The position numbers were made by a program, and so were the translations under genes. A stretch of DNA of 64,000 bases from Polyangiaceae bacterium (GTDB lineage Bacteria; Myxococcota_A; Polyangia; Polyangiales; Polyangiaceae): assembly GCA_020846005.1 (NCBI GenBank), contig JADLEQ010000043.1:62001-126000 (forward strand), written 5' to 3'. Positions 1-64,000 of this stretch are shown piece by piece. How positions within the stretch are numbered: the first letter of the stretch is position 1; the number at the start of each line of letters is the position of its first letter. The notes under the pieces were generated by a model. That model saw only the letters and a program-made list of their open reading frames with translations. It ran no database searches and was not told the DNA's origin.

Positions 1-91
1 GAGTCCCGGCGACGAGTCCCGGTGACGAGTCTCGGTGACGAGTCCCGGTGACGAGTCCCGGTGACGAGTCCGCGTGACGAGTCCACGTGAC
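1..91. repeat. 13-bp direct tandem repeat, seven copies
   Basis: Seven head-to-tail copies of a 13-base unit with consensus gagtcccggtgac start at the first base of the window. Copies 2, 4 and 5 are identical and the others differ by one or two bases. The array may continue to the left. There are no spacers, so it is not CRISPR. Thirteen is not a multiple of three, so it is unlikely to encode a peptide repeat. It lies downstream of the minus-strand gene ending at 122. It may be a slippage-prone minisatellite; no function can be assigned. Confidence 0.9.
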
Positions 92-121
92 GCCGCGGGG
101 GGCGCTGCCGGGGGCCGCTGA

Positions 122-646
122 TCACTGGTGCTTGGCGGTGATCCGCAGGTTCGGGAGGACCAGGCGCTTCGCCGGGTCCTCGAGCGCTGTCGTGATCGCG
201 AGCTCGTCGATCCCCTCCGCGGGGACCGCGAGATCGCAGTCGAGCGGGTTCCACGACGGGCTCCCCTCCGTGCGCGCGCGGCCGACGGTGATGAGCTCGC
301 AGCGCAGCGTCGCCACGTCCTTCCCGCCGCGGCGGCCGACCGCGGTGAGCAGCACCCGGTTCGAACCGTCCGCGTCGAGCGAGTCCGCGGCCGCCACGAA
401 CGCGAGCTTCCCGCCGCTCACCTTCACGGGCGCGGACATCGTGCCGAAGGAGCTCACCGCGAACGTGTGCGCGTCGGCGCCGCCCCACTTCCTCCACAGG
501 GCCCGCCCGACCAGCGCCGCGATCAAGAGCACGACGACGACCCTCCCGACGATGCTCCAGGGCGAGGCGCGCTCGACCGCGCTTCCCCCGGTGGGGTCGA
601 GGTGGGGGCCCGAGGGGGCTTCCGGCTGGGATTGAGTGTGCTGCAT
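122..646 (-). CDS. small single-pass membrane protein, unknown function
   Basis: A 174-residue protein of no family I recognise. A polar, Pro/Gly-rich N-terminus of about 30 residues precedes one hydrophobic segment (about 31-50). The remaining ~120 residues are polar and look like a small beta-rich extracytoplasmic domain containing two cysteines. It starts 7 bases after the stop of the beta-helix gene on the same strand, so the two are probably co-transcribed. The domain may sit in the periplasm, anchored in the inner membrane. The reading frame is fairly secure from the membrane segment and the tight spacing; function is unknown. Confidence 0.65.
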   Translation of the reverse strand: MQHTQSQPEAPSGPHLDPTGGSAVERASPWSIVGRVVVVLLIAALVGRALWRKWGGADAHTFAVSSFGTMSAPVKVSGGKLAFVAAADSLDADGSNRVLLTAVGRRGGKDVATLRCELITVGRARTEGSPSWNPLDCDLAVPAEGIDELAITTALEDPAKRLVLPNLRITAKHQ

Positions 647-653
647 GGCGGAC

Positions 654-2396
654 CTATCGCGGCGGACGAACGGCGCGCCGCCCCGTGCGGCGCGCGAGCC
701 CGAGGCCGCAGACTAGCGCGAGGAGCCCGCCGCGGGGCGGGCCGCTCGCAGCAGGGACGCGGCACGCGCAGCCGCCCTCGTCGGCGCTCGCTCCGCCCGC
801 TGACGCTGCGGCGCCTCCACCCGCGTCGGCGCCGACGGCGCCGGCGCCGGCCGTGCCGCCCGACGGCGCCCCCCCCGAGGATGCGCCGCCCGACGGCGCC
901 CCTCCGCTCGACGTCCCACCGGACGGCGCGCCCCCGCTCGAGGCGCCGCCGCTCGAGGCGCCGCCGCTCGAGGTGCCGCCGCTCGAGGTGCCGCCGCTCG
1001 AGGTGCCGCCGCTCGAGGCGCCGCCGCTCGAGGTGCCGCCGCTCGAGGCGCCGCCGCTCGAGGCGCCGCCGCTCGAGGTGCCGCCGCTCGAGGTGCCGCC
1101 GCCGCTCCCATCGTCGTGCTCGCGCGCTCCCACGTCGGGCGCGCCGTCGCTCGGTCGCGGCTGGGCGGTGCCCGGCGCCTCCACGGTGCGACCGGGCGGG
1201 TGGAAGAGCGGCGACGCGAGCGGCTGCGGGAACGGGTGGCCAGCAGGGCTCGCCGGGGCCGCGATCCCGGCGCCACGGAGCGGGCTCGCGGCGGACGGTG
1301 TGAGATCGTGCGCGGCGAGGTCGACGAAGGCCGGGTCGGTGCCGACCACGGTGTCCGTCCACGTGTCGGGGATCGCCGTGTGGGACGGCGTGACCCAGTT
1401 GTGGCTGCCAAAGATCGCCGAGCCCCCACCCACCCAGTCTGCCTCCACCTCGCGCACCAGGATCGCCGAGCCCCCGCCCTCCACGTAGAATGCGTTGCCG
1501 TGCGCCTCCAGGCTCTCGATGCCGTCGAACAAACGGAACACCGCCGACCCGCCCGCCTGCTGGATCACGGTGTTGTGGACGAATCGATATCGTCCCCGCG
1601 TCTCGCCGGTGCCGTCCCCACCGAATCGCGCGACCGGGAAGGTGTTGCGCTTGTAGAGCACGTTCCCGACGATGTCGGAGTGTTCGCGCGCGAGATCGGG
1701 ATCCTGGCCGTCGGGGCCGATGAGCTCGAGCTCGTGGTAGAGCGCGCCCTCGATCCAATTGTAGTAGATCTCGTTCCGCTCCGCGCGTGACTTCACGGCG
1801 TTCCCGCCGTTCGTGTCGTGCACCCAGCAGTGCTGCATACGGAAGACCGAGCCGGGGTGGGCCGTCTCGTCCGTCGCCATGTAGATGGAGTGATCGTACG
1901 TGCCGTCGCCGGCGTGGTGCACCTCGACGTACTCGAGGAGCAAGCTCCCGGAGTCCTCGTCGGCCCCGAGGATGCCGTGCTGGGGGCAGTCGTGCACCAC
2001 CGAGTCGCGGATGGTGACGTCGTGGGCATGGTGGAAGACGCAACGGAAGCTGCCGTCCGTGATGTCGAAGCCCTCGAGCACCACGTGGTCGCCTTGCAGC
2101 TCGATCGCGTTGGTGCCGCCCGAGAGCACGGGTCGCCGGCCGTTCACGCGCAGACCCACGATCGTGATCGGGTCGCCTACGGCGCCGGAGTCCGCCAGCA
2201 CGATCCCGCCCGGGTACGTGTGATCGCCGTCCACCTCGACGCGGTCGCCCGCGGCGAGCATGCCGTCTAGCTCGTCGAGCGTCTGGTAGGTGCGCGTCGG
2301 CCCGACCCGATAGGTCGCGGCCCAGGCCAGCGAGGGGACGAGAGAGACCAGCCCACCGAGCGCGAGCCCCCGCGCGAGGATCTTCCGGTTGCTCAT
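654..2396 (-). CDS. right-handed beta-helix surface protein with MYXO-CTERM-like tail
   Basis: A 580-residue secreted protein. An N-terminal signal peptide (residues 1-27, ending in AWA) precedes a body of Ile/Val/His/Asn-rich rungs resembling the pectate-lyase-like right-handed parallel beta-helix (Beta_helix/NosD class). Next comes a linker of repeated GTSSG/GASSG units. The end has a Cys-containing motif (GGCACR), a short hydrophobic stretch and an Arg-rich tail, which is the MYXO-CTERM sorting-signal layout. The ATG at 2396 is chosen because the signal peptide begins there, although the frame stays open further upstream. It is probably displayed on or released from the cell surface and may bind or cleave polysaccharide. 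No catalytic residues can be assigned. Confidence 0.85.
   Translation of the reverse strand: MSNRKILARGLALGGLVSLVPSLAWAATYRVGPTRTYQTLDELDGMLAAGDRVEVDGDHTYPGGIVLADSGAVGDPITIVGLRVNGRRPVLSGGTNAIELQGDHVVLEGFDITDGSFRCVFHHAHDVTIRDSVVHDCPQHGILGADEDSGSLLLEYVEVHHAGDGTYDHSIYMATDETAHPGSVFRMQHCWVHDTNGGNAVKSRAERNEIYYNWIEGALYHELELIGPDGQDPDLAREHSDIVGNVLYKRNTFPVARFGGDGTGETRGRYRFVHNTVIQQAGGSAVFRLFDGIESLEAHGNAFYVEGGGSAILVREVEADWVGGGSAIFGSHNWVTPSHTAIPDTWTDTVVGTDPAFVDLAAHDLTPSAASPLRGAGIAAPASPAGHPFPQPLASPLFHPPGRTVEAPGTAQPRPSDGAPDVGAREHDDGSGGGTSSGGTSSGGASSGGASSGGTSSGGASSGGTSSGGTSSGGTSSGGASSGGASSGGAPSGGTSSGGAPSGGASSGGAPSGGTAGAGAVGADAGGGAAASAGGASADEGGCACRVPAASGPPRGGLLALVCGLGLARRTGRRAVRPPR
937..1101 (-). repeat. 15-bp tandem repeat encoding Gly/Ser linker
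   Basis: Eleven consecutive copies of a 15-base unit, ctcgagg(c/t)gccgccg on the plus strand, differ only at one position (c or t). On the minus strand they encode alternating GASSG and GTSSG pentapeptides of the linker between the beta-helix domain and the C-terminal sorting tail. The near-perfect DNA identity points to recent expansion by slippage, so copy number probably varies between strains. Confidence 0.92.
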
Positions 2397-2534
2397 GCGA
2401 CCTCCGTGGGCCCGAGCGTACCCTGCGCTCGCGCGGACCGCGATCCCGCGCCTCGCCGGGGTCCCTGACGCCTCGCCGGGGACGCGCGCGACCGTCCCTC
2501 CCCGGCGCCGCCCCGGCGCGCTAGGTCGGCGGGC

Positions 2535-3749
2535 ATGAGCCCCCTTCGCGCGGCCTGGACGCTCGACCCGGACATCGTGTTCTTGAACCACGGCTCCTTC
2601 GGCGCGTGCCCCCGCGCGGTCCAGGAGGCTCAGGGGGCGCTCCGCGAGCGGATGGAGGCCAACCCGGTGGCGTTCTTCACTCGGGAGCTGGAGCCCAGGA
2701 TCGACGCGGCGCGCGCCGAGGTGGCGGAGTTCGTGGGGGCTCGGCCCGAGGACCTGGCGTTCGTCCGGAACGCGACGGACGGCGTGAACGCGGTGTTGGC
2801 GTCCGCGTCGCTCGCGCCCGGCGACGAGCTGCTCACGACCGACCACGCGTACGGTGCGTGCCGCAACGCGCTCGCCGCCTTCGCCGAGCGGGCGGGAGCG
2901 CGGGTGGTCGTCGCGCGCGTGCCGTTCCCGCTCTCCGGCCCGGGGGACATCGCCGAGCCCGTGCTCGCGGCCGTCACCGCGCGGACTCGCCTCGCGCTCC
3001 TCGATCACGTGACGAGCCCGACGGGCGTCGTCTTCCCGGTGGCCGAGCTCGCGAGCTCGCTCGCCGCGCGCGGCGTCCGGGTGCTGATCGACGGCGCGCA
3101 CGCGCCCGGCATGCTGCCGCTCGGGCTCGCCGCGCTCGGCGACGCGGGGGTCGACTGGTACACGGGCAACCTCCACAAGGCGGTGTGCGCGCCCAAGGGC
3201 GCCGGCTTCCTCTGGGCGCGCCGCGATCGGCAGGCGGCGCTCCATCCGACGACCGTGAGCCACGGCCGCACCTCGACGCGCGCCCGCCCCCGCTTGCACG
3301 AGGAGTTCGACTGGACGGGCACGGACGACCCCACGCCGTGGCTCTGCGCGCCCGTCGCCCTGCGCGTGATGGCGGCGCTGCTCCCCGGCGGCTGGCCGGC
3401 GATCCTGGCCGCGAACCACGAGCTCGCGCTCCGCGCTCGCGAGCTGCTCACCGAGGCGCTCGGCGCCCCGCGGCCCACGCCGGACGCGCTCGTCGGCTCG
3501 CTCGTCGCGGTGCCGCTCCCGCCCGGGTCGTTTACCGGCCCGCGCTTCGCGAACGCCGTCGATCCGCTCCAGGCGGCGCTCGCGGAGCGCCACCGCATCG
3601 AGGTGCCCGTCCCGCTCTGGCCGCAGCCGCCCGCCCGCCTGGTGCGCGTGACGGCCCAGCTCCACGTGTCGCTCGGGGACGTGGCCCGCCTCGCCCGCGC
3701 CCTGACCGAGGAGCTGGCGCGCGAGCGCGACGCGAGGCCGGCCGGCTGA
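2535..3749 (+). CDS. class V aminotransferase-fold PLP enzyme (isopenicillin-N-epimerase-like)
   Basis: A 404-residue PLP-dependent enzyme of fold type I, class V, of about the usual length. It opens with LNHGSFG, typical of the isopenicillin N epimerase/CefD-like branch. It has a GAHAPG motif containing the Asp-equivalent region, and a TGNLHK motif whose Lys is the expected Schiff-base residue. It stands alone, diverging from the beta-helix gene with a 138-bp intergenic region. The substrate is unknown; this branch includes epimerases, cysteine desulfurase-like enzymes and ergothioneine C-S lyases, and nothing nearby decides between them. Confidence 0.85.
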   Translation: MSPLRAAWTLDPDIVFLNHGSFGACPRAVQEAQGALRERMEANPVAFFTRELEPRIDAARAEVAEFVGARPEDLAFVRNATDGVNAVLASASLAPGDELLTTDHAYGACRNALAAFAERAGARVVVARVPFPLSGPGDIAEPVLAAVTARTRLALLDHVTSPTGVVFPVAELASSLAARGVRVLIDGAHAPGMLPLGLAALGDAGVDWYTGNLHKAVCAPKGAGFLWARRDRQAALHPTTVSHGRTSTRARPRLHEEFDWTGTDDPTPWLCAPVALRVMAALLPGGWPAILAANHELALRARELLTEALGAPRPTPDALVGSLVAVPLPPGSFTGPRFANAVDPLQAALAERHRIEVPVPLWPQPPARLVRVTAQLHVSLGDVARLARALTEELARERDARPAG

Positions 3750-3811
3750 GCGCGAGGCCGTCGGTCGACCCGGGCGGTCCCGCCTGGTAGGCTGCCGGGG
3801 CGCGAGCGAAG

Positions 3812-5278
3812 ATGCGGCAGTGGTCCAAGGGCGTGCAGGTGGCGATCTTCGCCGCCGTCCTGGTCGCCGCGGCCGTCGTCGCGTACCGCTGGGTGAACAA
3901 GACCACGCGCGGGGGGGACGGCTACGTCGTCTACGTCCTGATGAAGGACGCCGTGGGGGTCGCCAAGCACTCCCAGGTGCGCCTGGCCGGCATCCCGATC
4001 GGCACCATCCGCGACGTGCGCCTCGAGGGCGACAAGGCTCGCGTCGACATCGAGATCCGCCGGGACGTCCCGCTCTACGAGGACGCCTCCGTCGCCAAGG
4101 TCGCGTCGTCGCTGCTCGGCGAGTACTTCCTCGCGATCGCCCCGGGCACGGCGGGCAAGCGGCAGCTCGTCGACGGTGATCAGATCCTCTTCGTCATCGA
4201 GGCCGCGACCGTCGACTCGCTGATGAAGGACGCGAACGACATCGTGGCCGACGTGAAGAAGGTCACCGCCTCCCTCGCCCGCACGGTCGGGAGTGACAAG
4301 GGCGAACAGAACATCGACGTGACGCTCCAGAACCTCGCGGAGGCGACCGCCGAGCTCAACAAGATCGTCAAGGAGAACCGCACCACCATTCGGACGATCC
4401 TGACGGACGTGGAGCGCGTGACCCAACAGGGCCGGCCCGAGGTCGTCACCATCCTCGCCAACGTGAGCGAGATCACCCGTGAGATGCGGCGCCTGCTCGA
4501 CAGAGGTCAGCGTGAGGGCAAGGCCGAGCCGGGCGAGGTGCGTCAGATCATCGACAAGGTGAACCGCGCCGCGTCGAGCCTGGAGACGGCGCTCGCCGCC
4601 ATCGACCGAGTGAGCGGCCGGCTCGATCGCGGCGAAGGCACGCTCGGTCGCCTGACCACCGACGAGCAGCTCATCGACGAGGTCGAGGGCGCGGCGTCGG
4701 GGATCAACGAGTTCGTCGGCGGGGTGTCCCGCCTGCAGACGATCGTCGGGCTGCGCAGCGACTACCAGTTCCTCGCCAGCACCGTGAAGACGTACGCGGA
4801 GCTCCGGCTCCAGCCCCGGGAAGACAAGTACTACGTCATCGAGGTGGTGAACGATCCGCGCGGTCTCACCCGGATCGAGCAGATCGACGTGCAGACGGAC
4901 AACCCGAACGAGCCGCCCGTCTACCGTGAGGTGCGCACGGTGACGACCAACGCCTTCCGCTTCTCGCTGCAGTACGCGCAGACGTTCGGCGCCTTCACAG
5001 GGCGCTTCGGCATCAAGGAGTCCACGGGTGGGATTGGGCTCGATCTCGCGCTCTTCGACGACCGCTTCGAGCTCCGTCAGGATCTGTTCGGGTTCGGGGA
5101 GGTCGTCCTGCCGCGCTGGCGGGTCGCGTTCGGCTACGAGTTCATCGCGCGCCTGTGGCTGCTCGGCGGGGTCGACGACATCTTGAGCCCGGAGAACCGC
5201 GACTACTTCGTGGGCATGCAGCTTCGCTTCAACGACGAAGATCTGAAGGGGATCCTGCCCTTCACGCCGTCGCTCTAG
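3812..5278 (+). CDS. MlaD/MCE-family protein with barrel-like C-terminal region
   Basis: A 488-residue protein. A transmembrane anchor (about 8-26) is followed by an MCE domain (about 38-125) with the typical V-x-L-A-G-I-P-I-G core of lipid-binding MlaD/Mce/PqiB proteins. A long helical region (about 130-335) comes next. The last ~150 residues alternate polar and aromatic strands (for example GRFGIKESTGGIGLDL and RWRVAFGYEF), which resembles an outer-membrane beta-barrel. No mlaE/mlaF-type permease or ATPase lies beside it, so it is an orphan MCE gene here. The architecture suggests one polypeptide spanning from inner to outer membrane for lipid transport. The MCE call is strong; the barrel is inference. 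Confidence 0.88.
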   Translation: MRQWSKGVQVAIFAAVLVAAAVVAYRWVNKTTRGGDGYVVYVLMKDAVGVAKHSQVRLAGIPIGTIRDVRLEGDKARVDIEIRRDVPLYEDASVAKVASSLLGEYFLAIAPGTAGKRQLVDGDQILFVIEAATVDSLMKDANDIVADVKKVTASLARTVGSDKGEQNIDVTLQNLAEATAELNKIVKENRTTIRTILTDVERVTQQGRPEVVTILANVSEITREMRRLLDRGQREGKAEPGEVRQIIDKVNRAASSLETALAAIDRVSGRLDRGEGTLGRLTTDEQLIDEVEGAASGINEFVGGVSRLQTIVGLRSDYQFLASTVKTYAELRLQPREDKYYVIEVVNDPRGLTRIEQIDVQTDNPNEPPVYREVRTVTTNAFRFSLQYAQTFGAFTGRFGIKESTGGIGLDLALFDDRFELRQDLFGFGEVVLPRWRVAFGYEFIARLWLLGGVDDILSPENRDYFVGMQLRFNDEDLKGILPFTPSL

Positions 5279-5389
5279 CCGCGCTGCCGTGGACCCGCCG
5301 CGCGGCCCCGGGGGGGGAGGTTGCCCGCCACGGGGGGCACGTGGCAAGCTCGCTGAGCGGCTGGGTGAGCGGCCGAGGAGGATGCTGAG

Positions 5390-6592
5390 ATGGCGCGACG
5401 GTGGACCGGATGGCTGGCGGTGGCGGCAGCGATGGGTGGGGCGGTGGCCGCGTGCAGCGACGAGGATCCGGCGCAGGGCCCGGGTGGCGGCGCCGCGGGT
5501 GTCGATGGGAGCGCCGGGGGGGACGCCTCGGGTACCGGGGGAGCGTCGGGCAGCGGCGGCGCGTCGGGCTCCGGGGGCTCGGGAGGCTCGGGAGGCGGGG
5601 CTTCCGGCAACGGCGGAGGTTCCGGGAGCAGCGGGATGTCGGGCTCCGGTGGCGGCGACGCTGGCGACCCTTGCGCGGCGCCCTCCGTGGCGTCAGAGGC
5701 CGCCGTCTGCCTCCGCGTCGTGCCGGAGGCGGTGACGTTCCTCCCCGCGGATCCCGCGCACGACGGCGCGGGCGTGCTCGTGGTCGAGGTGTTCGACGTG
5801 CCCGTCGTCGAGGACGTGGACGGTGGGTCCGTCACGCCGCTGGTGACGCACGTCCTCCCGAGCACCGACGGCGGCCTCGGCGAGGCCCCGCTGGCGTCGC
5901 TCACGGCGAGCCCGATCCGCGTCGACGGTCTCCCCGCCACCGTCTACGTCCGCGTCGTGTTCTTCGACGATCCCACGATCCTCTCGAACCCGCCGGACCA
6001 GCCACGCTCCGGGGTGTGGCTCGGCGGGATGGACCTCTCGGCGGGGCTCGGCGACGGCCCGCTCACGGCCGTGCCGCTCGTGCCCGGGCAGGGTCGCACG
6101 GTCGACGTGCCGCTGTCCGCGTTGCGCCGGCTGTCGGTGACGGTCGCGCGGGCGGCTGGGGTCGCGCCGGCGGGCGACGGCCAGGGGCGCCTGAACGTGT
6201 TCGCCGTCGGCTCGCGGACTCCCGGCGAGTCGGAGCCCATCTTCGGCCTCGGGGGCGTGGCGTGCGCCGATCTGTCGGGGACGGGCAGCGTGACCGTCGA
6301 CGGCTTCGTCCTCGGCACGGGGCCGTACTGGGTGACGGCGGTCCTCGACGACTTCGGCGCCGGCGGCAACGGCCTGCCGGACGGCGCGCTCGCTAGCCTC
6401 GAACTCGCGGAGGCCGGTCCACCACAGATCCCGCTGGCGAACCAGCTCGTCTACGCGCCGAGCGCCTACGCGACGAGCCTCTCCGTGCAGCTCGGCCTGC
6501 TCCTCGCCCCACCGGAGGGTGGCGGCGACTACGTGAGCTGCTCCGCCGGCGACGCAGGCGCAGACGCCGCGACGGACGCCACCAGCGACTGA
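5390..6592 (+). CDS. lipoprotein with Gly/Ser-rich linker, unknown function
   Basis: A 400-residue probable lipoprotein: a signal sequence with GAVAAC, where Cys22 is the likely lipidated residue. It continues with about 70 residues of Gly/Ser/Ala linker and a globular part of about 300 residues rich in Val, Asp and Gly. The globular part looks like beta-sandwich domains and contains few cysteines. I recognise no enzyme motif. The linker design is shared with lipoproteins at 21737 and 48645 in this window, suggesting a common surface-display layout. It ends 37 bp from the convergent nuoN. Confidence 0.75.
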   Translation: MARRWTGWLAVAAAMGGAVAACSDEDPAQGPGGGAAGVDGSAGGDASGTGGASGSGGASGSGGSGGSGGGASGNGGGSGSSGMSGSGGGDAGDPCAAPSVASEAAVCLRVVPEAVTFLPADPAHDGAGVLVVEVFDVPVVEDVDGGSVTPLVTHVLPSTDGGLGEAPLASLTASPIRVDGLPATVYVRVVFFDDPTILSNPPDQPRSGVWLGGMDLSAGLGDGPLTAVPLVPGQGRTVDVPLSALRRLSVTVARAAGVAPAGDGQGRLNVFAVGSRTPGESEPIFGLGGVACADLSGTGSVTVDGFVLGTGPYWVTAVLDDFGAGGNGLPDGALASLELAEAGPPQIPLANQLVYAPSAYATSLSVQLGLLLAPPEGGGDYVSCSAGDAGADAATDATSD

Positions 6593-6629
6593 CGCTGGAG
6601 GGCCGCGGGCGCGCGGTCGTGCCGGTCCT

Positions 6630-8084
6630 TCAGTGGCCCGCGAGGCTCTGGGCGGCGGTGGCGGCGCTCTCCAGGAAGGGGCGGGGGTACGCCCCCATGC
6701 CGACGACGAGCGCCAGGCAGATCCAGATCGCGAGCGCGAGCGGCGCGCCGACCGCGGGCGGAGGCGCCCGCTCCTCTGGCGGAGGGTCGTCCAGGTACGC
6801 TGCCTTGGCGACCTGCAGGTAGTACCAGAGCGACACGATCGCCATCAGCGCGCCGAACAGCACCAGCCAGCCGAGCCCCGCCTGGTACGCCGCGAGGAAC
6901 ACCGAGAGCTTCGCCCAGAAGCCGACGACGAACGGGATCCCGGCGAGCGAGAGCAGGAAGACGAGCAAGGCGAGCGCGAGCCACGGCGAGCGCCGCGAGA
7001 GGCCGCGGAGATCCTCGAGCGTGGGGCCGGGGCGGCCCGGCGTCACCGCCTCGAGCACCAGGAACGCGCCGAGGTTGGTCGCCGCGTAGCCTGCCACGTA
7101 GAAGAGCAGCATGGCGGTGCCCCGCACCGTACCCGCGGCGAAGCCCATCAGCATGTAGCCGATCTGCGCGATGCCCGAGTACGCGAGCAGCCGCCGCACG
7201 TCCCGCTGCGGCAGCGCCAGCAGGCTGCCGGCGACGACCGACGCCACGACGAAGAACAGCATCACGCCGAGGAGCGGCCCCCGCTGCTCGCGGAAGGCGA
7301 CCGAGAGGAGCAGCCCGATCGCCGCGAGGCCCGTCGCCTTGGGCGCCACGGAGAGGAACGCCACGAACGGGACGGGCGCGCCCTGGTAGGTGTCGGGCAC
7401 CCACATGTGGAACGGCACCGCGCCGATCTTGAACGCCATCCCGGCGACGGTGAACATCATCCCGAGCCCGAGGAGCGGGGTGACGGGCGCCGCGGCGATC
7501 GTGGCGATGCGCGTGGAGCCCGTGAGGCCGTACACGTACGAGAGGCCGAAGAGCGTGATCGCGGTGCTCACGGCGCTCACCAGGTAGAGCTTGAGGCCCG
7601 CCTCGGCGGCGTGCCGGTGCGTCCCTGTGGTGTCGTCCGCTTTGGCGAAGCTCGCGAGCATCGCGAGCGGGATCCCCATCAGCTCGAAGCAGACGACGAG
7701 GAGCAGCAGATCACGCGCGCCGGGCAGCAGCGTCATCCCGAGGAGGCTGAACAGGAGGAGCAGGAAGAACTCACCCTGGCGAGTCGGGAAGTGGCGGTCC
7801 ACGTGGTCGAGCGCGCCGAGCGTCGCGAGGGCGCCGGCCGCGAGCGCGATCCGCTTGAACAGGAGCGCCCACTCCGAGCCGACGTACGCGCCGCCGAAGG
7901 CGCTGCCCGCCGTCGACGTGGTGAACGAGGCGGCGAAGAGCGCGGTGAGGAGGGCCGCCGTGAGCAGCCCGAGGACGCGCTTCCGCCCGTGCGGGAGCAC
8001 GAGATCGACCGCGAACACCAAGAGTAACGCCCCGAGCAGCCCGAGATCGAGGGCGAGGGGACCGAGATCGCTCAGCGTGGGCAT
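6630..8084 (-). CDS. nuoN: NADH-quinone oxidoreductase subunit N
   Basis: A 484-residue polytopic membrane protein of the NuoL/M/N antiporter-like family, one of the proton-pumping subunits in the complex I membrane arm. It has about 14 hydrophobic segments and conserved stretches with charged residues inside helices (for example FKIGAVPFHMWVPD, and LAYSGIAQIGYMLMG). Its length matches family norms. It is the last gene of the operon, 10 bases after nuoM. NuoN rather than NuoM/L is assigned from its last position and the N-type helix-7 motif. Confidence 0.95.
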   Translation of the reverse strand: MPTLSDLGPLALDLGLLGALLLVFAVDLVLPHGRKRVLGLLTAALLTALFAASFTTSTAGSAFGGAYVGSEWALLFKRIALAAGALATLGALDHVDRHFPTRQGEFFLLLLFSLLGMTLLPGARDLLLLVVCFELMGIPLAMLASFAKADDTTGTHRHAAEAGLKLYLVSAVSTAITLFGLSYVYGLTGSTRIATIAAAPVTPLLGLGMMFTVAGMAFKIGAVPFHMWVPDTYQGAPVPFVAFLSVAPKATGLAAIGLLLSVAFREQRGPLLGVMLFFVVASVVAGSLLALPQRDVRRLLAYSGIAQIGYMLMGFAAGTVRGTAMLLFYVAGYAATNLGAFLVLEAVTPGRPGPTLEDLRGLSRRSPWLALALLVFLLSLAGIPFVVGFWAKLSVFLAAYQAGLGWLVLFGALMAIVSLWYYLQVAKAAYLDDPPPEERAPPPAVGAPLALAIWICLALVVGMGAYPRPFLESAATAAQSLAGH

Positions 8085-8094
8085 CGTGGCCTCG

Positions 8095-9663
8095 TCACCG
8101 GGACGCCTCGAGCAGCGCGCTCGCCGCGCCGGCCGCGCGGGGCAGGTACTCGAGCGTCGCGACGTGGATGAAGTCGAGGATGAGCCGCGGGTAGCTCCCG
8201 AACACGACCAGGCAGGCGCCGAGCACCCAGAGCGCCCCCCACTCGGAGCGCCGCGCGTCCGTGAGGTGGTGGATCTCGTCTGAGCGCGGGCCCTCGCCGA
8301 AGAAGATGTCGCGGCCGACGCGCAGCACGTAAACCGCCGTCACCCACGCGCCGAGGACGCCCGCGAGCGCCCAGACGTAGTGCTGACTCTGCCACGCGCC
8401 GAGGAACACGAGGAACTCGGCGACGAAACCGGCGAGCCCCGGGAGCCCCAGCGACGACAGCCCGGCCAGCACGAAGAAGCTCGCGACCCACGGCATCTGC
8501 CGCGCGAACCCGCCCATGCTCGGCACCCAGCGCGTGTGCGCGCGGTCGTACACGAGCCCGACGAGCGCGAAGAAGAGACCCGTCATCATGCCGTGCGCGA
8601 ACATCTGGTAGATGGCGCCGTTCCAGCCGTCCACGGTCAGCGTCGCGGCGCCGAGCATCACCACGCCCATGTGGCTCACCGACGAGTACGCGATGACGTA
8701 CTTCAGGTCCCTCTGCGTGAGCGCGCAGATGGCGCCGTAGAGGACGTTGATCACCGCCACGCCGCCCACGGTCGGCGCCCAGTAGCTCGCGCCCTCCGGG
8801 AGGAGCAGCATCCCGACCCGGATCACCCCGAACGCGCCGAGCTTCATCAGGACGCCCGCGTGCAGCATCGAGACGGCGGTGGGCGCCGCGGCGTGGCCGT
8901 CCGGTGACCAAGTGTGGAACGGGAACACGCCCGCGAGCGACCCGAAGCCGAGCCACAGCAGCGGGAACGCCCAGAGCTGGAGCTCGCGAGGGAAGCGCGC
9001 GCGGGCGAGCGCCTGGAGGTCGAAGGTCGACCCGCCGGCCGCGGAGTAGAGCGCCAGGATCACCACCAGGATGGCCGCCGAGCCCACCAGGAGCATGAGC
9101 GTCAGCTTCATCGCGGCGTACTCGCGCCCGCCTACGTCGAAGCGCCGCCACACGAACGCGAACGGCCCCGCCGCCGGGACCTTCCCGCGGCTGCCCCAGA
9201 TGCCGATGAGCAGATACATCGGCAGCACGGCGATCTCGTAGAACAAGAAGAATACGAAGAGGTCCTGGCACACGAACACGCCGAACACGCCGGCGACCAG
9301 CACCAGCAGCAGGACGAAGAAGTCTCGCGGGCGGTCGGTGAGCGTCCACGAGGCCAGCACGCCCGTGACGATGATCACGCCGGTGAGCAGCAGCAGCGAC
9401 ACGCTCCAGCCGTCCACGGCGAGCGACAGGTCGATCCCCAGCGACGGGACGAGCGGGTATCGCTCGGCGCGCTGGAGCCCGCCTCGCGCGAGGTCGTACC
9501 CGAGCGCGACGTGGACGCTCCCGGCGAGCGACACCAGCGCGCCCACGAGGGAGATGGCCCGGATCGCCCCCGGGCGCGTCGGGCTCACGAAGAGCAGGGC
9601 GAGCGCGGCCAGGAACGGTGCGGCGACGATCACGCCGAGGAGGTGGCTCTCGAGGAAGGGCAT
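8095..9663 (-). CDS. nuoM: NADH-quinone oxidoreductase subunit M
   Basis: A 522-residue antiporter-like membrane subunit of complex I. It has about 14 transmembrane segments, a conserved helix-5 Glu region, FPFHTWSPDGHAAAPT and the LKYVIAYSSVSHMG motif, all typical of NuoM and its proton channel. It starts 3 bases after the nuoL stop, so translation is probably coupled. Length is normal and no key residue is visibly missing. Confidence 0.96.
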   Translation of the reverse strand: MPFLESHLLGVIVAAPFLAALALLFVSPTRPGAIRAISLVGALVSLAGSVHVALGYDLARGGLQRAERYPLVPSLGIDLSLAVDGWSVSLLLLTGVIIVTGVLASWTLTDRPRDFFVLLLVLVAGVFGVFVCQDLFVFFLFYEIAVLPMYLLIGIWGSRGKVPAAGPFAFVWRRFDVGGREYAAMKLTLMLLVGSAAILVVILALYSAAGGSTFDLQALARARFPRELQLWAFPLLWLGFGSLAGVFPFHTWSPDGHAAAPTAVSMLHAGVLMKLGAFGVIRVGMLLLPEGASYWAPTVGGVAVINVLYGAICALTQRDLKYVIAYSSVSHMGVVMLGAATLTVDGWNGAIYQMFAHGMMTGLFFALVGLVYDRAHTRWVPSMGGFARQMPWVASFFVLAGLSSLGLPGLAGFVAEFLVFLGAWQSQHYVWALAGVLGAWVTAVYVLRVGRDIFFGEGPRSDEIHHLTDARRSEWGALWVLGACLVVFGSYPRLILDFIHVATLEYLPRAAGAASALLEASR

Positions 9664-9666
9664 CCG

Positions 9667-11499
9667 TCACCGGCTCCAGAAGGCGCCGTACGCGCCCACG
9701 CCGAGCATCGCCGCCACGAGGACGTAGACGTAGTCCTGTGCGCGGCCCGTCTGCAGGCCGCGCAGGCGCGCCCCGAGCGCGAGCGTCGCGTAGCCGAGGC
9801 CGTTCATCAGGCCGTCGATCACGTAGCGATCGAACCAGGCGAAGATGCTCGACACCCCGCCGAGCACACCGTAGCCCCAAGCGAAGCGCGCGTTCACGGC
9901 TCCGGAGCGCGCGAGGCGGCCGATCGGCGCGAACGCAGCGCGCAACCGACCCCCCCCCTGCGGAGCGCCGAACATCCAGTACGCGAGCCCGAGGCCGGCG
10001 AGGGCGAGCCCGGTCGCGACCATCCCCACGGGGCTCAGGTGGAAGTGGACGGGCGCCGCATAGAGCCCCGAGAGCTTCGCGCCGAGCCAGCCCACGCCCG
10101 CCGCCGGCACCGCCAACACGACGAGCGGCGCGAGCAGGCTCACGCCCCCCTCGTGCGCGTGCTCCGCGTGCGCGGAGGGCCGGCCGAAGAGCGCGACCAG
10201 CGTGACGCGCCCCATGTAGAAGGCGGTGAGGAACGCGGCGACCAACAGCGCGCCGAGCGGCGCCCACAGCCCGCGCTCGAGCACGTGCTCGAGGATGAGA
10301 TCCTTGGAGAAGAACCCCGCCAGGCCGGGGACGCCCGCGAGCGCGAGCGCTCCGACGAGGAAGGCGACCGAGGTGACCCGCATGCGGCTCCAGAGCCCCC
10401 CCATGTGGGAGAGCTCGTTCGAGTGGACACCGTGGATGATCGAGCCGGCGGCCAGGAACAGCAGCGCCTTGAAGCACGCGTGGGTCGTCAGGTGGAAGAA
10501 GCCACCCACCTGGCTCCCGGCGCCGAGCGCCGCCACCATGTACCCGAGCTGCGAGCAGGTGGAGTAGGCGAGCACCTTCTTGATGTCCGTCTGCACCACC
10601 GCGATGACGGCGGCGAAGAGCGCGGTGAACGCGCCGACATAGGCCATCACGAGCCCGGTCGTCGGCGCCTGCTCGAAGAGCGGGAACGCGCGGACGACGA
10701 GGAACACGCCGGCCGCGACCATCGTCGCGGCGTGGAGCAGCGCGGACACCGGCGTCGGGCCCTCCATGGCGTCTGGCAGCCAGACGTGGAGGGGGAACTG
10801 CGCGGACTTCCCCATCACCGCGAAGAAGAGCAGCAACGTGACCGCGCCCGCCGCGCTCGTCGTGACCGTCCAGTCGAAGCTCCCGGTGTCCACGAACAGC
10901 ACCAGCAGCGCGAGGATGAGGCCCATGTCGGCGAGCTTCGTCATCCAGAACGCCTTCATCGCCGCGCGCGCGGCCGAGGGCTTGCTCCACCAGTACCCGA
11001 TGAGGAGGTAGCTCACGAGCCCGACCAGCTCCCACCCGAGGAAGAGCTGCAGCAGGTTCGGGGCGACGACCAGGCTGTTCATCGAGAACAGGAACAACGA
11101 CTGCCAGGTGAAGTAGCGGCCGAAGTCGGGCTTCGGCTCCCCGGCCATGTACCCGAGCGAGAAGATCTGCACGCACGCCGCCACCGCGGTGACGACGACC
11201 AGCATCGTCGCGGAGATGCCGTCGATCTGGACGCCGAGCTCGATGACGGCGCGGGCGTGCGCGCCGCCGCCGAGGCCCGCGTGCGGGAGCCACCGCACCG
11301 TCTCCCGCACGGGCGTCGCCGCGCCGCTCCAGCGCTCGAGGAGTAACGTCACCGCGCCGCCGAACGCGATCAGCGCCGTGGCCACCGAGAAGAGACCCGC
11401 CGCGAGGCCCGCCCGACGGAGCGGAGAGACCAACACGAGCACGAGCGCCGCCGCGAGCGGCAAGAACGTGCACAGCAGGGCCGTGTAGAGGGGCGACAT
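9667..11499 (-). CDS. nuoL: NADH-quinone oxidoreductase subunit L
   Basis: A 610-residue distal proton-pumping subunit of complex I, with about 16 transmembrane segments. It carries the NuoL signatures GKSAQFPLHVWLPDAMEGPTPV and VLAYSTCSQLGYM, and ends in a hydrophobic segment consistent with the long lateral-helix region. The family is usually 600-650 residues, so this is complete. It sits between nuoK (4 bases away) and nuoM (3 bases away). Confidence 0.97.
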   Translation of the reverse strand: MSPLYTALLCTFLPLAAALVLVLVSPLRRAGLAAGLFSVATALIAFGGAVTLLLERWSGAATPVRETVRWLPHAGLGGGAHARAVIELGVQIDGISATMLVVVTAVAACVQIFSLGYMAGEPKPDFGRYFTWQSLFLFSMNSLVVAPNLLQLFLGWELVGLVSYLLIGYWWSKPSAARAAMKAFWMTKLADMGLILALLVLFVDTGSFDWTVTTSAAGAVTLLLFFAVMGKSAQFPLHVWLPDAMEGPTPVSALLHAATMVAAGVFLVVRAFPLFEQAPTTGLVMAYVGAFTALFAAVIAVVQTDIKKVLAYSTCSQLGYMVAALGAGSQVGGFFHLTTHACFKALLFLAAGSIIHGVHSNELSHMGGLWSRMRVTSVAFLVGALALAGVPGLAGFFSKDLILEHVLERGLWAPLGALLVAAFLTAFYMGRVTLVALFGRPSAHAEHAHEGGVSLLAPLVVLAVPAAGVGWLGAKLSGLYAAPVHFHLSPVGMVATGLALAGLGLAYWMFGAPQGGGRLRAAFAPIGRLARSGAVNARFAWGYGVLGGVSSIFAWFDRYVIDGLMNGLGYATLALGARLRGLQTGRAQDYVYVLVAAMLGVGAYGAFWSR

Positions 11500-11503
11500 C
11501 CGG

Positions 11504-11806
11504 CTAGTCCTTCAGCTCGCTCGCCAGCTCGATCCGCACGTCGCCCTTCGCGCGAAACAGGAGGAGCACGAGCGCGAGCCCGACGACGACCTCCGCCACC
11601 GTCAACGCTATCGAGAACAGCGCGAACACCTGCCCCGTGGGCCCCGCATGGTGCCGGGAGAAGGCCACGAGGTTCAGGTTCACGGCGTTCGCCATCAGCT
11701 CGACGGACGCGAGCACCCCGATCGCGTTGCGCCGCGTGACGACGCCGAACACGCCAAGCGAGAACAGCGCCGCGGCGAGCAAGAGGTAGCCGGTGAGCCC
11801 CATCAC
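11504..11806 (-). CDS. nuoK: NADH-quinone oxidoreductase subunit K
   Basis: A 100-residue, three-helix membrane subunit of complex I, the usual NuoK length. It contains the conserved intramembrane Glu motif (SVELMANAVNLNL) and a second acidic helix (LTVAEVVVGLALVL) used in proton transfer. The start can be GTG at 11806, giving a GTGA overlap with the nuoJ stop, or ATG at 11803, giving a TGATG overlap. Either way it is translationally coupled to nuoJ. Confidence 0.96.
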   Translation of the reverse strand: MMGLTGYLLLAAALFSLGVFGVVTRRNAIGVLASVELMANAVNLNLVAFSRHHAGPTGQVFALFSIALTVAEVVVGLALVLLLFRAKGDVRIELASELKD

Positions 11807-12390
11807 TCCGCCTCCGGCGCCCCGAGGCGCACCGCGCCACCCGCCGCACGGGGCGCCCGCGGACGGATCGCAGGGCCGCGCTCCTCACGGGGATCGCCGG
11901 CGTCGCGCCGCCGCGCGATCACCACCGCGCCGATGACCGCTGAGAGCAGCAGCAGCGAGAGCGCCTCGAACGCGAGGACGTGCTCGGTGAGGAACGACGC
12001 TCCGAGCGCCTCGGTCGTCGGGGCCGTGACGCGGGCCTCGGGTAGCGGCGTGCGCAGGATCGACGCCGAGACGAGCGCCATCACCGCGGCCGCCAGCACC
12101 CCGCCGGCGAACCCGCGGTGCAGCGGGCTCCGCACGTCGACGAAGCCCGTGTCTCGGGTCGTGAGCATGACCCCAAAGAGCATCAGCGTGAGCACGCCGC
12201 CCGTGTAGAGAAGGACCTGGACGGCCGCCAGGAAGGTCGCCTCCAGCATCACGAACGCCACCGCGGTGTTGGCCAGCGTGACCGCGAGCCAGAGCACCGT
12301 GTGGACGAGGTTGCGCGACGTCACCACCTGGCGACCCGCGCCGAGGATCGCCAGCGCGACCACCCAGAAGCCGACCTGTTCGCCGCTCAT
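11803..12390 (-). CDS. nuoJ: NADH-quinone oxidoreductase subunit J
   Basis: A 195-residue membrane subunit of complex I with five predicted helices, including the conserved LLYTGGVLTLMLFGVMLT region on helix 3 (the pi-bulge region in structures). The C-terminal ~30 residues are Arg/Pro/Ala-rich and poorly conserved. The ATG at 12390 overlaps the nuoI stop as ATGA; the frame is open much further upstream, but the hydrophobic protein begins here. It lies between nuoI and nuoK as in most nuo operons. Confidence 0.95.
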   Translation of the reverse strand: MSGEQVGFWVVALAILGAGRQVVTSRNLVHTVLWLAVTLANTAVAFVMLEATFLAAVQVLLYTGGVLTLMLFGVMLTTRDTGFVDVRSPLHRGFAGGVLAAAVMALVSASILRTPLPEARVTAPTTEALGASFLTEHVLAFEALSLLLLSAVIGAVVIARRRDAGDPREERGPAIRPRAPRAAGGAVRLGAPEAE

Positions 12391-12962
12391 GCCGCGGGCT
12401 CCTTCCCGGGAGGCTCGGCGGACGCCGCCGGTACCGGCACGGGGGCGTGGGCCGGGCGCTGGGCGGGCGCGGGCGCCTCCGCGGGCTTCTGGTGCTCCCC
12501 CAGGACCGAGGCGCTCGACCACGCGAGCCGCTCCTTCGACTCGCCGTTCCGGTAGAGCTTCTCCATCGTCAGCACTAGATCTCCGCGGTCGAACCCGGGG
12601 CCCTCCTGCTCCTGGACCATCACGATGGCGTCCGTCGGGCACACCTGGACGCACAGCTCGCACACGATGCACGCCTGCAGGTTCAGCGTGAAGTCGGTCG
12701 CGTAGGCGCGCGGCTTCCCGGTGACGGGCGACGGCTTCTTCGACGCCACCACGGCGATCACCTCGGAGGGGCAGACCTTCTCGCACTTCTTGCAGCCGAT
12801 GCAGTTCTCGTCGCCCTGTGCGTCCTTGGTGAGCGCGAAGCTCGCCCGGAGCCGCGGGGCGCGCGGCCGCTTCGCCTTTGGGTACTCGACGGTCGAAGGC
12901 GTGGCGAGACCTTGGCGGAGCGTCGCGAGGAGCGACTGGAAGGTGGCGAAGACGTAGCCCAT
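12387..12962 (-). CDS. nuoI: NADH-quinone oxidoreductase subunit I (2x[4Fe-4S])
   Basis: A 191-residue peripheral subunit of the quinone-reducing module. It has two complete ferredoxin-type motifs, CIGCKKCEKVCP and CIVCELCVQVCP, binding the two [4Fe-4S] clusters (N6a and N6b) that pass electrons to NuoB. A Pro/Ala-rich C-terminal extension of about 40 residues is poorly conserved. It begins 3 bases after the nuoH stop. With no nuoG, nuoF or nuoE here, NuoI would be the outermost Fe-S subunit encoded by this operon. Confidence 0.97.
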   Translation of the reverse strand: MGYVFATFQSLLATLRQGLATPSTVEYPKAKRPRAPRLRASFALTKDAQGDENCIGCKKCEKVCPSEVIAVVASKKPSPVTGKPRAYATDFTLNLQACIVCELCVQVCPTDAIVMVQEQEGPGFDRGDLVLTMEKLYRNGESKERLAWSSASVLGEHQKPAEAPAPAQRPAHAPVPVPAASAEPPGKEPAA

Positions 12963-12965
12963 GGA

Positions 12966-13940
12966 TCAGGTGGCGAGCGTCACCCAGGTGCCGGCACCGA
13001 GCAGCAGCAGGAGCGTGAGGGGGACGAGCAGCTTCCAGCAGAGGGACATGAGCTGATCCGAGCGGAGGCGGAGCAGCGACCACCGCAGCCAGGTGATGAG
13101 GAGGAAGAGCGCGCCCGTCTTCAGCACCATCCAGACGGCCGGCGGGAGCACTGGGCCGTCCCACCCGCCCAGGAAGAGCGTCGCGGCGATCGCGCTCGCC
13201 AGGAGGGAGTGCGCGTACTCGGCCGCCGCGAACAGGCTCCACTGGATCGCCGTGTACTCGGTGGTCGGCCCCGCGACGAGCTCGGACTCCGCCTCGGGGA
13301 TGTCGAACGGGATGCGGTTGCCCTCGGCGAGCGCCGTCAGGAGGAACACCAGGAAGGCGACGAACCCGACGCCCGGCGCCGAGACGACGAACCACCCGTG
13401 CTCCGCTTGGTGCCGCACGACGCCGCCCATGCTGAGCGTCCCGGCGAGGACGACCGGCACCAGGGCGGAGAGCACCATCGGGATCTCGTACGAAATCCCC
13501 TGCGCGACCATGCGCATGCCACCGAGCAGCGAGTACTTGTTGTTCGACGCCCACCCGGCGATCCAGATCGGGAACGACAGCAGGCCGGACAGCGCGAGCG
13601 CGTACAGGACGCCGATGTCCACGTCGGAGGCGAGCAGCCCGGGCGAGAAGGGGATCACCGCGGCGGTGCCGAGCGCGAGCGCGAGGGTGAGGGGCGGGGC
13701 GAGCCAGAACAACAGCGCGTCGGCGTCCCGCGGGACGATCGACTCCTTCTGCATGGACTTCACCGCGTCGGCGAGCGGCTGGAGGAGGCCGAATGGGCCG
13801 ACCATCGTGGGCCCCAGGCGGCTCTGGATGCGACCCGCGATCTTGCGCTCGAGCCACGTGATCCAGGCGACGGCCGTCATCAGCGCCGTTACGACGGCGG
13901 CGCCCTCGAGCAGGGCGCGCAGCCAGGGGTCGTTCGTCAC
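12966..13940 (-). CDS. nuoH: NADH-quinone oxidoreductase subunit H
   Basis: A 324-residue membrane subunit joining the peripheral arm, with about eight helices. The motifs TWLERKIAGRIQSRLGP and DIPEAESELVAG, with its acidic quinone-channel residues, are present. The start is GTG at 13940, whose GTGA overlaps the nuoD stop; the frame extends upstream through nuoD, but homology begins here. Length is typical. Confidence 0.97.
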   Translation of the reverse strand: MTNDPWLRALLEGAAVVTALMTAVAWITWLERKIAGRIQSRLGPTMVGPFGLLQPLADAVKSMQKESIVPRDADALLFWLAPPLTLALALGTAAVIPFSPGLLASDVDIGVLYALALSGLLSFPIWIAGWASNNKYSLLGGMRMVAQGISYEIPMVLSALVPVVLAGTLSMGGVVRHQAEHGWFVVSAPGVGFVAFLVFLLTALAEGNRIPFDIPEAESELVAGPTTEYTAIQWSLFAAAEYAHSLLASAIAATLFLGGWDGPVLPPAVWMVLKTGALFLLITWLRWSLLRLRSDQLMSLCWKLLVPLTLLLLLGAGTWVTLAT

Positions 13941-15148
13941 CGGTCCACCTCGCCCATGATGGGGTCGAGCGAGCCCAGGATGGCGATGGCGTCGCTCAAC
14001 GTGTGGCCCGGGAGGACGTACGGGATCGCGGCGACCGCGTGGAGGCTCGGCGGGCGGAGCTTCATCCGGTAAGGGCTCGTCGCCTTGCGAGCGTCGGCGA
14101 TCACCCACGTCCCGAGCTCGCCGCGTGGGGACTCGATGCCGACATACACCTGCCCGGTGGTCGCCTTGAACTGGGAGACGACGCCGAGCGGCTTGGTGGA
14201 CGACAGGGGACCCGCGGGCAGATCGTCGAGCAGCAGCCGGACGAGCCGCAAGCTCTCGCGGATCTCGTCGACCCGCACCTTGTACCGCGACCAACAGTCG
14301 CCGCCCGAGTCGGTCGCGACGCGGACCTCGAGGAGATCGTAGACATGGTAGGGCGCGTCGCGGCGAAGATCGTGGTCGACGCCGGACGCTCTCAGGTTGG
14401 GGCCGCTGAGCCCGAGCTCGAGCGCCAGGCCGGCGTCGATCGTCCCGACGCCGCGCGTTCGATCGGCAAAGATGGGGTGTTCGAGCATCGCGAGGTAGGC
14501 GTCGAACCGCGCCTCGATCGTCGCCAGCGCCGCGCGCACGAGCTCGGGCCAGCCGGGTGGCACGTCGTGGCGGTTCCCGCCGATGCAGTGGGTGTTGTAG
14601 TGGAACCGGCAGCCCGTGAGCTCCTCGAAGAGATCGAGGATCAGCTCCCGCTCGCGGAAGCAGTACATGAACACGCTCGTGCCGCCGCCGAGCGCGCCGC
14701 CGAGGTCGATGGCGAAGGTCCCGAGCGCGAGCAGGTGGGAAGCGATCCGCTGCAACTCCGCCAAGAGCGTTCGCAGCCAACGCGCGCGGATCGGCACCTC
14801 GACGCCCATCAGCCGCTCGAACGCCATGCACGCCGCCTGCTCGTTGAGCATCGGCGCGACGTAGTCGTTCTTGTCGAGGATGGGGACGACGTTGGAGTAC
14901 GAGAGCTTCTCGCAGAGCTTCTCCACGCCCCGGTGCAGGTAGCCGGCGTGGGGTACCGCCTTCACGATCGTCTCGCCGTCCAGGTAGAGGACGACCCGGA
15001 ACACGCCGTGCGTCGACGGGTGCTGCGGGCCGAGCGAGAGCGTCATGAGGTCGGCGTCCGCCTCGTAGCGCTCGAGGTCGAGGTGCGGATCCGGCACGGG
15101 CGCGCGGGTCCGCGGCCCCGCGCCGGTCGAGGCGACGCTCCCGCTCAC
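13937..15148 (-). CDS. nuoD: NADH-quinone oxidoreductase subunit D
   Basis: A 403-residue, 49-kDa-type subunit that forms the quinone-binding site with NuoB. It shows [10 protein letters not shown] near the N-terminus (the quinone-site His loop), a [12 protein letters not shown] stretch and SGPNLRASG. It is evolved from [NiFe]-hydrogenase large subunits, and the hydrogenase cysteine pairs are absent, as expected. The start is GTG at 15148 with a GTGA overlap to nuoC, not the upstream in-frame codons. NuoC and NuoD are separate proteins here, not fused. Confidence 0.97.
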
Positions 15149-15777
15149 CGCCACGGCACGCACCTCGTGTCGATGGCGTAGTCCTTGCGCAGTGGATGCC
15201 CCTCCCACTCCTCCGGCAGCAGGAGGCGTCGGAGATCGGGGTGGCCCGCGAAGCGCACCCCTACCAGATCGAACTGCTCGCGTTCCTGCCAGTCGGCGCC
15301 GGCGAAGAGCGGCGCGAGCGAAGCGATCGACTCGCCGGTCGCGAGCTGGACGCGCCAGCTCGCGACGTGCGACCCGGGCCCGACCGACCGGAGCGCGGTC
15401 GCGACCTCGAAGCGCTCCGGCTCCTCGCCCGCCTTGGAGCGCGTCGCCGGCCAGTGGCTGGCGACCACCGTCACGTACTGCTCCCAGCCCGCCTCCTGCA
15501 GCGCTTGCGCGAGCTCGCGGTGGCGAGCTGCCGGGACCAGCGGGCCGCCGGCGGCGTCGTCCGTCGCCAGACCGAAGCGCTCCTCGAGCAGCCGCGCCCA
15601 CGCGCGGGCGCGCTCGGCCCGGTGGCGGCCGCACTCCTCGCGGTGGCTCCCCGCGCCGGGGTTGCGCGTCGCCAGCGCGGCGAGCGCCTCGGCCTCGGGG
15701 CAGCCCGCCAGGACGGCCGCTGCGCCGACGAGCGCGGTGGAGCCGTCCGTCGGCCGCTGGGCTTCGCCGTCGCTCAC
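15145..15777 (-). CDS. nuoC: NADH-quinone oxidoreductase subunit C
   Basis: A 210-residue, 30-kDa-type subunit. The C-terminal half carries the family signature [19 protein letters not shown] followed by [12 protein letters not shown]. The N-terminal ~75 residues are Ala/Arg-rich and not recognisably conserved. The start is GTG at 15777, giving a GTGA overlap with the nuoB stop. It acts as a structural subunit of the Q module alongside NuoD. Confidence 0.95.
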
Positions 15778-16613
15778 GGCTTCTCACCGCGGGAGGCGGA
15801 CGTCGCGGCGCTCTCGCTCGCCGGAGCGACCGGCGCGCGGCCTGGGCGGGGCGCCGCGGCGTCCGCGGGCAGCTCGACGCCCGGGGGCAGCGGGAATTCC
15901 CGCACGCGCAGCGCCTGCGCCGACGCGAGCTGCGCGGCGGTGATCGGGTCGGCGGGCGCGGCCGCCAGGCGGCGGCGGAGCTGGCCGATCGCCGGGTAGA
16001 TCATGCGCTCCTCCGTCTCCGGGCGGTCGTCGCGTGGCACCGGGCGCCCCTCACGCTGGAGCCGCACCTTCTGCTGGAGGCGCAGCAGACCCTCCATCAC
16101 CTGCTCGGGGTTCGGCGGACACCCCGGGATGTACACGTCGACCGGGATGGCGGTGTCGATGCCCGGGATCACGCTGTACACGTCGCGGTAGAAGTCACCG
16201 GAGATCGCGCAGGAGCCCATCGCCACGCACCACTTGGGCTCCGGCATCTGGTCCCACAGCCGCTTCACGCGGGGCGCCATCTTCACCGTGATCGTGCCGG
16301 CGACGAGCATCACGTCGCACTGGCGCGGCGTCCCGCGCAGGATCGCGCCCATCCGGTCGAGGTCGACGCGGCTGGCCGCTGCCGCCATGAACTCGATGCC
16401 GCAGCAGCTCGTCGCCATCGGGAAGATCCACAGCGAATTCACCGCGCCCCAGGTGAGGAGCTGGTCGAGGCCGGCGACCGCCACGTCGAGGCCCGGTACG
16501 CTCAGCAGGCGCTCGTAGAGCGGGTGCTCGTAGGGGCGCGCGGACTCGTCGACGCGACCGCGTTCGGCCGGCGGCGGGGCGTCCTCGCCGGGGTCGCCGC
16601 TGCTCACTGCCAT
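15774..16613 (-). CDS. nuoB: NADH-quinone oxidoreductase subunit B
   Basis: A 279-residue PSST-type subunit binding cluster N2. The ligand cysteines lie in SCCGIEFM, in WCVAMGSCA and in [10 protein letters not shown]. About 60 residues of Pro/Ala-rich extension follow the conserved core, making it longer than the usual ~160-220 residues. The ATG at 16613 overlaps nuoA by 10 bases. An alternative GTG at 16607 would give the GTGA overlap seen at neighbouring junctions, so the true start may be two codons later. Confidence 0.97.
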
Positions 16614-16963
16614 CGGAGCGCGCCCTTCCGCCACGCGTACACCCACCCGAGTAGAAGCACGGCGACGAAGACGACCATCTCGACGACGGCATACCCGCCG
16701 AGCGCCCGGGTCGCGAGCGCCCACGGCGCCAGGAAGACGGTCTCGACGTCGAACAGCACGAACACCAGCGCCACCAGGTAGTACCGCGGGTGGAAGCGGA
16801 TCCACGCCTTGCCTGCCGGCTCCTCGCCACACTCGTAGGTCGCCGCTCGCGTCGGCGGGACGTGCCGTGCCCTCACCCGCAGGACCCGCGCCGCCCCCAG
16901 CATCACCACGCCCACGGACGACGCGATGGCGAGGTACACGAGGACGGGGATCCAGCTCTGCAT
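16604..16963 (-). CDS. nuoA: NADH-quinone oxidoreductase subunit A
   Basis: A 119-residue, three-helix membrane subunit and first gene of the operon. It contains YECGEEPAGKAW, with the conserved Cys loop, and the FVLFDVETVFL motif. The ATG at 16963 is chosen because ggagag lies 4 bases upstream and the first helix begins directly after it. An in-frame extension to a TTG at 17053 would add a Pro-rich stretch that does not look real. The operon promoter should lie in 16964-17141; I could not pick a convincing -35/-10 pair. Confidence 0.95.
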   Translation of the reverse strand: MQSWIPVLVYLAIASSVGVVMLGAARVLRVRARHVPPTRAATYECGEEPAGKAWIRFHPRYYLVALVFVLFDVETVFLAPWALATRALGGYAVVEMVVFVAVLLLGWVYAWRKGALRWQ

Positions 16964-17141
16964 CGGCTCTCCGGCGGTGGTCGCCGGCGGGGTGGGCGGC
17001 GGGCCACACGCGAGGGCACCAGGGTGGGCCGGCGGGGGCGCAGTCTGACACAATTCCTCGCGGCCTAGCAGGGCCTGCGCTCGCTTCTGCTGCGGAACCC
17101 GACGGCGCCGAGCGCGCTACGATGATGCCGGAATCCTGCTG

Positions 17142-19010
17142 TCAGGCTGCACCCGCGGGCGGGGCGGGCCGTGTGCTGTCAGCTTCCGGCCGCGGCCCCG
17201 CGGGGCGACTCGGCGCGGCGCCCGGCGGCTGCGGCGTCGTCCCGCCCACAGCGCCCGCGACGGTGGTGGCGAGCAGCAGCGCGGTGTCCAAGTCGTCGAC
17301 CCAGACCATGCGAGGGGAGTGCCGGTCGCGGTCGGCGCGCTCGATCACCGCCCGAGGCTGGGCCTGCAAGCCAAACACGATCGTGGTGACGCCGCGCCGC
17401 TCCAGGCGCGTCACCGCGGACTCGAGGTTGACGAGCCCCGTCGCGTCCATGGCGGGCACGTCGCGTAGGTCGAAGAGCACCGCGCGTGTCCCCGCGCCGA
17501 TCTCCTCGAGCGCCGACATCGCGCGCTGCGCGGCGCCGAAGAACAGTGGCCCCCCCACCCGATACACGACGACCCCCCGCGGGACGCGCTGCGCGCCCCC
17601 CGCGGCGGAGGGCGCGAGCACGTCGGCGTGCGTGATCTCCGACATGCGGCGCATGAGCAACAGCGCGGCCAGCACCACGCCTACGGTCACGCTCACCACC
17701 ATGTCGAAGAGCACGGTGAGCGCGAAGCAGATCCCCATCACGATCACGTCGCCCCGCGGCGCGACGGACAGCATGTGCCTCACGTGACGGATTTCGCTCA
17801 TGTTCCACGCGACGAGGAACAGCAGCGCGGCGAGCGACGCCATCGGCAGGTGACCGAGGAGCGGCGCGAGCGCCAGCACCGCCACGAGGACGAACGCAGA
17901 ATGCACGACGGCCGACACCGGCGAGCGAGCTCCGAAGCGGATGTTCGTCGCCGTGCGGGCGAGCGCCCCGGTCGCCGCGAACCCCCCGAAGAAAGGCACC
18001 ACCAGGTTGCCCACGCCCTGCGCCACGAGCTCGGCGTCCGGGTCGTGGGTGGTGCCCGTCATGCCGTCCGCGATGACGGCGGACAGCAGCGACTCGATCG
18101 CGCCCAGAACCGCGATCGCGATCGCCGGGCTCGCGAGCTCGCGCAGCACCCCGAGCGACAGCCCGAGCGGCACGCCCGACGGCCCGGGGTAGCTCCACGG
18201 GAGCGCGGGTCGCGGCAGCATCCCCGGGATGCCCGGGAACGAGACGCCGTCGACCACGTAGGAGAAGCGGCTCGCGATGGTCGCGACGTGGAACCCGGGC
18301 GCGGCGCGCGCCGCGACCCACGCGACGGCGCCGGCTGCGCTCAGGGCGACGAGCGGGCTCGGGACCGCCGTGCTCACCCGCGGCCAGAGGACCAGCGCGC
18401 CGAGGGTGAAGACTCCGATCGCGCAGTCTTCCCAGCGGGCGGTGGGCAGCGCGCGCGCGAGCGCGACCGCGCGCTCGGCCATGTGGTCGGGGAGGCTCGG
18501 CGCGCTCAGGCCGAAGAAGTCGCGCACCTGTGTCGTCGCGATGACGACGGCGATGCCCGCCGTGAAGCCCGTGATCACCGGGTGCGGGACGAACTGGATC
18601 AAGCGCCCGAGCCGCGCGACCCCGAGCCCGACCAGCAGCGCGCCCGCCATCCCCGTCGCTAGGAGGAGCCCGCCGACACCGTGGCGCTGGGCGACCGGGG
18701 CGAGCAGCACCACGAACGCGGCCGTCGGGCCCGAGACCTGCACCCGCGAGCCGCCGAGCAGCGCGATCACGGTGCCCGCGACGATGGCGGTGTAGAGGCC
18801 GTGCTGCGGCGGCGTGCCGGAGGCGACCGCGAGCGCCATCGACAGCGGCAGCGCGACGATCCCGACGACGAGGCCCGCGAGCACGTCCGAGCGGAGCTCC
18901 CGGCGGCCATACCCCTCGCGCAGCGTGGCGCGGAGCGCCGCGGCGGCGACGAGGCGAGAGGAGGCCCCGCTCGCGCTCTCACCGTTTCGTTCTGGGGGCT
19001 CCTGCTGCAA
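17142..19010 (-). CDS. SulP-family anion transporter with STAS domain
   Basis: A 622-residue SLC26/SulP membrane transporter, probably an importer of sulfate, bicarbonate or dicarboxylate. Signatures include the N-terminal DVLAGLVVGIVALPLSMALA, a Gly-rich VSGPTAAFVVLLAP repeat helix and about 12-14 transmembrane segments. A C-terminal STAS domain (about 480-590) contains MDATGLVNLE, the STAS loop with Thr where anti-sigma antagonists have the phosphorylated Ser. The start appears to be TTG at 19010, with a ggag about 8 bases upstream; conserved sequence begins near residue 36, so the exact start is uncertain. The anion cannot be told from sequence. Confidence 0.93.
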   Translation of the reverse strand: MQQEPPERNGESASGASSRLVAAAALRATLREGYGRRELRSDVLAGLVVGIVALPLSMALAVASGTPPQHGLYTAIVAGTVIALLGGSRVQVSGPTAAFVVLLAPVAQRHGVGGLLLATGMAGALLVGLGVARLGRLIQFVPHPVITGFTAGIAVVIATTQVRDFFGLSAPSLPDHMAERAVALARALPTARWEDCAIGVFTLGALVLWPRVSTAVPSPLVALSAAGAVAWVAARAAPGFHVATIASRFSYVVDGVSFPGIPGMLPRPALPWSYPGPSGVPLGLSLGVLRELASPAIAIAVLGAIESLLSAVIADGMTGTTHDPDAELVAQGVGNLVVPFFGGFAATGALARTATNIRFGARSPVSAVVHSAFVLVAVLALAPLLGHLPMASLAALLFLVAWNMSEIRHVRHMLSVAPRGDVIVMGICFALTVLFDMVVSVTVGVVLAALLLMRRMSEITHADVLAPSAAGGAQRVPRGVVVYRVGGPLFFGAAQRAMSALEEIGAGTRAVLFDLRDVPAMDATGLVNLESAVTRLERRGVTTIVFGLQAQPRAVIERADRDRHSPRMVWVDDLDTALLLATTVAGAVGGTTPQPPGAAPSRPAGPRPEADSTRPAPPAGAA

Positions 19011-19147
19011 TCGCGCGACTCCGGCCGCCGGTGGCGCAGGCCGCCGGCCGGCCGATTGTCCTCCTCCACCCCGGCGCGCGCAAGGCCGCGGCGGACGCCG
19101 CCCCCGGGCGCGTAGATCGCGTGGCGCGGTTCTGGCACGCTCCGGCG

Positions 19148-19639
19148 ATGCCGGGCGCGATCCACACCCTACGGTACGACTCCCCGCTCGGTCCGCTGGG
19201 CCTGCTCGCGGACGCCGAGGCGCTGGTCGCGCTCGAGCTGCCTCGCACGTTCCCCGCGGCGCACCGCAGCTCGACCCCGCCGCGCGCGCCCTCCGTCCTC
19301 CGGCGGGCGGCTCGCCAGCTCGACGAGTACTTCGCCGGTCGGCGCCGCGACTTCGATCTCCCGCTGCGCGCCGACGGGACGGAATTCCAGCGGCGCGTCT
19401 GGGGCGCGCTGTCGCGGATCCCGTGGGGCGAGACGCGGAGCTACGCCGACGTCGCGCGCGCCATCGGCCAGCCGACGGCCACGCGCGCCGTCGGCCTCGC
19501 CAACGGCCGCAACCCGCTGGCGATCCTCGTCCCCTGCCATCGCGTCATCGGCAGCGACGGGTCGCTCACCGGGTTCGGCGGCGGGCTGGCCCTGAAGCGC
19601 TGGCTCCTCGCGCACGAGGGGGTCCGCGTGGCGCGGTGA
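19148..19639 (+). CDS. ogt: methylated-DNA-[protein]-cysteine S-methyltransferase
   Basis: A 163-residue O6-alkylguanine-DNA alkyltransferase. The active-site motif is LVPCHRVIG, with acceptor Cys130. The winged-helix DNA-binding domain (TEFQRRVWGALSRIPWG) comes just before it, and GFGGGLALKRWLLAHE closes the domain. The protein transfers the alkyl group to its own Cys in a suicide repair reaction. The ATG at 19148 is used because the family fold begins at once (YDSPLGPLGLLA). It diverges from the SulP gene and stands alone. Confidence 0.95.
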   Translation: MPGAIHTLRYDSPLGPLGLLADAEALVALELPRTFPAAHRSSTPPRAPSVLRRAARQLDEYFAGRRRDFDLPLRADGTEFQRRVWGALSRIPWGETRSYADVARAIGQPTATRAVGLANGRNPLAILVPCHRVIGSDGSLTGFGGGLALKRWLLAHEGVRVAR

Positions 19640-20127
19640 GCGGGCGCCTCGGCGAGCCGTCTTGACGAGGGCGCGCCCGCCGCGACCGCGCAGGACGGGA
19701 TGAACCGCACGCCGCGGGGCCGGAAGCCTTCTCCCACGACGTCGCCACCGGCCAGGTACTCCGCAGGAGTACCTGCGAATGGCGGGGAGGTATCGGCGAG
19801 CAGCGGCGTGTCACTCGTCGACCCGTCGATCGGGGACCCGTCGACCGTGCCGGCTGTGCTGGCGTAGCGCATCGTGATCGTGCCCGAGTCGCCGGGTGAG
19901 TACGTGCCCGGATCGTAGACCGGCGTCGCGCTCGCCGACGTCGAGAGCATGCTCGCCCCGGCGCCGTCATTGCGACGGTGATCGATCAACCTCCCGGCGG
20001 CGCCGCAGGCTGGGGAGCGCGCGTGGTCCGACGGCCAGCGTGGGCGCGCGCCGGGAGCGCGCGTCGCGCGCCGCCGACGTGCCGCTCTCCTCCCCTCGCC
20101 CCCGCGGATGCACTATGCTCGGCGCGC
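19640..20127. other. 488-bp stretch without a convincing gene; possible decayed ORF
   Basis: No plus-strand gene is visible. A minus-strand frame is open from about 19989 and runs into the 3' part of ogt. It would encode a Gly/Ser/Thr/Asp-rich peptide (with segments such as YDPGTYSPGDSGTITMRY) that matches no family I know. Base composition around 19740-19930 is slightly less GC-rich than its flanks. It may be the remnant of a surface-protein gene or simple noncoding DNA. A perfect hairpin lies within it (19753-19775). Confidence 0.4.
19753..19775. other. perfect 10-bp inverted repeat with 3-base loop
   Basis: caggtactcc, gca, ggagtacctg forms a perfect 10-bp stem with a three-base loop, about 115 bases past the ogt stop. 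There is no following T-run, so it is not a standard intrinsic terminator. It could be an RNA hairpin at the ogt 3' end, a binding site for a dimeric protein, or a relic. No second copy was noticed in the window. Confidence 0.6.
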
Positions 20128-20781
20128 TTGCCGAACCGCAGACACTCGTCGACCGCCAAGCGAGCGCTGGACTTGGTCGGCGCCGGCGCGGGGCTCGCGC
20201 TCACGGCGCCGCTGATGGCCGTGGTGGCGGCCGCCATCGCGTATGATCTCGGCCGGCCGGTGCTCTTCGTGCAGGAGCGACCGGGGAAGGGGGGCGCGCC
20301 GTTCAGGATGTTCAAGTTCCGCACCATGCGCGACGCGAAGGACTCGAGCGGTCGGCAGCTCCCGGACGCCGCGCGCCTCACGCCGCTCGGCAAGCTGCTC
20401 CGCGCGTCGAGCGTCGACGAGCTCCCCGAGCTGTGGAACGTGCTCCGCGGCGACATGAGCCTGGTCGGCCCGCGGCCTCTCCTCAGCCAATACCTCCCAC
20501 TCTATACGCCGGAGCAGGCGCGGCGCCACGAGGCGCTCCCCGGGATCACCGGTTGGGCGCAGATCCACGGGAGGAACGCGCTCTCGTGGGACGAGAAGTT
20601 CGCGCTCGACGTCTGGTACGTGGACCACGCCTCGTTCTGGCTCGACCTTCGCATCCTGTTCGCGACCGTCGGCGCCGTGCTCCGGCGCGAGGGCATCAGC
20701 CACGCGGGGGACGCCACGATGCCGCCGTTCACCGGCTCACCCGTCCGCGGTGCGCCCCCGCCGGCGTACGATCCGGCCTGA
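20128..20781 (+). CDS. bacterial sugar transferase (monotopic phosphoglycosyl transferase)
   Basis: A 217-residue member of the WcaJ/PglC-type family that transfers a sugar-1-phosphate from a nucleotide sugar to undecaprenyl phosphate, starting a surface polysaccharide or glycan. The KRALD motif precedes the single re-entrant membrane helix. FKFRTMR, VDELPELWNVLRGDMSLVGPRPL (catalytic Asp-Glu pair) and the PGITGWAQIHGRN motif follow. This is the short PglC-like form without the four extra N-terminal helices of WbaP. TTG at 20128 is the best start because the longer frame adds an Arg/Pro-rich tail unlike the family. No glycan cluster surrounds it. Confidence 0.92.
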   Translation: MPNRRHSSTAKRALDLVGAGAGLALTAPLMAVVAAAIAYDLGRPVLFVQERPGKGGAPFRMFKFRTMRDAKDSSGRQLPDAARLTPLGKLLRASSVDELPELWNVLRGDMSLVGPRPLLSQYLPLYTPEQARRHEALPGITGWAQIHGRNALSWDEKFALDVWYVDHASFWLDLRILFATVGAVLRREGISHAGDATMPPFTGSPVRGAPPPAYDPA

Positions 20782-20820
20782 GCCTCGGGCCCGCGCCGCG
20801 CACGTGCTACGGCGAGAGGC

Positions 20821-21384
20821 GTGTCGTTCTCCGAGCTGCGCCGCGACGCAGAGCGCGCCCTCCGCGCCGGCTCGCCCGGCGTGGGCGCCGCCGGGGCGCA
20901 CGCCGCGATGCTCGAGCTGCTGGAGGCCGCCGGCGAGCTGGCGTTCCACCGCGGGGCGTTCTCGCCCGGGCACTTCACCGCGAGCGCGTTCGTCGTCGGT
21001 CCCGGCGAGGACGAGCTCCTGCTCATCCTCCACGCGAAGCTCGGGCGTTGGCTCCAGCCCGGAGGGCACGTGGACGCCGAGGACGCGACGCTCCTCGCCG
21101 CCGCCCGGCGCGAGCTCGCGGAGGAGACGGGGCTCGCCGAGGTCGACGTGCTCTCCGAAGCGCCTTTCGATCTGGACGTGCACCGGATCCCCGCGGGGCG
21201 AGCGCCCGCGCACCTGCATTTCGACGTCCGGTACCTGTTCCGGGCCCGCGCTCGCGCCCTCCGCGCAGCGACGGACGCGGCGGACGCGCGCTGGGTGCCT
21301 CTCGCCGAGGTGGCCTCTCTCGAGCGGGACGCGTCGGTGCTCCGCGCCGTGGCCGCGCTGGAGCGGGCGAGAGCGTCGCGCTAG
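20821..21384 (+). CDS. NUDIX hydrolase
   Basis: A 187-residue NUDIX-fold protein starting at GTG. The NUDIX box reads GGHVDAEDATLLAAARRELAEETGL only in outline; it is one residue longer than the canonical spacing between the first Gly/Glu and RExxEExG, a variant seen in a subfamily. The Mg-binding RELAEE core is intact. A helical N-terminus of about 50 residues precedes it. It should hydrolyse a nucleoside diphosphate linked to some moiety; the substrate cannot be given. It follows the sugar transferase by 39 bases and may share its transcript. Confidence 0.9.
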   Translation: MSFSELRRDAERALRAGSPGVGAAGAHAAMLELLEAAGELAFHRGAFSPGHFTASAFVVGPGEDELLLILHAKLGRWLQPGGHVDAEDATLLAAARRELAEETGLAEVDVLSEAPFDLDVHRIPAGRAPAHLHFDVRYLFRARARALRAATDAADARWVPLAEVASLERDASVLRAVAALERARASR

Positions 21385-21736
21385 CGAGTGATGCGCAGCG
21401 GCGCGGCCCGGTCCTCGCGCCGCTCACCGCTCCAGTACGGCGGCAGCCGCGGCGTACCCGGGGGTGGCGTCGACCCCGCCCCGCACCCGGGCGAGGCGCG
21501 TCGGGGCACGCCGTCGCGTGACGACCGGCAGGCGACCGGCGCGCGGATCGACCCGCTGCAGGCCGATCTCGAGGCGGACCGCCGGGCCGCGGAGCGGGCG
21601 GCCGCGGAGCGAGACGAGGTGCTCGCCCCCGCCGCCGCGGCTCGACACGATCTCGACGTCGCCGCCGATCCCCCGACAGCTTCGGCCGCCCCTCGGGAGC
21701 TTGACACCGGGCCCGGTGCGGCCATTGGATGGGCTC
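21385..21736. other. 352-bp stretch without a supported gene
   Basis: Both strands are open here because of the high GC content. A minus-strand frame from ATG at 21738 to 21424 would encode 104 residues, Gly/Arg-rich, and would overlap the start of the divergent lipoprotein gene. A plus-strand Ala/Arg/Glu-rich frame covers the same bases with similar third-position bias. Neither resembles a known family and I do not call either. The promoter of the downstream lipoprotein should lie near its right end. Confidence 0.4.
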
Positions 21737-22855
21737 ATGCTCCGGTCGCTAGCGTTCCTGGCCGCCCTCGCTTGCGCCTGCAGCTCTCGGACGACGAGCC
21801 TCGTCGTCCGAGAGGACGGCGGGGCCGATGCCGGCCTCGACGCCTCCACGTCGGGCGGCGCGGGCGGGACCAGCGGCGCGGGCGGGACCAGCGGCGCGGG
21901 CGGGACCAGCGGCGCGGGCGGGACCAGCGGCGCGGGCGGGACCAGCGGCGCGGGCGGGACCGGCGGCGCGGGCGGCGGCGCTGGCGCCGGCAGCGGCGGC
22001 GCTTCGACGGACGGGGGTCCCCTGGTCGCCTCCGTCGCGGTGGACGGGGCACCGTTCCCGATCCGCGTGCTCGGCGTGGACGCGACCGCGCGCCTGACGA
22101 GAGCCCTCGAGGTGGACGTGCTCGAGGTGAGCGTCGGCCGTGTCACGGCGTGGCTCGCCGCGGGCCGCCCGGTGCCGTGCACGTCGGCGAGTGACGCGGC
22201 GTGCGCGCTCGATCCGGGAGGTCCCTACGCGGCGGTGATGCGCTGGCGCCCCGAGTGGAACCTGGCCGCCCGAGACGATCGCTTTGGCGACTCGGACTGC
22301 GATGGCCCGCTCGCGTATCCGGGCGGCACCACCCTGGACATCGGCACCGCGGATCTCCCGGCCACGTGCGTGTCGTGGTACCAGGCGGTGGCGATCTGCG
22401 CCTTCGAGGGCAAGCGCCTGCTCACGCAGGTAGAGTGGCTCTACGTCTCGACCGGCCATGGGCAGGGGTGGAGATACGCCTGGGGAGGTACCCCACATCC
22501 CCCGGACTGCTCCCACACGACCCACCGCGACCAACCGGCGAGCGGGTGCGGCTTCCCGGTGGCCGGAGGCTCCGCGCCAGCGGGGGCATCCGTCGATGGG
22601 CTGCTCGACCTCACCGGGAGCGTCTTCGAGTGGGTGTGGGACGCCGAGTGGTCGAGCTTCCCGGCGGGCGACGCAGATTTCTCCGGCCCCGCGTTCTCCG
22701 CGACCGGCGATCCGACCCACATGCGCCACGGCGGCGCGTTCACGGTGCCCGACTTCTCCGGCGACCCGCGCCTAGAGAACGGGCACCCTGACCAGCACCC
22801 GGCGAACGAGCGGTACGACGACGCGGGATTCCGCTGCGCCCGCACCCTCCCCTGA
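21737..22855 (+). CDS. lipoprotein with FGE/SUMF1-like (C-type lectin fold) domain
   Basis: A 372-residue probable lipoprotein: a short signal with Cys13 (or Cys15) as lipid site, a linker of GGTSGA repeats, then an FGE-sulfatase-type domain (about 150-372). Family motifs include KRLLTQVEWLY, GWRYAWG, DLTGSVFEWVWD, RHGGAF and a final GFRCAR. The pair of active-site cysteines (CxxxxC) of true formylglycine-generating enzymes is not seen, so it is probably a non-catalytic binding version of the fold, common in myxobacteria. It likely resides on the outer membrane. Ligand unknown. Confidence 0.88.
   Translation: MLRSLAFLAALACACSSRTTSLVVREDGGADAGLDASTSGGAGGTSGAGGTSGAGGTSGAGGTSGAGGTSGAGGTGGAGGGAGAGSGGASTDGGPLVASVAVDGAPFPIRVLGVDATARLTRALEVDVLEVSVGRVTAWLAAGRPVPCTSASDAACALDPGGPYAAVMRWRPEWNLAARDDRFGDSDCDGPLAYPGGTTLDIGTADLPATCVSWYQAVAICAFEGKRLLTQVEWLYVSTGHGQGWRYAWGGTPHPPDCSHTTHRDQPASGCGFPVAGGSAPAGASVDGLLDLTGSVFEWVWDAEWSSFPAGDADFSGPAFSATGDPTHMRHGGAFTVPDFSGDPRLENGHPDQHPANERYDDAGFRCARTLP
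21857..21964 (+). repeat. 18-bp tandem repeat encoding GAGGTS linker
   Basis: Six consecutive 18-base units (ggcgcgggcgggaccagc), the first five identical and the sixth differing by one base, encode the Gly-Ala-Gly-Gly-Thr-Ser linker between the lipidation site and the FGE-like domain. The lack of synonymous change among copies suggests recent expansion. Confidence 0.92.
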
Positions 22856-22936
22856 GCGCGCGCGTTCCCGCGTCGCCCGTGCCGCTTCGGCCGGCGGCGC
22901 TCTCACGCGGCCCGCTCGCGGTACACTCCTCCGCTC

Positions 22937-23383
22937 ATGCTCGACTGGATCTCGCGGCCGTTCGACGCGCTCACCGGGCGGCAGGTCCACGACCTGCTCG
23001 CGCTCCGCCAGCGGGTGTTCGTGGTCGAGCAGCGCTGCGCTTATCTCGACGCCGACGGCCTCGATCCGCGCTGTGTCCACGTGCTGGGCACCTTGCGCGG
23101 GATCCTCGTCGCGTGCGCGCGCGTCGTGCCGCCGGGGCTCGCCTACGCCGAGCCGGCCATCGGGCGTGTGGTGACCGCGCCGGAGCTTCGCCGGCGCGGC
23201 GCCGGGCGCGAACTCATGCGCGAGGCGATCGCGGTCACGCAGCGCCAGTATCCAGGGCGCGCGGTGAGGATCGGCGCGCAGCGTTACCTCGAGGCGTTCT
23301 ACGGATCGCTCGGGTTCGCCCGCGACGGCGACCCCTACGACGAGGACGGCATCCCGCACCTGCCGATGGTGCTGCCCGGCTGA
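22937..23383 (+). CDS. ElaA-type GNAT N-acetyltransferase
   Basis: A 148-residue GNAT protein of the ElaA branch, the usual length. It opens with LTGRQVHDLLALRQRVFVVEQ, the ElaA hallmark. The acetyl-CoA-binding loop is V-x-x-x-L-R-R-R-G-A-G, followed by AQRYLEAFYGSLGF in the last third. It would transfer acetyl from acetyl-CoA to an amine of unknown identity. It is monocistronic between the FGE-like lipoprotein and the peptidase gene. Confidence 0.92.
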   Translation: MLDWISRPFDALTGRQVHDLLALRQRVFVVEQRCAYLDADGLDPRCVHVLGTLRGILVACARVVPPGLAYAEPAIGRVVTAPELRRRGAGRELMREAIAVTQRQYPGRAVRIGAQRYLEAFYGSLGFARDGDPYDEDGIPHLPMVLPG

Positions 23384-23482
23384 GCCGGGCGGGCTCCAGC
23401 CCGGCGCCGCCGATCCGGCCCGGCGGGGGCCCGCGCGCGCGAGTCGCAGCGCGCCGGCGCGGATCGTGCGAGGCTCCCGGCC

Positions 23483-25600
23483 ATGGTTCGCCTCCGTACC
23501 GTCCTCGTCTCCGCCACGCCTCTCCTGGCGGCTTGCGGCTCCTCGCCGCCGCCGAGCCCGGGCGCGCCGCCACCCGCCACCGCGAGCGCTGCCCCGGTCA
23601 CCTCTGCGGCCCCGTCCCGGCCCACGCGTGAGGTGACGCTGGCCGAGGTGGGGCTCGATCCAAGCGCCATGGATCGCAACGCGAAGCCGTGCGACGACTT
23701 CTACCGCTTCGCGTGCGGTGGGTGGATCGACCGCACCGAGATCCCCGCTGACAAGGCCCGGTGGGTGCGGAGCTTCAACGAGATCCATGACCGCAACGAG
23801 GCCGACCTCCGAGAGATCCTCGGCCGCGCCGCCCGCGTCGCCGCGGGCGACGGCACCGGGGACGAGGGCACCCGGAAGCTCGGCACGTACTACGGCGCGT
23901 GCCTGGACGAGCCGGCCATCGAGAAGGCCGGGCTCGCGCCGATCGAGGGGACGCTGCGCAAGATCGCCAAGGCCCGCAAGCCGGCCGACCTCGTCGCGCT
24001 GGTGGGCGAGCTGCACGAGAGCGGGACCTGGGTGCTCTTCCGGCTGAGTGCGGAGCAGGACTTCAAGGACGCGACGCGCTACCTCGCCTACCTCGATCAG
24101 GGAGGTCTCGGCCTGCCCGACCGCGACTACTACCTCAAGGAGGACGACGCCTCCGCCAAGATCCGGGAGACGTACGTCGCTCACGTCGAGCGCATGCTGG
24201 TCCTCTCCGGGCAGAGGCCCAAGCTCGCCAAGAAGGGCGCGGCGGAGGTCGTGCAGATCGAGACCGAGCTCGCCAGGGTGAGCAAGACGAAGGTGGAGCG
24301 GCGCGATCCGAAGGCGCTCTACAATCGCCTCGATCGGGGCGGGGTCGGTCGCGCGCTGCCGGCGTTCCCGTGGGCCGCGTACTTCGAGCGCCTCGGCTAC
24401 CCCGGGATCCAGGACATCAACGTGACGGCGCCGGCGTTCCTCGAGGGTATCGAGTCACTCCTCGGGCGCTTCGACGTCGGGGCGTGGCGCAGCTACTTTG
24501 CCTGGCACGTGGTGCGGGAGGCCGCGCCGACGCTCGGCAAGGCGTTCGTCGACGAGAGCTTCGTGCTCGAGCAAGCGCTCACCGGCCAGAAGGAGCAGCG
24601 GGTCCGGTGGAAGCGCTGCGTCGACGCCACGGACGAGGCGCTCGGAGAGCTCCTCGCCCGTGACTACGTGGCGCTCCGGTTCTCTCCTGAGGCGAAGACC
24701 ACGGCGGAGCGGATGGTGAAGGAGATCGGCGCTGCGTTCGCGCGGGCGCTGCCGGGGCTCGCCTGGATGGACGACGAGACACGCGGCGTCGCGCTGGAGA
24801 AGGCGCGGGCCATGGCGTACCTCATCGGGTATCCACCCGCGTGGCGCAACTACGCCTTCGAGGTCGCGCCTGGCCAGTACGCCGGCAACACGCTGCGCGC
24901 GAACGCGTTCGAGCTCCGCCGCCAGCTCGCCAAGATCGGGCGGCCGGTAGATCGGAGCGAGTGGTTCATGACGCCCCCCACCGTGAACGCCTACTACAAC
25001 CCGCTGATGAACCACATGGTGTTCCCGGCCGGCATCCTCCAGCCGCCCTTCTACTCGCCGACGGCGTCGGTCGCGGTGAACATGGGCGCGATGGGGATGG
25101 TCGTCGGGCACGAGCTCACCCACGGCTTCGACGACGAGGGCTCTCAGTTCGATGCCGCCGGCAACCTGCGGGACTGGTGGCCGGCGGCCGTCCGGTCTCG
25201 GTTCGAGGAGGAGACCCAGTGCATGCAGCGCCAGTACTCCGCGTACGAGGCGCTGCCCGGCGTCCACCTCGACGGGAGGCTCACCCTCGGCGAGAACATC
25301 GCGGACAACGGCGGGGTGAAGCTCGCCTACTCGGCGTACCGCGCGATGCGCGCCGACGCGCCCGAGGAGCTCTCGGCGGAGGGGTTGTCCGAGGATCAGC
25401 AGTTCTTCGTCGCGACGGGGCAGATCTGGTGCGCCAAGGCGCGTGACGAGTACGCTCGCATGGCCGCGCAGGTCGATCCCCACTCCGCGCCTCGGTTTCG
25501 GGTGAACGGCGCGCTCGCGAACTCGCCGGACTTCGCGCACGCCTTCTCGTGTCCGGCCGGAGCGCCGATGCGCCCGGCCCAGAGATGCGCCGTCTGGTGA
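23483..25600 (+). CDS. M13-family zinc metallopeptidase (PepO/neprilysin-like) lipoprotein
   Basis: A 705-residue M13 endopeptidase. The N-terminus has a canonical lipobox (LLAAC, Cys18) and a Pro/Ala-rich linker. The N-terminal M13 domain begins at about 60 (CDDFYRFACGGW). The catalytic domain carries NAYYNPLMNHMVFPAGI, the zinc motif HELTH at 543-547 and GENIADNGG with the third ligand Glu604. All catalytic residues appear present. It should be anchored to the outer membrane or periplasmic face and cleave oligopeptides. The single transcription unit has no evident partner. Confidence 0.97.
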   Translation: MVRLRTVLVSATPLLAACGSSPPPSPGAPPPATASAAPVTSAAPSRPTREVTLAEVGLDPSAMDRNAKPCDDFYRFACGGWIDRTEIPADKARWVRSFNEIHDRNEADLREILGRAARVAAGDGTGDEGTRKLGTYYGACLDEPAIEKAGLAPIEGTLRKIAKARKPADLVALVGELHESGTWVLFRLSAEQDFKDATRYLAYLDQGGLGLPDRDYYLKEDDASAKIRETYVAHVERMLVLSGQRPKLAKKGAAEVVQIETELARVSKTKVERRDPKALYNRLDRGGVGRALPAFPWAAYFERLGYPGIQDINVTAPAFLEGIESLLGRFDVGAWRSYFAWHVVREAAPTLGKAFVDESFVLEQALTGQKEQRVRWKRCVDATDEALGELLARDYVALRFSPEAKTTAERMVKEIGAAFARALPGLAWMDDETRGVALEKARAMAYLIGYPPAWRNYAFEVAPGQYAGNTLRANAFELRRQLAKIGRPVDRSEWFMTPPTVNAYYNPLMNHMVFPAGILQPPFYSPTASVAVNMGAMGMVVGHELTHGFDDEGSQFDAAGNLRDWWPAAVRSRFEEETQCMQRQYSAYEALPGVHLDGRLTLGENIADNGGVKLAYSAYRAMRADAPEELSAEGLSEDQQFFVATGQIWCAKARDEYARMAAQVDPHSAPRFRVNGALANSPDFAHAFSCPAGAPMRPAQRCAVW

Positions 25601-25706
25601 TCGCGCCCCGCCGCGCTGCCGCGCGCGCACGCCGCGCCGCCGGGGCGCGGACTCCGCGCGCCCCCCTTCCGGCTCGGTCGCCGCGCCTTACATTCTCCGG
25701 GAGACG

Positions 25707-26876
25707 ATGGAGAAGGTCGAGCGCCACCCGCCGGAGAGCCCCCGAATGACGTGGTCGCTCCGAGTCGCCCGGGTCCGCGGCATCGATATCCGCGTCCACG
25801 CGACCTTCCTGCTCGTCGTCACGTACTTCGTGATCGCGGGGTACCGGCACGGGCCGATCGGCGCGGCTTTCGGCGGAGCGCTGGTCGTGCTGATCTTCGC
25901 GAGCGTCACGCTGCACGAGCTCGGGCACAGCTTGGTGGCCCAGGCGCTCGGCGTGCCGGTCCGCGAGATCGTGCTGCTCCCCATCGGTGGCGTGGCGCGC
26001 CTCGGTCGCGAGCCGCGGACGCCGCTGCACGAGCTGCTGATCGCCGTGGCGGGCCCCGCGGTGAACGTCCTCCTCGCGGTGGGCCTCGCGGCGCTCGGGG
26101 TGAGCGTCTTCGGCCCGGCGTGGCTCACCGAGCTCGAGCTGCTGGAGGCGATGGAGGGCCAGCCGTCGGCGTCCGGACTCGTCGCCAACCTGCTCGTGTC
26201 CAACGTGCTGCTCGGCGTGTTCAACATGCTGCCCGCGCTCCCGATGGACGGCGGCCGAGTGTTCCGGGCCACGCTCGCGATGTTCACGACGCGCGAGCGG
26301 GCGACCAACGTGGCCGCGACGGTCGGCCAGGTGCTCGCCGCCAGCATGGGGATCTTCGCGCTGCTCAAGGGCAACTTCGTCCTCGCGTTGATCGGCGGCT
26401 TCGTCTTCCTGGCCGCGGGGCAGGAGCGCTACGCGGTGAACAGCCGGGTGGTCTTGCAGCACCTCCGCGCCGGGGAGGTCGTCAACCCCAACGCCGTCGT
26501 CCTCGAGCCGAGCCACCTGCTCGGTGACGTCCTCGACTGGGTCCTGCAGACCGGCCAGAGCCACTTCGCCGTGATCGCCGGCGGGCGCCTGCTCGGCGTG
26601 GCGAGCCGCGACGGCGTCCTCGCCGCGGTGCGTCGAACCGGGCTGGGTGCGCCCGTGACGCAGGCGCTCGAGCCGGTGCCCGTCGTCCCGGCCCAGCTCA
26701 CGCTGGAGGAGCTGCGCGCGGCGCTGGTGGAGACGGGCGCGTCCGCGGTCGCGGTCGAGGACGCCGACGGCTTCGCCGGGCTCGTCACCGCCGACGACCT
26801 CGCGCGCGTCGCGAGCGTGGCGACGGCGCTCGAGCGCATGGGCATCCGCCGCGAGCTGCCTCCGCCGCGCGCCTGA
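25707..26876 (+). CDS. site-2 protease family M50 metalloprotease with CBS-like domains
   Basis: A 389-residue intramembrane zinc protease. The HELGH motif lies on an early helix (near residue 73) and the third ligand in LPALPMDGGRVFR, both intact. About six membrane segments are followed by a C-terminal pair of CBS-like repeats (about 250-385; GEVVNPNAVVLEP and PVTQALEPVPVVP), the Rv2625c/SpoIVFB-with-CBS layout. The ATG at 25707 has gggaga a few bases upstream; an ATG at 25746 is also possible and starts nearer the conserved region. Substrates may be anti-sigma factors or other membrane proteins; none is nearby. Confidence 0.93.
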   Translation: MEKVERHPPESPRMTWSLRVARVRGIDIRVHATFLLVVTYFVIAGYRHGPIGAAFGGALVVLIFASVTLHELGHSLVAQALGVPVREIVLLPIGGVARLGREPRTPLHELLIAVAGPAVNVLLAVGLAALGVSVFGPAWLTELELLEAMEGQPSASGLVANLLVSNVLLGVFNMLPALPMDGGRVFRATLAMFTTRERATNVAATVGQVLAASMGIFALLKGNFVLALIGGFVFLAAGQERYAVNSRVVLQHLRAGEVVNPNAVVLEPSHLLGDVLDWVLQTGQSHFAVIAGGRLLGVASRDGVLAAVRRTGLGAPVTQALEPVPVVPAQLTLEELRAALVETGASAVAVEDADGFAGLVTADDLARVASVATALERMGIRRELPPPRA

Positions 26877-26961
26877 GATCGGCCGGGCTTCGCAACCGCC
26901 GGTTCTCCGGTAGGCTGGCGCCCGCTCGTCCCCTGGCGGGGCGAGCGGGAGACGCCCGCCC

Positions 26962-28590
26962 ATGTCGCAGACCGAAGCCGCGCACGCCCACCACGGCCAC
27001 CCCCGAGGCCTCTACACGCTCTTCGGCGCGGAGGCGTGGGAGCGGTTCTCCTACTACGGCATGCGGGCGCTGCTCGTCCTCTACATGGTCAACGCGCTCG
27101 GCATGCAGCGCAAGGACGCGCTCGAGGTCTACGCCCTCTACACGAGCCTCGTCTACCTCACGCCCATCCTCGGAGGCTGGTTCGCCGACCACGTCCTCGG
27201 TCGACGCAAGGCGGTCCTGATCGGTGGGATCGTGATGGCGCTCGGTCACCTCGCGATGGCGTTCGAGCCGCTGCTCTACACCGCGCTCGGGCTGCTCTGC
27301 GTCGGGAACGGCTTCTTCAAGCCGAACATCTCCACGATCGTCGGCGGGCTCTACGAGGAGAACGACCCTCGCCGCGACGGCGGGTTCACCATCTTCTACA
27401 TGGGCATCAACCTCGGCGCGTTCTTCTCGCCGATCGTGTGCGGCAACCTCGGCGAGAAGGTGGGCTGGCACTGGGGCTTCTCCGCCGCCGCGTTCGGGAT
27501 GGTGGCGGGCCTCGTGCAGTTCGTCCACGGGCAGAAGTACCTCGGCAACGTGGGGCTCCCTCCCGGCGCGGAGGGCCGGGCGTCGGGGGTCCTGGATCGT
27601 AAGGACTACACGGACGTGGCCATCTGGGTCGCAGGGTCCACCGCGCTCGTCGTGGGCCTGCTCCAGGGCTGGACGTTCCTCGGGCCCATCTTCGCGGCGA
27701 TCCCCAGCGCGGTGAAGCTCGCGATCGGGGTCGGGCTGATCGGGCTCACCTTCGCGCAGCTCTACAAGGGCAGCGATCGCGACGAGATGCAGCGGATCAC
27801 GGTCATCATCGTGCTCAGCCTCTTCAACATCTTCTTCTGGATGGGCTTCGAGCAAGCGGGCGGCACGATGACGCTCTTCGCCGACAAACAGACGGATCGG
27901 AACCTCTCCGGGCTGGGCGTGCTGTTCGCGGCGCTCGCGGTCGGTGCCGGCGCGTTCAACATCTGGAAGTCGACCGCCGAGGAGAAGAGCGGCAAGGCCC
28001 TCTGGCGCGCGCTGGTCGTCCTCTTCGGGCTGACGGCGCTCGGGGTCGCTGCGTTCGGCGCCAAGCTGCTCGCGGGCGGCGGCACCTTCGAACTCCCCGC
28101 GTCGCAATTCCAGTCGATCAACCCCCTGCTCATCGTGGTGCTCGCGCCGACGTTCTCTCGGATGTGGGAGACGCTCGACTCCGGGCGCCTCGCCACCTCC
28201 ACCCCGACGAAGATGGCGCTCGGCATGATCATCCTCGGGCTCGGCTTCGTGGTGATGTACGTCGGCCAGTCGCTGGCCGCGTCGGGCGCGGTGAGTCCGC
28301 TGTGGCTCGTGACCGTGTACGCCGTGCACACGATCGGGGAGCTGTGCCTGTCGCCGATCGGGCTGTCCATGGTGACGAAGCTCGCGCCGGTGCGTGTGGT
28401 CTCGCTGGCGATGGGCCTGTGGTTCGTCTCGAGCGCCGTCGCGAACTACCTCGCCGGGACCCTGGAGGCGCGTGTCGAGGAGTACCACTGGCCGATCTAC
28501 GGGGTGCTGGTCGTGTCCTCGATCGGTCCCGCGATCCTGCTGCTGGCGCTGACGCCTTGGCTCAAGCGCTGGATGCATGGGAGGGGCTGA
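26962..28590 (+). CDS. POT/PTR-family proton-dependent oligopeptide transporter
   Basis: A 542-residue major facilitator of the POT family, importing di- and tripeptides with protons. The N-terminal AEAWERFSYYGM contains the ExxERFxYYG proton-coupling motif. The second signature, including FYMGINLGAFFSP, lies in helix 5. There are 12-14 helices and family-typical length. It sits two genes downstream of the M13 peptidase, so a peptide-scavenging role fits, though the genes are not clearly one operon. The gene is closely followed by the tandem thioredoxin-fold gene. Confidence 0.95.
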   Translation: MSQTEAAHAHHGHPRGLYTLFGAEAWERFSYYGMRALLVLYMVNALGMQRKDALEVYALYTSLVYLTPILGGWFADHVLGRRKAVLIGGIVMALGHLAMAFEPLLYTALGLLCVGNGFFKPNISTIVGGLYEENDPRRDGGFTIFYMGINLGAFFSPIVCGNLGEKVGWHWGFSAAAFGMVAGLVQFVHGQKYLGNVGLPPGAEGRASGVLDRKDYTDVAIWVAGSTALVVGLLQGWTFLGPIFAAIPSAVKLAIGVGLIGLTFAQLYKGSDRDEMQRITVIIVLSLFNIFFWMGFEQAGGTMTLFADKQTDRNLSGLGVLFAALAVGAGAFNIWKSTAEEKSGKALWRALVVLFGLTALGVAAFGAKLLAGGGTFELPASQFQSINPLLIVVLAPTFSRMWETLDSGRLATSTPTKMALGMIILGLGFVVMYVGQSLAASGAVSPLWLVTVYAVHTIGELCLSPIGLSMVTKLAPVRVVSLAMGLWFVSSAVANYLAGTLEARVEEYHWPIYGVLVVSSIGPAILLLALTPWLKRWMHGRG

Positions 28591-28594
28591 GGCG

Positions 28595-29290
28595 ATGTGG
28601 CGCCCGGTCGACGTAGGCACGTCGCTGCTCGCGAGCGGCCTCCGGCTCGGCGCGGGGCTCCGCGTCGGGCGGCTGGGGCCGCGCCCGCGCGAGACGCTCG
28701 AACTCTATGACGAGGAGGGGTGCCCGTACTGCCGGAAGGTGCGGGAGGCGCTGAGCGAACTCGACCTCGAGGCGAGGATCTGGCCGTGCCCGGCCGGCGG
28801 CGAGCGCTACCGGGCCGAGGCGGAGCGCCGCGGCGGCAAGCGCCAGTTCCCGCTGCTCGTCGATGCGTCCTTGCCCGCTCCGCTCTACGAGTCGGACGCC
28901 ATCGTCCGCCATCTCCACGAGCGCTACGGCGCCGGGCGGCCGCCGCTCTGGGCGCGCCCGGGGCAGCTCCTCGATGCCCTCTCCGTGGCGGCGACCGGGA
29001 CGCGCGGCACGCGCGGGCTCCGCGCGCGCCCGGGGCGCCGCGCGCCGGAGCGCGCGCTCGAGCTCTGGAGCTTCGAGGCCTCACCGTACTGTCGCATCGT
29101 GCGCGAGCTCCTGACGGAGCTCGAGCTGCCGTACTTGCTGCACAACGTCGCCAAGCGGAGCCCGAGCCGGCCCGCGTTCGTCGCGCGGTCGGGGCGGATG
29201 ATGGTCCCCTACCTCGTCGATCCGAACACCTCGCGTGAGCTGTTCGAGTCGGCGGACATCGCCCGCTACCTCACCGAGACGTACGGCTGA
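28595..29290 (+). CDS. protein with two tandem GST-N/glutaredoxin-like domains
   Basis: A 231-residue protein. Two copies of the glutathione S-transferase N-terminal (thioredoxin-fold) domain occupy about 35-115 and about 155-230. The first has CPYC and the second SPYC at the active-site position; both have a conserved cis-Pro region (FPLLVD, VPYLVD) and the ESDAIVRHL/ESADIARYL helix. There is no GST C-terminal helical domain. The ATG at 28595 is favoured because ggagg lies 10 bases upstream; another ATG at 28577 overlaps the transporter gene. It could be a glutathione-dependent oxidoreductase; partners unknown. Confidence 0.88.
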   Translation: MWRPVDVGTSLLASGLRLGAGLRVGRLGPRPRETLELYDEEGCPYCRKVREALSELDLEARIWPCPAGGERYRAEAERRGGKRQFPLLVDASLPAPLYESDAIVRHLHERYGAGRPPLWARPGQLLDALSVAATGTRGTRGLRARPGRRAPERALELWSFEASPYCRIVRELLTELELPYLLHNVAKRSPSRPAFVARSGRMMVPYLVDPNTSRELFESADIARYLTETYG

Positions 29291-29295
29291 GTCCG

Positions 29296-29314
29296 CGCCC
29301 GCTACGCGCGGGCG
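29296..29314. terminator. possible bidirectional terminator hairpin
   Basis: cgcccgc, tacgc, gcgggcg is a perfect 7-bp GC stem with a 5-base loop in the 11-bp gap between two convergent genes, covering the gluQ stop codon. The position suits a shared terminator, but there is no T-run on either side, so the call rests on position and stem only. Confidence 0.35.
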
Positions 29315-30273
29315 TCGAGCAGCGCCGCCACGACGGACGGCGCCAGCCGGATCGGCGCCCGCGGCACGTCCGCCCAGGAGAACCGGGGCGTGAGCTCGTC
29401 GGCGCGCGCCCGCCCGAGCGCGCCCAGGCCCGCGGCCCGCGCCGCCCACTCGACGATGGCGCGGGGGTCGGCGCCGGCCGCGCGCAGCGTCGCGAGCGCC
29501 AGATCGTCGCTGCGCTTGGCGAGCCGCCGCCCGGCGGCGTCGACGACGAGCGGCACGTGGCGCCAGGTGGGGACCGGCAGCGAGAGGGCCCGCTGCAGGA
29601 GGAGCTGGCGCGCCGTGCTCGGCAGTAGGTCCGCGCCGCGCACGACCTCCGTCACGCCGTCCGCCGCGTCGTCCACCACCACGGCGAGCTGGTACGCGGG
29701 GACGCCGTCGCGGCGGCACACCGGGAAGTCACCGACCTCGGCGAGGACGTCGAAGGCTTGGGGGCCGTGGTGTTCGTCTCGAAACGCCACCGGGCCGGGG
29801 GGGACTCGGAGGCGTAGGCACGGCGCCCGGCCGCTCGCGCGCGTCGCCTCGGCCGCGCTCGTGTAGCGGTCGCGACACGTACCGGGGTATCGCGGCTCGG
29901 CGTCGCCCGCGTGGGGGGCCGACGCCGAGCGCGCGAGGTCGCCCCGCGTGCAGGTGCAGGGGTAGGCGAGCCCGCGCGCCGCGAGCGCCTCGGCCGCGGC
30001 GACGAGGCGATCCCGCCCGCGCGACTGCAGCCGCTCCGCGTCCCAGTCGAGGCCGAGCCACTCGAGCTCGCGTCGTACGTCGTCCGCGAGCGCGGGGCGC
30101 GCGCGGCTCGTGTCGAGGTCCTCCAGCCGCAGGACGACCCGGCCCCCGCGGGCGCGCGCGCTCCACCACGCCAACAGGAAGGCCCAGGCGTGCCCCACGT
30201 GGAGGTGGCCGGTGGGGCTCGGGGCGAGCCGACCGACGACGGCGGGCTCGGGCCGTGAGGGCGAGGGCGGCAT
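29302..30273 (-). CDS. gluQ: glutamyl-Q tRNA(Asp) synthetase
   Basis: A 323-residue paralogue of the glutamyl-tRNA synthetase catalytic domain that glutamylates queuosine in tRNA(Asp). It has [16 protein letters not shown], with the HIGH-like motif (25-28), and a zinc site of CxC followed by YPGTC. LAKRSDD stands at the KMSKS position. The anticodon-binding domain of GltX is absent, and the length is right for GluQ-RS. It diverges from the GspE-N-domain gene. No queuosine biosynthesis gene is in the window. Confidence 0.95.
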
Positions 30274-30406
30274 GTGTCGGGGGGGGCGGGCGCGGTGGTC
30301 CGGCGCGCCTCGAGGCTAGCCGCTCCCGGCGTCGTGGCGAGGCCGAGGCGATGCCGCCCCAGGCTGCGCGCTTGCCCCCCGCGCCGAGGCCTGGAACGCT
30401 CGCCGC

Positions 30407-31576
30407 ATGTCGGTCGAGCTCGTGCGGCGCCTCGTCGAGGCAGAGGTCGTGTCGACGGCCGACGTGGAGGCCGCGCTGCTCGACGCGGCGGAGGACGGCG
30501 AGCACTTCCTGCGCGCGCTCGTCCGCCGGAGCGCGGAGGCCCAGCCGGCGGTCGAGCGGCTCCTCGAGGCGCGGGGCGTCCCAGCGCTGCGTCTGGTCCG
30601 CCCGGTGCCGGAGCTCCTCGCGCTGCTCCCGCCGAGCTGCGCCGAGCGGCTCCTCGCCGTACCGGTCCGGCGAGATCCGGTGACGGGGACGGTCGACGTG
30701 GTCTGCGCCGACGCGCGCGACCCGCACGTCGCGGCGGAGCTCGAGTGGCAGCTCGGCGCCCCTGTGCGCATCCTGCAAGCCGCGCTCGGGGAGGTGCTTC
30801 GAGCGCTCGACGAGGTCCACGAGATCTTCGATCTGCGCGCGCGCACGCCGGCGTTCGGGTCGCGCGTCCTCGGCGCGTCGGCGGCCGGGGCGGGGGTCCT
30901 CCGCTCCCGCGCGAGCGTGGCGCCCGAGCCGGCGATCGTCGCGCCCTCCGAGCCGCCGATCCCGCTCGTGCGCACGCGCGACTCCCTCGCGCCGCGCGCA
31001 CCCACCGCGCCCCTCGGCGTGTTCGATCTCGCTCCGGAGCGCCCGCTCGAGCACGCGCTCGGCGACGCGGGCCGCGCGACGCCCGCGGAGCCCTCGGAGG
31101 CGCTCGCTCGCCTCGGCGAGGCCGAGCGCCCGGACCAGGTCGTCGAGGCGCTCGTCGCGGGCGTCGCCGTCGTCGCGCCTCGGGTCGTAGTGTTGAGCTC
31201 GCGAGGGGCCGGCTACGAGGGTCGGGCCGCGAGCAATCTGGCGGGGGACGCCGAGCACCTGCGCGCCTTCCGCGTCGGTCTCGACGAGTCCCCGGTGCTT
31301 CGCGTCGCGATCGACTCCGGCTACTTCCTCGGCTGCCTGCCGCTCGATCCGGCGCACATCGGCCTAGCCGTCCTGCTCGGCGCCGACACGCGAGAGGAGA
31401 TCTACCTCGCGCCGGTGGCGGTGGGGGGGCGCGCGGCCCTCATCGTGGCTGCCGCCGGCTTCGAGGTCGCACACTCCGCCTCGCGCGCCATCGACGCCCT
31501 GGCGCGCGCGGCGTCGGAGGCGCTCGGGCGGATCGTGCGAGCGCGTCGCGGCTCGATCCCGCCCCCCAGCGGCTGA
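30407..31576 (+). CDS. GspE/PilB N-terminal-domain protein without ATPase
   Basis: A 389-residue protein. Residues 1 to about 150 match the N1 domain of type II secretion/type IV pilus ATPases (T2SSE_N/MshEN) in order of helices and the V-x-R-D motif. No Walker A, Walker B or GspE catalytic core follows. After a Pro/Ala/Arg-rich linker, the last ~170 residues form an alpha/beta domain of GAF-like appearance. Such stand-alone N domains in myxobacteria may act as regulators, for example c-di-GMP-binding MshEN, but ligand residues cannot be verified by eye. It precedes the mutase gene by 65 bp. Confidence 0.75.
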
Positions 31577-31641
31577 GTGGCCGCCCGGGCGCGGCGTCGG
31601 CTGCCCCCGCCGAGCCGCTGGCGTGGCATGCTCGCGCCGCC

Positions 31642-33795
31642 ATGACCCACCCCGACGATCGTGCCGACCTCGAGCAGTGGCGCCGTCTCGCCGAGCGAGA
31701 GCGGAAGGGGCGGAGCCCCGAAGACCTCGTCCGCTCGAGCCCGCTCGGGTTCGCCGTTCGGCCGCTCTACACGCGGGCCGACCTCGACGGGGTGCCCCAC
31801 CTCGACACCGTCCCCGGCGCATACCCGTTCGTCCGCGGGCCCCGCGCGACGATGTACGCCGAGCGGCCGTGGACGATCCGGCAGTATGCCGGCTTCAGCA
31901 CGGCGGAGGAGTCCAACGCCTTCTACCGGCGCAACCTCGCGGCGGGGCAGAGGGGCCTGAGCGTCGCCTTCGATCTCCCGACGCACCGCGGCTACGACAG
32001 CGACCACCCCCGCGTCGTCGGCGACGTGGGCAAGGCGGGCGTCGCCATCGACAGCGTGGAGGACATGAAGATCCTCTTCGACGGCATCCCGCTCTCGGAG
32101 ATGAGCGTCTCGATGACGATGAACGGCGCGGTGCTCCCGGTGCTCGCGAGCTTCATCGTGGCGGGCGAGGAGCAGGGCGTGCCGCAAGCCGCCCTCACCG
32201 GGACCATCCAGAACGACATCCTGAAGGAGTTCATGGTCCGCAACACGTACATCTATCCGCCGGCGCCCTCGATGCGGATCGTGGCGGACGTGATCGAGCA
32301 CACGGCGCGCTTCATGCCCCGCTTCAACTCCATCTCGATCAGCGGCTACCACATGCAAGAGGCCGGCGCGACGCCCGATCTCGAGCTCGGCTTCACCCTC
32401 GCCGACGGCCTCGAGTACGTGCGCGCGGCGCTCGCCAAGGGCCTCGCGGTCGACGAGTTCGCGCCGCGGCTTTCGTTCTTCTTCGCCATCGGGATGAACT
32501 TCTTCGCCGAGATCGCCAAGCTGCGAGCCGCACGGCTCGTGTGGGCGCGGCTGATGAAGCAGCAGTTCGACCCGAAGAAGCCCGAGTCGCTGATGCTCCG
32601 CACCCACTGCCAGACCTCCGGGGTCTCGCTGACCGAGCAGGACCCGCTGAACAACGTCGTGCGCACGGCGTACGAGGCGCTCGCGGCCGTGCTCGGGGGC
32701 ACACAGAGCCTCCACACGAACGCCTTCGACGAGGCGATCGCGCTCCCGACGGACACGAGCGCGCGGGTCGCGCGCAACACCCAGCTCGTCCTCGCGCACG
32801 AGACGGGCGTCGTCGACGTGGTCGACCCCCTCGCCGGCTCCTACTATGTCGAGTGGCTCACCCACGCGCTGGATCGGCGCGCGTCTACGCTGATCGAAGA
32901 GGTGGAGGCGCTCGGTGGCATGACGCGCGCCGTGGAGAGCGGGATGCCGAAGCTCCGCGTCGAGGAGGCGGCCGCGAGGCGCCAGGCGCGCGTCGACCGC
33001 GGCGACGACGTGATCGTCGGGGTGAATCGGTACCGGCTCGAGCACGAGGAGCCCGTGGAGGTGCGCGTCGTCGACGACCGGGCCGTGCGCGAGCGGCAGA
33101 CCGCGCGGCTGGCCCAGGTGCGCGCGCGCCGCGACCCCCAGCGGGTCGAGGCGACCCTGGGGGCCCTCGGCGCGGCAGCCGCGAGCGGCGACGGGAACCT
33201 GCTCGGGCTCGCGATCGAGGCGGCCCGCGCGCGCGCGACGGTCGGTGAGATCTCGGACGCGCTCGAGCGCGTCTGGGGTCGGCACCGCGCCGAGGTCGCG
33301 ACCATCTCGGGCGTCTATGGAGGGCACTGGGAGGGGGACGACGCCTGGCGCGCGATCCGGGCCGACGTGGAGCGGTTCCTCGCCACGCACGGCCGGCGGC
33401 CGAGGATCCTCGTGGCCAAGCTCGGGCAGGACGGCCACGATCGGGGCGCCAAGGTGATCGCCACGGCGTTCGCCGACGCCGGTTTCGACGTCGACGTGGG
33501 CCCGCTCTTCCAGACGCCCGCGGAGGCAGCGCGCCAGGCGATCGAGAACGACGTCCACGTCGTGGGCGTCTCGTCCCAGGCGGCGGGGCACACCGCGCTC
33601 GTCCCGGCGCTGATCGCCGAGCTCCGCGCGCAGGGCGGCGGGGACGTGCTCGTGGTCTGCGGCGGGGTCATCCCGCAGTCGGACTACGCCGCGCTCGAGG
33701 CCGCGGGGGTCGGCGCGATCTTCGGTCCGGGGACCCCGGTGCCGGCCTCGGCGCGGCGCGTGCTCGATCTGCTCGCGGGTCGTGTCGCCGCCTGA
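31642..33795 (+). CDS. mcm: methylmalonyl-CoA mutase (B12-dependent)
   Basis: A 717-residue enzyme interconverting methylmalonyl-CoA and succinyl-CoA with adenosylcobalamin. An N-terminal TIM-barrel substrate domain (about 50-500; [20 protein letters not shown] and [14 protein letters not shown]) is followed by a C-terminal cobalamin-binding domain with GQDGHDRG and the cobalt-coordinating His599. It is a single-chain type with normal length. The ATG at 31642 is chosen; the frame is open for another 1.3 kb upstream, over the previous gene. Its stop overlaps the start of meaB by 14 bases. Confidence 0.98.
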
Positions 33796-34768
33796 GGCGC
33801 CCGCGCCGGGCGGGCTCGACGTGGAGGCGCTCGCGCGCGGCGTCGTCGCGCGGGAGCGCCGCGCGCTCGCGCGGGCCGTGACGCTCGTCGAGAGCGCCCT
33901 GCCCGCACACCAGCGGTCGGCGGAGCGACTCCTCGCCGCGCTCGCCGGTCACGCGGGGGGGGCGCTCCGGCTCGGGGTGAGCGGCGTGCCCGGGGCCGGC
34001 AAGAGCACCCTCATCGAGACGCTCGGTCTGCACGTCCTCGAGCGCGGGCAGGGGGTCGCGGTGCTGGCGATCGACCCGTCGAGCGCCGTCTCCGGCGGGA
34101 GCGTGCTCGGCGACAAGACGCGCATGCAGCGGGTCGCATTGCACGAGCGCGCGTTCGTCCGCCCGAGCCCGTCCGCGGGGACGCTCGGCGGGGTGGCGCG
34201 GCGGACGCGCGAGGCCATGCTCGTGTGCGAGGCCGCGGGCTTCGAGGTCGTCCTCGTCGAGACGGTGGGCGTCGGGCAGTCGGAGCACGCGGTCTCTGCG
34301 CTCGTGGACGCGCTGCTCTTGGTGACCCTCGCGGGCGCGGGGGACGAGCTGCAGGGGATCAAGCGCGGCATCCTGGAGGTCGTGGACTTCGTGGCCGTGA
34401 ACAAGGCCGACGGGGACGGCGTGCGCCGCGCCGAGCGCGCGGCGGCCGAGCTGAGGTCCGCGCTCCACGTGCTGCGTGGCGCCGCCGCTCCGCCCATCCA
34501 CACGGTGAGCGCGATCGACGGGCGCGGGGTCCCGGAGCTCTGGGCGGCGCTCCGGGCCGATCACGCCGCGCGGCGAGCGTCCGGGGAGCTCGCCCGCAGA
34601 CGCGCCCGCCAGGAGCGCGAGCGGCTCCGCGCGCTCGTGCGAGACGGCATCGAGCGGCGCTTCTTCGAGCGCGCCGAGGTCGTCGCCGAGCTGTCGCGGC
34701 TGGAGCTCGAGGTCGAGGCCGGTCGCGTCGGCGCGGCGGAGGCCGCGCGCCGGCTGCTCGAGCTCTGA
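33782..34768 (+). CDS. meaB: MeaB/ArgK-type G3E GTPase chaperone of methylmalonyl-CoA mutase
   Basis: A 328-residue G3E GTPase that gates cobalamin loading and protects the mutase. G1 is GVPGAGKST, followed by [15 protein letters not shown] (G3) and VNKADGD (G4). A C-terminal helical dimerisation arm is present. It starts at GTG 33782 inside the mutase gene, so translation of the two is coupled, the normal pairing for MeaB. A second MeaB-type gene lies at 41836 with accC. Confidence 0.97.
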
Positions 34769-34786
34769 GCGCCGTGGGTCGGCGGG

Positions 34787-35707
34787 CTAGAGCAGCGGGC
34801 GGACGCGCTCTGCGAACTCGTGCGCGCGCTCGACGATCTCGGACGCCTCGCCGAAGACGGCGAGGTCCACCTGGGTGACGCCGCGCCCGGCCAGCGCGCG
34901 CAGCGAAGCGGCGATGGCCTCGGGGGGGCCGCTGAAGGGGAGGGAGGCCACCGGATCGGAGGAGAACACGAGGGCGTGCTGGCACACGATCTCGAACGGC
35001 TGGCCCTCGCGCCCGTGCGCTCGGAGTCGCCCGCGGAGGTGCTCCAAGCGAGAGGCCATCGCGGTGAGGCCCGAGCCCTGACCTCGCCCGGTGGCCAGGG
35101 CCCAGCCGTCGCCGAGCCGGGCGGCGCGATCGACCGCCGCGTCGCCGTGCCCGCCGAGCACCAGGGGGATTGGCCGCGTCGGCGCGGGGAGGAACCCGGC
35201 GGGCTGCCAGCGGTAGCGCTCGCCCTCGAACCCCGTCGCCGCCCCCGACCAGACGGCCCGGAGCGCCGCGACGTGCTCCTCGAGGCGGGCGCCGCGCTGC
35301 TCGAAGGGGACGCCGAGCGCCGCGAACTCCTCGGCCATCCACCCTGCGCCCAGCCCGATGACGAGGCGCCCGGGCGCGAACTGCTCGATGGTCGCCAGCG
35401 CCTTGCCGAGGACGATGGGGTGACGATACGCCGCGACGAGCACGTTCGTCCCGAGGCGGACCCGGCGGGTGGAGCCGGCGAGGACGCCGAGCATCGCCAC
35501 GGGATCGAAGAACGGATCGCGCGCCGTGAGCGGATACGCGCCTCCCTTGGCGTACGGGTAGCTGGACGCGAGCTCGGCGGGCGTCAGCAGGTGATCGAAC
35601 ATCCACACCGAGTCGAACCCCAGCCGCTCGGCGGCGGCCGCGACGCTCGCGATCGAGCCCGCGTCGGCGCCGGGCTGCGAGGTCGGGAGGTGGAGGCCGA
35701 TCTCCAT
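34787..35707 (-). CDS. LLM-class (luciferase-like) oxidoreductase, likely F420-dependent
   Basis: A 306-residue luciferase-like monooxygenase-fold protein. It opens with EIGLHLPTSQPGAD and continues with GFDSVWMFDHLL, RLGTNVLVAAYRHP and LVIGLGAGWMAEEF, all typical of the TIGR03619-type F420-dependent branch. The cofactor may be F420 or FMN. It is the last gene of a minus-strand run, 2 bases after the epimerase gene. Substrate unknown. Confidence 0.9.
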   Translation of the reverse strand: MEIGLHLPTSQPGADAGSIASVAAAAERLGFDSVWMFDHLLTPAELASSYPYAKGGAYPLTARDPFFDPVAMLGVLAGSTRRVRLGTNVLVAAYRHPIVLGKALATIEQFAPGRLVIGLGAGWMAEEFAALGVPFEQRGARLEEHVAALRAVWSGAATGFEGERYRWQPAGFLPAPTRPIPLVLGGHGDAAVDRAARLGDGWALATGRGQGSGLTAMASRLEHLRGRLRAHGREGQPFEIVCQHALVFSSDPVASLPFSGPPEAIAASLRALAGRGVTQVDLAVFGEASEIVERAHEFAERVRPLL

Positions 35708-35709
35708 CG

Positions 35710-36210
35710 TCAGCCTCGCGGCGCGTGGGCCGCGAGGACGTCGGCGGGGGCCTGGACCAGCTCGATGAGCACGCCCTCGCCGCCGCGCGGGGCGTCCTCG
35801 CTGCCCTTCGGGTGGATGAAGCAGATGTCGTGGCCGGCGGCCCCGCGGCGGATGCCGCCCGGTGTGAACCGGACGCCCTGCGCCGCCAGCCACGCCACGG
35901 CCGCCGGGAGATCGTCCACCCACAGCCCGACGTGGTTCAGGGCGGGCTCGTCGACGCGCGGCCTCTTCGTGGGATCGAGCGGCTGCATGAGATCGATCTC
36001 GACGGCGTGGGGCGCGACCCCCGCCGTGAGGATGTCCTCGTCGACGTTGTCGCGCGCGCTCTGGTACGTCCCCGTGGCGGGTACGCCGAGCAGCTCGCAC
36101 CAGAGCGCCCGGAGGCGCCGCTTGTCGGCGCCTCCCACCGCGATCTGCTGCACGCCGAGCACGCGAAACGGGCGGGCCGTGCCCTCGCCGGTCGCCGCGG
36201 ACCCGGTCAC
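35710..36210 (-). CDS. VOC-family protein, probable methylmalonyl-CoA epimerase
   Basis: A 166-residue vicinal-oxygen-chelate protein. Two beta-alpha-beta-beta-beta halves are visible; the second contains [10 protein letters not shown] (metal His) and FIHPKGSE with VLIELVQ (metal Glu), which is the methylmalonyl-CoA epimerase pattern. It would convert (2S)- to (2R)-methylmalonyl-CoA, needed by the mutase encoded about 2 kb away on the other strand. The start is GTG with a GTGA overlap to the outer-membrane protein gene. A general glyoxalase-family role is the alternative. Confidence 0.78.
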
Positions 36211-36908
36211 GGGAAGCGCACCTGCGCCCCTCCCTGCAGCTCGACCGAGCTGTGAATCGCGCGGAGCACGCCGACGGTCAGGCCGGCGTTCAGGTAGAGG
36301 CCGACGGCTGGCGCGAGGTCGTACTGAGGGCCCGCGGCCAGGTGGAAGGCGATGTCCTTCTCATAGGTCGGCTGGTAGGCGCCCTCGGCCTGGAGCCACA
36401 GCTCGTTGTTGGCGCCCTTCTCCAGCTCGTACCCGATGGCGGGCTCGATGTAGATCTTGAAGGCCGAGTCGCTCATCGTGTAGATGCGCACGCCCGCGCC
36501 GAAGATCTGGACCTCCTGGGTGTTCGTCTGCGGCTCGCCAGCGAGGCCGAACCGCCCCCACAAGAAGGGCTCCGCGCCGCCGATGGGCGCGAACGACAGG
36601 CCGACGTCGATGGCCATGGGCATCCCGTGGCCGCAGAACTTCTGCTGGTCCTCCGGCTTCTTCAGCGGATCGGGGCGCCTGCAGTACGGCGACTTGTCGT
36701 AGCGGAACACCATCCGGTACCCGCCCACCGCGCCGACGCGGATCCCGAACTGACCGCCGTGGCTGTATGAGCGATCGCCCTCGCCGGGGCCGTCCGGATC
36801 CTTCGAGGGATCCGGCGCCTCCTCCGAGACCGGGGCTTCGCCGGCCGCGAGCGCGGCGGCGGGGGAGCAGGCGAGCACGAACGAGACGAGAGCGGGGCGG
36901 ACGCGCAT
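36207..36908 (-). CDS. secreted, probable outer-membrane beta-barrel protein
   Basis: A 233-residue protein. A signal peptide (1-21, ending in ALA) precedes an acidic Pro/Asp-rich linker and about eight amphipathic strands rich in Gly and aromatics. The last strand ends in VRFP, near the Phe-end rule for outer-membrane barrels. Two cysteines lie in an early loop. It sits between the aconitase-fold gene (27 bp upstream) and the epimerase gene (GTGA overlap) in one minus-strand unit. No family is recognised. Confidence 0.75.
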
Positions 36909-36935
36909 GGCCGGGATGATATACGAGGTCGGGCC

Positions 36936-38726
36936 TCAGGCGCCGCGCGGGGGCTTGGCGGCGCTCGCGGCGCGGCCCCGGGCGGCGCCGGCGAGCGTCC
37001 ACTGCCGCTCGGACTCGACGGCCAGCCAGTCGAGGCGGGCCGTCCCCTCGCCGATCCGCGCCTCGATCGCGCGCTGCCCGTTCGTGCAACCGGCCACGTC
37101 CAGCTCGAGCGAGGTGCTCGCTCGCAGCCGCTCCAGGGTGCCGGCGTCCGCGGTGAGCGCCAGCACGCCGGCCCCCGCCAGCACGGGCACCGCGCCGGCC
37201 GGGATGTGCTCGGCGACGACGGCCCGCAGGGCCGGCGCGAGGGCAGCTGCGCGGTCCGCGACCCAGCGCACCTCCTCGAGGGAACCGAGGATGAACGCGC
37301 TGTCGGCCGGCGGGCTCGCGCTCGGCCGCCCCACCACCAGGCGCGCGCGCCCGGACCACGTCGTCTGCGACGAGGGCTCGGGCGCAGCGCCGCGAGGGCT
37401 CTCGCCCTCGATCTTGGTCTTGCTCTTGCCCTTGCGCACGAGCAGCACCTCGTCCGTAGGCATCGTCCGCGGCACGGTGAGGCGGACGGGCCGCTTGAAC
37501 GAGCGCGGGTCGCCGGCGCCCCCGTTGGCGACCGCGTACGCCAGCGTCTCGGCCGACGCGACCGCGAACTCGCCGGGCGCGCCCGGCTCGGGATCATAGG
37601 TGCGGAGGGAGAGGCCCTCTGCGGGCGGCGGGTAGAGCTCCCCTGCGAGCAGCCGATCGTCGGGCTCGATGACCCGGGCGCCCGTCGCCACGAGATCGGC
37701 GAGCGCGCCGGAGTGCGCGAGCGCCTCGAGCGCCAGCCGGGAGGGGGGCGCGAGGAGGAGCTCCGTCTTCGAGCCCACCCGCTTGCTCTTCAGCAGCGCG
37801 GCCGCGGCGAGCAGGTCGCGCAGCGAGGCGCCGATGTCACCGCCGAGCACGACCTGCGCGAGCGGCCGCGCACCCAGCTCGCGCGCGGCCACGATCTGCG
37901 CGCCGTCGAGCACCAGCGGATCGACCGCCGACAGGTCGCAGGTGACGGTCGCGTCGCACGGCGAGCCCGCGTCGGTCACGAGCGCGCGGTGGGCCTTGGA
38001 GCGTCGCTGGTCGCGGAGGAACGCCTCCGTCTTCTCGTCGCTCAAGAACACGGCCGCGGCCGCGCCGACGCGGGGCGCGAGCCCGCACAGCACGGCGCGC
38101 TCGGGGACGGTGAGCGTGCGCGCGCTCGGCCCGACGAACTCCAGCACCACCGGCGCGCCCGCCTCCCGGTCGACCCGCTCGACCACTCCCTCGAGCCCCC
38201 GCCGGAGCAGCTCGAGCGCCACGTCGCGCGCCGACACGAAGGGGCGCATGCGCCCGGCGAGCAGGACCTGCACCGTCCGCGGCGCGCGGACCCAGGCCCA
38301 CCCCGTCGCGAGCGCCTCGGCGAGCTGGGCGGGGGGGACGACGAGGGCGAGCGTGCTCGCGCCCCCGATGGCCGCGAGCCGCGGTTCGTCCGTCACCGCG
38401 AGCCGCGCCGGGCTCGCGAAGCGCTCGAGGTGGACCGGGGCAGCGAACCCCACGCCCGGGCGGCCGACGAGCACGCCGAGCTGTGCCAGCTCGCGCGCGA
38501 CCGCGGGCGCCAGGCGACCGGCGGTCGGGTCGGCGGTGGTCGTGAGGCACCGCGGGTCGTACGCGACCGCCACCTCCGGCATCGCCTTCTTCGCCCCGAG
38601 GCGGGTCGCCTCCGTCAGGGCGCGCGCGGCGTCCCGCGCGATCACCACCTGATCGACGCGCACCCGTACGGCGCCCGCCAAAGCCGCGCCCTCCTCAGCG
38701 CGCCCGGCGAGGATCTTCTGGGTCAT
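36936..38726 (-). CDS. aconitase-fold protein lacking catalytic and Fe-S ligand motifs
   Basis: A 596-residue protein aligning by eye along the aconitase/isopropylmalate dehydratase family. Residues 89-103 read RPGVGFAAPVHLERF where active enzymes have RPGNGICHQVHLERF. TVQVLLAGRMRPFVSARD, VVLEFVGPSARTLTVPER and TCDLSAVDP follow in family order. The catalytic DSHT is VTDE (111-114). The GSCTN ligand motif is GGDIG (295-299). The GCGPC ligand pair is DDRLL (356-360). A swivel-like C-terminal domain (about 415-545) has lost the SSRE arginine-type motif. It is therefore unlikely to hold a [4Fe-4S] cluster or act as a dehydratase. The ATG at 38726 is assigned from the family start; longer in-frame starts exist. 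Confidence 0.82.
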   Translation of the reverse strand: MTQKILAGRAEEGAALAGAVRVRVDQVVIARDAARALTEATRLGAKKAMPEVAVAYDPRCLTTTADPTAGRLAPAVARELAQLGVLVGRPGVGFAAPVHLERFASPARLAVTDEPRLAAIGGASTLALVVPPAQLAEALATGWAWVRAPRTVQVLLAGRMRPFVSARDVALELLRRGLEGVVERVDREAGAPVVLEFVGPSARTLTVPERAVLCGLAPRVGAAAAVFLSDEKTEAFLRDQRRSKAHRALVTDAGSPCDATVTCDLSAVDPLVLDGAQIVAARELGARPLAQVVLGGDIGASLRDLLAAAALLKSKRVGSKTELLLAPPSRLALEALAHSGALADLVATGARVIEPDDRLLAGELYPPPAEGLSLRTYDPEPGAPGEFAVASAETLAYAVANGGAGDPRSFKRPVRLTVPRTMPTDEVLLVRKGKSKTKIEGESPRGAAPEPSSQTTWSGRARLVVGRPSASPPADSAFILGSLEEVRWVADRAAALAPALRAVVAEHIPAGAVPVLAGAGVLALTADAGTLERLRASTSLELDVAGCTNGQRAIEARIGEGTARLDWLAVESERQWTLAGAARGRAASAAKPPRGA

Positions 38727-38919
38727 GCTGCGGGGGGGATCCCCGGCACGCGCTCGCATGGAAGTCGGGCTGCCTCGTCGGACCCGGGCAGAGCCCCGGG
38801 CGGCTCGGTAGGTTAGCCGCAGCGTGTCACGACGGTCAATCCCGGCGGGCGGAATCCGGTCGCGCGACCCCGGCGGCCGAAACATTCCCCTCCCGCCGGG
38901 CCCGGGGTAGGATGCCGCC

Positions 38920-39279
38920 ATGTTCAAGGAGGCGCTCCAGGGCGTCGTCGATGGGACGGACGGCGGCATCGCCGGGCTGCTCATGGACTTCGAGGGGATC
39001 CCGCTCGAGAGCTATCACCGCGACGGCTCGGCGCTCGACATCGAGTCGGTCGGCGCCGAGGTCAGCGTGGTCGTCAAGGCCATCCAGCGCGCCTCGGAGA
39101 TGCTCGACGCCGGCGCGACGCACGAGGTGGCGTTCCAGAGCGAGCGGATGCTCACGCTCATCCGGGTCCTGAACGAGAACTACTTCGTGGCGCTCGCGCT
39201 CTCTCCGGAGGGGAACTTCGGGAAGGGGCGGTACCTCCTCCGGGTGACCGCGCCGCGCCTGCTCGACGAGCTCACGTGA
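38920..39279 (+). CDS. roadblock/LC7-domain protein
   Basis: A 119-residue single-domain roadblock/LC7 protein, the MglB-like fold used by myxobacteria as partners or GAPs of small Ras-like GTPases. It shows the usual order: GGIAGLLMDFEGIPLESY, the central helix VVVKAIQRASEM, then a second strand pair. No GTPase gene adjoins it; the next gene is aroQ, coupled by a GTGA overlap. It diverges from the aconitase-fold gene across 193 bp. Confidence 0.9.
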   Translation: MFKEALQGVVDGTDGGIAGLLMDFEGIPLESYHRDGSALDIESVGAEVSVVVKAIQRASEMLDAGATHEVAFQSERMLTLIRVLNENYFVALALSPEGNFGKGRYLLRVTAPRLLDELT

Positions 39280-39845
39280 GCTCCTCCCCGCGCGCCGCGC
39301 GCGCGGCCGGCGCGGCGGCACGCGGCGGCGCCCGCGCCCGCGCGACGAGCGCGCCGAGCAGCACCCCGCGGACGGAGCGCTCCCCCGCGATCCGCGTGCT
39401 CGTCGCGAGCGGGCCGAACCTCGGCCGGCTCGGGCGCCGCGAGCCCCACATCTACGGCACGGCGACCCTCGCCGAGATCCACGCGACCCTCGAGGCGCGC
39501 GCGAGCGGCCTGGGCGCCGCGGTCGAGTGCCGCCAGACGAACCACGAGGGCGAGCTGCTCGACTGGATCGGCGCCGCCGAGAACGACGGCTTCCACGGCG
39601 TCGTCCTCAACCCGGGGGGCCTCACCCACACCTCCGTCGCGCTCCTCGACGCAGTGCGTGGTTCCGCGCTGCCGTGCGTCGAGGTGCACCTCTCCAACCC
39701 GGATGCGCGTGAGGCGTTCCGCCGGCGCTCCTACGTCGCGGCGGCGTGCGTCGGGCGGATCGCAGGCTTCGGCGCCCGATCGTACCTGCTCGCGCTCGAG
39801 GGGCTCGTGGCGCACGTGTCGAGCGCGCGCTCCGCCGCCCCGTGA
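39276..39845 (+). CDS. aroQ: type II 3-dehydroquinate dehydratase with N-terminal extension
   Basis: A 189-residue protein whose last ~150 residues are type II dehydroquinase, step three of the shikimate pathway. [16 protein letters not shown] carries the catalytic Tyr60, then [24 protein letters not shown] and EVHLSNP with His138. The usual GPNLNLLG is GPNLGRLG, a mild change. The first ~38 residues are Ala/Arg/Ser-rich and absent from the family. Start GTG overlaps the roadblock stop (GTGA); a later start would remove the extension, so the first 38 residues are uncertain. Confidence 0.93.
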
Positions 39846-39984
39846 TGGGGTGGAGCGTGTGTCGCGCCGCCCTCCCAGCCGAGGCCGGTGCGCAAGCCGC
39901 TACGCACACACCGCGGTGACTCCACGCGCGCGGGGCTTGCGAGAACCGCCGACTAAAGTACCGTCCGCCGCACCGAGGGCACCG

Positions 39985-40428
39985 ATGGCGCTACCCACGC
40001 AAGAGCTCGAAGGCCTGCTGCAACTCCTCCGCGAGCACGGCGCGACGGAGTTCGAGTACGAGGACGAGGGCTACCGGCTCCGGATCGGCTTCGCCGGTGC
40101 GCCGGTGACCGTCGCGGCGGCCTCCCCCGCTCCTGCCCCCGCCGCGGCGGCGGCGACGGCCTCACCCGAGCCCGAGGAAGCGGCGAACGTCGTGTGGATC
40201 GCGTCGCCGTTCGTCGGGACGTTCTACCGCGCGCCGTCGCCCGACGCCGCGCCGTTCGTCGAGGTCGGCGTGAACGTCCGCAAGGGGCAGGTGCTCTGTA
40301 TCGTCGAGGCGATGAAGCTCATGAACGAGATCGAGTCCGAGCACGCCGGGACGCTGCTCGAGGTCCTGGTGGAGAACGGGCAGGCGGTCGAGTACGGCCA
40401 GCGGTTGTTCAAGCTCGCGAAGTCGTGA
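39985..40428 (+). CDS. accB: biotin carboxyl carrier protein of acyl-CoA carboxylase
   Basis: A 147-residue carrier. A short N-terminal helical domain, an Ala/Pro hinge (about 50-65) and a biotinyl domain ending in EAMKLMNE, with biotinylated Lys111. It carries carboxybiotin between biotin carboxylase and a carboxyltransferase. The ATG at 39985 has a good gag-type Shine-Dalgarno. It lies 55 bp before accC. The carboxyltransferase genes are not in the window. Confidence 0.96.
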
Positions 40429-40483
40429 GCCCCGTCGCGCGGCGGGCCCCGCCGCACCCCAGGCCGACCATGGAGCGGCAGCC

Positions 40484-41839
40484 ATGTTTCAGAAGATCCT
40501 GATAGCGAACCGCGGCGAGATCGCGATGCGCGTCCTCCGCGCCTGCCGCGAGCTCGGCGTGCGCACCGTGGCCGTGCATTCGGAGGCCGACGCCGGCGCG
40601 CTCCACGTGCGCTTCGCCGACGAGGCCGTCTGCATCGGGCCAGCGCCGTCCGCCAAGAGCTACCTCAACGTGGCCGCGATCATCAGCGCCGCCGAGATCA
40701 CCGGGGTCGACGCCATCCATCCCGGCTACGGCTTCCTCTCCGAGAACGCCGACTTCGCGGCGGTCGTGGCGCGGTGCGGGCTCACGTTCATCGGGCCACC
40801 GGCCGAGGCGATGCGCACCTGGGGCGACAAGCTGCGCGGTCGCGAGGCCGCGCGCCGCCACGGCCTGCCGCTCCTGCCCGGCAGCGAGCGACTGGAGAGC
40901 GCAGAGCACGCGATCGCCGAGGCCGAGCGGATTGGCTTCCCCGTCATCCTGAAGGCGCGCGGGGGAGGCGGCGGGCGCGGCATGCGGATCGTGAGGGAGG
41001 CGAGCGAGGTCGCGCGTGCCTTCGACTCGGCGACCGCCGAGGCGGGCTCGGCGTTCTCCAACCCGGAGCTCTATCTCGAGCGCTTCGTCGAGCGCCCGAA
41101 GCACATCGAGTTCCAGGCGCTCGCCGATCGCCACGGGCAGGTGTGGACGCTCGGTGAGCGCGAGTGTTCGCTCCAGCGCCGCCACCAGAAGCTCGTCGAG
41201 GAGGCCCCCAGCCCCTCACTCTCCGAGGAGCGGCGCTCCCAGATGGGCGAGGTGATCCGGCGGGCCCTACGCGCGACGGGCTACGAGTCGCTCGGCACGC
41301 TCGAGTTCCTCATGGACGAGCGCGGGGAGCTCTACTTCCTCGAGATGAACACCCGCGTCCAGGTGGAGCACCCCGTCACCGAGATGACGACCGGCGTCGA
41401 CCTGGTCGTCGAGCAGATCCGGGTGGCCTCGGGAGCGCGGCTGGAGCTCCCGGACACCCGCCCGTGGAAGTTCCGTGGTCACTCGATCGAGTGCCGGATC
41501 CTCGCCGAGGATCCGGTCTCCTTCGCGCCCTGGCCGGGTCGCATCACCGAGTACCACCCGCCCGGGGGGGCCGGCGTCCGTGTGGACTCCGGCGTCTACG
41601 GCGGCTGGACGGTCCCGAAGGACTACGACTCTCTCCTCGCCAAGGTGGTCGTCCACGCGCCGGGGCGCGAGCAGGCGCTCGGGCGGATGCGCCGCGCGCT
41701 CGACGAGCTCATCATCGGCGGCATCCGGACCAACGTCCCCTTCCAGCGGCGGCTGCTCGACGATCCGGAGGTGTGCGAGGGCACCATGACGACCCGCACC
41801 GTGGAGCGGGTCGTGCGCGAGCTCCGCGAGGGGGCGTGA
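40484..41839 (+). CDS. accC: biotin carboxylase subunit of acyl-CoA carboxylase
   Basis: A 451-residue ATP-grasp enzyme carboxylating the biotin of BCCP. It opens with FQKILIANRGEIAMRVLRAC and has the ATP loop KARGGGGGRGMR. RECSLQRRHQKLVEEAPSP and the FLEMNTRVQVEHPVTE motif with its catalytic residues follow. The length is normal. The stop overlaps the start of a second meaB-type gene (GTGA), which points to propionyl-CoA rather than acetyl-CoA carboxylation as its main job, though this is inference. Confidence 0.97.
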   Translation: MFQKILIANRGEIAMRVLRACRELGVRTVAVHSEADAGALHVRFADEAVCIGPAPSAKSYLNVAAIISAAEITGVDAIHPGYGFLSENADFAAVVARCGLTFIGPPAEAMRTWGDKLRGREAARRHGLPLLPGSERLESAEHAIAEAERIGFPVILKARGGGGGRGMRIVREASEVARAFDSATAEAGSAFSNPELYLERFVERPKHIEFQALADRHGQVWTLGERECSLQRRHQKLVEEAPSPSLSEERRSQMGEVIRRALRATGYESLGTLEFLMDERGELYFLEMNTRVQVEHPVTEMTTGVDLVVEQIRVASGARLELPDTRPWKFRGHSIECRILAEDPVSFAPWPGRITEYHPPGGAGVRVDSGVYGGWTVPKDYDSLLAKVVVHAPGREQALGRMRRALDELIIGGIRTNVPFQRRLLDDPEVCEGTMTTRTVERVVRELREGA

Positions 41840-42873
41840 CGCCGGCGCGCGTCGCCGAGCTGGCGCAGGGCGTCGCGCGGGGCGAGGTTCGGGCGGCCGC
41901 CCGCGTCTGTCGCCTGGTCGACGACCGGGCGCCCGGTCACGACGAGGTGCTTCGCGCGCTCTGGCCCACCACCGGGCGCGCCTGGGTGATCGGCGTGACG
42001 GGCAACCCCGGCGCGGGGAAGAGCACCCTCGTCGATCGCCTCATCGGGGCGTTCCGCGCCTCCGGCGAGAAGGTCGGGGTGGTCGCGGTCGATCCCACGA
42101 GCCCGTTCACGGGCGGCGCGATCCTCGGCGATCGCATCCGGATGCAGCGCCACTTCGAGGACGACGGGGTGTTCATCCGTTCCATCGCGACGCGCGGCGC
42201 GCTCGGCGGCCTGTCGCGCTCGGCCGCCGACCTCGTGCGCGTGCTGGACGCGTGGGGCGCCGGTGTCGTGCTCGTCGAGACGGTGGGCGTCGGCCAGGAC
42301 GAGCTGGAGGTCACGCGCACCGCCCACACGACGCTGGTCGTCGCCTCGCCGGGGCTCGGCGACGAGATCCAGGCGATCAAGGCGGGGCTGCTCGAGTGCG
42401 CCGACGTCTTCGCCGTCAACAAGGCGGATCGCGACGGCGCGGACGCCACGGTCCGCGACCTCGAGCTCATGATCGCGCTCGGGGGAGAGGCGCTCGTCGC
42501 CGCCGCCCGTCGCGGGCTGGGTCACGGCGCGGCGGCCTTCCGCCCGGGCGCCCCCACCGAGGCGCGCGACGCCGCCGAGCGCGAGTGGACGCCGCCGATC
42601 GTGAAATGCGTCGCGACGACCGGCGTGGGGCTGCCGGCGCTGATGTCGGCGCTAGGCGCACACCACCGCTGGTCGCGCGAGACGCCGCTCGGCGAGGCCC
42701 GTCGGCGAGAGCGTGAGGAGCGCGCGATCGCGGACTTCCTTACGGCGACCGTCACGGACGCGTGGCTCCGCCGGCACGGAGCGAGCGTGGAAGCAGCCGC
42801 GCGCCGCGTCGTGCGCCGAGAGACGGATCCGTGGGCCGAGGCCGCCGCCCTGTCGCGGCACGACCCGGAGTGA
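41836..42873 (+). CDS. second MeaB/ArgK-type G3E GTPase
   Basis: A 345-residue G3E GTPase paralogous to the product of 33782. G1 is GNPGAGKST, then AVDPTSPFTGGA, ETVGVGQDE (G3) and VNKADRDG (G4). The C-terminal dimer arm is present. The start is GTG at 41836, coupled to accC. It is closer to the classic MeaB/ArgK sequence than its neighbour. Its client may be the same mutase or another B12 enzyme elsewhere in the genome. Confidence 0.96.
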   Translation: MTPARVAELAQGVARGEVRAAARVCRLVDDRAPGHDEVLRALWPTTGRAWVIGVTGNPGAGKSTLVDRLIGAFRASGEKVGVVAVDPTSPFTGGAILGDRIRMQRHFEDDGVFIRSIATRGALGGLSRSAADLVRVLDAWGAGVVLVETVGVGQDELEVTRTAHTTLVVASPGLGDEIQAIKAGLLECADVFAVNKADRDGADATVRDLELMIALGGEALVAAARRGLGHGAAAFRPGAPTEARDAAEREWTPPIVKCVATTGVGLPALMSALGAHHRWSRETPLGEARRREREERAIADFLTATVTDAWLRRHGASVEAAARRVVRRETDPWAEAAALSRHDPE

Positions 42874-43079
42874 ACACCTCGCCGCTGCCCGGGCGGCCCC
42901 GCCGAAAGAAAGCGCGCGAGCTCTCCCCACTCACGACTGGCATGAGTGCCGTCCCGATCCGTCCCCGTGCGTCCGCTCCCGTTGGAGCTGCCTCACCCCG
43001 GCCAGCCGAGGCGCCGACGAGCGCGCTCCCGCTCTGGCGACCCTCCGTGCCCCGCTCGCGGAATTCGCTACGGAGCAGT

Positions 43080-43108
43080 TTGACCGCCAGACGGCGAGAA
43101 TGTAACAG
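43080..43108 (+). promoter_or_regulatory. candidate sigma-70 promoter for the regulator-porin operon
   Basis: ttgacc, a 17-base spacer, taacag, about 60 bases before the response-regulator ATG. The -35 matches five of six consensus bases and the -10 three of six. It lies in the 295-bp gap 42874-43168, which holds no gene and is less GC-rich near this point. Confidence 0.5.
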
Positions 43109-43168
43109 TTCGAGGTTGGTGCAATCACCCCGCCGCGCGCCGCGCGCCACGCCCACTCTCGCCCACGT

Positions 43169-43561
43169 ATGAAGCCCCCCGTTTCCAATCCCGTCGTACT
43201 GGTCGTGGATGACGACGCCGTCAGCCTGGAGGTCGCGCGGGAGCGGGTCGAGCGCTGCGGCTACCAGGCCGAGGTCCGCGACACCGCGATCGGGACCTCC
43301 CAGTGGATCCTCCAGTACCAACCCCACGTCGTGCTCCTCGATCTCGAGATGCCCTTCCTCGGCGGCGCCGAGCTCGCGCGCATCATCCAGCGTGCGCAGC
43401 TCCCCACGCGGATCGTGCTCCACTCGGGCAAGCCGCAGCGGGAGCTCGACCAGATCGCTCGCGCGATGGGGGTCGCGGGCGCGATCTCCAAGGAGGTGGG
43501 GGAGGAGCTCTTCGCCCGGCAGCTAGCCCGTCACGTCGCGGCGTTCGGAGGCCGAGCGTGA
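43169..43561 (+). CDS. single-domain response regulator
   Basis: A 130-residue CheY-like receiver domain with no output domain. The acidic pair is VVDDDA, the phosphoacceptor is Asp58 in LLDLEMP and the conserved Lys is in ISKEVG. It begins a four-gene plus-strand unit with the porin, PBP-like protein and lipoprotein. The natural kinase candidate is the hybrid kinase encoded convergently at 45751-48303, which has an HPt domain able to pass phosphate on. Confidence 0.93.
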   Translation: MKPPVSNPVVLVVDDDAVSLEVARERVERCGYQAEVRDTAIGTSQWILQYQPHVVLLDLEMPFLGGAELARIIQRAQLPTRIVLHSGKPQRELDQIARAMGVAGAISKEVGEELFARQLARHVAAFGGRA

Positions 43562-44943
43562 GGCGTCCGATGGGCCTCCGTCGGGTGCTCCCGTGGGCGT
43601 GCGCCCTGGCCGCCCTCCAGCTCCGGGCGATGGCGGCGCACGCCGAGGGCGAGGCGCCGAATGGAAAGCCCGCGCCGCCCGTCGAAGGCGGAGGCGCCGG
43701 CGCAGCCCCCGCGCCCTCCCCAGAAGACGCCGAGGTCGAGGCGATCCTCGCCAGCGAGGCCGAGGTGGACGCCACCCGAGACCGAGCGCTCCAGCTCTAC
43801 GGGTTCTTCGACTTCGGGCTCCAGAAGCTGTTCGTGCCGCGCTCGTCCTTCCTCTACTCGAGCATCGGGACCAACGCGACCACCTTCATGTTCGGCAACC
43901 TGAACCTCTTCTTCGACGCGCAGCCCCGTGACGACTGGAGGACGCTCGTCGAGCTGCGGTTCACCAACCTCCCGCACGGCGAGGTGGAGTCGTTCGCCAC
44001 GCCCGCCGGCGGCCAGTTCGAGCGGATCGATCGCACCGCGCGTGACTCCACCAGCCCCAACGGGCGGAACCGAGTGCTCTTCGGCAGCGTGATCATTGAG
44101 CGCGCCCAGGCGCAGTGGACGGCGTCGGACGCCTTCGGTGTCATCGGTGGGTACTGGTTCACGCCGTACGGGATCTGGAACCTCGATCACGGGACGCCGA
44201 CGCTGATCTCCCTCTTGCTGCCCGACTCCCAGGTTCGCGAGTACTTCCCGCTCCGGCAGCTCGGGCTCCAGGCGCTCGGCGTCTACAACGCGCCGCCCTA
44301 TCAGCTCGGCTACCACGTCACCGTCTCCAACGGCCGCACCCTCGGCCAGATGGACCTGGACGAGGACAAGGCGGTGGGCGCGCGTGCGTTCTTCGCCTCC
44401 CGGGCGGGCTCGAGCGAGCTCAAGCTGGGCGTGTCGGGCTACTACGGGACGTACGGCGAGAAGGAGGCGACCGTCACCTCGTTCGTCCCTTACGAGACGC
44501 GCCTCGAGCAGACGATCTCGGCGACGGAGTGGGGTGTCGGTGCCGACGTGAGCTTCGACCGTCGCGGGCTGCGCCTCCGGTCCGAGGGCACGGTGCACCG
44601 CGTCGAGTTCGAGCGAGGGCTCCGCGCGCCGCTCGACTTCGGGCGGCCCGACGCCCGCCAGCCCGATCGCTACGATCTCGACGCGTACGCCCTCGTCGCC
44701 TACCGCTTCTCGGAGTCGGTGCTCGAGCCGTTCGTCTATTTCGAGGCGTTCCACGGGCCGAGCTCGGTGGGCGACACGACTCTCGTCCCCTCGGCGGGCC
44801 TGAACGTCCATCTCGCGCCCGAGGTCCAGATCAAGACGCAGGCGGCGAGGGTCATCCTCCGCAACCTCGTCACCGAGGGCTCCGCCGCCGGCGGTGGCAA
44901 CGACTTCACGATCCTCACCTCTCGCCTGGTGGTGTCGTTCTGA
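43558..44943 (+). CDS. outer-membrane porin-like protein
   Basis: A 461-residue protein. A signal peptide (about 1-30) precedes an acidic Pro/Ala-rich segment with a short helical part (about 30-75). From LQLYGFFDFGLQ on, a long series of amphipathic strands ends in LVVSF, the C-terminal Phe typical of outer-membrane barrels. The start is GTG at 43558 with a GTGA overlap to the response regulator; ATG at 43570 is an alternative. The fold resembles phosphate/pyrophosphate-type porins in layout, but no selectivity residues can be assigned. Confidence 0.85.
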   Translation: MRRPMGLRRVLPWACALAALQLRAMAAHAEGEAPNGKPAPPVEGGGAGAAPAPSPEDAEVEAILASEAEVDATRDRALQLYGFFDFGLQKLFVPRSSFLYSSIGTNATTFMFGNLNLFFDAQPRDDWRTLVELRFTNLPHGEVESFATPAGGQFERIDRTARDSTSPNGRNRVLFGSVIIERAQAQWTASDAFGVIGGYWFTPYGIWNLDHGTPTLISLLLPDSQVREYFPLRQLGLQALGVYNAPPYQLGYHVTVSNGRTLGQMDLDEDKAVGARAFFASRAGSSELKLGVSGYYGTYGEKEATVTSFVPYETRLEQTISATEWGVGADVSFDRRGLRLRSEGTVHRVEFERGLRAPLDFGRPDARQPDRYDLDAYALVAYRFSESVLEPFVYFEAFHGPSSVGDTTLVPSAGLNVHLAPEVQIKTQAARVILRNLVTEGSAAGGGNDFTILTSRLVVSF

Positions 44944-45398
44944 TGCAACGGCGCCACTGGCTGAAGCTCTGCGTCCTCGCGGCGGCAGCGCCCCGCAGGG
45001 CCTGGGCGGAGGCGCAGGAGATCGCCGTGATCGTGAACCCGGCGCGTGACGAGGGCCGCCTCGGCGCGGACACGCTCGAGGCGATCTTCCGGACCGAGAT
45101 GAAGACCTGGCCGAGCGGCGGCAAGATCATCCCGTTCAACTTTCCCGCGCGGCACCCGCTGCGCGTGGCGTTCGATCGCGCGGTGCTCCACATGAGCCCG
45201 GACGAGGTCGCGCGCTACTGGATCGATCGGCGGGTTCGCGGCGGGGAGCGCCCTCCGCGTCAGGTGGAGTCGACGGAGCTGATGATGAAGGTGATCGCGA
45301 AGCTCGAGGGCGGGATCGGCTACGTCGCGTCGAGCGACGTGACGGACGCCGTGAAGGTCGTGGCCCGGGTGCGCGACGGCGAGGTCCACGCGCCATGA
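44943..45398 (+). CDS. short PBP-like (PstS-type) periplasmic protein
   Basis: A 151-residue exported protein: a signal with RRHWLKLC (Tat-like) ending in AWA, then one lobe of a periplasmic binding protein (QEIAVIVNPAR, IFRTEMKTWPSGGKI, EGGIGYVAS). This is the short phosphate-ABC-type substrate-binding form, about half of a full PstS. No ABC permease or ATPase gene is near, so it is probably a sensor or scavenger for the porin. ATG overlaps the porin stop (TGATG). Confidence 0.85.
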   Translation: MQRRHWLKLCVLAAAAPRRAWAEAQEIAVIVNPARDEGRLGADTLEAIFRTEMKTWPSGGKIIPFNFPARHPLRVAFDRAVLHMSPDEVARYWIDRRVRGGERPPRQVESTELMMKVIAKLEGGIGYVASSDVTDAVKVVARVRDGEVHAP

Positions 45399-45808
45399 CC
45401 TGGCTGCGACTCAGCGCCTGGGTGGCCGCGCTCGCCGCGGTCGGGCCGGCGGGCTGCGCCGACACCGCGGAGTGCGATCCGGAGCAAGAACTGGTCAACG
45501 GTGAGTGCCTGCCGCGCGCGGCGGGGACGGGCGGCGCCGCCGGGGCGGCGCAGGACGCCGGCGGCGACTCGGCCGACGGCGCCGCCTCGGGCGACGCCTG
45601 CGTCGGGCCGGCCGTCGACTTCGGCGCCAGCTGCGCCGCAGATGGCGACTGCGGGTGTCCCGCGAGCTACTGCGCGATCCAGCCCGGTGGATCGACCGGC
45701 TACTGCACGGTGACGGGCTGCAAGGAGGAGCCTTCGCTCTGCACCGGCGGCTACACCTGCCTCGACCTCACCGCGTTCGGCGCGCCGTCGTTCTGCGCCC
45801 CGCCTTGA
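45395..45808 (+). CDS. Cys-rich lipoprotein, unknown function
   Basis: A 137-residue probable lipoprotein. The signal ends near PAGC (Cys21). A short Ala/Gly linker is followed by a compact domain with about 11 cysteines, spaced as in EGF-like or small disulfide-rich modules ([11 protein letters not shown]). It is coupled to the PBP-like gene by ATGA. Its last 58 bases lie inside the 3' end of the convergent hybrid kinase gene. Confidence 0.8.
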
Positions 45809-48303
45809 GCCGAGCGCAGCGCGAGCGCGACCTCGTCGAAGCGCGCCCGGAGCTCCGGGATGCGCTCAGCGCCCTCGGCGGCCGCGTGCTCGAGCCCCCG
45901 CGCGGCCGCCGCGAGCGCCGTCGCCCCGACCGCGCCCGCGCTCCCTTTCAGCTTGTGCGCCAGGCGCCGCACGCCCTCGGCGTCCTCGCGGCTCCCCGCC
46001 TCCGCCAGCTCGTCGAGGAGCGGCGGCGTATGCTGGAGGAACAGCTCGATGACGCGCGGGCTGCGCCGTACCCCCGGGTCGAGCGCGGGCTCCTCCGCCG
46101 GGGGCGCAGACCTCGCCAGCGGCTCGAGCGCGCGCAGCAGGTCCTGCTGGCGGAGCGGCTTCGTCACGTAGTCGTCCATGCCGGCGTCGAGCGCCTTCTC
46201 GCGGTCGCCGACCAGCGCGTGGGCGGTGACCGCTACGACGACCGTGCGCGGGAGGGCCTCGGCGCGCTCTCGCGCGCGGAGCGCACGAGCCGCGGCGTAG
46301 CCGTCCAGGTTCGGCATCTGGCAGTCCATCAGCACCGCGTCGAAGCGCTCGCGTCGCAACGCCTCGAGCGCGATGGCTCCGTCCGGTGCCAGCACGCACT
46401 CGCACCCGAGCTCCTCCAACATCTCCCGCGCGACCTCCTGGTTGACCGGGTTGTCCTCGGCGACGAGGAGCCGGAGCCCGAGCTTCGGGCGCTCCCCCGG
46501 CGCCGGGCTCGGTGCCCGGGCGACGACCGCGGCACCTGAGCCGCGGACGACCTGGGCGATGGCCCGCCGGAGGTCGGCCTGGCGAGTCGGCTTCGCGAGC
46601 TGGTGGTCGAACGGCGGATCCTCGCCGGCCGCGACGCTCACCGCGTGCCCGAGCGACGAGAGGAGCACGATACCGAAGCGGGATCCCCCGGGCAGCGCGC
46701 GGATCCTCCGGCACAGCTCCACGCCGTCGAGGTCCGGCATCTGCTGATCGGTGAGCACGAGGTCGAACGCGTCCGGGCGCGTCTCGAGCGCCTCGAGCGC
46801 CTCGCCCGGGGTCGCGAACGAGGTGACCCCGAGACCCCAGCCACGGAGCGTCTCCTCGAGGATCGCCCGGTTGGTAGCGTTGTCGTCGACCACGAGCGCG
46901 CGGAGCGGCGGGAGCTCGAACCCGCCCGCCCCGCCGTCGACCGCGGGGGCCGCGACGGTGAACCAGAACGTGCTTCCTCGGCCGATCTCGGAGTCCACGC
47001 CGAGATCCCCGCCCATCAGCTGCACCAGCTTCCTGCAGATCGACAGCCCGAGCCCGGTCCCGCCGTGGCGCCGCGTCAGCGAGCCGTCCGCCTGCCAGAA
47101 CGGCTCGAAGAGCCGCTGCCGATCCGCCCCCGAGATGCCGACGCCGGTGTCCGTCACCTCGATGCGGAGCGCGTCGGCGGCCCAGCTCGCGCGCAGGACG
47201 ACCTCGCCGCGGTCGGTGAACTTCACGGCGTTTCCGCTCAGGTTGGTGACCACCTGCCGGAGGCGCTCCCGATCACAGTAGATGCGAGCCGGCACCTCGC
47301 TCTGCACGTGCACGGCGAGCTCGAGGCCCTTGGTGTGGGCCTGCGCCGCCATGAGCTCGGCGACCTCCTCCAGCACCTCGCGCGGATCGCACGCGGTGCC
47401 GGAGAGCGAGAGCTTGCCAGCCTCGATCTTCGAGAAGTCGAGCACGTCGTTCAGGATGGTGAGCAGCGCCTCCGCGCTCCTGCGCACGGTCTCCGCGTAG
47501 CGTCGCTGGCGAGCCTCGAGCCGCGTGCCGAGGAGCAGCTCGGTCATCCCGAGGATGCCGTTCATCGGAGTCCGGATCTCGTGGCTCATGTTGGCGAGGA
47601 ACTCGCTCTTGAGTCGCGTGGACTCGAGCGCCTGGCGCGTCTTCTGCTCGAGCTCGCGGAACGCAGCGCTCGTCACCTTCAGGATGGGACCCAACCGGAA
47701 GTGGACGAACGCCAGGCTGAGCGCCAACGCGAGGAGGAGCCCGATCGCGGCCCGCTCGACGATCTCGCGGCGCAGCCGATCCCCCGCGCGCAGCCGCTCC
47801 TGCGACACGATCACCGCGACCCGGCCGATGACCTCACCCTCGATCTCGGCCGCCTGCCACGCGTGGAGGACGCCGGCCGTCTCCTGGGCCGCGCCGCGCT
47901 GCCCGCCGAAGAGCGCGCCCGCGGATACCGCCACGCTACCTCGCGACGCGAGCTCGTCGCCGTCCGGGTCCGTCACCACCAGGCCGATCACGTCGCCGTC
48001 GTCCGCGGTGCGCGCGAGCACCCGCGCGAGGCCCTCCTTGTCCTCGGCGGCGATCTGCACCTCGGAGACCTGCGCGAGGTGCGCCGCGTTCGCGGTCGCC
48101 TTGCGCTCGAGATCGGCGCGCAGCCGCGGCTGCAGCTCGACGAAGATGCGGTCGACGGCGAGGAACATGCCGGCCGTGACGAGGCCGAGGAGCACGACCA
48201 CGGACAGGGTGAGCGTGGCTTGGAGCCGGGAGCCGGAGAGGACCCGGGCGCGCTGCTCTGCGCTGAGCAGCTCCTCGCGGGGGGAGTTCAGGTCAGGCTG
48301 CAT
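45751..48303 (-). CDS. hybrid sensor histidine kinase with two receivers and HPt domain
   Basis: An 850-residue membrane kinase. Two transmembrane helices (about 27-48 and 187-207) flank an extracytoplasmic sensor domain. Next are HisKA with His241 in [12 protein letters not shown], a HATPase_c domain, a first receiver (Asp519), a second receiver (Asp660) and a C-terminal HPt with His783 in [10 protein letters not shown]. It can run a full phosphorelay internally, BarA/ArcB style. The ATG at 48303 is chosen; the frame is open further upstream. Its convergent layout with the 43169-45808 operon, overlapping 58 bp, suggests antisense interplay and a shared pathway. Confidence 0.96.
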
Positions 48304-48575
48304 GTGGAGTCTCGATCGTGGGGGTTCGGTGCCACTCGGTCGCCCAGACGTGCTGCGGCGCGCCAGGGGGACGGTGCGGCGGGGCGCGCCAGGGGACGGC
48401 CGTGACCGGGCGCGGCCGGCGCTCCGAGGATCTCCCCATCTTTCGCCGCGAGACGGCCCTCGGCAAGCCGCGCCCCCGGCTGCCCGGGTTACCGCGTGGG
48501 GCGCGAGCCGCGGACCCCGCCGGCGGCACGGGATACGGCCGGCGGGCCGCTGGTGCGAAGTCGTACGCCTGACTA

Positions 48576-48630
48576 TTGACTCCGCCACCTGGCGGAGCAT
48601 GCTCCGCCCGCTCGTCTGCTCGACGAGCGG
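48576..48630 (+). promoter_or_regulatory. candidate -35 box with two palindromes upstream of lipoprotein gene
   Basis: ttgact at 48576-48581 is followed by a perfect 18-bp palindrome, ggcggagcatgctccgcc (48591-48608). A second inverted repeat, ccgctcgtc-tgctc-gacgagcgg (48608-48630), has 9-bp arms. The Shine-Dalgarno aagg and ATG at 48645 follow. A palindrome at the expected -10 suggests an operator, or paired hairpins in the leader RNA. The rest of the 341-bp gap 48304-48644 shows no gene. Confidence 0.5.
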
Positions 48631-48644
48631 AAGGTGAAGGGCGC

Positions 48645-50183
48645 ATGGGACGGAATTTCACGTGGTGTCTGCTGCTCGCCGTCTCGGCGGTGGCGTGTGG
48701 CGAGGAGTCCGGTGGCGGCGCGGGAGGCGCGGGCTCGGGCGCGACCAGCTCCGGAGGCGCGCCGAGCGGCGGGTCCTCAGGCGGCGGCGGGGTCTCCGGG
48801 ACCGCGGGCGCCGGGAGCGGCGGCGCGGCCGGCGCGGGCGCGGCGGGCGCGGGCGGCGTCGCCGGCAACGCGGGCGCGCCCTCCGGCGGCGGCACGGCCG
48901 GGGCTGGCGGAGTAGGGGCTGGGGGTACAGGTGGGACGGCCGGCGGCGGCGGCACTCAGCTCACGTGGACGCGTCACACGCTGGCACAGCTCGCTGGCGC
49001 CGCGTGGACCGTCGTGGCGGAGCTCGACGGCGACTCCAAGCCCGAGGTCATCGGGGTCGGCTTCGGCGCCCAGGCGGGCCTCGCGGTCCCGGTGGGCGAG
49101 GTCAACGTCTACACGCGCACGGCGGGCCTCGGCACGTGGGCGCCGGCCCCGATGGTGCCGGCGACGGCGAACCTCAACTTCCCCAATTCGCCGACGCTCT
49201 CCGACGTCGACGGCGACGGCGACCTCGACGCGGTCGTGCCGACGGGGTTCCTCGTCTGCACGGCCATCCCCGGCGGGGGGCCCTGCGGCGGGCTCTTCTG
49301 GTACGAGCGAGCGGGCGCGAGCTGGCTCCCGCACACGGTCGTCGCGAAGGGCGCGGCGCTCTTCTACCACCACGCCGAGCACGTCGACTTCGACGGCGAC
49401 GGCGTGAAGGACCTGGTGACGGTCGCGGAGGCCGCCGGCGCGTTCGGCGGGCCGGGCCAGGCGCAGGCGCAGTGGTTCAAGGGCACGACGACCGCCGATC
49501 GGTTCGAGACGACCGCGCGCAAGATCGGGGACGGCGGAGGCAGCGTGCCGACGGTCACCGATCTCGACGGCGACGGCGACCTCGATGTCGTCTCCGCACA
49601 GTACTTCGTCAAGGACGCGTCGTTCGTCTGGTTCGAGCGCACGGCCGAGCCGAGCGCGGGTGCCCCCGCGGGGACGTTCGTGAAGCACGCGATCGACACC
49701 CAGAGCGGCCCCTCGATCCTCTTCCAGCTCGTGCCGAACCTGTACGGGGACGGCGTCCTCCGCGCGATCGGCGCCAACCACACCAACACCTCGAAGGCCC
49801 CGCCCGACACGGCGGCCGAGGGCGTGTTCGTGTTCGACGTGCCAGCGGGCGGCGCGCTGGCGCAGCCGTGGCCGCGCACGCCCATCAGCTTCGGGATGAA
49901 GTCCCGCGCCGGGTCGCCGTTCGCGCCGCAGGGCGCCCCTGGTGTCTTCGACGTGGGCGACGTCGATGGCGACGGTGACCTCGACGTCGCGGTGTCCGGG
50001 GACGGCGACCCGCGCGTCTTCTGGCTGGAGCAGTCCCCCAGCGGCTGGTTCACCCACGTCGTCGCCGACAGCCTCGGGCAGGCAGGTGGGCTCCGCATCG
50101 CCGACCTGGACGGCAGCGGCACCGCCGAGCTCGTGGTCCCCGTGTACGAGGCGAACGCGATCTACGTCTTCGAGCACCCGTAG
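48645..50183 (+). CDS. FG-GAP/VCBS-repeat lipoprotein
   Basis: A 512-residue lipoprotein (Cys18 in AVAC) with about 85 residues of Gly/Ala/Ser linker. The rest is a seven-bladed FG-GAP beta-propeller with at least five calcium-type loops, such as DVDGDGDLD (three times), DFDGDGVKD and DLDGSGTAE. Such propellers are integrin-like, calcium-dependent adhesion domains. The ATG at 48645 is chosen from the signal peptide and Shine-Dalgarno. Probably exposed on the cell surface. Confidence 0.9.
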
Positions 50184-50185
50184 CG

Positions 50186-50217
50186 GCGGCGCCGTCACGC
50201 GCCGCGCCAGGCGCCGC
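50186..50217. terminator. possible terminator stem-loop
   Basis: gcggcgcc (50186-50193) and ggcgccgc (50210-50217) can pair as a perfect 8-bp stem with a 16-base loop just after the lipoprotein stop, in the 79-bp gap before the convergent nadD. No T-run follows. The call rests on position only. Confidence 0.3.
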
Positions 50218-50262
50218 TCCCCGGCGGCGTGCAGCGACGGCTGCGCAGCGGCGACCGCTCGC

Positions 50263-50877
50263 TCAGCTCGCGCCGTACAGGCCGTGCTCCGCGATGTGGC
50301 GGAGCACGGATCGCGGCACGCACGCAGCGAGCTCGGCCGCAGCGTCCGCGTCGCCAGCGCGCCCGAGGAGTTCGCGCACGCGCGTGCTCGACACCTCCGG
50401 CAGCCACGGGCGCGGCGCGTCACTCCGCTCGACGCCCCGGCGGCCGAGCACCAGCGGCTGGGCGAGCTCGCACACCTCGTCGAACGCGTGCCACCGGGGC
50501 GCGTCGTCCAGCACGTCGGCGCCGATCAACAGCCGGAGCCGCCAGCTCGGGTGGGTGGTCGCGAGGTGGCGGAGCGTGTGCAGCGTGTAGCTGGGCGCTG
50601 GGAGCGCGCGCTCGACGCCAGAGATCTCCGCCCCGCGCACGCCCTGGAAGGCGAGCTCGGCCATGTGCACGCGGTGCTCGAACGGCGCTAGCGGCTTGCC
50701 GAACGCGTGCCCGAGCACCGGGACGACGAGCACCGTGTCCAGCTCCTCGACGGCGAGCGCGTAGCAGGCCGCGAGCACGTGCGCGACGTGCGGTGGGTCG
50801 AAGCTCCCTCCGAAGAACGCCACCGTTCGGGGCGTGTCCCGCTCGGGCGACCCGCGCCGCCCGCCGGCCCCGCTCAC
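50263..50877 (-). CDS. nadD: nicotinate-nucleotide adenylyltransferase-type protein
   Basis: A 204-residue nucleotidyltransferase. GGSFDPPHVAHV is the HxGH-type nucleotide motif (HVAH here) and SSTRVRELL is the second ISSTxxR motif. Family length is right for NadD, which makes deamido-NAD from ATP and nicotinate mononucleotide. Start GTG overlaps the upstream gene (GTGA). The HxGH motif reads HVAH, so Gly is replaced by Ala; activity is probable but this change and the lack of a NAD-pathway neighbour leave substrate uncertain. Confidence 0.85.
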   Translation of the reverse strand: MSGAGGRRGSPERDTPRTVAFFGGSFDPPHVAHVLAACYALAVEELDTVLVVPVLGHAFGKPLAPFEHRVHMAELAFQGVRGAEISGVERALPAPSYTLHTLRHLATTHPSWRLRLLIGADVLDDAPRWHAFDEVCELAQPLVLGRRGVERSDAPRPWLPEVSSTRVRELLGRAGDADAAAELAACVPRSVLRHIAEHGLYGAS

Positions 50878-51488
50878 GCCTCCGTCCCCGCGACGCGGAC
50901 CCGCGCGCCGCGTGACGCGAGCAGGCGCTCGCGGCGGATCTCCTGGCGTGTCCGGTCGAACAGCGCGAGGTGGATGCCATCGTCCGAGTCCTCGAGCGTC
51001 ATGATGCCGAAGTCCTCCAGCGAGCCCGGCGAGAGGAACCACCGCGAGCCGACCTGGCGCACCAACGGCTGCCGGCTCCGCCCGAAGGCGATGAGCGACG
51101 CCGGAAGGATGTCGTCCTCGTCGAGCTTCCCCTTGTCGTGGATCATGACCAGGACCTTGCCGTCCAGTAGCTCGATCAGGCGGGTGCCGTCGTCGGGGAG
51201 CGACTCGAAGATGCTGAGCGCTCGCCGCTCCCGCTCCGCGGCGAGGTAGGCGTCGATCTCGGCTGGCGTCGCGCGGGCGCAGCGGTCCGTCGCGCGCTGC
51301 CACAGGTTGGCGTCGTCCGGGGACGCCCCCACCAGCCGCTCCGCTCGACGGTGGATCACCGTGTCGAGCGCGCGGTCCACGCCCAGGTACACCGCGCGGT
51401 CGACCCCAGCCTCGCGCAGCAGGAACTCGACGGCGTCCTCCAGCGCGTCCTCGCGCTCGTGGGCGGGGCCGAGAAGGCCGAGTCGCAT
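50874..51488 (-). CDS. metallophosphoesterase-like protein without metal ligands
   Basis: A 204-residue protein that follows the YfcE/MJ0936-type small phosphoesterase layout. MRLGLLGPAHE corresponds to the usual RIGLISDTHG start, YLGVDRAL to the HLGD strand, LVMIHDKG to the HGH motif, IAFGRSRQP to IFGHTH and FLSPGSLE to the NPGS motif. The metal-binding Asp, second Asp and both GHTH histidines are gone, though the fold order is kept. It is probably inactive as a phosphatase and may bind a nucleotide or regulate. Translation is coupled to nadD. Confidence 0.7.
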   Translation of the reverse strand: MRLGLLGPAHEREDALEDAVEFLLREAGVDRAVYLGVDRALDTVIHRRAERLVGASPDDANLWQRATDRCARATPAEIDAYLAAERERRALSIFESLPDDGTRLIELLDGKVLVMIHDKGKLDEDDILPASLIAFGRSRQPLVRQVGSRWFLSPGSLEDFGIMTLEDSDDGIHLALFDRTRQEIRRERLLASRGARVRVAGTEA

Positions 51489-51582
51489 GAGCGCCACTCT
51501 ACCATGCGAGCCCGCGCGGCTCCGCGCGCCATCGTCGTGCGGGTCGAGTGGGCTGGGTCGGGGCTCGCCCCGGCGGGATCGA

Positions 51583-52638
51583 TCAGACGACGAAGGACCG
51601 CAGCCGAACGGCGTCGAGTCGCCCCACGCCGAGGCCGAGGTCGGCGGCGGTCTCCAGGTAGCGCGCCGGGCGCCGCGCCTCCGTGAGCGTCGGCAGGCCG
51701 CGCTCCTTGCGCTCCTTCTCCACGAGGCTCGCGCCGAACACATCCATCGCGACAGGATCCGTCGACACGTAGACGGCGCCGTGCGGGATCCTCGTGGCGG
51801 GGTCTTTGTCGAGCGGGCCCTTGTCGTACATGATCTTGAACGCATCGGTGACATGCAGCCGGACGCGGCTCGTCACGATGGGGTGGTTGTAGAGCAGCGC
51901 GATGTGCGGGCTCGCGTGCGTCGCGTGGTGCTCCTCCGGGTTGTCGATCGTCCCGTGCGTGATGTTCTTCAGGGTGCCCGTGTAGCCGCAGATCGAGTGA
52001 TCCTTGATCTGCGTCATGTCGATCACGGCCGTCGCGTCGAGGAGCTGCTTGCAGTACCGGGTGCGGATGCCGGGGTACACGGCGATCCGCGGCATCGGGT
52101 GGTTCGCGTTGCCGTGGTTCGCCGTCTTCACGCCCTTCGGGAGGTCGTATCCCTTCACGCCGACCCGGCAGCCCGTGAGGTAGTACTGCTCGTACACCAT
52201 CACGTTCTCGGGCTTCACGCCCACCGCGATGACGGCCTCGACCAGCGGGAGGATGAGCTCGAAATTCACGGCCATCGTCGCGCCGACCTGCCCGGCGATG
52301 CCGTTCGGCTTGATCGCCACCCGGTCCTCCGGATGGATCACCTTGCGCATCGCCGCGACGAGGTTCGGCGAGCCCGTGAGCTCCGTCATCGCGCGCTCGA
52401 GCAGCGCCCGCGCGATCTCCGGCTTCGGCCAGAGCTGGTTCGGCTGCATCATCGAGGCGAAGTCCCCGCTCTTCTCCACCTTGACGACTCGCCCCGGGTA
52501 GCTCGCCGGGACGAACCCGGCGGGCGGGCTCGCGACGAGGTCCTCGACGGCGAATGCGCGCCTCGGCGCGCCGAGCCCGGCGGCGCCGAGGCCGACCGCG
52601 GCTGCCCCTTGAACCCAATGGCGTCTGGCGATCTGCAT
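51583..52638 (-). CDS. DUF362-domain protein with Tat signal
   Basis: A 351-residue exported protein. The N-terminus has an RRHW twin-arginine motif and a hydrophobic stretch ending in AFA. The body is DUF362, an alpha/beta fold often found with ferredoxin-like partners (VAIKPNGIAG, TAVIDMTQIKDHS, STDPVAMDVFGASL). No Cys cluster motif is visible. It is 94 bp from the phosphoesterase-like gene. Function is unknown. Confidence 0.85.
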   Translation of the reverse strand: MQIARRHWVQGAAAVGLGAAGLGAPRRAFAVEDLVASPPAGFVPASYPGRVVKVEKSGDFASMMQPNQLWPKPEIARALLERAMTELTGSPNLVAAMRKVIHPEDRVAIKPNGIAGQVGATMAVNFELILPLVEAVIAVGVKPENVMVYEQYYLTGCRVGVKGYDLPKGVKTANHGNANHPMPRIAVYPGIRTRYCKQLLDATAVIDMTQIKDHSICGYTGTLKNITHGTIDNPEEHHATHASPHIALLYNHPIVTSRVRLHVTDAFKIMYDKGPLDKDPATRIPHGAVYVSTDPVAMDVFGASLVEKERKERGLPTLTEARRPARYLETAADLGLGVGRLDAVRLRSFVV

Positions 52639-52850
52639 GGCGGCTCCTTCGTACCCGGGATCGCGCCCAGGGTGACACGGGTCACCTGGGGCTTCGATGA
52701 CAGATTGGCAGGCTGGGTCACGCGGGGACCCCCGGCGTGCCAGACTGGCCGCCCGGCGCCGGCTCGGGAGCAAGAATTCATCTTTTATTCTCGGCACTTC
52801 GCTTCTCGGTGCCCTGGCATGGCCTTCGCTTGGTAGAAGCCGACACGATC
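52639..52850. other. leader region of the gsp operon
   Basis: The 212-bp divergent gap between the DUF362 gene and gspC. It holds an unusually AT-rich patch (52771-52792, including ttttattct with a TATTCT hexamer at 52786). This patch is a candidate promoter region for the gsp operon, but no good -35 lies 17 bases upstream. Confidence 0.4.
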
Positions 52851-53861
52851 GTGCCCGTCGACGCCCTGTTCCAGCGCTACTTCGGCGCCGTGACCCTCGC
52901 CCTGGTCGCGGTCGCCGGGTACTTCCAGGCTGCCGGCGCGGGCTCGCTGCTCGGCGGCGCCGTGCTGCCGTCCGAGCGGGTGCTCACCGTCGCGCCGAAG
53001 CCGAACATGGTGGACCTGTCGCCGCTCGCGGGGCGCGCGGTGGCGCACGAGCGCCGCAGCGCCGAGGCCGTGAAGTCTCGCAACCCGTTCGACTCCGTCG
53101 GAGGGCCGCTCAACGCGCAAGCGCTCGAGCTCCCCGGCACGGACGCGGTGCAGGTGAGCGCCGCGACCGTGGTCGACCCGCTCGGCGTGCCGGCGTGCGA
53201 AGACGTGAGCGTCGCGATCGTCACCGAGTCGACGGACCCGACGTGGTCACTCGCCGCGTTGAAGGGGCCGGGCGACGCCAAGCCTCGCCTCCGGCGCGTG
53301 GGGGATCAGGTCGGGGCGCGGCAGGTCGCCTTCATCGGCTTCAATCCGACGGAGGGCAGCCCGGCCGTCTGGCTCGAGGGGAGCGGCGCGCTGTGCCAGG
53401 CGCTGCTGTTCCGGACGCAGCCGACGGTCCCCGCGGCGCCCGCGGGCGCGGCCGGGCCGGCGGCTCCGGCGGCGGCGAGGAAGGGCGAAGGGCCCGCCAC
53501 CGTCCCGCCCGACATCGCCAAGCGGATCCAGCGGGTGAGCGACACGGAGTACAACGTCGACCGCGCGGTGGTCGATCGCATCCTCGAGAACCAGGCCGAG
53601 CTCATGCGCTCGGCGCGGATCGTGCCGGAGCAACAGAACGGGCAGGTCGTAGGCATCCGGCTCTTCGGCATCCGGCCCGACACGCTCCTCGGAACGCTCG
53701 GCCTGCAGAACGGAGATCGCTTGGAGACGATCAACGGGTTCAGCATGGGCAGCCCCGAGAAGGCCCTCGAGGCGTACGCGCGGCTCCGCACCGCGACGAG
53801 CCTGAAGATCCAGGTGAACCGCCGCGGCCAGCCCGTGACCATCGAGTACAAGATCAAGTGA
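52851..53861 (+). CDS. gspC: type II secretion system protein GspC
   Basis: A 336-residue inner-membrane component that links the secretin to the assembly platform. A short cytoplasmic end is followed by a membrane helix (about 10-35), a homology-region domain (about 60-190), a Pro/Ala linker and a C-terminal PDZ-like domain (about 260-336; GIRPDTLLGTLGLQNGDRL). GTG at 52851 is the chosen start; an earlier in-frame ATG at 52737 would add a leader covering the AT-rich patch, so the start is uncertain. Its stop overlaps gspD (GTGA). Confidence 0.92.
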   Translation: MPVDALFQRYFGAVTLALVAVAGYFQAAGAGSLLGGAVLPSERVLTVAPKPNMVDLSPLAGRAVAHERRSAEAVKSRNPFDSVGGPLNAQALELPGTDAVQVSAATVVDPLGVPACEDVSVAIVTESTDPTWSLAALKGPGDAKPRLRRVGDQVGARQVAFIGFNPTEGSPAVWLEGSGALCQALLFRTQPTVPAAPAGAAGPAAPAAARKGEGPATVPPDIAKRIQRVSDTEYNVDRAVVDRILENQAELMRSARIVPEQQNGQVVGIRLFGIRPDTLLGTLGLQNGDRLETINGFSMGSPEKALEAYARLRTATSLKIQVNRRGQPVTIEYKIK

Positions 53862-56395
53862 ACCTCCGCACCCCCATCCGTGTCTGGACGCGCCGCGCGC
53901 GTTTCGCGCCCCTGGCCGTCGCGCTCGTGCTGGCGTCGGTCTCCGACGTCGCGGCGCAGGCGCCGCCGATCCGCGCCCCGGCGCGCCCGCCGACGGTCGG
54001 TACGCCGCGCGCCGCTGGCGCCCCGGCGCGCCCCGCGCCGGCTCCGCCGGCCGCCACCCCTCCGGCGGCTCCCGCGGCGAAGCCAGCGGCGACCCCCGAC
54101 CCGCCGGGCGCGAGCGGCCCGCTCCCGACCAGCATGGACACCATCGCGAAGGCGACGGACACCCCGTACCGGCCCAAGCCCGGCGGCGCGATGGTGAAGT
54201 TCAACCTCCAGGACGCCGACCTCGCGGAGCTCGTCAACCACATCAGCGGGATGACGGGCAAGCGGTTCATCTACGGGCCGAAGGTCCGCACCATCAAGGC
54301 GACCGTCGTGTCGCCCTCGCCGATCACGCTCGCCGAGGCCTACCAGGCGTTCCTCGCCATCCTCGAGGCGAACGGCATGACGGTCGTGCCGCATGGGCGC
54401 TTCCTCGAGATCGTCGACACCGCTGGCGTCGCCACGCAGCCGACCCCCATCTACGCGCGTGGCGCGCCCGTCCCCGACGAGGAGCGCTACGTCACGCGCC
54501 TCTACCGGCTCCAGCACGTCACGGCCGAGGAGGTCGCCGCGGTCCTCGCCAAGTTCAAGAGCAAGGACGGCGACATCACCGTCTACGCTCCTGGGCAGCT
54601 GCTCATCCTCACGGACACGGGCACGAACCTCCAGCGCATGATCCGCCTCATCGAGGAGGTGGACGTCGGCAGCGCCGGCAGCCAGATGTGGATCGAGCCC
54701 GTGCACTACGGCTCGGCCAGCGACCTCGCCAAGCGGATCAACGAGCTCTTCGACCTGAGCGCGAAGGGCGGTGGGGCGACCGGTGGGCTGGTGAAGGTCG
54801 TCTCGGACGACCAGACGAACTCGCTGATCATCGTCGGCTCCGAGGACTCCTATCTGAAGCTCGTGGAGCTCCTCCGACGTATCGACACCAAGCCGACGGG
54901 CGAGGGTCGAGTCCGCGTGCTCGCGCTGCAGCACGCCGTCGCCGAGGAGCTCGCGCAGACGCTCACCCAGATGCTCCAGGGCGCGGGCCGCCCGGGGCCT
55001 CAGGCCCAGGGTCCGATGGCCGGGATGTTCGAGAGCGAGGTGCGCGTCGTCGCCGACAAGGCCACCAACTCGCTCGTCATCACGTCCACGGCTCGCGACT
55101 ACGCGCAGCTCCGCCTCGTGATCGATCGGCTGGACGCGCCGCGGCGTCAGGTGTTCATCGAGGCCGTCATCATGGACGTGTCCGTGAACCACTCCAGCCA
55201 GTGGGGTCTCGGGTACCACGCGGGCGCGGCGCCCGACCTCGGCGGTGGGGGCAACTCGCTCATCTACGGCGGGCTGAACCCGCTCCGCTCCATCGGGCTC
55301 CCCACCGATCTCCAGGGCCTCGCCCTCGGGGTCCGCGGCCCCGAGATCGCCGGGACGAGCGAGCTCCTCGGCACCGGCATCAGCATCCCGGCGTTCGGGG
55401 TGGTGTTGAACGCGCTGGCCGCGAACAGCGACGCCAACGTGCTCAGCACGCCGCACATCATCGCGACGGACAACGTCCCCGCCGAGATCAACGTCGGCGA
55501 GAACATCCCGCTCCAGCAGAACTTCGGCGGTACGTCGAACCTCGCCGGGCTCGCGGGCCTCGCCGGAGGGCAGGCCGGCGCGAGCGGCCTGCTCGGCGCG
55601 CTCGGCGGGATGGGGTTCGGCGGCTTCAGCGCGCCCCGCCAGGACGTGGGCACGAAGATCAAGGTCACGCCACACGTCAACAACGACGATCGCGTGCGGC
55701 TCGAGATCGAGGAGGAGATCAGCGAGCAGGGCGCCGCGAGCGGTCAGCTCGGCGTGGTCTCCATCACCAAGCGCACTGCAGCGACGACCGTCGTCGTCGA
55801 CAACCAGCAGACGGTCGTCATCGGCGGGCTGATGCGCGACTCCGTCATCAAGACCCGGGACAAGATCCCCGTGCTGGGGGACCTCCCCGTCCTCGGCTTC
55901 CTCTTTCGTTCCTCCAGCACGCAGAAGCGGAAGACGAACCTCCTGCTCATCCTCACCCCGTACGTCATCCACGACCAGAACGACCTACGAAAGATCTTCG
56001 AGCGGAAGATGCAAGAGCGGCAGGAGTTCCTCGACCGCTACTTCGTCTTCGGCAACAACGAGTGGGAGCCGCCCAACGACTACTCGCGCACGCGCGGGCT
56101 GGTCGAGGAGATCCGGCAGGCGTACGCCGCCGTCGAGGAACAGCTCCGGCTGGAGAGGGAGAGCGAGGTCGAGGAGAAGGAGCACCGCCCGGGCGAGGCG
56201 CTCGACCTGCCGACGCCGGTGCGATCGCCCGGCGCGGCCCCGAGCCCCACCCCGTCGCGTCCCGCCACGCCGGGCCGCCCCGCGACGCCGGCGCGCCCTG
56301 CGCCGGCCGCGGCGCCCCGCCCGAGGACGGAGCTCGACGCCCCGATCCGGATCAACCCGGTCGCGCGCAGCGTGAACGTGGAGCGGGTGGAGTAG
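53858..56395 (+). CDS. gspD: type II secretion system secretin GspD
   Basis: An 845-residue outer-membrane channel. Signal peptide (about 1-35, VSDVAAQ), then a Pro/Ala-rich stretch. N0 (about 105-180) and N1-N3 repeats (about 200-430) precede the secretin domain (about 440-700; VLSTPHIIATDNVPAEINVGENIPL by outline, and the VPVLGDLPVLGFLF-type signature near its end). A C-terminal Pro-rich tail of about 60 residues follows. GTG start overlaps gspC (GTGA). Confidence 0.97.
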   Translation: MNLRTPIRVWTRRARFAPLAVALVLASVSDVAAQAPPIRAPARPPTVGTPRAAGAPARPAPAPPAATPPAAPAAKPAATPDPPGASGPLPTSMDTIAKATDTPYRPKPGGAMVKFNLQDADLAELVNHISGMTGKRFIYGPKVRTIKATVVSPSPITLAEAYQAFLAILEANGMTVVPHGRFLEIVDTAGVATQPTPIYARGAPVPDEERYVTRLYRLQHVTAEEVAAVLAKFKSKDGDITVYAPGQLLILTDTGTNLQRMIRLIEEVDVGSAGSQMWIEPVHYGSASDLAKRINELFDLSAKGGGATGGLVKVVSDDQTNSLIIVGSEDSYLKLVELLRRIDTKPTGEGRVRVLALQHAVAEELAQTLTQMLQGAGRPGPQAQGPMAGMFESEVRVVADKATNSLVITSTARDYAQLRLVIDRLDAPRRQVFIEAVIMDVSVNHSSQWGLGYHAGAAPDLGGGGNSLIYGGLNPLRSIGLPTDLQGLALGVRGPEIAGTSELLGTGISIPAFGVVLNALAANSDANVLSTPHIIATDNVPAEINVGENIPLQQNFGGTSNLAGLAGLAGGQAGASGLLGALGGMGFGGFSAPRQDVGTKIKVTPHVNNDDRVRLEIEEEISEQGAASGQLGVVSITKRTAATTVVVDNQQTVVIGGLMRDSVIKTRDKIPVLGDLPVLGFLFRSSSTQKRKTNLLLILTPYVIHDQNDLRKIFERKMQERQEFLDRYFVFGNNEWEPPNDYSRTRGLVEEIRQAYAAVEEQLRLERESEVEEKEHRPGEALDLPTPVRSPGAAPSPTPSRPATPGRPATPARPAPAAAPRPRTELDAPIRINPVARSVNVERVE

Positions 56396-56398
56396 CGG

Positions 56399-58168
56399 AT
56401 GGAGCAGCGCGCGCTCGCCGATGTGCTGGTGCGCCGCGGGGTCCTCGCGCACGAGGTCGCGGAGAGCCTGCTCGCGCAACAACGCGAAAAGGACGCCCCG
56501 CTCGTCGATCTCGTGGTCGGCGCGCAGGCGGCCAGCGAGGAGGACGTCGCGCGTGCCCTCGCCGCGGAGTGTGGCCTCGGGTTCGTGACGCGGATCGACC
56601 CGGAGCTGGTCCCGGTAGCGCTCGCGACGCGGGTCTCCATCGGCTGGGCGCGCGGGCGCCGGATGCTCGTCGTCGCCGAGGACGATCGCGCGGTCGAGGT
56701 GGTCGTCGCCGATCCGTTCGACACCGACGCCATGGACGCGCTCCGCGCGGTCTTCGACAAGCCGGTCCGGGCGCTCGTGGCGACGACCGACGTGGTCATC
56801 GACGCGATCCACCGCGTCTACGAGCGCCAGGAGGCTGGCGGCGAGCTCGCGCCCACGTCGGCGGCGGACGACGGCGAGGGGCTCGCCGACATCCTCGACT
56901 CCGACGACGACGCGCCCATCATCCGCTGGGTGAACTCGCTGTTCGCGCAGGCCGTCAAGCAGCGCGCGAGCGACATCCACATTGAGCCGGAGGAGCGCGA
57001 GGTCATCGTCCGCTACCGCATCGACGGCGAGCTCTACGTCGCGCGGCGTGCCAGCCGGCAATTCATGGGCTCCGTCGTGGCCCGCGTGAAGATCATGGCG
57101 GGCCTGAACATCGCGGAGAAGCGCCTGCCGCAGGACGGTCGCATCTCGCTCAAGATCGCCGGTCGCTCGATCGACATCCGCGTGTCGACGATCCCCACGA
57201 GCCGCGAGCACGAGCGCGTCGTCATGCGACTCCTGCACAAGACGAACGTCTTGCTCGACCTCGAGCAGCTCGGGTTCGCGGGGCGCGACTACGGCCTGAT
57301 GCACCAGCTCATCGAGCGCCCGGACGGCATCGTGCTCGTCACGGGGCCGACGGGCAGCGGCAAGACGACGACGCTCTACGCGTGCCTGAACAAGATCAAC
57401 CGCCCCAACGTGAACATCCTCACGGCCGAGGATCCGGTCGAGTACGAGATCGCGGGCATCCATCAGGTCCCCGTCCAGCCCAAGATTGGGCTCACGTTCG
57501 CCAGCGCGATGCGGGCGTTCCTCCGCCAGGATCCGGACATCATCATGGTGGGCGAGATTCGAGACAAGGAGACCGCCGAGATCGCGATGAACGCGAGCAT
57601 GACGGGCCACCTCGTGCTCTCCACGATCCACACCAACGACGCCGCCGGCGCGTTCACTCGGCTGGTGGACATGGGCATCGAGCCGTTCCTCGTGCGATCG
57701 ACGGTCATCGGCGTGCTGGCGCAGCGCCTGGTGCGCGTGCTCTGCAACGAGTGCAAGGAGCCGTACACGGCGACGCCGTGGGAGCTCGTCCAGCTCGGGC
57801 TCGATCCGGAGCGCGGCCAGCGGCGTCTGCAGCGGACGCTGGGGCCCGCGTATCAGGTGCACGGAACCGAGTATCGCCCGCTCGCGTGGACCGGGCCCGG
57901 CGCGCCGACGCTCTACCGAGAGCGTGGGTGCTCGAAGTGCGAGAACAAGGGCTACGTCGGCCGCCTCGGCATCTACGAGCTCATGGTGATGGATGACGTC
58001 GTCGGATCGCTCGTGCTCAAGAACTCCGACGCCCAGTCGATCAAGCGGGCCGCCCAGGCGCAAGGGATGGATGTGCTGCGAGACGACGGCGCGAGGAAGG
58101 CGCTGGCGGGGCTCACGACGGTGAGCGAGGTGGTCACCGCCACGCAGGAAGACGTGGTGCTCGAGTGA
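56399..58168 (+). CDS. gspE: type II secretion ATPase GspE
   Basis: A 589-residue hexameric ATPase powering pseudopilus assembly. An N1-type domain (about 1-140) precedes the RecA-like core with GPTGSGKTTTLY (Walker A), an Asp box (PSRE/REHERVVMR), Walker B (IIMVGEIRDKETAE) and the CNEC...CSKC zinc-binding pair. Starts 3 bases after the gspD stop. Its N1 part is comparable to the stand-alone protein at 30407. Confidence 0.97.
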   Translation: MEQRALADVLVRRGVLAHEVAESLLAQQREKDAPLVDLVVGAQAASEEDVARALAAECGLGFVTRIDPELVPVALATRVSIGWARGRRMLVVAEDDRAVEVVVADPFDTDAMDALRAVFDKPVRALVATTDVVIDAIHRVYERQEAGGELAPTSAADDGEGLADILDSDDDAPIIRWVNSLFAQAVKQRASDIHIEPEEREVIVRYRIDGELYVARRASRQFMGSVVARVKIMAGLNIAEKRLPQDGRISLKIAGRSIDIRVSTIPTSREHERVVMRLLHKTNVLLDLEQLGFAGRDYGLMHQLIERPDGIVLVTGPTGSGKTTTLYACLNKINRPNVNILTAEDPVEYEIAGIHQVPVQPKIGLTFASAMRAFLRQDPDIIMVGEIRDKETAEIAMNASMTGHLVLSTIHTNDAAGAFTRLVDMGIEPFLVRSTVIGVLAQRLVRVLCNECKEPYTATPWELVQLGLDPERGQRRLQRTLGPAYQVHGTEYRPLAWTGPGAPTLYRERGCSKCENKGYVGRLGIYELMVMDDVVGSLVLKNSDAQSIKRAAQAQGMDVLRDDGARKALAGLTTVSEVVTATQEDVVLE

Positions 58169-58242
58169 CGACGCCGCGCACGAGGCGAGCCGGGGGTGGG
58201 CGCGGCGACGCGCGCGCGCGTCCGAGGCGGAGGAGGCGCTAG

Positions 58243-59469
58243 GTGGCCGTCTACGAGTTCCGCGGGATCCGGATCGACGGCGGCAAGGCCGTGAAGGGGA
58301 TCCGAGACGCCGAGAACGCCAAGGCGTTGCGCGCGCTGCTGCGGCGCGAGGGCGTGCTCCTCACCGACGCCACCGAGGAGCAGGTGCGTCAGCAGCGGGC
58401 GCGCCGCCAGATCGATCTGCTCGCGCCGCTCCGCCGCCCGACGGCGTCCGACGTGGCCGTGATGACCCGCCAGCTCGCGACGCTGGTGCGCGCCGGGGTG
58501 CCGCTCGTGGACTCGATCCAGGCGCTGAGCGAGCAGGTGGAGAAGGAGACGCTGGTCCGCGTGCTCACCAGCGTCCGCGAGACGTTGAACGCCGGGACGA
58601 GCTTCGCCAAGAGCCTGGAGGCGCATCCCCAGGTGTTCACCTCGCTCTACGTGAACATGGTGGCCGCGGGGGAGGCCTCCGGGACGCTCGAGGCCGTCCT
58701 GGAGAAGCTCGCGGACTTCATGGAGGCGCAGGCGCGGCTGCGGAGCAAGGTGTCGGGAGCCCTCGCCTACCCGATCCTGATGGCGATCGTCGGCACGCTG
58801 ATGGTGTCGCTGTTGATGGTCGCCGTGGTGCCGAAGGTGACGAGCATCTTCGAGAACCTCGGCCGCGAGCTCCCCTGGTACACGCGGCTGCTCATCTTCA
58901 CCTCGGAGACAATCGGCAGCTACTGGTGGTTGCTGCTCGCGGTCGGCGGCGGCGGGGTGGCGCTCTTCCGCCGATGGAAGGCGACGCCGGCCGGGCGCCT
59001 GCGCTGGGACACCTTCCGGCTCTCGGCGCCGATCTTCGGCCGGTTGACGCTCCTCGTCGCCGTGGCGCGCTTCGCCAGCACCCTGGCGACGCTCCTCGCC
59101 AGCGGCGTCCACCTCCTGAAGGCGATGGAGATCGGCCGCGCGGTGCTCGGGAATGCCCGCCTGGAGGCGGTCGTTCTGGAGGCGATCGGCTCGATCCGAG
59201 AGGGCGAGAGCATCGCCGAGCCCCTCAAGCGCAGCAAGGCGTTCCCACCGATGGTGACCCACATGATCGCGGTGGGCGAGCGGACCGGCGCGCTCGAGGC
59301 CATGCTGGACAACGTGAGCCGCGCGTACACGGCGGACGTCGAGACGAAGGTCGCGGCCCTGACGAGCCTCCTCGAGCCGCTGATCATCGTCGTCATGGGG
59401 ACGGTCGTGGGCTTCATCGCCATGAGCATCTTGATGCCGCTGGTTCAGATGAACGAGCTGGTGCAATGA
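58243..59469 (+). CDS. gspF: type II secretion inner-membrane protein GspF
   Basis: A 408-residue platform protein with two GspF domains (about 65-190 and 265-395) and three membrane helices. MTRQLATLVRAGVPL and the GEASGTLEAVLEKLADF motif mark the first domain, and GERTGALEAMLDNV the second. Start GTG has ggagg just upstream. The 74-bp gap before it is the widest within the operon up to this point. Confidence 0.97.
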   Translation: MAVYEFRGIRIDGGKAVKGIRDAENAKALRALLRREGVLLTDATEEQVRQQRARRQIDLLAPLRRPTASDVAVMTRQLATLVRAGVPLVDSIQALSEQVEKETLVRVLTSVRETLNAGTSFAKSLEAHPQVFTSLYVNMVAAGEASGTLEAVLEKLADFMEAQARLRSKVSGALAYPILMAIVGTLMVSLLMVAVVPKVTSIFENLGRELPWYTRLLIFTSETIGSYWWLLLAVGGGGVALFRRWKATPAGRLRWDTFRLSAPIFGRLTLLVAVARFASTLATLLASGVHLLKAMEIGRAVLGNARLEAVVLEAIGSIREGESIAEPLKRSKAFPPMVTHMIAVGERTGALEAMLDNVSRAYTADVETKVAALTSLLEPLIIVVMGTVVGFIAMSILMPLVQMNELVQ

Positions 59470-59508
59470 GGCGGGCCCCGCTCCGCCCAGGGGCCACGTG
59501 AGGGTCGC

Positions 59509-59925
59509 ATGGCTCGGTACGACGGCCGCGCGACCTCGAGGGCGTACTTTCCCTGGGAGAGTCGTGGCGGTGTCTTGCGCCGGCTCGGCCTGGCGAGGGC
59601 GCGCCCGGCCGCCGCGGCGGTCGGGCTCGTCGTGTTCGTCGTCGTCATCGCGTATCGAGAGCGAGAGCGAGCCGGCGTGCGGCAGACCCGCGCGATCCTC
59701 GCGGCCGCGTCGCGCGCGGTCGAGGTCTACCTCGCCGACCACGACGGCCGCTGCCCGCCGGATCTCGCCACCGCCGTGCGCGCTGCCGGGTTGGCGAGCG
59801 CGACGGTCGACGCGTGGGGGCGCCCGCTCCGGCTCGTGTGTCCCAGCCGGTCGGAGGGGAAGCGCTTCGACTTGCTCAGCGATGGCCCGGACGGCAAGCC
59901 GCTCGGACTCGATCGCATCGAATGA
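59509..59925 (+). CDS. GspG-like protein lacking a prepilin leader
   Basis: A 138-residue protein in the gsp operon. A membrane helix (about 34-50) is preceded by 30 Arg-rich residues; there is no G|xxxxE prepilin cleavage motif. The C-terminal part reads like the GspG globular domain (ATVDAWGRPLRLV, then DLLSDGPDGKP). It may be an unprocessed membrane-bound helper of the pseudopilus, or a diverged pseudopilin. It ends 15 bases before gspG. Confidence 0.75.
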   Translation: MARYDGRATSRAYFPWESRGGVLRRLGLARARPAAAAVGLVVFVVVIAYRERERAGVRQTRAILAAASRAVEVYLADHDGRCPPDLATAVRAAGLASATVDAWGRPLRLVCPSRSEGKRFDLLSDGPDGKPLGLDRIE

Positions 59926-59940
59926 ACCCAGAGGCACGTC

Positions 59941-60378
59941 ATGAATCGATCCCCAGAGAGAACCGAGCTCGCCCTCCGCATCCTGCGCGCGAGGCGCTGG
60001 CGTGAGCGCGGCGCCACGCTCGTCGAGGTCCTGATCGTGGTAGCGATCATCGCGATGGTCGCAGGCGGCGTCGCGGTGTTCGCGCTGCCCCAGTTCCAGA
60101 AGTCGCAGATCAAGACCGCCAAGACAGGCGCGCAGGTGATCCGCGGCGCGATCCAGAACTGGCAGGCCACCAGCAACGAGACGGGCTGCCCGACGATCAG
60201 CCAGCTGGTGAGCGAGAAGTACTTGGATCCCGGCCAGAGCACCCGGGATCCGTGGGACCAAGAGTACGTGCTCCAGTGCTCGGACGACGAGATCTCGGTC
60301 ACGTCGAGCGGTCCGGACAAGAAGAAGGGCACCGCCGACGACATCCGCGTCCCGGAGGGCGCGAAGCCCACGCCGTGA
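59941..60378 (+). CDS. gspG: major pseudopilin GspG
   Basis: A 145-residue pseudopilin. The leader ends at Gly24 and the mature protein starts ATLVE with Glu29 at +5, followed by the hydrophobic helix. The globular part keeps the DPWDQEYVLQ region, and a calcium-loop-like tail (GPDKKKGTADD) matches GspG. It polymerises into the pseudopilus after GspO cleavage. Confidence 0.96.
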   Translation: MNRSPERTELALRILRARRWRERGATLVEVLIVVAIIAMVAGGVAVFALPQFQKSQIKTAKTGAQVIRGAIQNWQATSNETGCPTISQLVSEKYLDPGQSTRDPWDQEYVLQCSDDEISVTSSGPDKKKGTADDIRVPEGAKPTP

Positions 60379-61109
60379 CCCGCCTGGCCGGCGCCACCTC
60401 GCGGATGGCGCGCCCCGCCCTCGGAGCGGGCGCGCCCCGCGGAGGTGTGCGCGGGCTGGCGCTGGTGGAGGTGCTGGTCGTGATCGCGCTCATCACGCTG
60501 CTGACGGGCGCGATCCTCTACGGCTCGGGGATGCTCGCGGGGAGCCGGCAGCGCGCCGCGGCTACGCTCCTCGTGAGCAGCGTGCGCGCCGGCATCACCC
60601 GCGCCAACGCCACCGGGCGCCCGGTGCGGCTGGTGCTCGACCTCGAGGCGCAGCGCGTGGTGCTGGAGGAGGCGAACGGCCCGACGATGCTGCGCGAGAA
60701 GGCCGAGGGAGCGAACGCGGGCGCCGAGGCCTTCGGCGAGGTCGAGGCCGAGGCGCGCGCGGAGGCGGAGCGGATCGTGAAGGCGCCGCGCGCGCCCCGA
60801 GCGCGGTTCTCGCCCGTGCGAGCGCTCGGTTTCGACGAGCAGGGCCGAGAGATCGGCGCTGGCGTGCGGCTCGTCAGCGTGGAGACGGAGCACGACGACG
60901 AGCCCCGCGTCGCGGGGCGAGCGTACGTCTACATGTGGCCGGGCGGGACGACGGAGCGGGCGGCGATCCAGCTGCGTCGGGACGGCGTCGAGGAGGGGGT
61001 GACCGTCCTGGTGAGCGGGCTGACGGGTCGCGCGCGGGTGGAGCGCGGCAGCGTCGCGCTGAAGCGCCCGCGCCCGGGTGAGACCGGCGTGGACGAGCGG
61101 GAGGAGTGA
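60375..61109 (+). CDS. gspH: minor pseudopilin GspH-type
   Basis: A 244-residue pseudopilin-like protein. Leader to Gly27, then LALVE with Glu32 at +5 and a hydrophobic helix. A long, Ala/Glu/Arg-rich insert (about 100-140) makes it longer than usual GspH. GTG start overlaps gspG (GTGA). Assigned to GspH by position and the pseudopilin N-terminus; the globular part is poorly conserved. Confidence 0.85.
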   Translation: MTRLAGATSRMARPALGAGAPRGGVRGLALVEVLVVIALITLLTGAILYGSGMLAGSRQRAAATLLVSSVRAGITRANATGRPVRLVLDLEAQRVVLEEANGPTMLREKAEGANAGAEAFGEVEAEARAEAERIVKAPRAPRARFSPVRALGFDEQGREIGAGVRLVSVETEHDDEPRVAGRAYVYMWPGGTTERAAIQLRRDGVEEGVTVLVSGLTGRARVERGSVALKRPRPGETGVDEREE

Positions 61110-61810
61110 TGGGGGCGGCGCGAGTGCCTGGAGCGCAGCGCGGGTTCACGCTGCTGGAGGTTCTCGTGGCCGTGTCCATCCTCGGCCTCGCGCTCACGGT
61201 CATCTTGTCGTCGCAGGTCGGGCTCTTCACGAGCGCGCAGCACGCCGGCAACCTGGGGATCGCCGGGGGCCTCGCACGCTGCAAGATGACGGAGGTCGAG
61301 CTGGAGCTGCTGCAGACGGGCTACCCGGCCGTCGACAGCACGGGCTCGGGCGACTGTTGCGAGGGCGACGAGAGCACCCGGTTCGCGTGCGCGTGGAAGG
61401 TCGAGCGGGTCGAGCTCCCGGAGCCGAAGGGACTGGACGCGCTTGGGGCGGACGGTGGGCTCGGCGGCGATCAGGGGCTCGGCGCGCTCGGCGCGCTCTC
61501 GGCGCTGCAGGCCGGCGGGGGCCAGGCGCTCGGGAGCGGCGCAGGCGGCATCTCCGATCTCACCAGCATGCTCGGCGCCGCCTCGAGCACGGGCGTGCAG
61601 GGCATGGCCCCGCTCGTGATGAGCATGGTGTACCCCGATCTCAAGCCGATGCTCGAGGAGAGCATCCGCAAGGTGACCGTCACGGTGCAGTGGCGCGAGG
61701 GCGTCACCCCGCGCGAGCTCGGGCTAGTCCAGTACGTCACGAACCCGATGCAGGGAGGGCTCGATCCGAACGCCGCCAAGGGGCTCGACGCGCTGGAGGG
61801 GGCGCTGTGA
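61106..61810 (+). CDS. gspI: minor pseudopilin GspI
   Basis: A 234-residue pseudopilin. GFTLLEVLVAVSILGLAL is the prepilin N-terminus, with Glu at +5. A Gly/Ala/Leu-rich insert (about 115-165) lies between globular segments and is absent from shorter GspI proteins. Start GTG at 61106 (GTGA with gspH) or ATG at 61109. Believed to sit at the pseudopilus tip with GspJ and GspK. Confidence 0.88.
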   Translation: MMGAARVPGAQRGFTLLEVLVAVSILGLALTVILSSQVGLFTSAQHAGNLGIAGGLARCKMTEVELELLQTGYPAVDSTGSGDCCEGDESTRFACAWKVERVELPEPKGLDALGADGGLGGDQGLGALGALSALQAGGGQALGSGAGGISDLTSMLGAASSTGVQGMAPLVMSMVYPDLKPMLEESIRKVTVTVQWREGVTPRELGLVQYVTNPMQGGLDPNAAKGLDALEGAL

Positions 61811-62523
61811 GCCGAGGAGCGTCCCGGGGCGGGGCCCGCGGGCTCGCGCTGATCGAGGTGCTGGTCGCGGTCGGTGTCCTCGCGCTCGTCTCCATGCTGC
61901 TCTACGGAGCGTTCGCGACGCTCCGGACGAGTCGAGACAGTGTGCGGCTCACCAACGACCGTCACCACGAGGGGCGCTCGGCGCTGGCGCGGATCGTGCG
62001 CGAGCTGAGCGGCGCCTACGTCTCGGGTCACCTCCCGGTCGATGAGTCGTTGATCGTCTGGAAGACCCACTTCCGCTGCGACCCCGCCTCGCCCGCGGCG
62101 CGCCTCGACTTCACCACCTTCGCTCACCAGCGGCTCGATCGCGACGCCCACGAGTCCGACCAGGCGGACATCTCGTACTTCTCGCTCCCCGATCCCGATC
62201 GCTCCGGGGTGCACGACCTCGTCCGGCGCGTGAAGTCGAGGCTCGACGACCAGCCGGGGACGGGCGGCCGGATCGAGATCCTGGCGACCGACATCGATCT
62301 GTTCGAGGTCCGCTTGCTCGATCCGTTGAGCGGGCAGTGGGTCGAGAGCTGGGACACGACCCAGGCGATCGGGCAACCCAACCGCCTGCCGCTCCTGGCG
62401 CGGATCGTGCTCGTGCTGAACGGAGCGGCGCGTGAGGCGCGAGGCGGCGGCCGCGGCACCCTCCGGTTCTCGACCGCCGTCCCGCTCGCTGCGCAGCGCG
62501 CCCTGACCTTCGCCACGCAATGA
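61807..62523 (+). CDS. gspJ: minor pseudopilin GspJ
   Basis: A 238-residue pseudopilin. Leader to Gly12, mature start LALIE with Glu17 at +5, then a hydrophobic helix. The globular part has the GspJ-type FTTFAHQR and DRSGVHDLVRRVKSRLDD segments. GTG start overlaps gspI (GTGA). Part of the tip complex. Confidence 0.92.
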   Translation: MSRGASRGGARGLALIEVLVAVGVLALVSMLLYGAFATLRTSRDSVRLTNDRHHEGRSALARIVRELSGAYVSGHLPVDESLIVWKTHFRCDPASPAARLDFTTFAHQRLDRDAHESDQADISYFSLPDPDRSGVHDLVRRVKSRLDDQPGTGGRIEILATDIDLFEVRLLDPLSGQWVESWDTTQAIGQPNRLPLLARIVLVLNGAAREARGGGRGTLRFSTAVPLAAQRALTFATQ

Positions 62524-63959
62524 CCCGCCTCACCCCGCCCCGCCCCTCGACGCGACGCCTCCGGAGGCGGCCCGCGCGGCGCGGCGTCGCGCTGGTCATG
62601 GTGATCGCCTCGCTCACCGTCTTGACGGTGATGCTGGCCGAGTTCCAGGACGACACCAGCGCCTCCCTCGGCAGCGCGCTCGTCGAGCGGGATCGTCTGA
62701 AGGCCGAGTACGCCGCGCGGAGCGCGGTGAACCTCTCGCGCCTGCTCATCGCCGCGGAGCCGACCATTCGCAAGGCGATCGCGCCGCTCTTCCTCATGAC
62801 GCGGCGTGCGCCGCCGCAGATCCCCGTCTGGGAATTCGCCGATCAGGTGCTCGGGGCGTTCGGTGATCAGGATGGAACGCAGGCGTTCGCGGCGCTCGCG
62901 GGCGTCGACGTGTCCGAGGGCAAGAACCTCGGGTTCGAGGGCGCGGGGTTCCGCGTGTCCATCGTCGACGAGGACTCGAAGATCAACGTGAACGCCGCGG
63001 CGCGAGGCGACTCCATCTCCAAGGCTCGCCTCGCGGCGCAGCTCCTCGGGCTGATGACGGGCCCCCAGCACGACGCGATGTTCGAGAACCGTGACGCGGA
63101 CGGGAATTTCTCCGATCGCCAGACCATCTGCAGCGCGATCATCGACTGGGCCGACTTCGATCAGGAGGCGTTCCCCTGCGATCCGCACTCGGGCGTCGCG
63201 ACCGCGGCGCTCGCGGAGGAGCCCTACTACGAGCTGCTGAAGCCCCCCTACGCGAGGAAGAACGCAGCGTTCGACAGCCTGGAGGAGCTCCGCCTCGTCC
63301 GCGGCGTGGGCGACGACTTCTGGGCCGCGTTCGTCGAGCCGGACGCCGACGATCCGCGCTCGCGCACGCTCACGGTGTGGGGGCAGGGGGCGATCAACGT
63401 GAACACGGCGAACGCGCAGACCATCTACGCCGTCGTCTGCGGCTCTGCCGTCGAGGGCACGGCGCTCTGCACGGATCCGCTCGAGGCCGCGAAGTTCCTC
63501 TCCGCGCTCGACATCGTGCGCACGTTCACGGCCGGCGCGCCCCTGTTCAGCTCCCCCCGTGGCTTCGTCAACGCGCTCAAGGGTCGCGGCATGTTCGGGA
63601 CGGTGCTCGCGGCGCTGGAGCTGCAGCCGGTCGTCCTGCGCTCGGACGCCGAGATGGAGAAGGCCATCACCACCGAGAGCAAGGTCTTCGGCGTGCACGC
63701 CACCGGGTACGTCCGGGCGGGGACCCGCGAGACGCGCACGACCGTCCACGCCGTGGTCGACTTCCGTGGCGCGCCGCCCCCCGGGGCGCCCCCGACGGCC
63801 GCGCTGCTGGACGCGCTCGAGGCGCTCGGCGGCCGCACGCCCCCCCTGGCGGGCGCGGGCGCCACCACCGCGCTCCCCGAGGGCGCGACCCCCGACGCCA
63901 TCGCCGCGGCGTTCCAGCCCAGCCCGGCGGGTTACGTGGTTCACTACGCGATACGCTGA
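62520..63959 (+). CDS. gspK: minor pseudopilin GspK
   Basis: A 479-residue tip pseudopilin. Arg-rich leader, then Gly22 and a hydrophobic helix starting VALVM, without Glu at +5, as usual for GspK. A large globular domain follows with SKINVNAAARGD and the INVNTANAQTIYA motif characteristic of GspK. ATGA overlap with gspJ. The stop is 41 bases from the window edge, so gspL/gspM would follow outside. Confidence 0.95.
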   Translation: MTRLTPPRPSTRRLRRRPARRGVALVMVIASLTVLTVMLAEFQDDTSASLGSALVERDRLKAEYAARSAVNLSRLLIAAEPTIRKAIAPLFLMTRRAPPQIPVWEFADQVLGAFGDQDGTQAFAALAGVDVSEGKNLGFEGAGFRVSIVDEDSKINVNAAARGDSISKARLAAQLLGLMTGPQHDAMFENRDADGNFSDRQTICSAIIDWADFDQEAFPCDPHSGVATAALAEEPYYELLKPPYARKNAAFDSLEELRLVRGVGDDFWAAFVEPDADDPRSRTLTVWGQGAINVNTANAQTIYAVVCGSAVEGTALCTDPLEAAKFLSALDIVRTFTAGAPLFSSPRGFVNALKGRGMFGTVLAALELQPVVLRSDAEMEKAITTESKVFGVHATGYVRAGTRETRTTVHAVVDFRGAPPPGAPPTAALLDALEALGGRTPPLAGAGATTALPEGATPDAIAAAFQPSPAGYVVHYAIR

Positions 63960-64000
63960 GCTAGCTTCCGCCCGCCCGCCCCGCCCTCCTCCCGGCCCCT

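Follow-up and report, generated by a model that had tools for sequence, protein, structure and literature searches.

What is the function of a protein that resembles a phosphoesterase, appears to have lost the residues that bind the two metals, and is encoded directly in front of the gene for nicotinate-nucleotide adenylyltransferase (NadD)? Most bacteria cannot live without NadD, and to our knowledge few protein regulators of its activity have been described. The question is raised by a 64,000-nucleotide stretch of DNA from a Polyangiaceae bacterium (referred to here as the window), in which both genes are encoded on the minus strand (Table 1). An earlier description of this DNA, made from the letters alone (the preliminary description), proposed that the first protein is a regulator or binding partner of the adenylyltransferase.

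The gene pair

The overlap GTGA between the two genes, already noted in the preliminary description, is real: the TGA stop codon of the pseudo-phosphoesterase gene and the GTG start codon of nadD share these four bases. The product of the downstream gene contains both the GGSFDPPH and the SSTRVRE motif, scores above the cut-off of Pfam CTP_transf_like, and has TIGR00482 as its best model by far (E 2.3e-30, compared to E 1e-3 for CoaD). Its 106.1 bits are below the curated TIGR00482 cut-off of 112.45; among 20 genomes from another class in the same phylum, 16 also lack a NadD above this cut-off. The pseudo-phosphoesterase gene is present as a single copy in the window's own genome. The gene convergent to nadD (48576-50183, plus strand) encodes a lipoprotein-like protein that is rich in Gly and Ala and has repeats of the FG-GAP type (DxDGDGDLD).

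Table 1. Features of the nadD locus and positions of the former phosphoesterase motifs in the window.
Feature	Position	Strand	Basis and remarks
Pseudo-metallophosphoesterase gene	50874..51488	-	ORF; 204 aa, ATG start, TGA stop
nadD, nicotinate-nucleotide adenylyltransferase	50263..50877	-	TIGR00482, CTP_transf_like; GTG start
GTGA, four-base overlap of pseudo-phosphoesterase stop and nadD start	50874..50877	-	Sequence
DUF362 gene, upstream	51583..52638	-	Pfam DUF362, E 8.8e-17; same strand
Residues 1-10, MRLGLLGPAH	51459..51488	-	Alignment; aligned with S-D-T-H, metal-ligand Asp replaced by Pro8
Residues 34-38, YLGVD	51375..51389	-	Alignment; aligned with HxGD
Residues 117-126, HDKGKLDEDD	51111..51140	-	Alignment; at the HG motif
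Residues 136-139, GRSR	51072..51083	-	Alignment; where GHTH stood

Fold and descent

Taken alone, the window protein matches Metallophos_2 (E 0.022) and TIGR00040 (yfcE; E 0.026, 14.6 bits, below the cut-off of 56.25) weakly, the two matches being located at opposite ends of the protein and in the correct order. Seven of 61 relatives match TIGR00040 at E <= 1 (best E 5.3e-4). None of the Pfam and NCBIfam models reaches its cut-off with the family, and a PDB sequence search with the window protein returned weak matches only, including a chance-level match to dishevelled.

Structure prediction and profile comparison gave a much clearer picture. With the alignment of the 61 relatives as input, AlphaFold2 predicted a structure for the window protein with a pLDDT of 94.2 and a pTM of 0.87. 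A Foldseek search with this model found 52 PDB matches at E <= 0.001, with MJ0936 (1s3l, E 1.7e-7) at the top, followed by VPS29, the COG0622 protein 3ck2 and TM1076. VIA-align, over 134-150 residues, yielded Z scores of 14.5 (3ck2), 14.1 (YfcE, 1su1), 13.8 (VPS29) and 12.9 (1s3l), confirming a strong similarity to YfcE and MJ0936, the two proteins that the preliminary description had named for comparison. For 3ck2, residues 1-191 of the model align with an rmsd of 3.0 over 144 residues, and the predicted fold is the alpha/beta sandwich of the metallophosphoesterase superfamily, extending through the entire domain. In addition, we compared the profile of the 61 relatives with a profile of nine phosphoesterases from related genomes that contain the catalytic motifs. 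The two align over 139 columns (hhalign, 95.3%, E 2.1e-8) with D-x-H, GD, HG, GHxH and NPGS all in register, thus the order of YfcE-type motifs that had been recognised by eye is borne out. Since profile homology and predicted fold agree, the window protein is, according to sequence and model, the descendant of a metallophosphoesterase, and the ancestor of its family is of the YfcE/COG0622 type. We regard it as a new pseudoenzyme family of known fold, and it is a real family that is unlabelled as far as the Pfam and NCBIfam models tell. The reading as a decayed pseudogene was rejected in view of the 107 homologues with their invariant residues.

Another group of Polyangiales phosphoesterases (L181, L182 and L190, near 1453-2178) keeps D-x-H, GD and HG, has G-[LV]-[SG]-D where GN-x-D would stand and G-[AM]-S-H at the GHxH position, and contains a helical insert before L-P, as is found in the nadD-linked family. 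This group may be the closest catalytic-type relative of the nadD-linked family.

The former metal site

The preliminary description stated that the residues binding the two metals are replaced, which is correct in substance and applies to the whole family, although two histidines, H10 and H117, happen to stay in the window protein. At the change from DTH to PAH the aspartate is indeed lost (position 8 is Pro in 56 of 61 relatives and Asp in none), but the histidine of D-x-H persists in the window protein, as it does in five of the 61 relatives. Likewise, the aspartate of HLGD is replaced in YLGV, and only eight of the 61 relatives have Asp at this position; the residue one position further, D38, is Asp in 59 of them. 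The reading of GRSR as a substitute for GHTH was accurate: at positions 137 and 139 His is found in none of the 61 relatives, and the first of these positions is Lys or Arg in 45. The HG histidine (H117) is His in 28 of 61 relatives, and the GN-x-D motif has no counterpart; in its region the model shows the helices 40-53, 59-70 and 75-93. At most two of the six ligand positions of the two-metal site are kept in any of the 61 relatives, and none has the YfcE set. The window protein is therefore very probably no phosphoesterase, as far as the lack of catalysis can be read from the sequence.

The positions that are conserved instead include R2, G4, G7, P8, L16, Y34, L35, G36, D38, L91, R103, E106, D118, K119, L122, E124, D126, G136, G147, R149, F151, P154, G155 and V199, all of them invariant or nearly so in the alignment of the 61 relatives. 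Of 25 nearly invariant residues, 14 are located within the 28 positions that surround the old catalytic motifs (hypergeometric test, P 5e-8, an indicative value, since the motif windows were chosen after inspection of the alignment). This concentration indicates that the old cleft is under selection; judging from the alignment, it is rebuilt and not abandoned.

Linkage to nadD

Matches were found in 108 of 289 genomes of the class, 107 of them in the order to which the window belongs, the window's own genome included. The 108th match, a fragment with E 3e-4, was left out, so that 107 convincing members remain. A scan of named genomes with the single protein gave no match; the scan with a narrower alignment found 15 loci in Polyangiaceae, Labilithrix and unplaced Myxococcales, which identifies the carrier order as Polyangiales.

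The linkage of this family to nadD is unusually strong. Among Polyangiales loci with enough downstream sequence, 67 of 68 have nadD directly downstream in the same orientation, as do all 36 of a further set, amounting to 103 of 104, and 47 of the 67 linked loci have a four-base stop/start overlap. At the sole exception (L025, G236), a hypothetical lipoprotein-like ORF is found where nadD would stand. Among the papers searched, none joins nadD, a metallophosphoesterase and the name of the enzyme.

A profile search in 282 genomes of the phylum revealed one further member, in a genome of another class (G495). In the family of this genome (f48), nine divergent homologues are located directly before nadD, and a tenth, found with the profile of the f48 homologues, lies on a contig other than that of nadD (G350), so that nine of ten are linked. 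Conservation of the neighbourhood with nadD, which the preliminary description had suggested examining across Polyangia, is thus found in the window's order and again in a second class. The f48 homologues align with the Polyangiales family over their full length (E 2.7e-13), and their profile matches two Polyangiales members (E 7.5e-5 and 3e-3). Some of them (L206, L201, L211) start with V-S-N-S-H-G or V-A-N-T-H-G, in which the Asp of S-D-T-H is now Asn; from their sequence these starts resemble an intermediate in the loss of the ligands.

The genes around the pair differ. In f48, the order is namZ, homologue, nadD at eight of nine loci, whereas namZ immediately precedes nadD in relatives from the class of f48 and in other orders of the class to which the window belongs. 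In Polyangiaceae, ccmB is often located upstream (20 of the 69 loci covered). Of 40 loci taken from the whole order, 27 have a large repeat-like ORF upstream, which is a coarse count, since the clustering of neighbours mixed real genes with antisense frames. The DUF362 gene lies beside the pair in the window's own genome only and is no conserved neighbour. The constant element among these changing flanks is the pair itself. General synteny as the full account of the linkage was rejected because the flanks vary.

A namZ-like gene (DUF1343) is found immediately before nadD in several lineages of the phylum (L129, L130, L132, L135, L197, L198, L208, L212 and L215). The arrangement is an old one, and no metabolic reason for it is obvious.

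Possible functions

The linkage to nadD argues for a role in NAD metabolism, and the conserved cleft suggests binding of a ligand or a short peptide. The explanation we favour, to which we would give an even chance, is a non-catalytic accessory protein of NAD or nucleotide metabolism with a ligand- or peptide-binding cleft, which tunes NadD or a NadD-dependent step. In this explanation, a YfcE/COG0622-type ancestor lost its two-metal site, and its descendant is made together with NadD by coupled translation. The rebuilt cleft, comprising G7-P8, Y34-L-G-x-D38, D118-K119...E124-x-D126, G136 and P154-G155, might then bind either a ligand or a peptide of a partner. Through this binding it might tune NadD itself or a process that relies on the output of NadD. 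Several points speak against this explanation: the conserved cleft could equally well be the active site of another kind of enzyme, the f48 homologues lack the D-K...E-x-D cluster, and the results on contact with NadD and on gene loss given below weigh against it as well. Direct control of NadD by the pseudo-phosphoesterase is possible. A bolder version, in which the protein has turned, like VPS29, from an enzyme into a binding module, senses a nucleotide in its former catalytic cleft and exerts allosteric control over NadD, would make it a new type of NAD-pool regulator in Myxococcota, but we consider it unlikely.

It might also be possible that the protein is a dedicated regulatory or structural subunit that binds NadD stably and thereby sets its activity, as PII does for NadE. 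In favour of such a subunit, the linkage is almost complete in two classes even though the surrounding genes change, the frequent four-base overlaps would suit co-translational assembly, and VPS29 and PII provide precedents. The prediction of the contact itself gave it no support. The pseudo-phosphoesterase gene and nadD are in one frame at five loci. For locus L042 the TGA was read through as one residue and the resulting chain of 434 residues was folded with 106 rows, five of them paired. Each domain folded well (block pLDDT mostly above 90), but with a pTM of 0.53 and no confident contact the relative placement of the domains was not predicted. Partner-specific residues were sought in NadD and none were found, column conservation being 0.937 in carriers and 0.930 in non-carriers. 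Taken by themselves, read-through fold and NadD columns neither support binding nor exclude it. Gene loss also weighs against a dedicated subunit: Polyangiaceae without the gene are scattered on the NadD tree (FastTree, with many open forks), so the gene was probably lost more than once while nadD was retained, which suggests that NadD is independent of it. Altogether, a dedicated subunit seems somewhat doubtful to us. Of the regulator or binding partner proposed in the preliminary description, the association with nadD stands, while the read-through prediction and the NadD residues did not add a sign of contact.

At L042 (4001-6091, plus strand), a Rossmann-like domain, which we take to be DUF2520-like, is joined in frame to the C-terminus of NadD.

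Alternatively, the protein might have an unrelated role and be merely coupled translationally to nadD and inherited vertically with it. The local gene order in Polyangiaceae can be stable without the gene, as seen in two genomes of the same genus, one with ccmB followed by nadD (G107, L125) and the other with ccmB, the pseudo-phosphoesterase gene and nadD (G061, L031), and inherited gene order does account for part of the linkage. However, the pair stays while the genes beside it differ, both within the order and from one class to the other, and a homologue is found away from nadD in just one of 104 and one of ten cases. We regard such a passive neighbour as improbable.

An enzyme with new chemistry would also explain why the cleft is the most conserved part of the protein and why hardly any variation is seen among the charged residues at the former catalytic loops. 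In such an enzyme, D38, D118, K119, E124, D126 and R149 would act on a nucleotide related to the NadD substrate without a two-metal centre, K119 or an arginine substituting for a metal. The D-K...E-x-D cluster, which would be expected to persist in an active site, is missing from the f48 homologues, and among the structure matches we recognised no metal-free enzyme of the same fold; new chemistry is thus decidedly improbable. An ordinary metallophosphoesterase that holds one or two metals via D38, H117 and nearby acids would fit the H10 and H117 kept in the window protein and the conservation of D38, but it is highly implausible in a family with Pro at the first Asp, no GHxH histidines and no GN motif, in which H10 and H117 vary freely.

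Comparison with known systems

Among the closest known systems are members of the protein's own superfamily. With YfcE and MJ0936 (COG0622, TIGR00040, Metallophos_2) the nadD-linked family shares the whole-chain fold, the motif order and a P-G turn resembling N-P-G-S, whereas the Asp and His metal ligands are lost and helices replace the GN-x-D region. Another neighbour of nadD is YqeK, an HD-domain protein and metal-dependent hydrolase whose gene lies beside nadD or is fused to it in Firmicutes. It is likewise a nucleotide-related gene adjoining nadD, but its fold is unrelated and it is a metal-dependent hydrolase.

PII is encoded beside nadE; it binds the NadE protein and lifts the feedback inhibition of this enzyme (PMC7196632), showing that neighbours of NAD-synthesis genes can be regulatory subunits. 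As at our locus, the gene for a non-catalytic protein lies beside a NAD-synthesis gene, in distant bacteria. PII differs in its unrelated fold and in its target, NadE, and physical contact has been shown for PII and NadE, whereas the metallophosphoesterase-nadD pair is known from genes and prediction. If the favoured explanation is true, a dead-enzyme partner of nadD in two classes would offer a testable handle on NAD supply in social bacteria with large genomes.

VPS29, a subunit of retromer and retriever, has the same fold as the predicted model and is a metal-independent scaffold without activity; it retains several of the ligands and is able to bind metals weakly (PMC3101248). VPS29 demonstrates that the metallophosphoesterase fold is able to turn from enzyme to scaffold. 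The profile of the nadD-linked family aligns weakly (E 0.7) with the GHTH...FLNPGS region of VPS29. In contrast to the nadD-linked family, for which no VPS35-like partner is known, VPS29 is eukaryotic and binds VPS35. If confirmed, the nadD-linked family would be a bacterial counterpart of VPS29, and it would allow the loss of catalysis to be traced step by step, since some f48 homologues have S-N-S-H or A-N-T-H where catalytic relatives have S-D-T-H.
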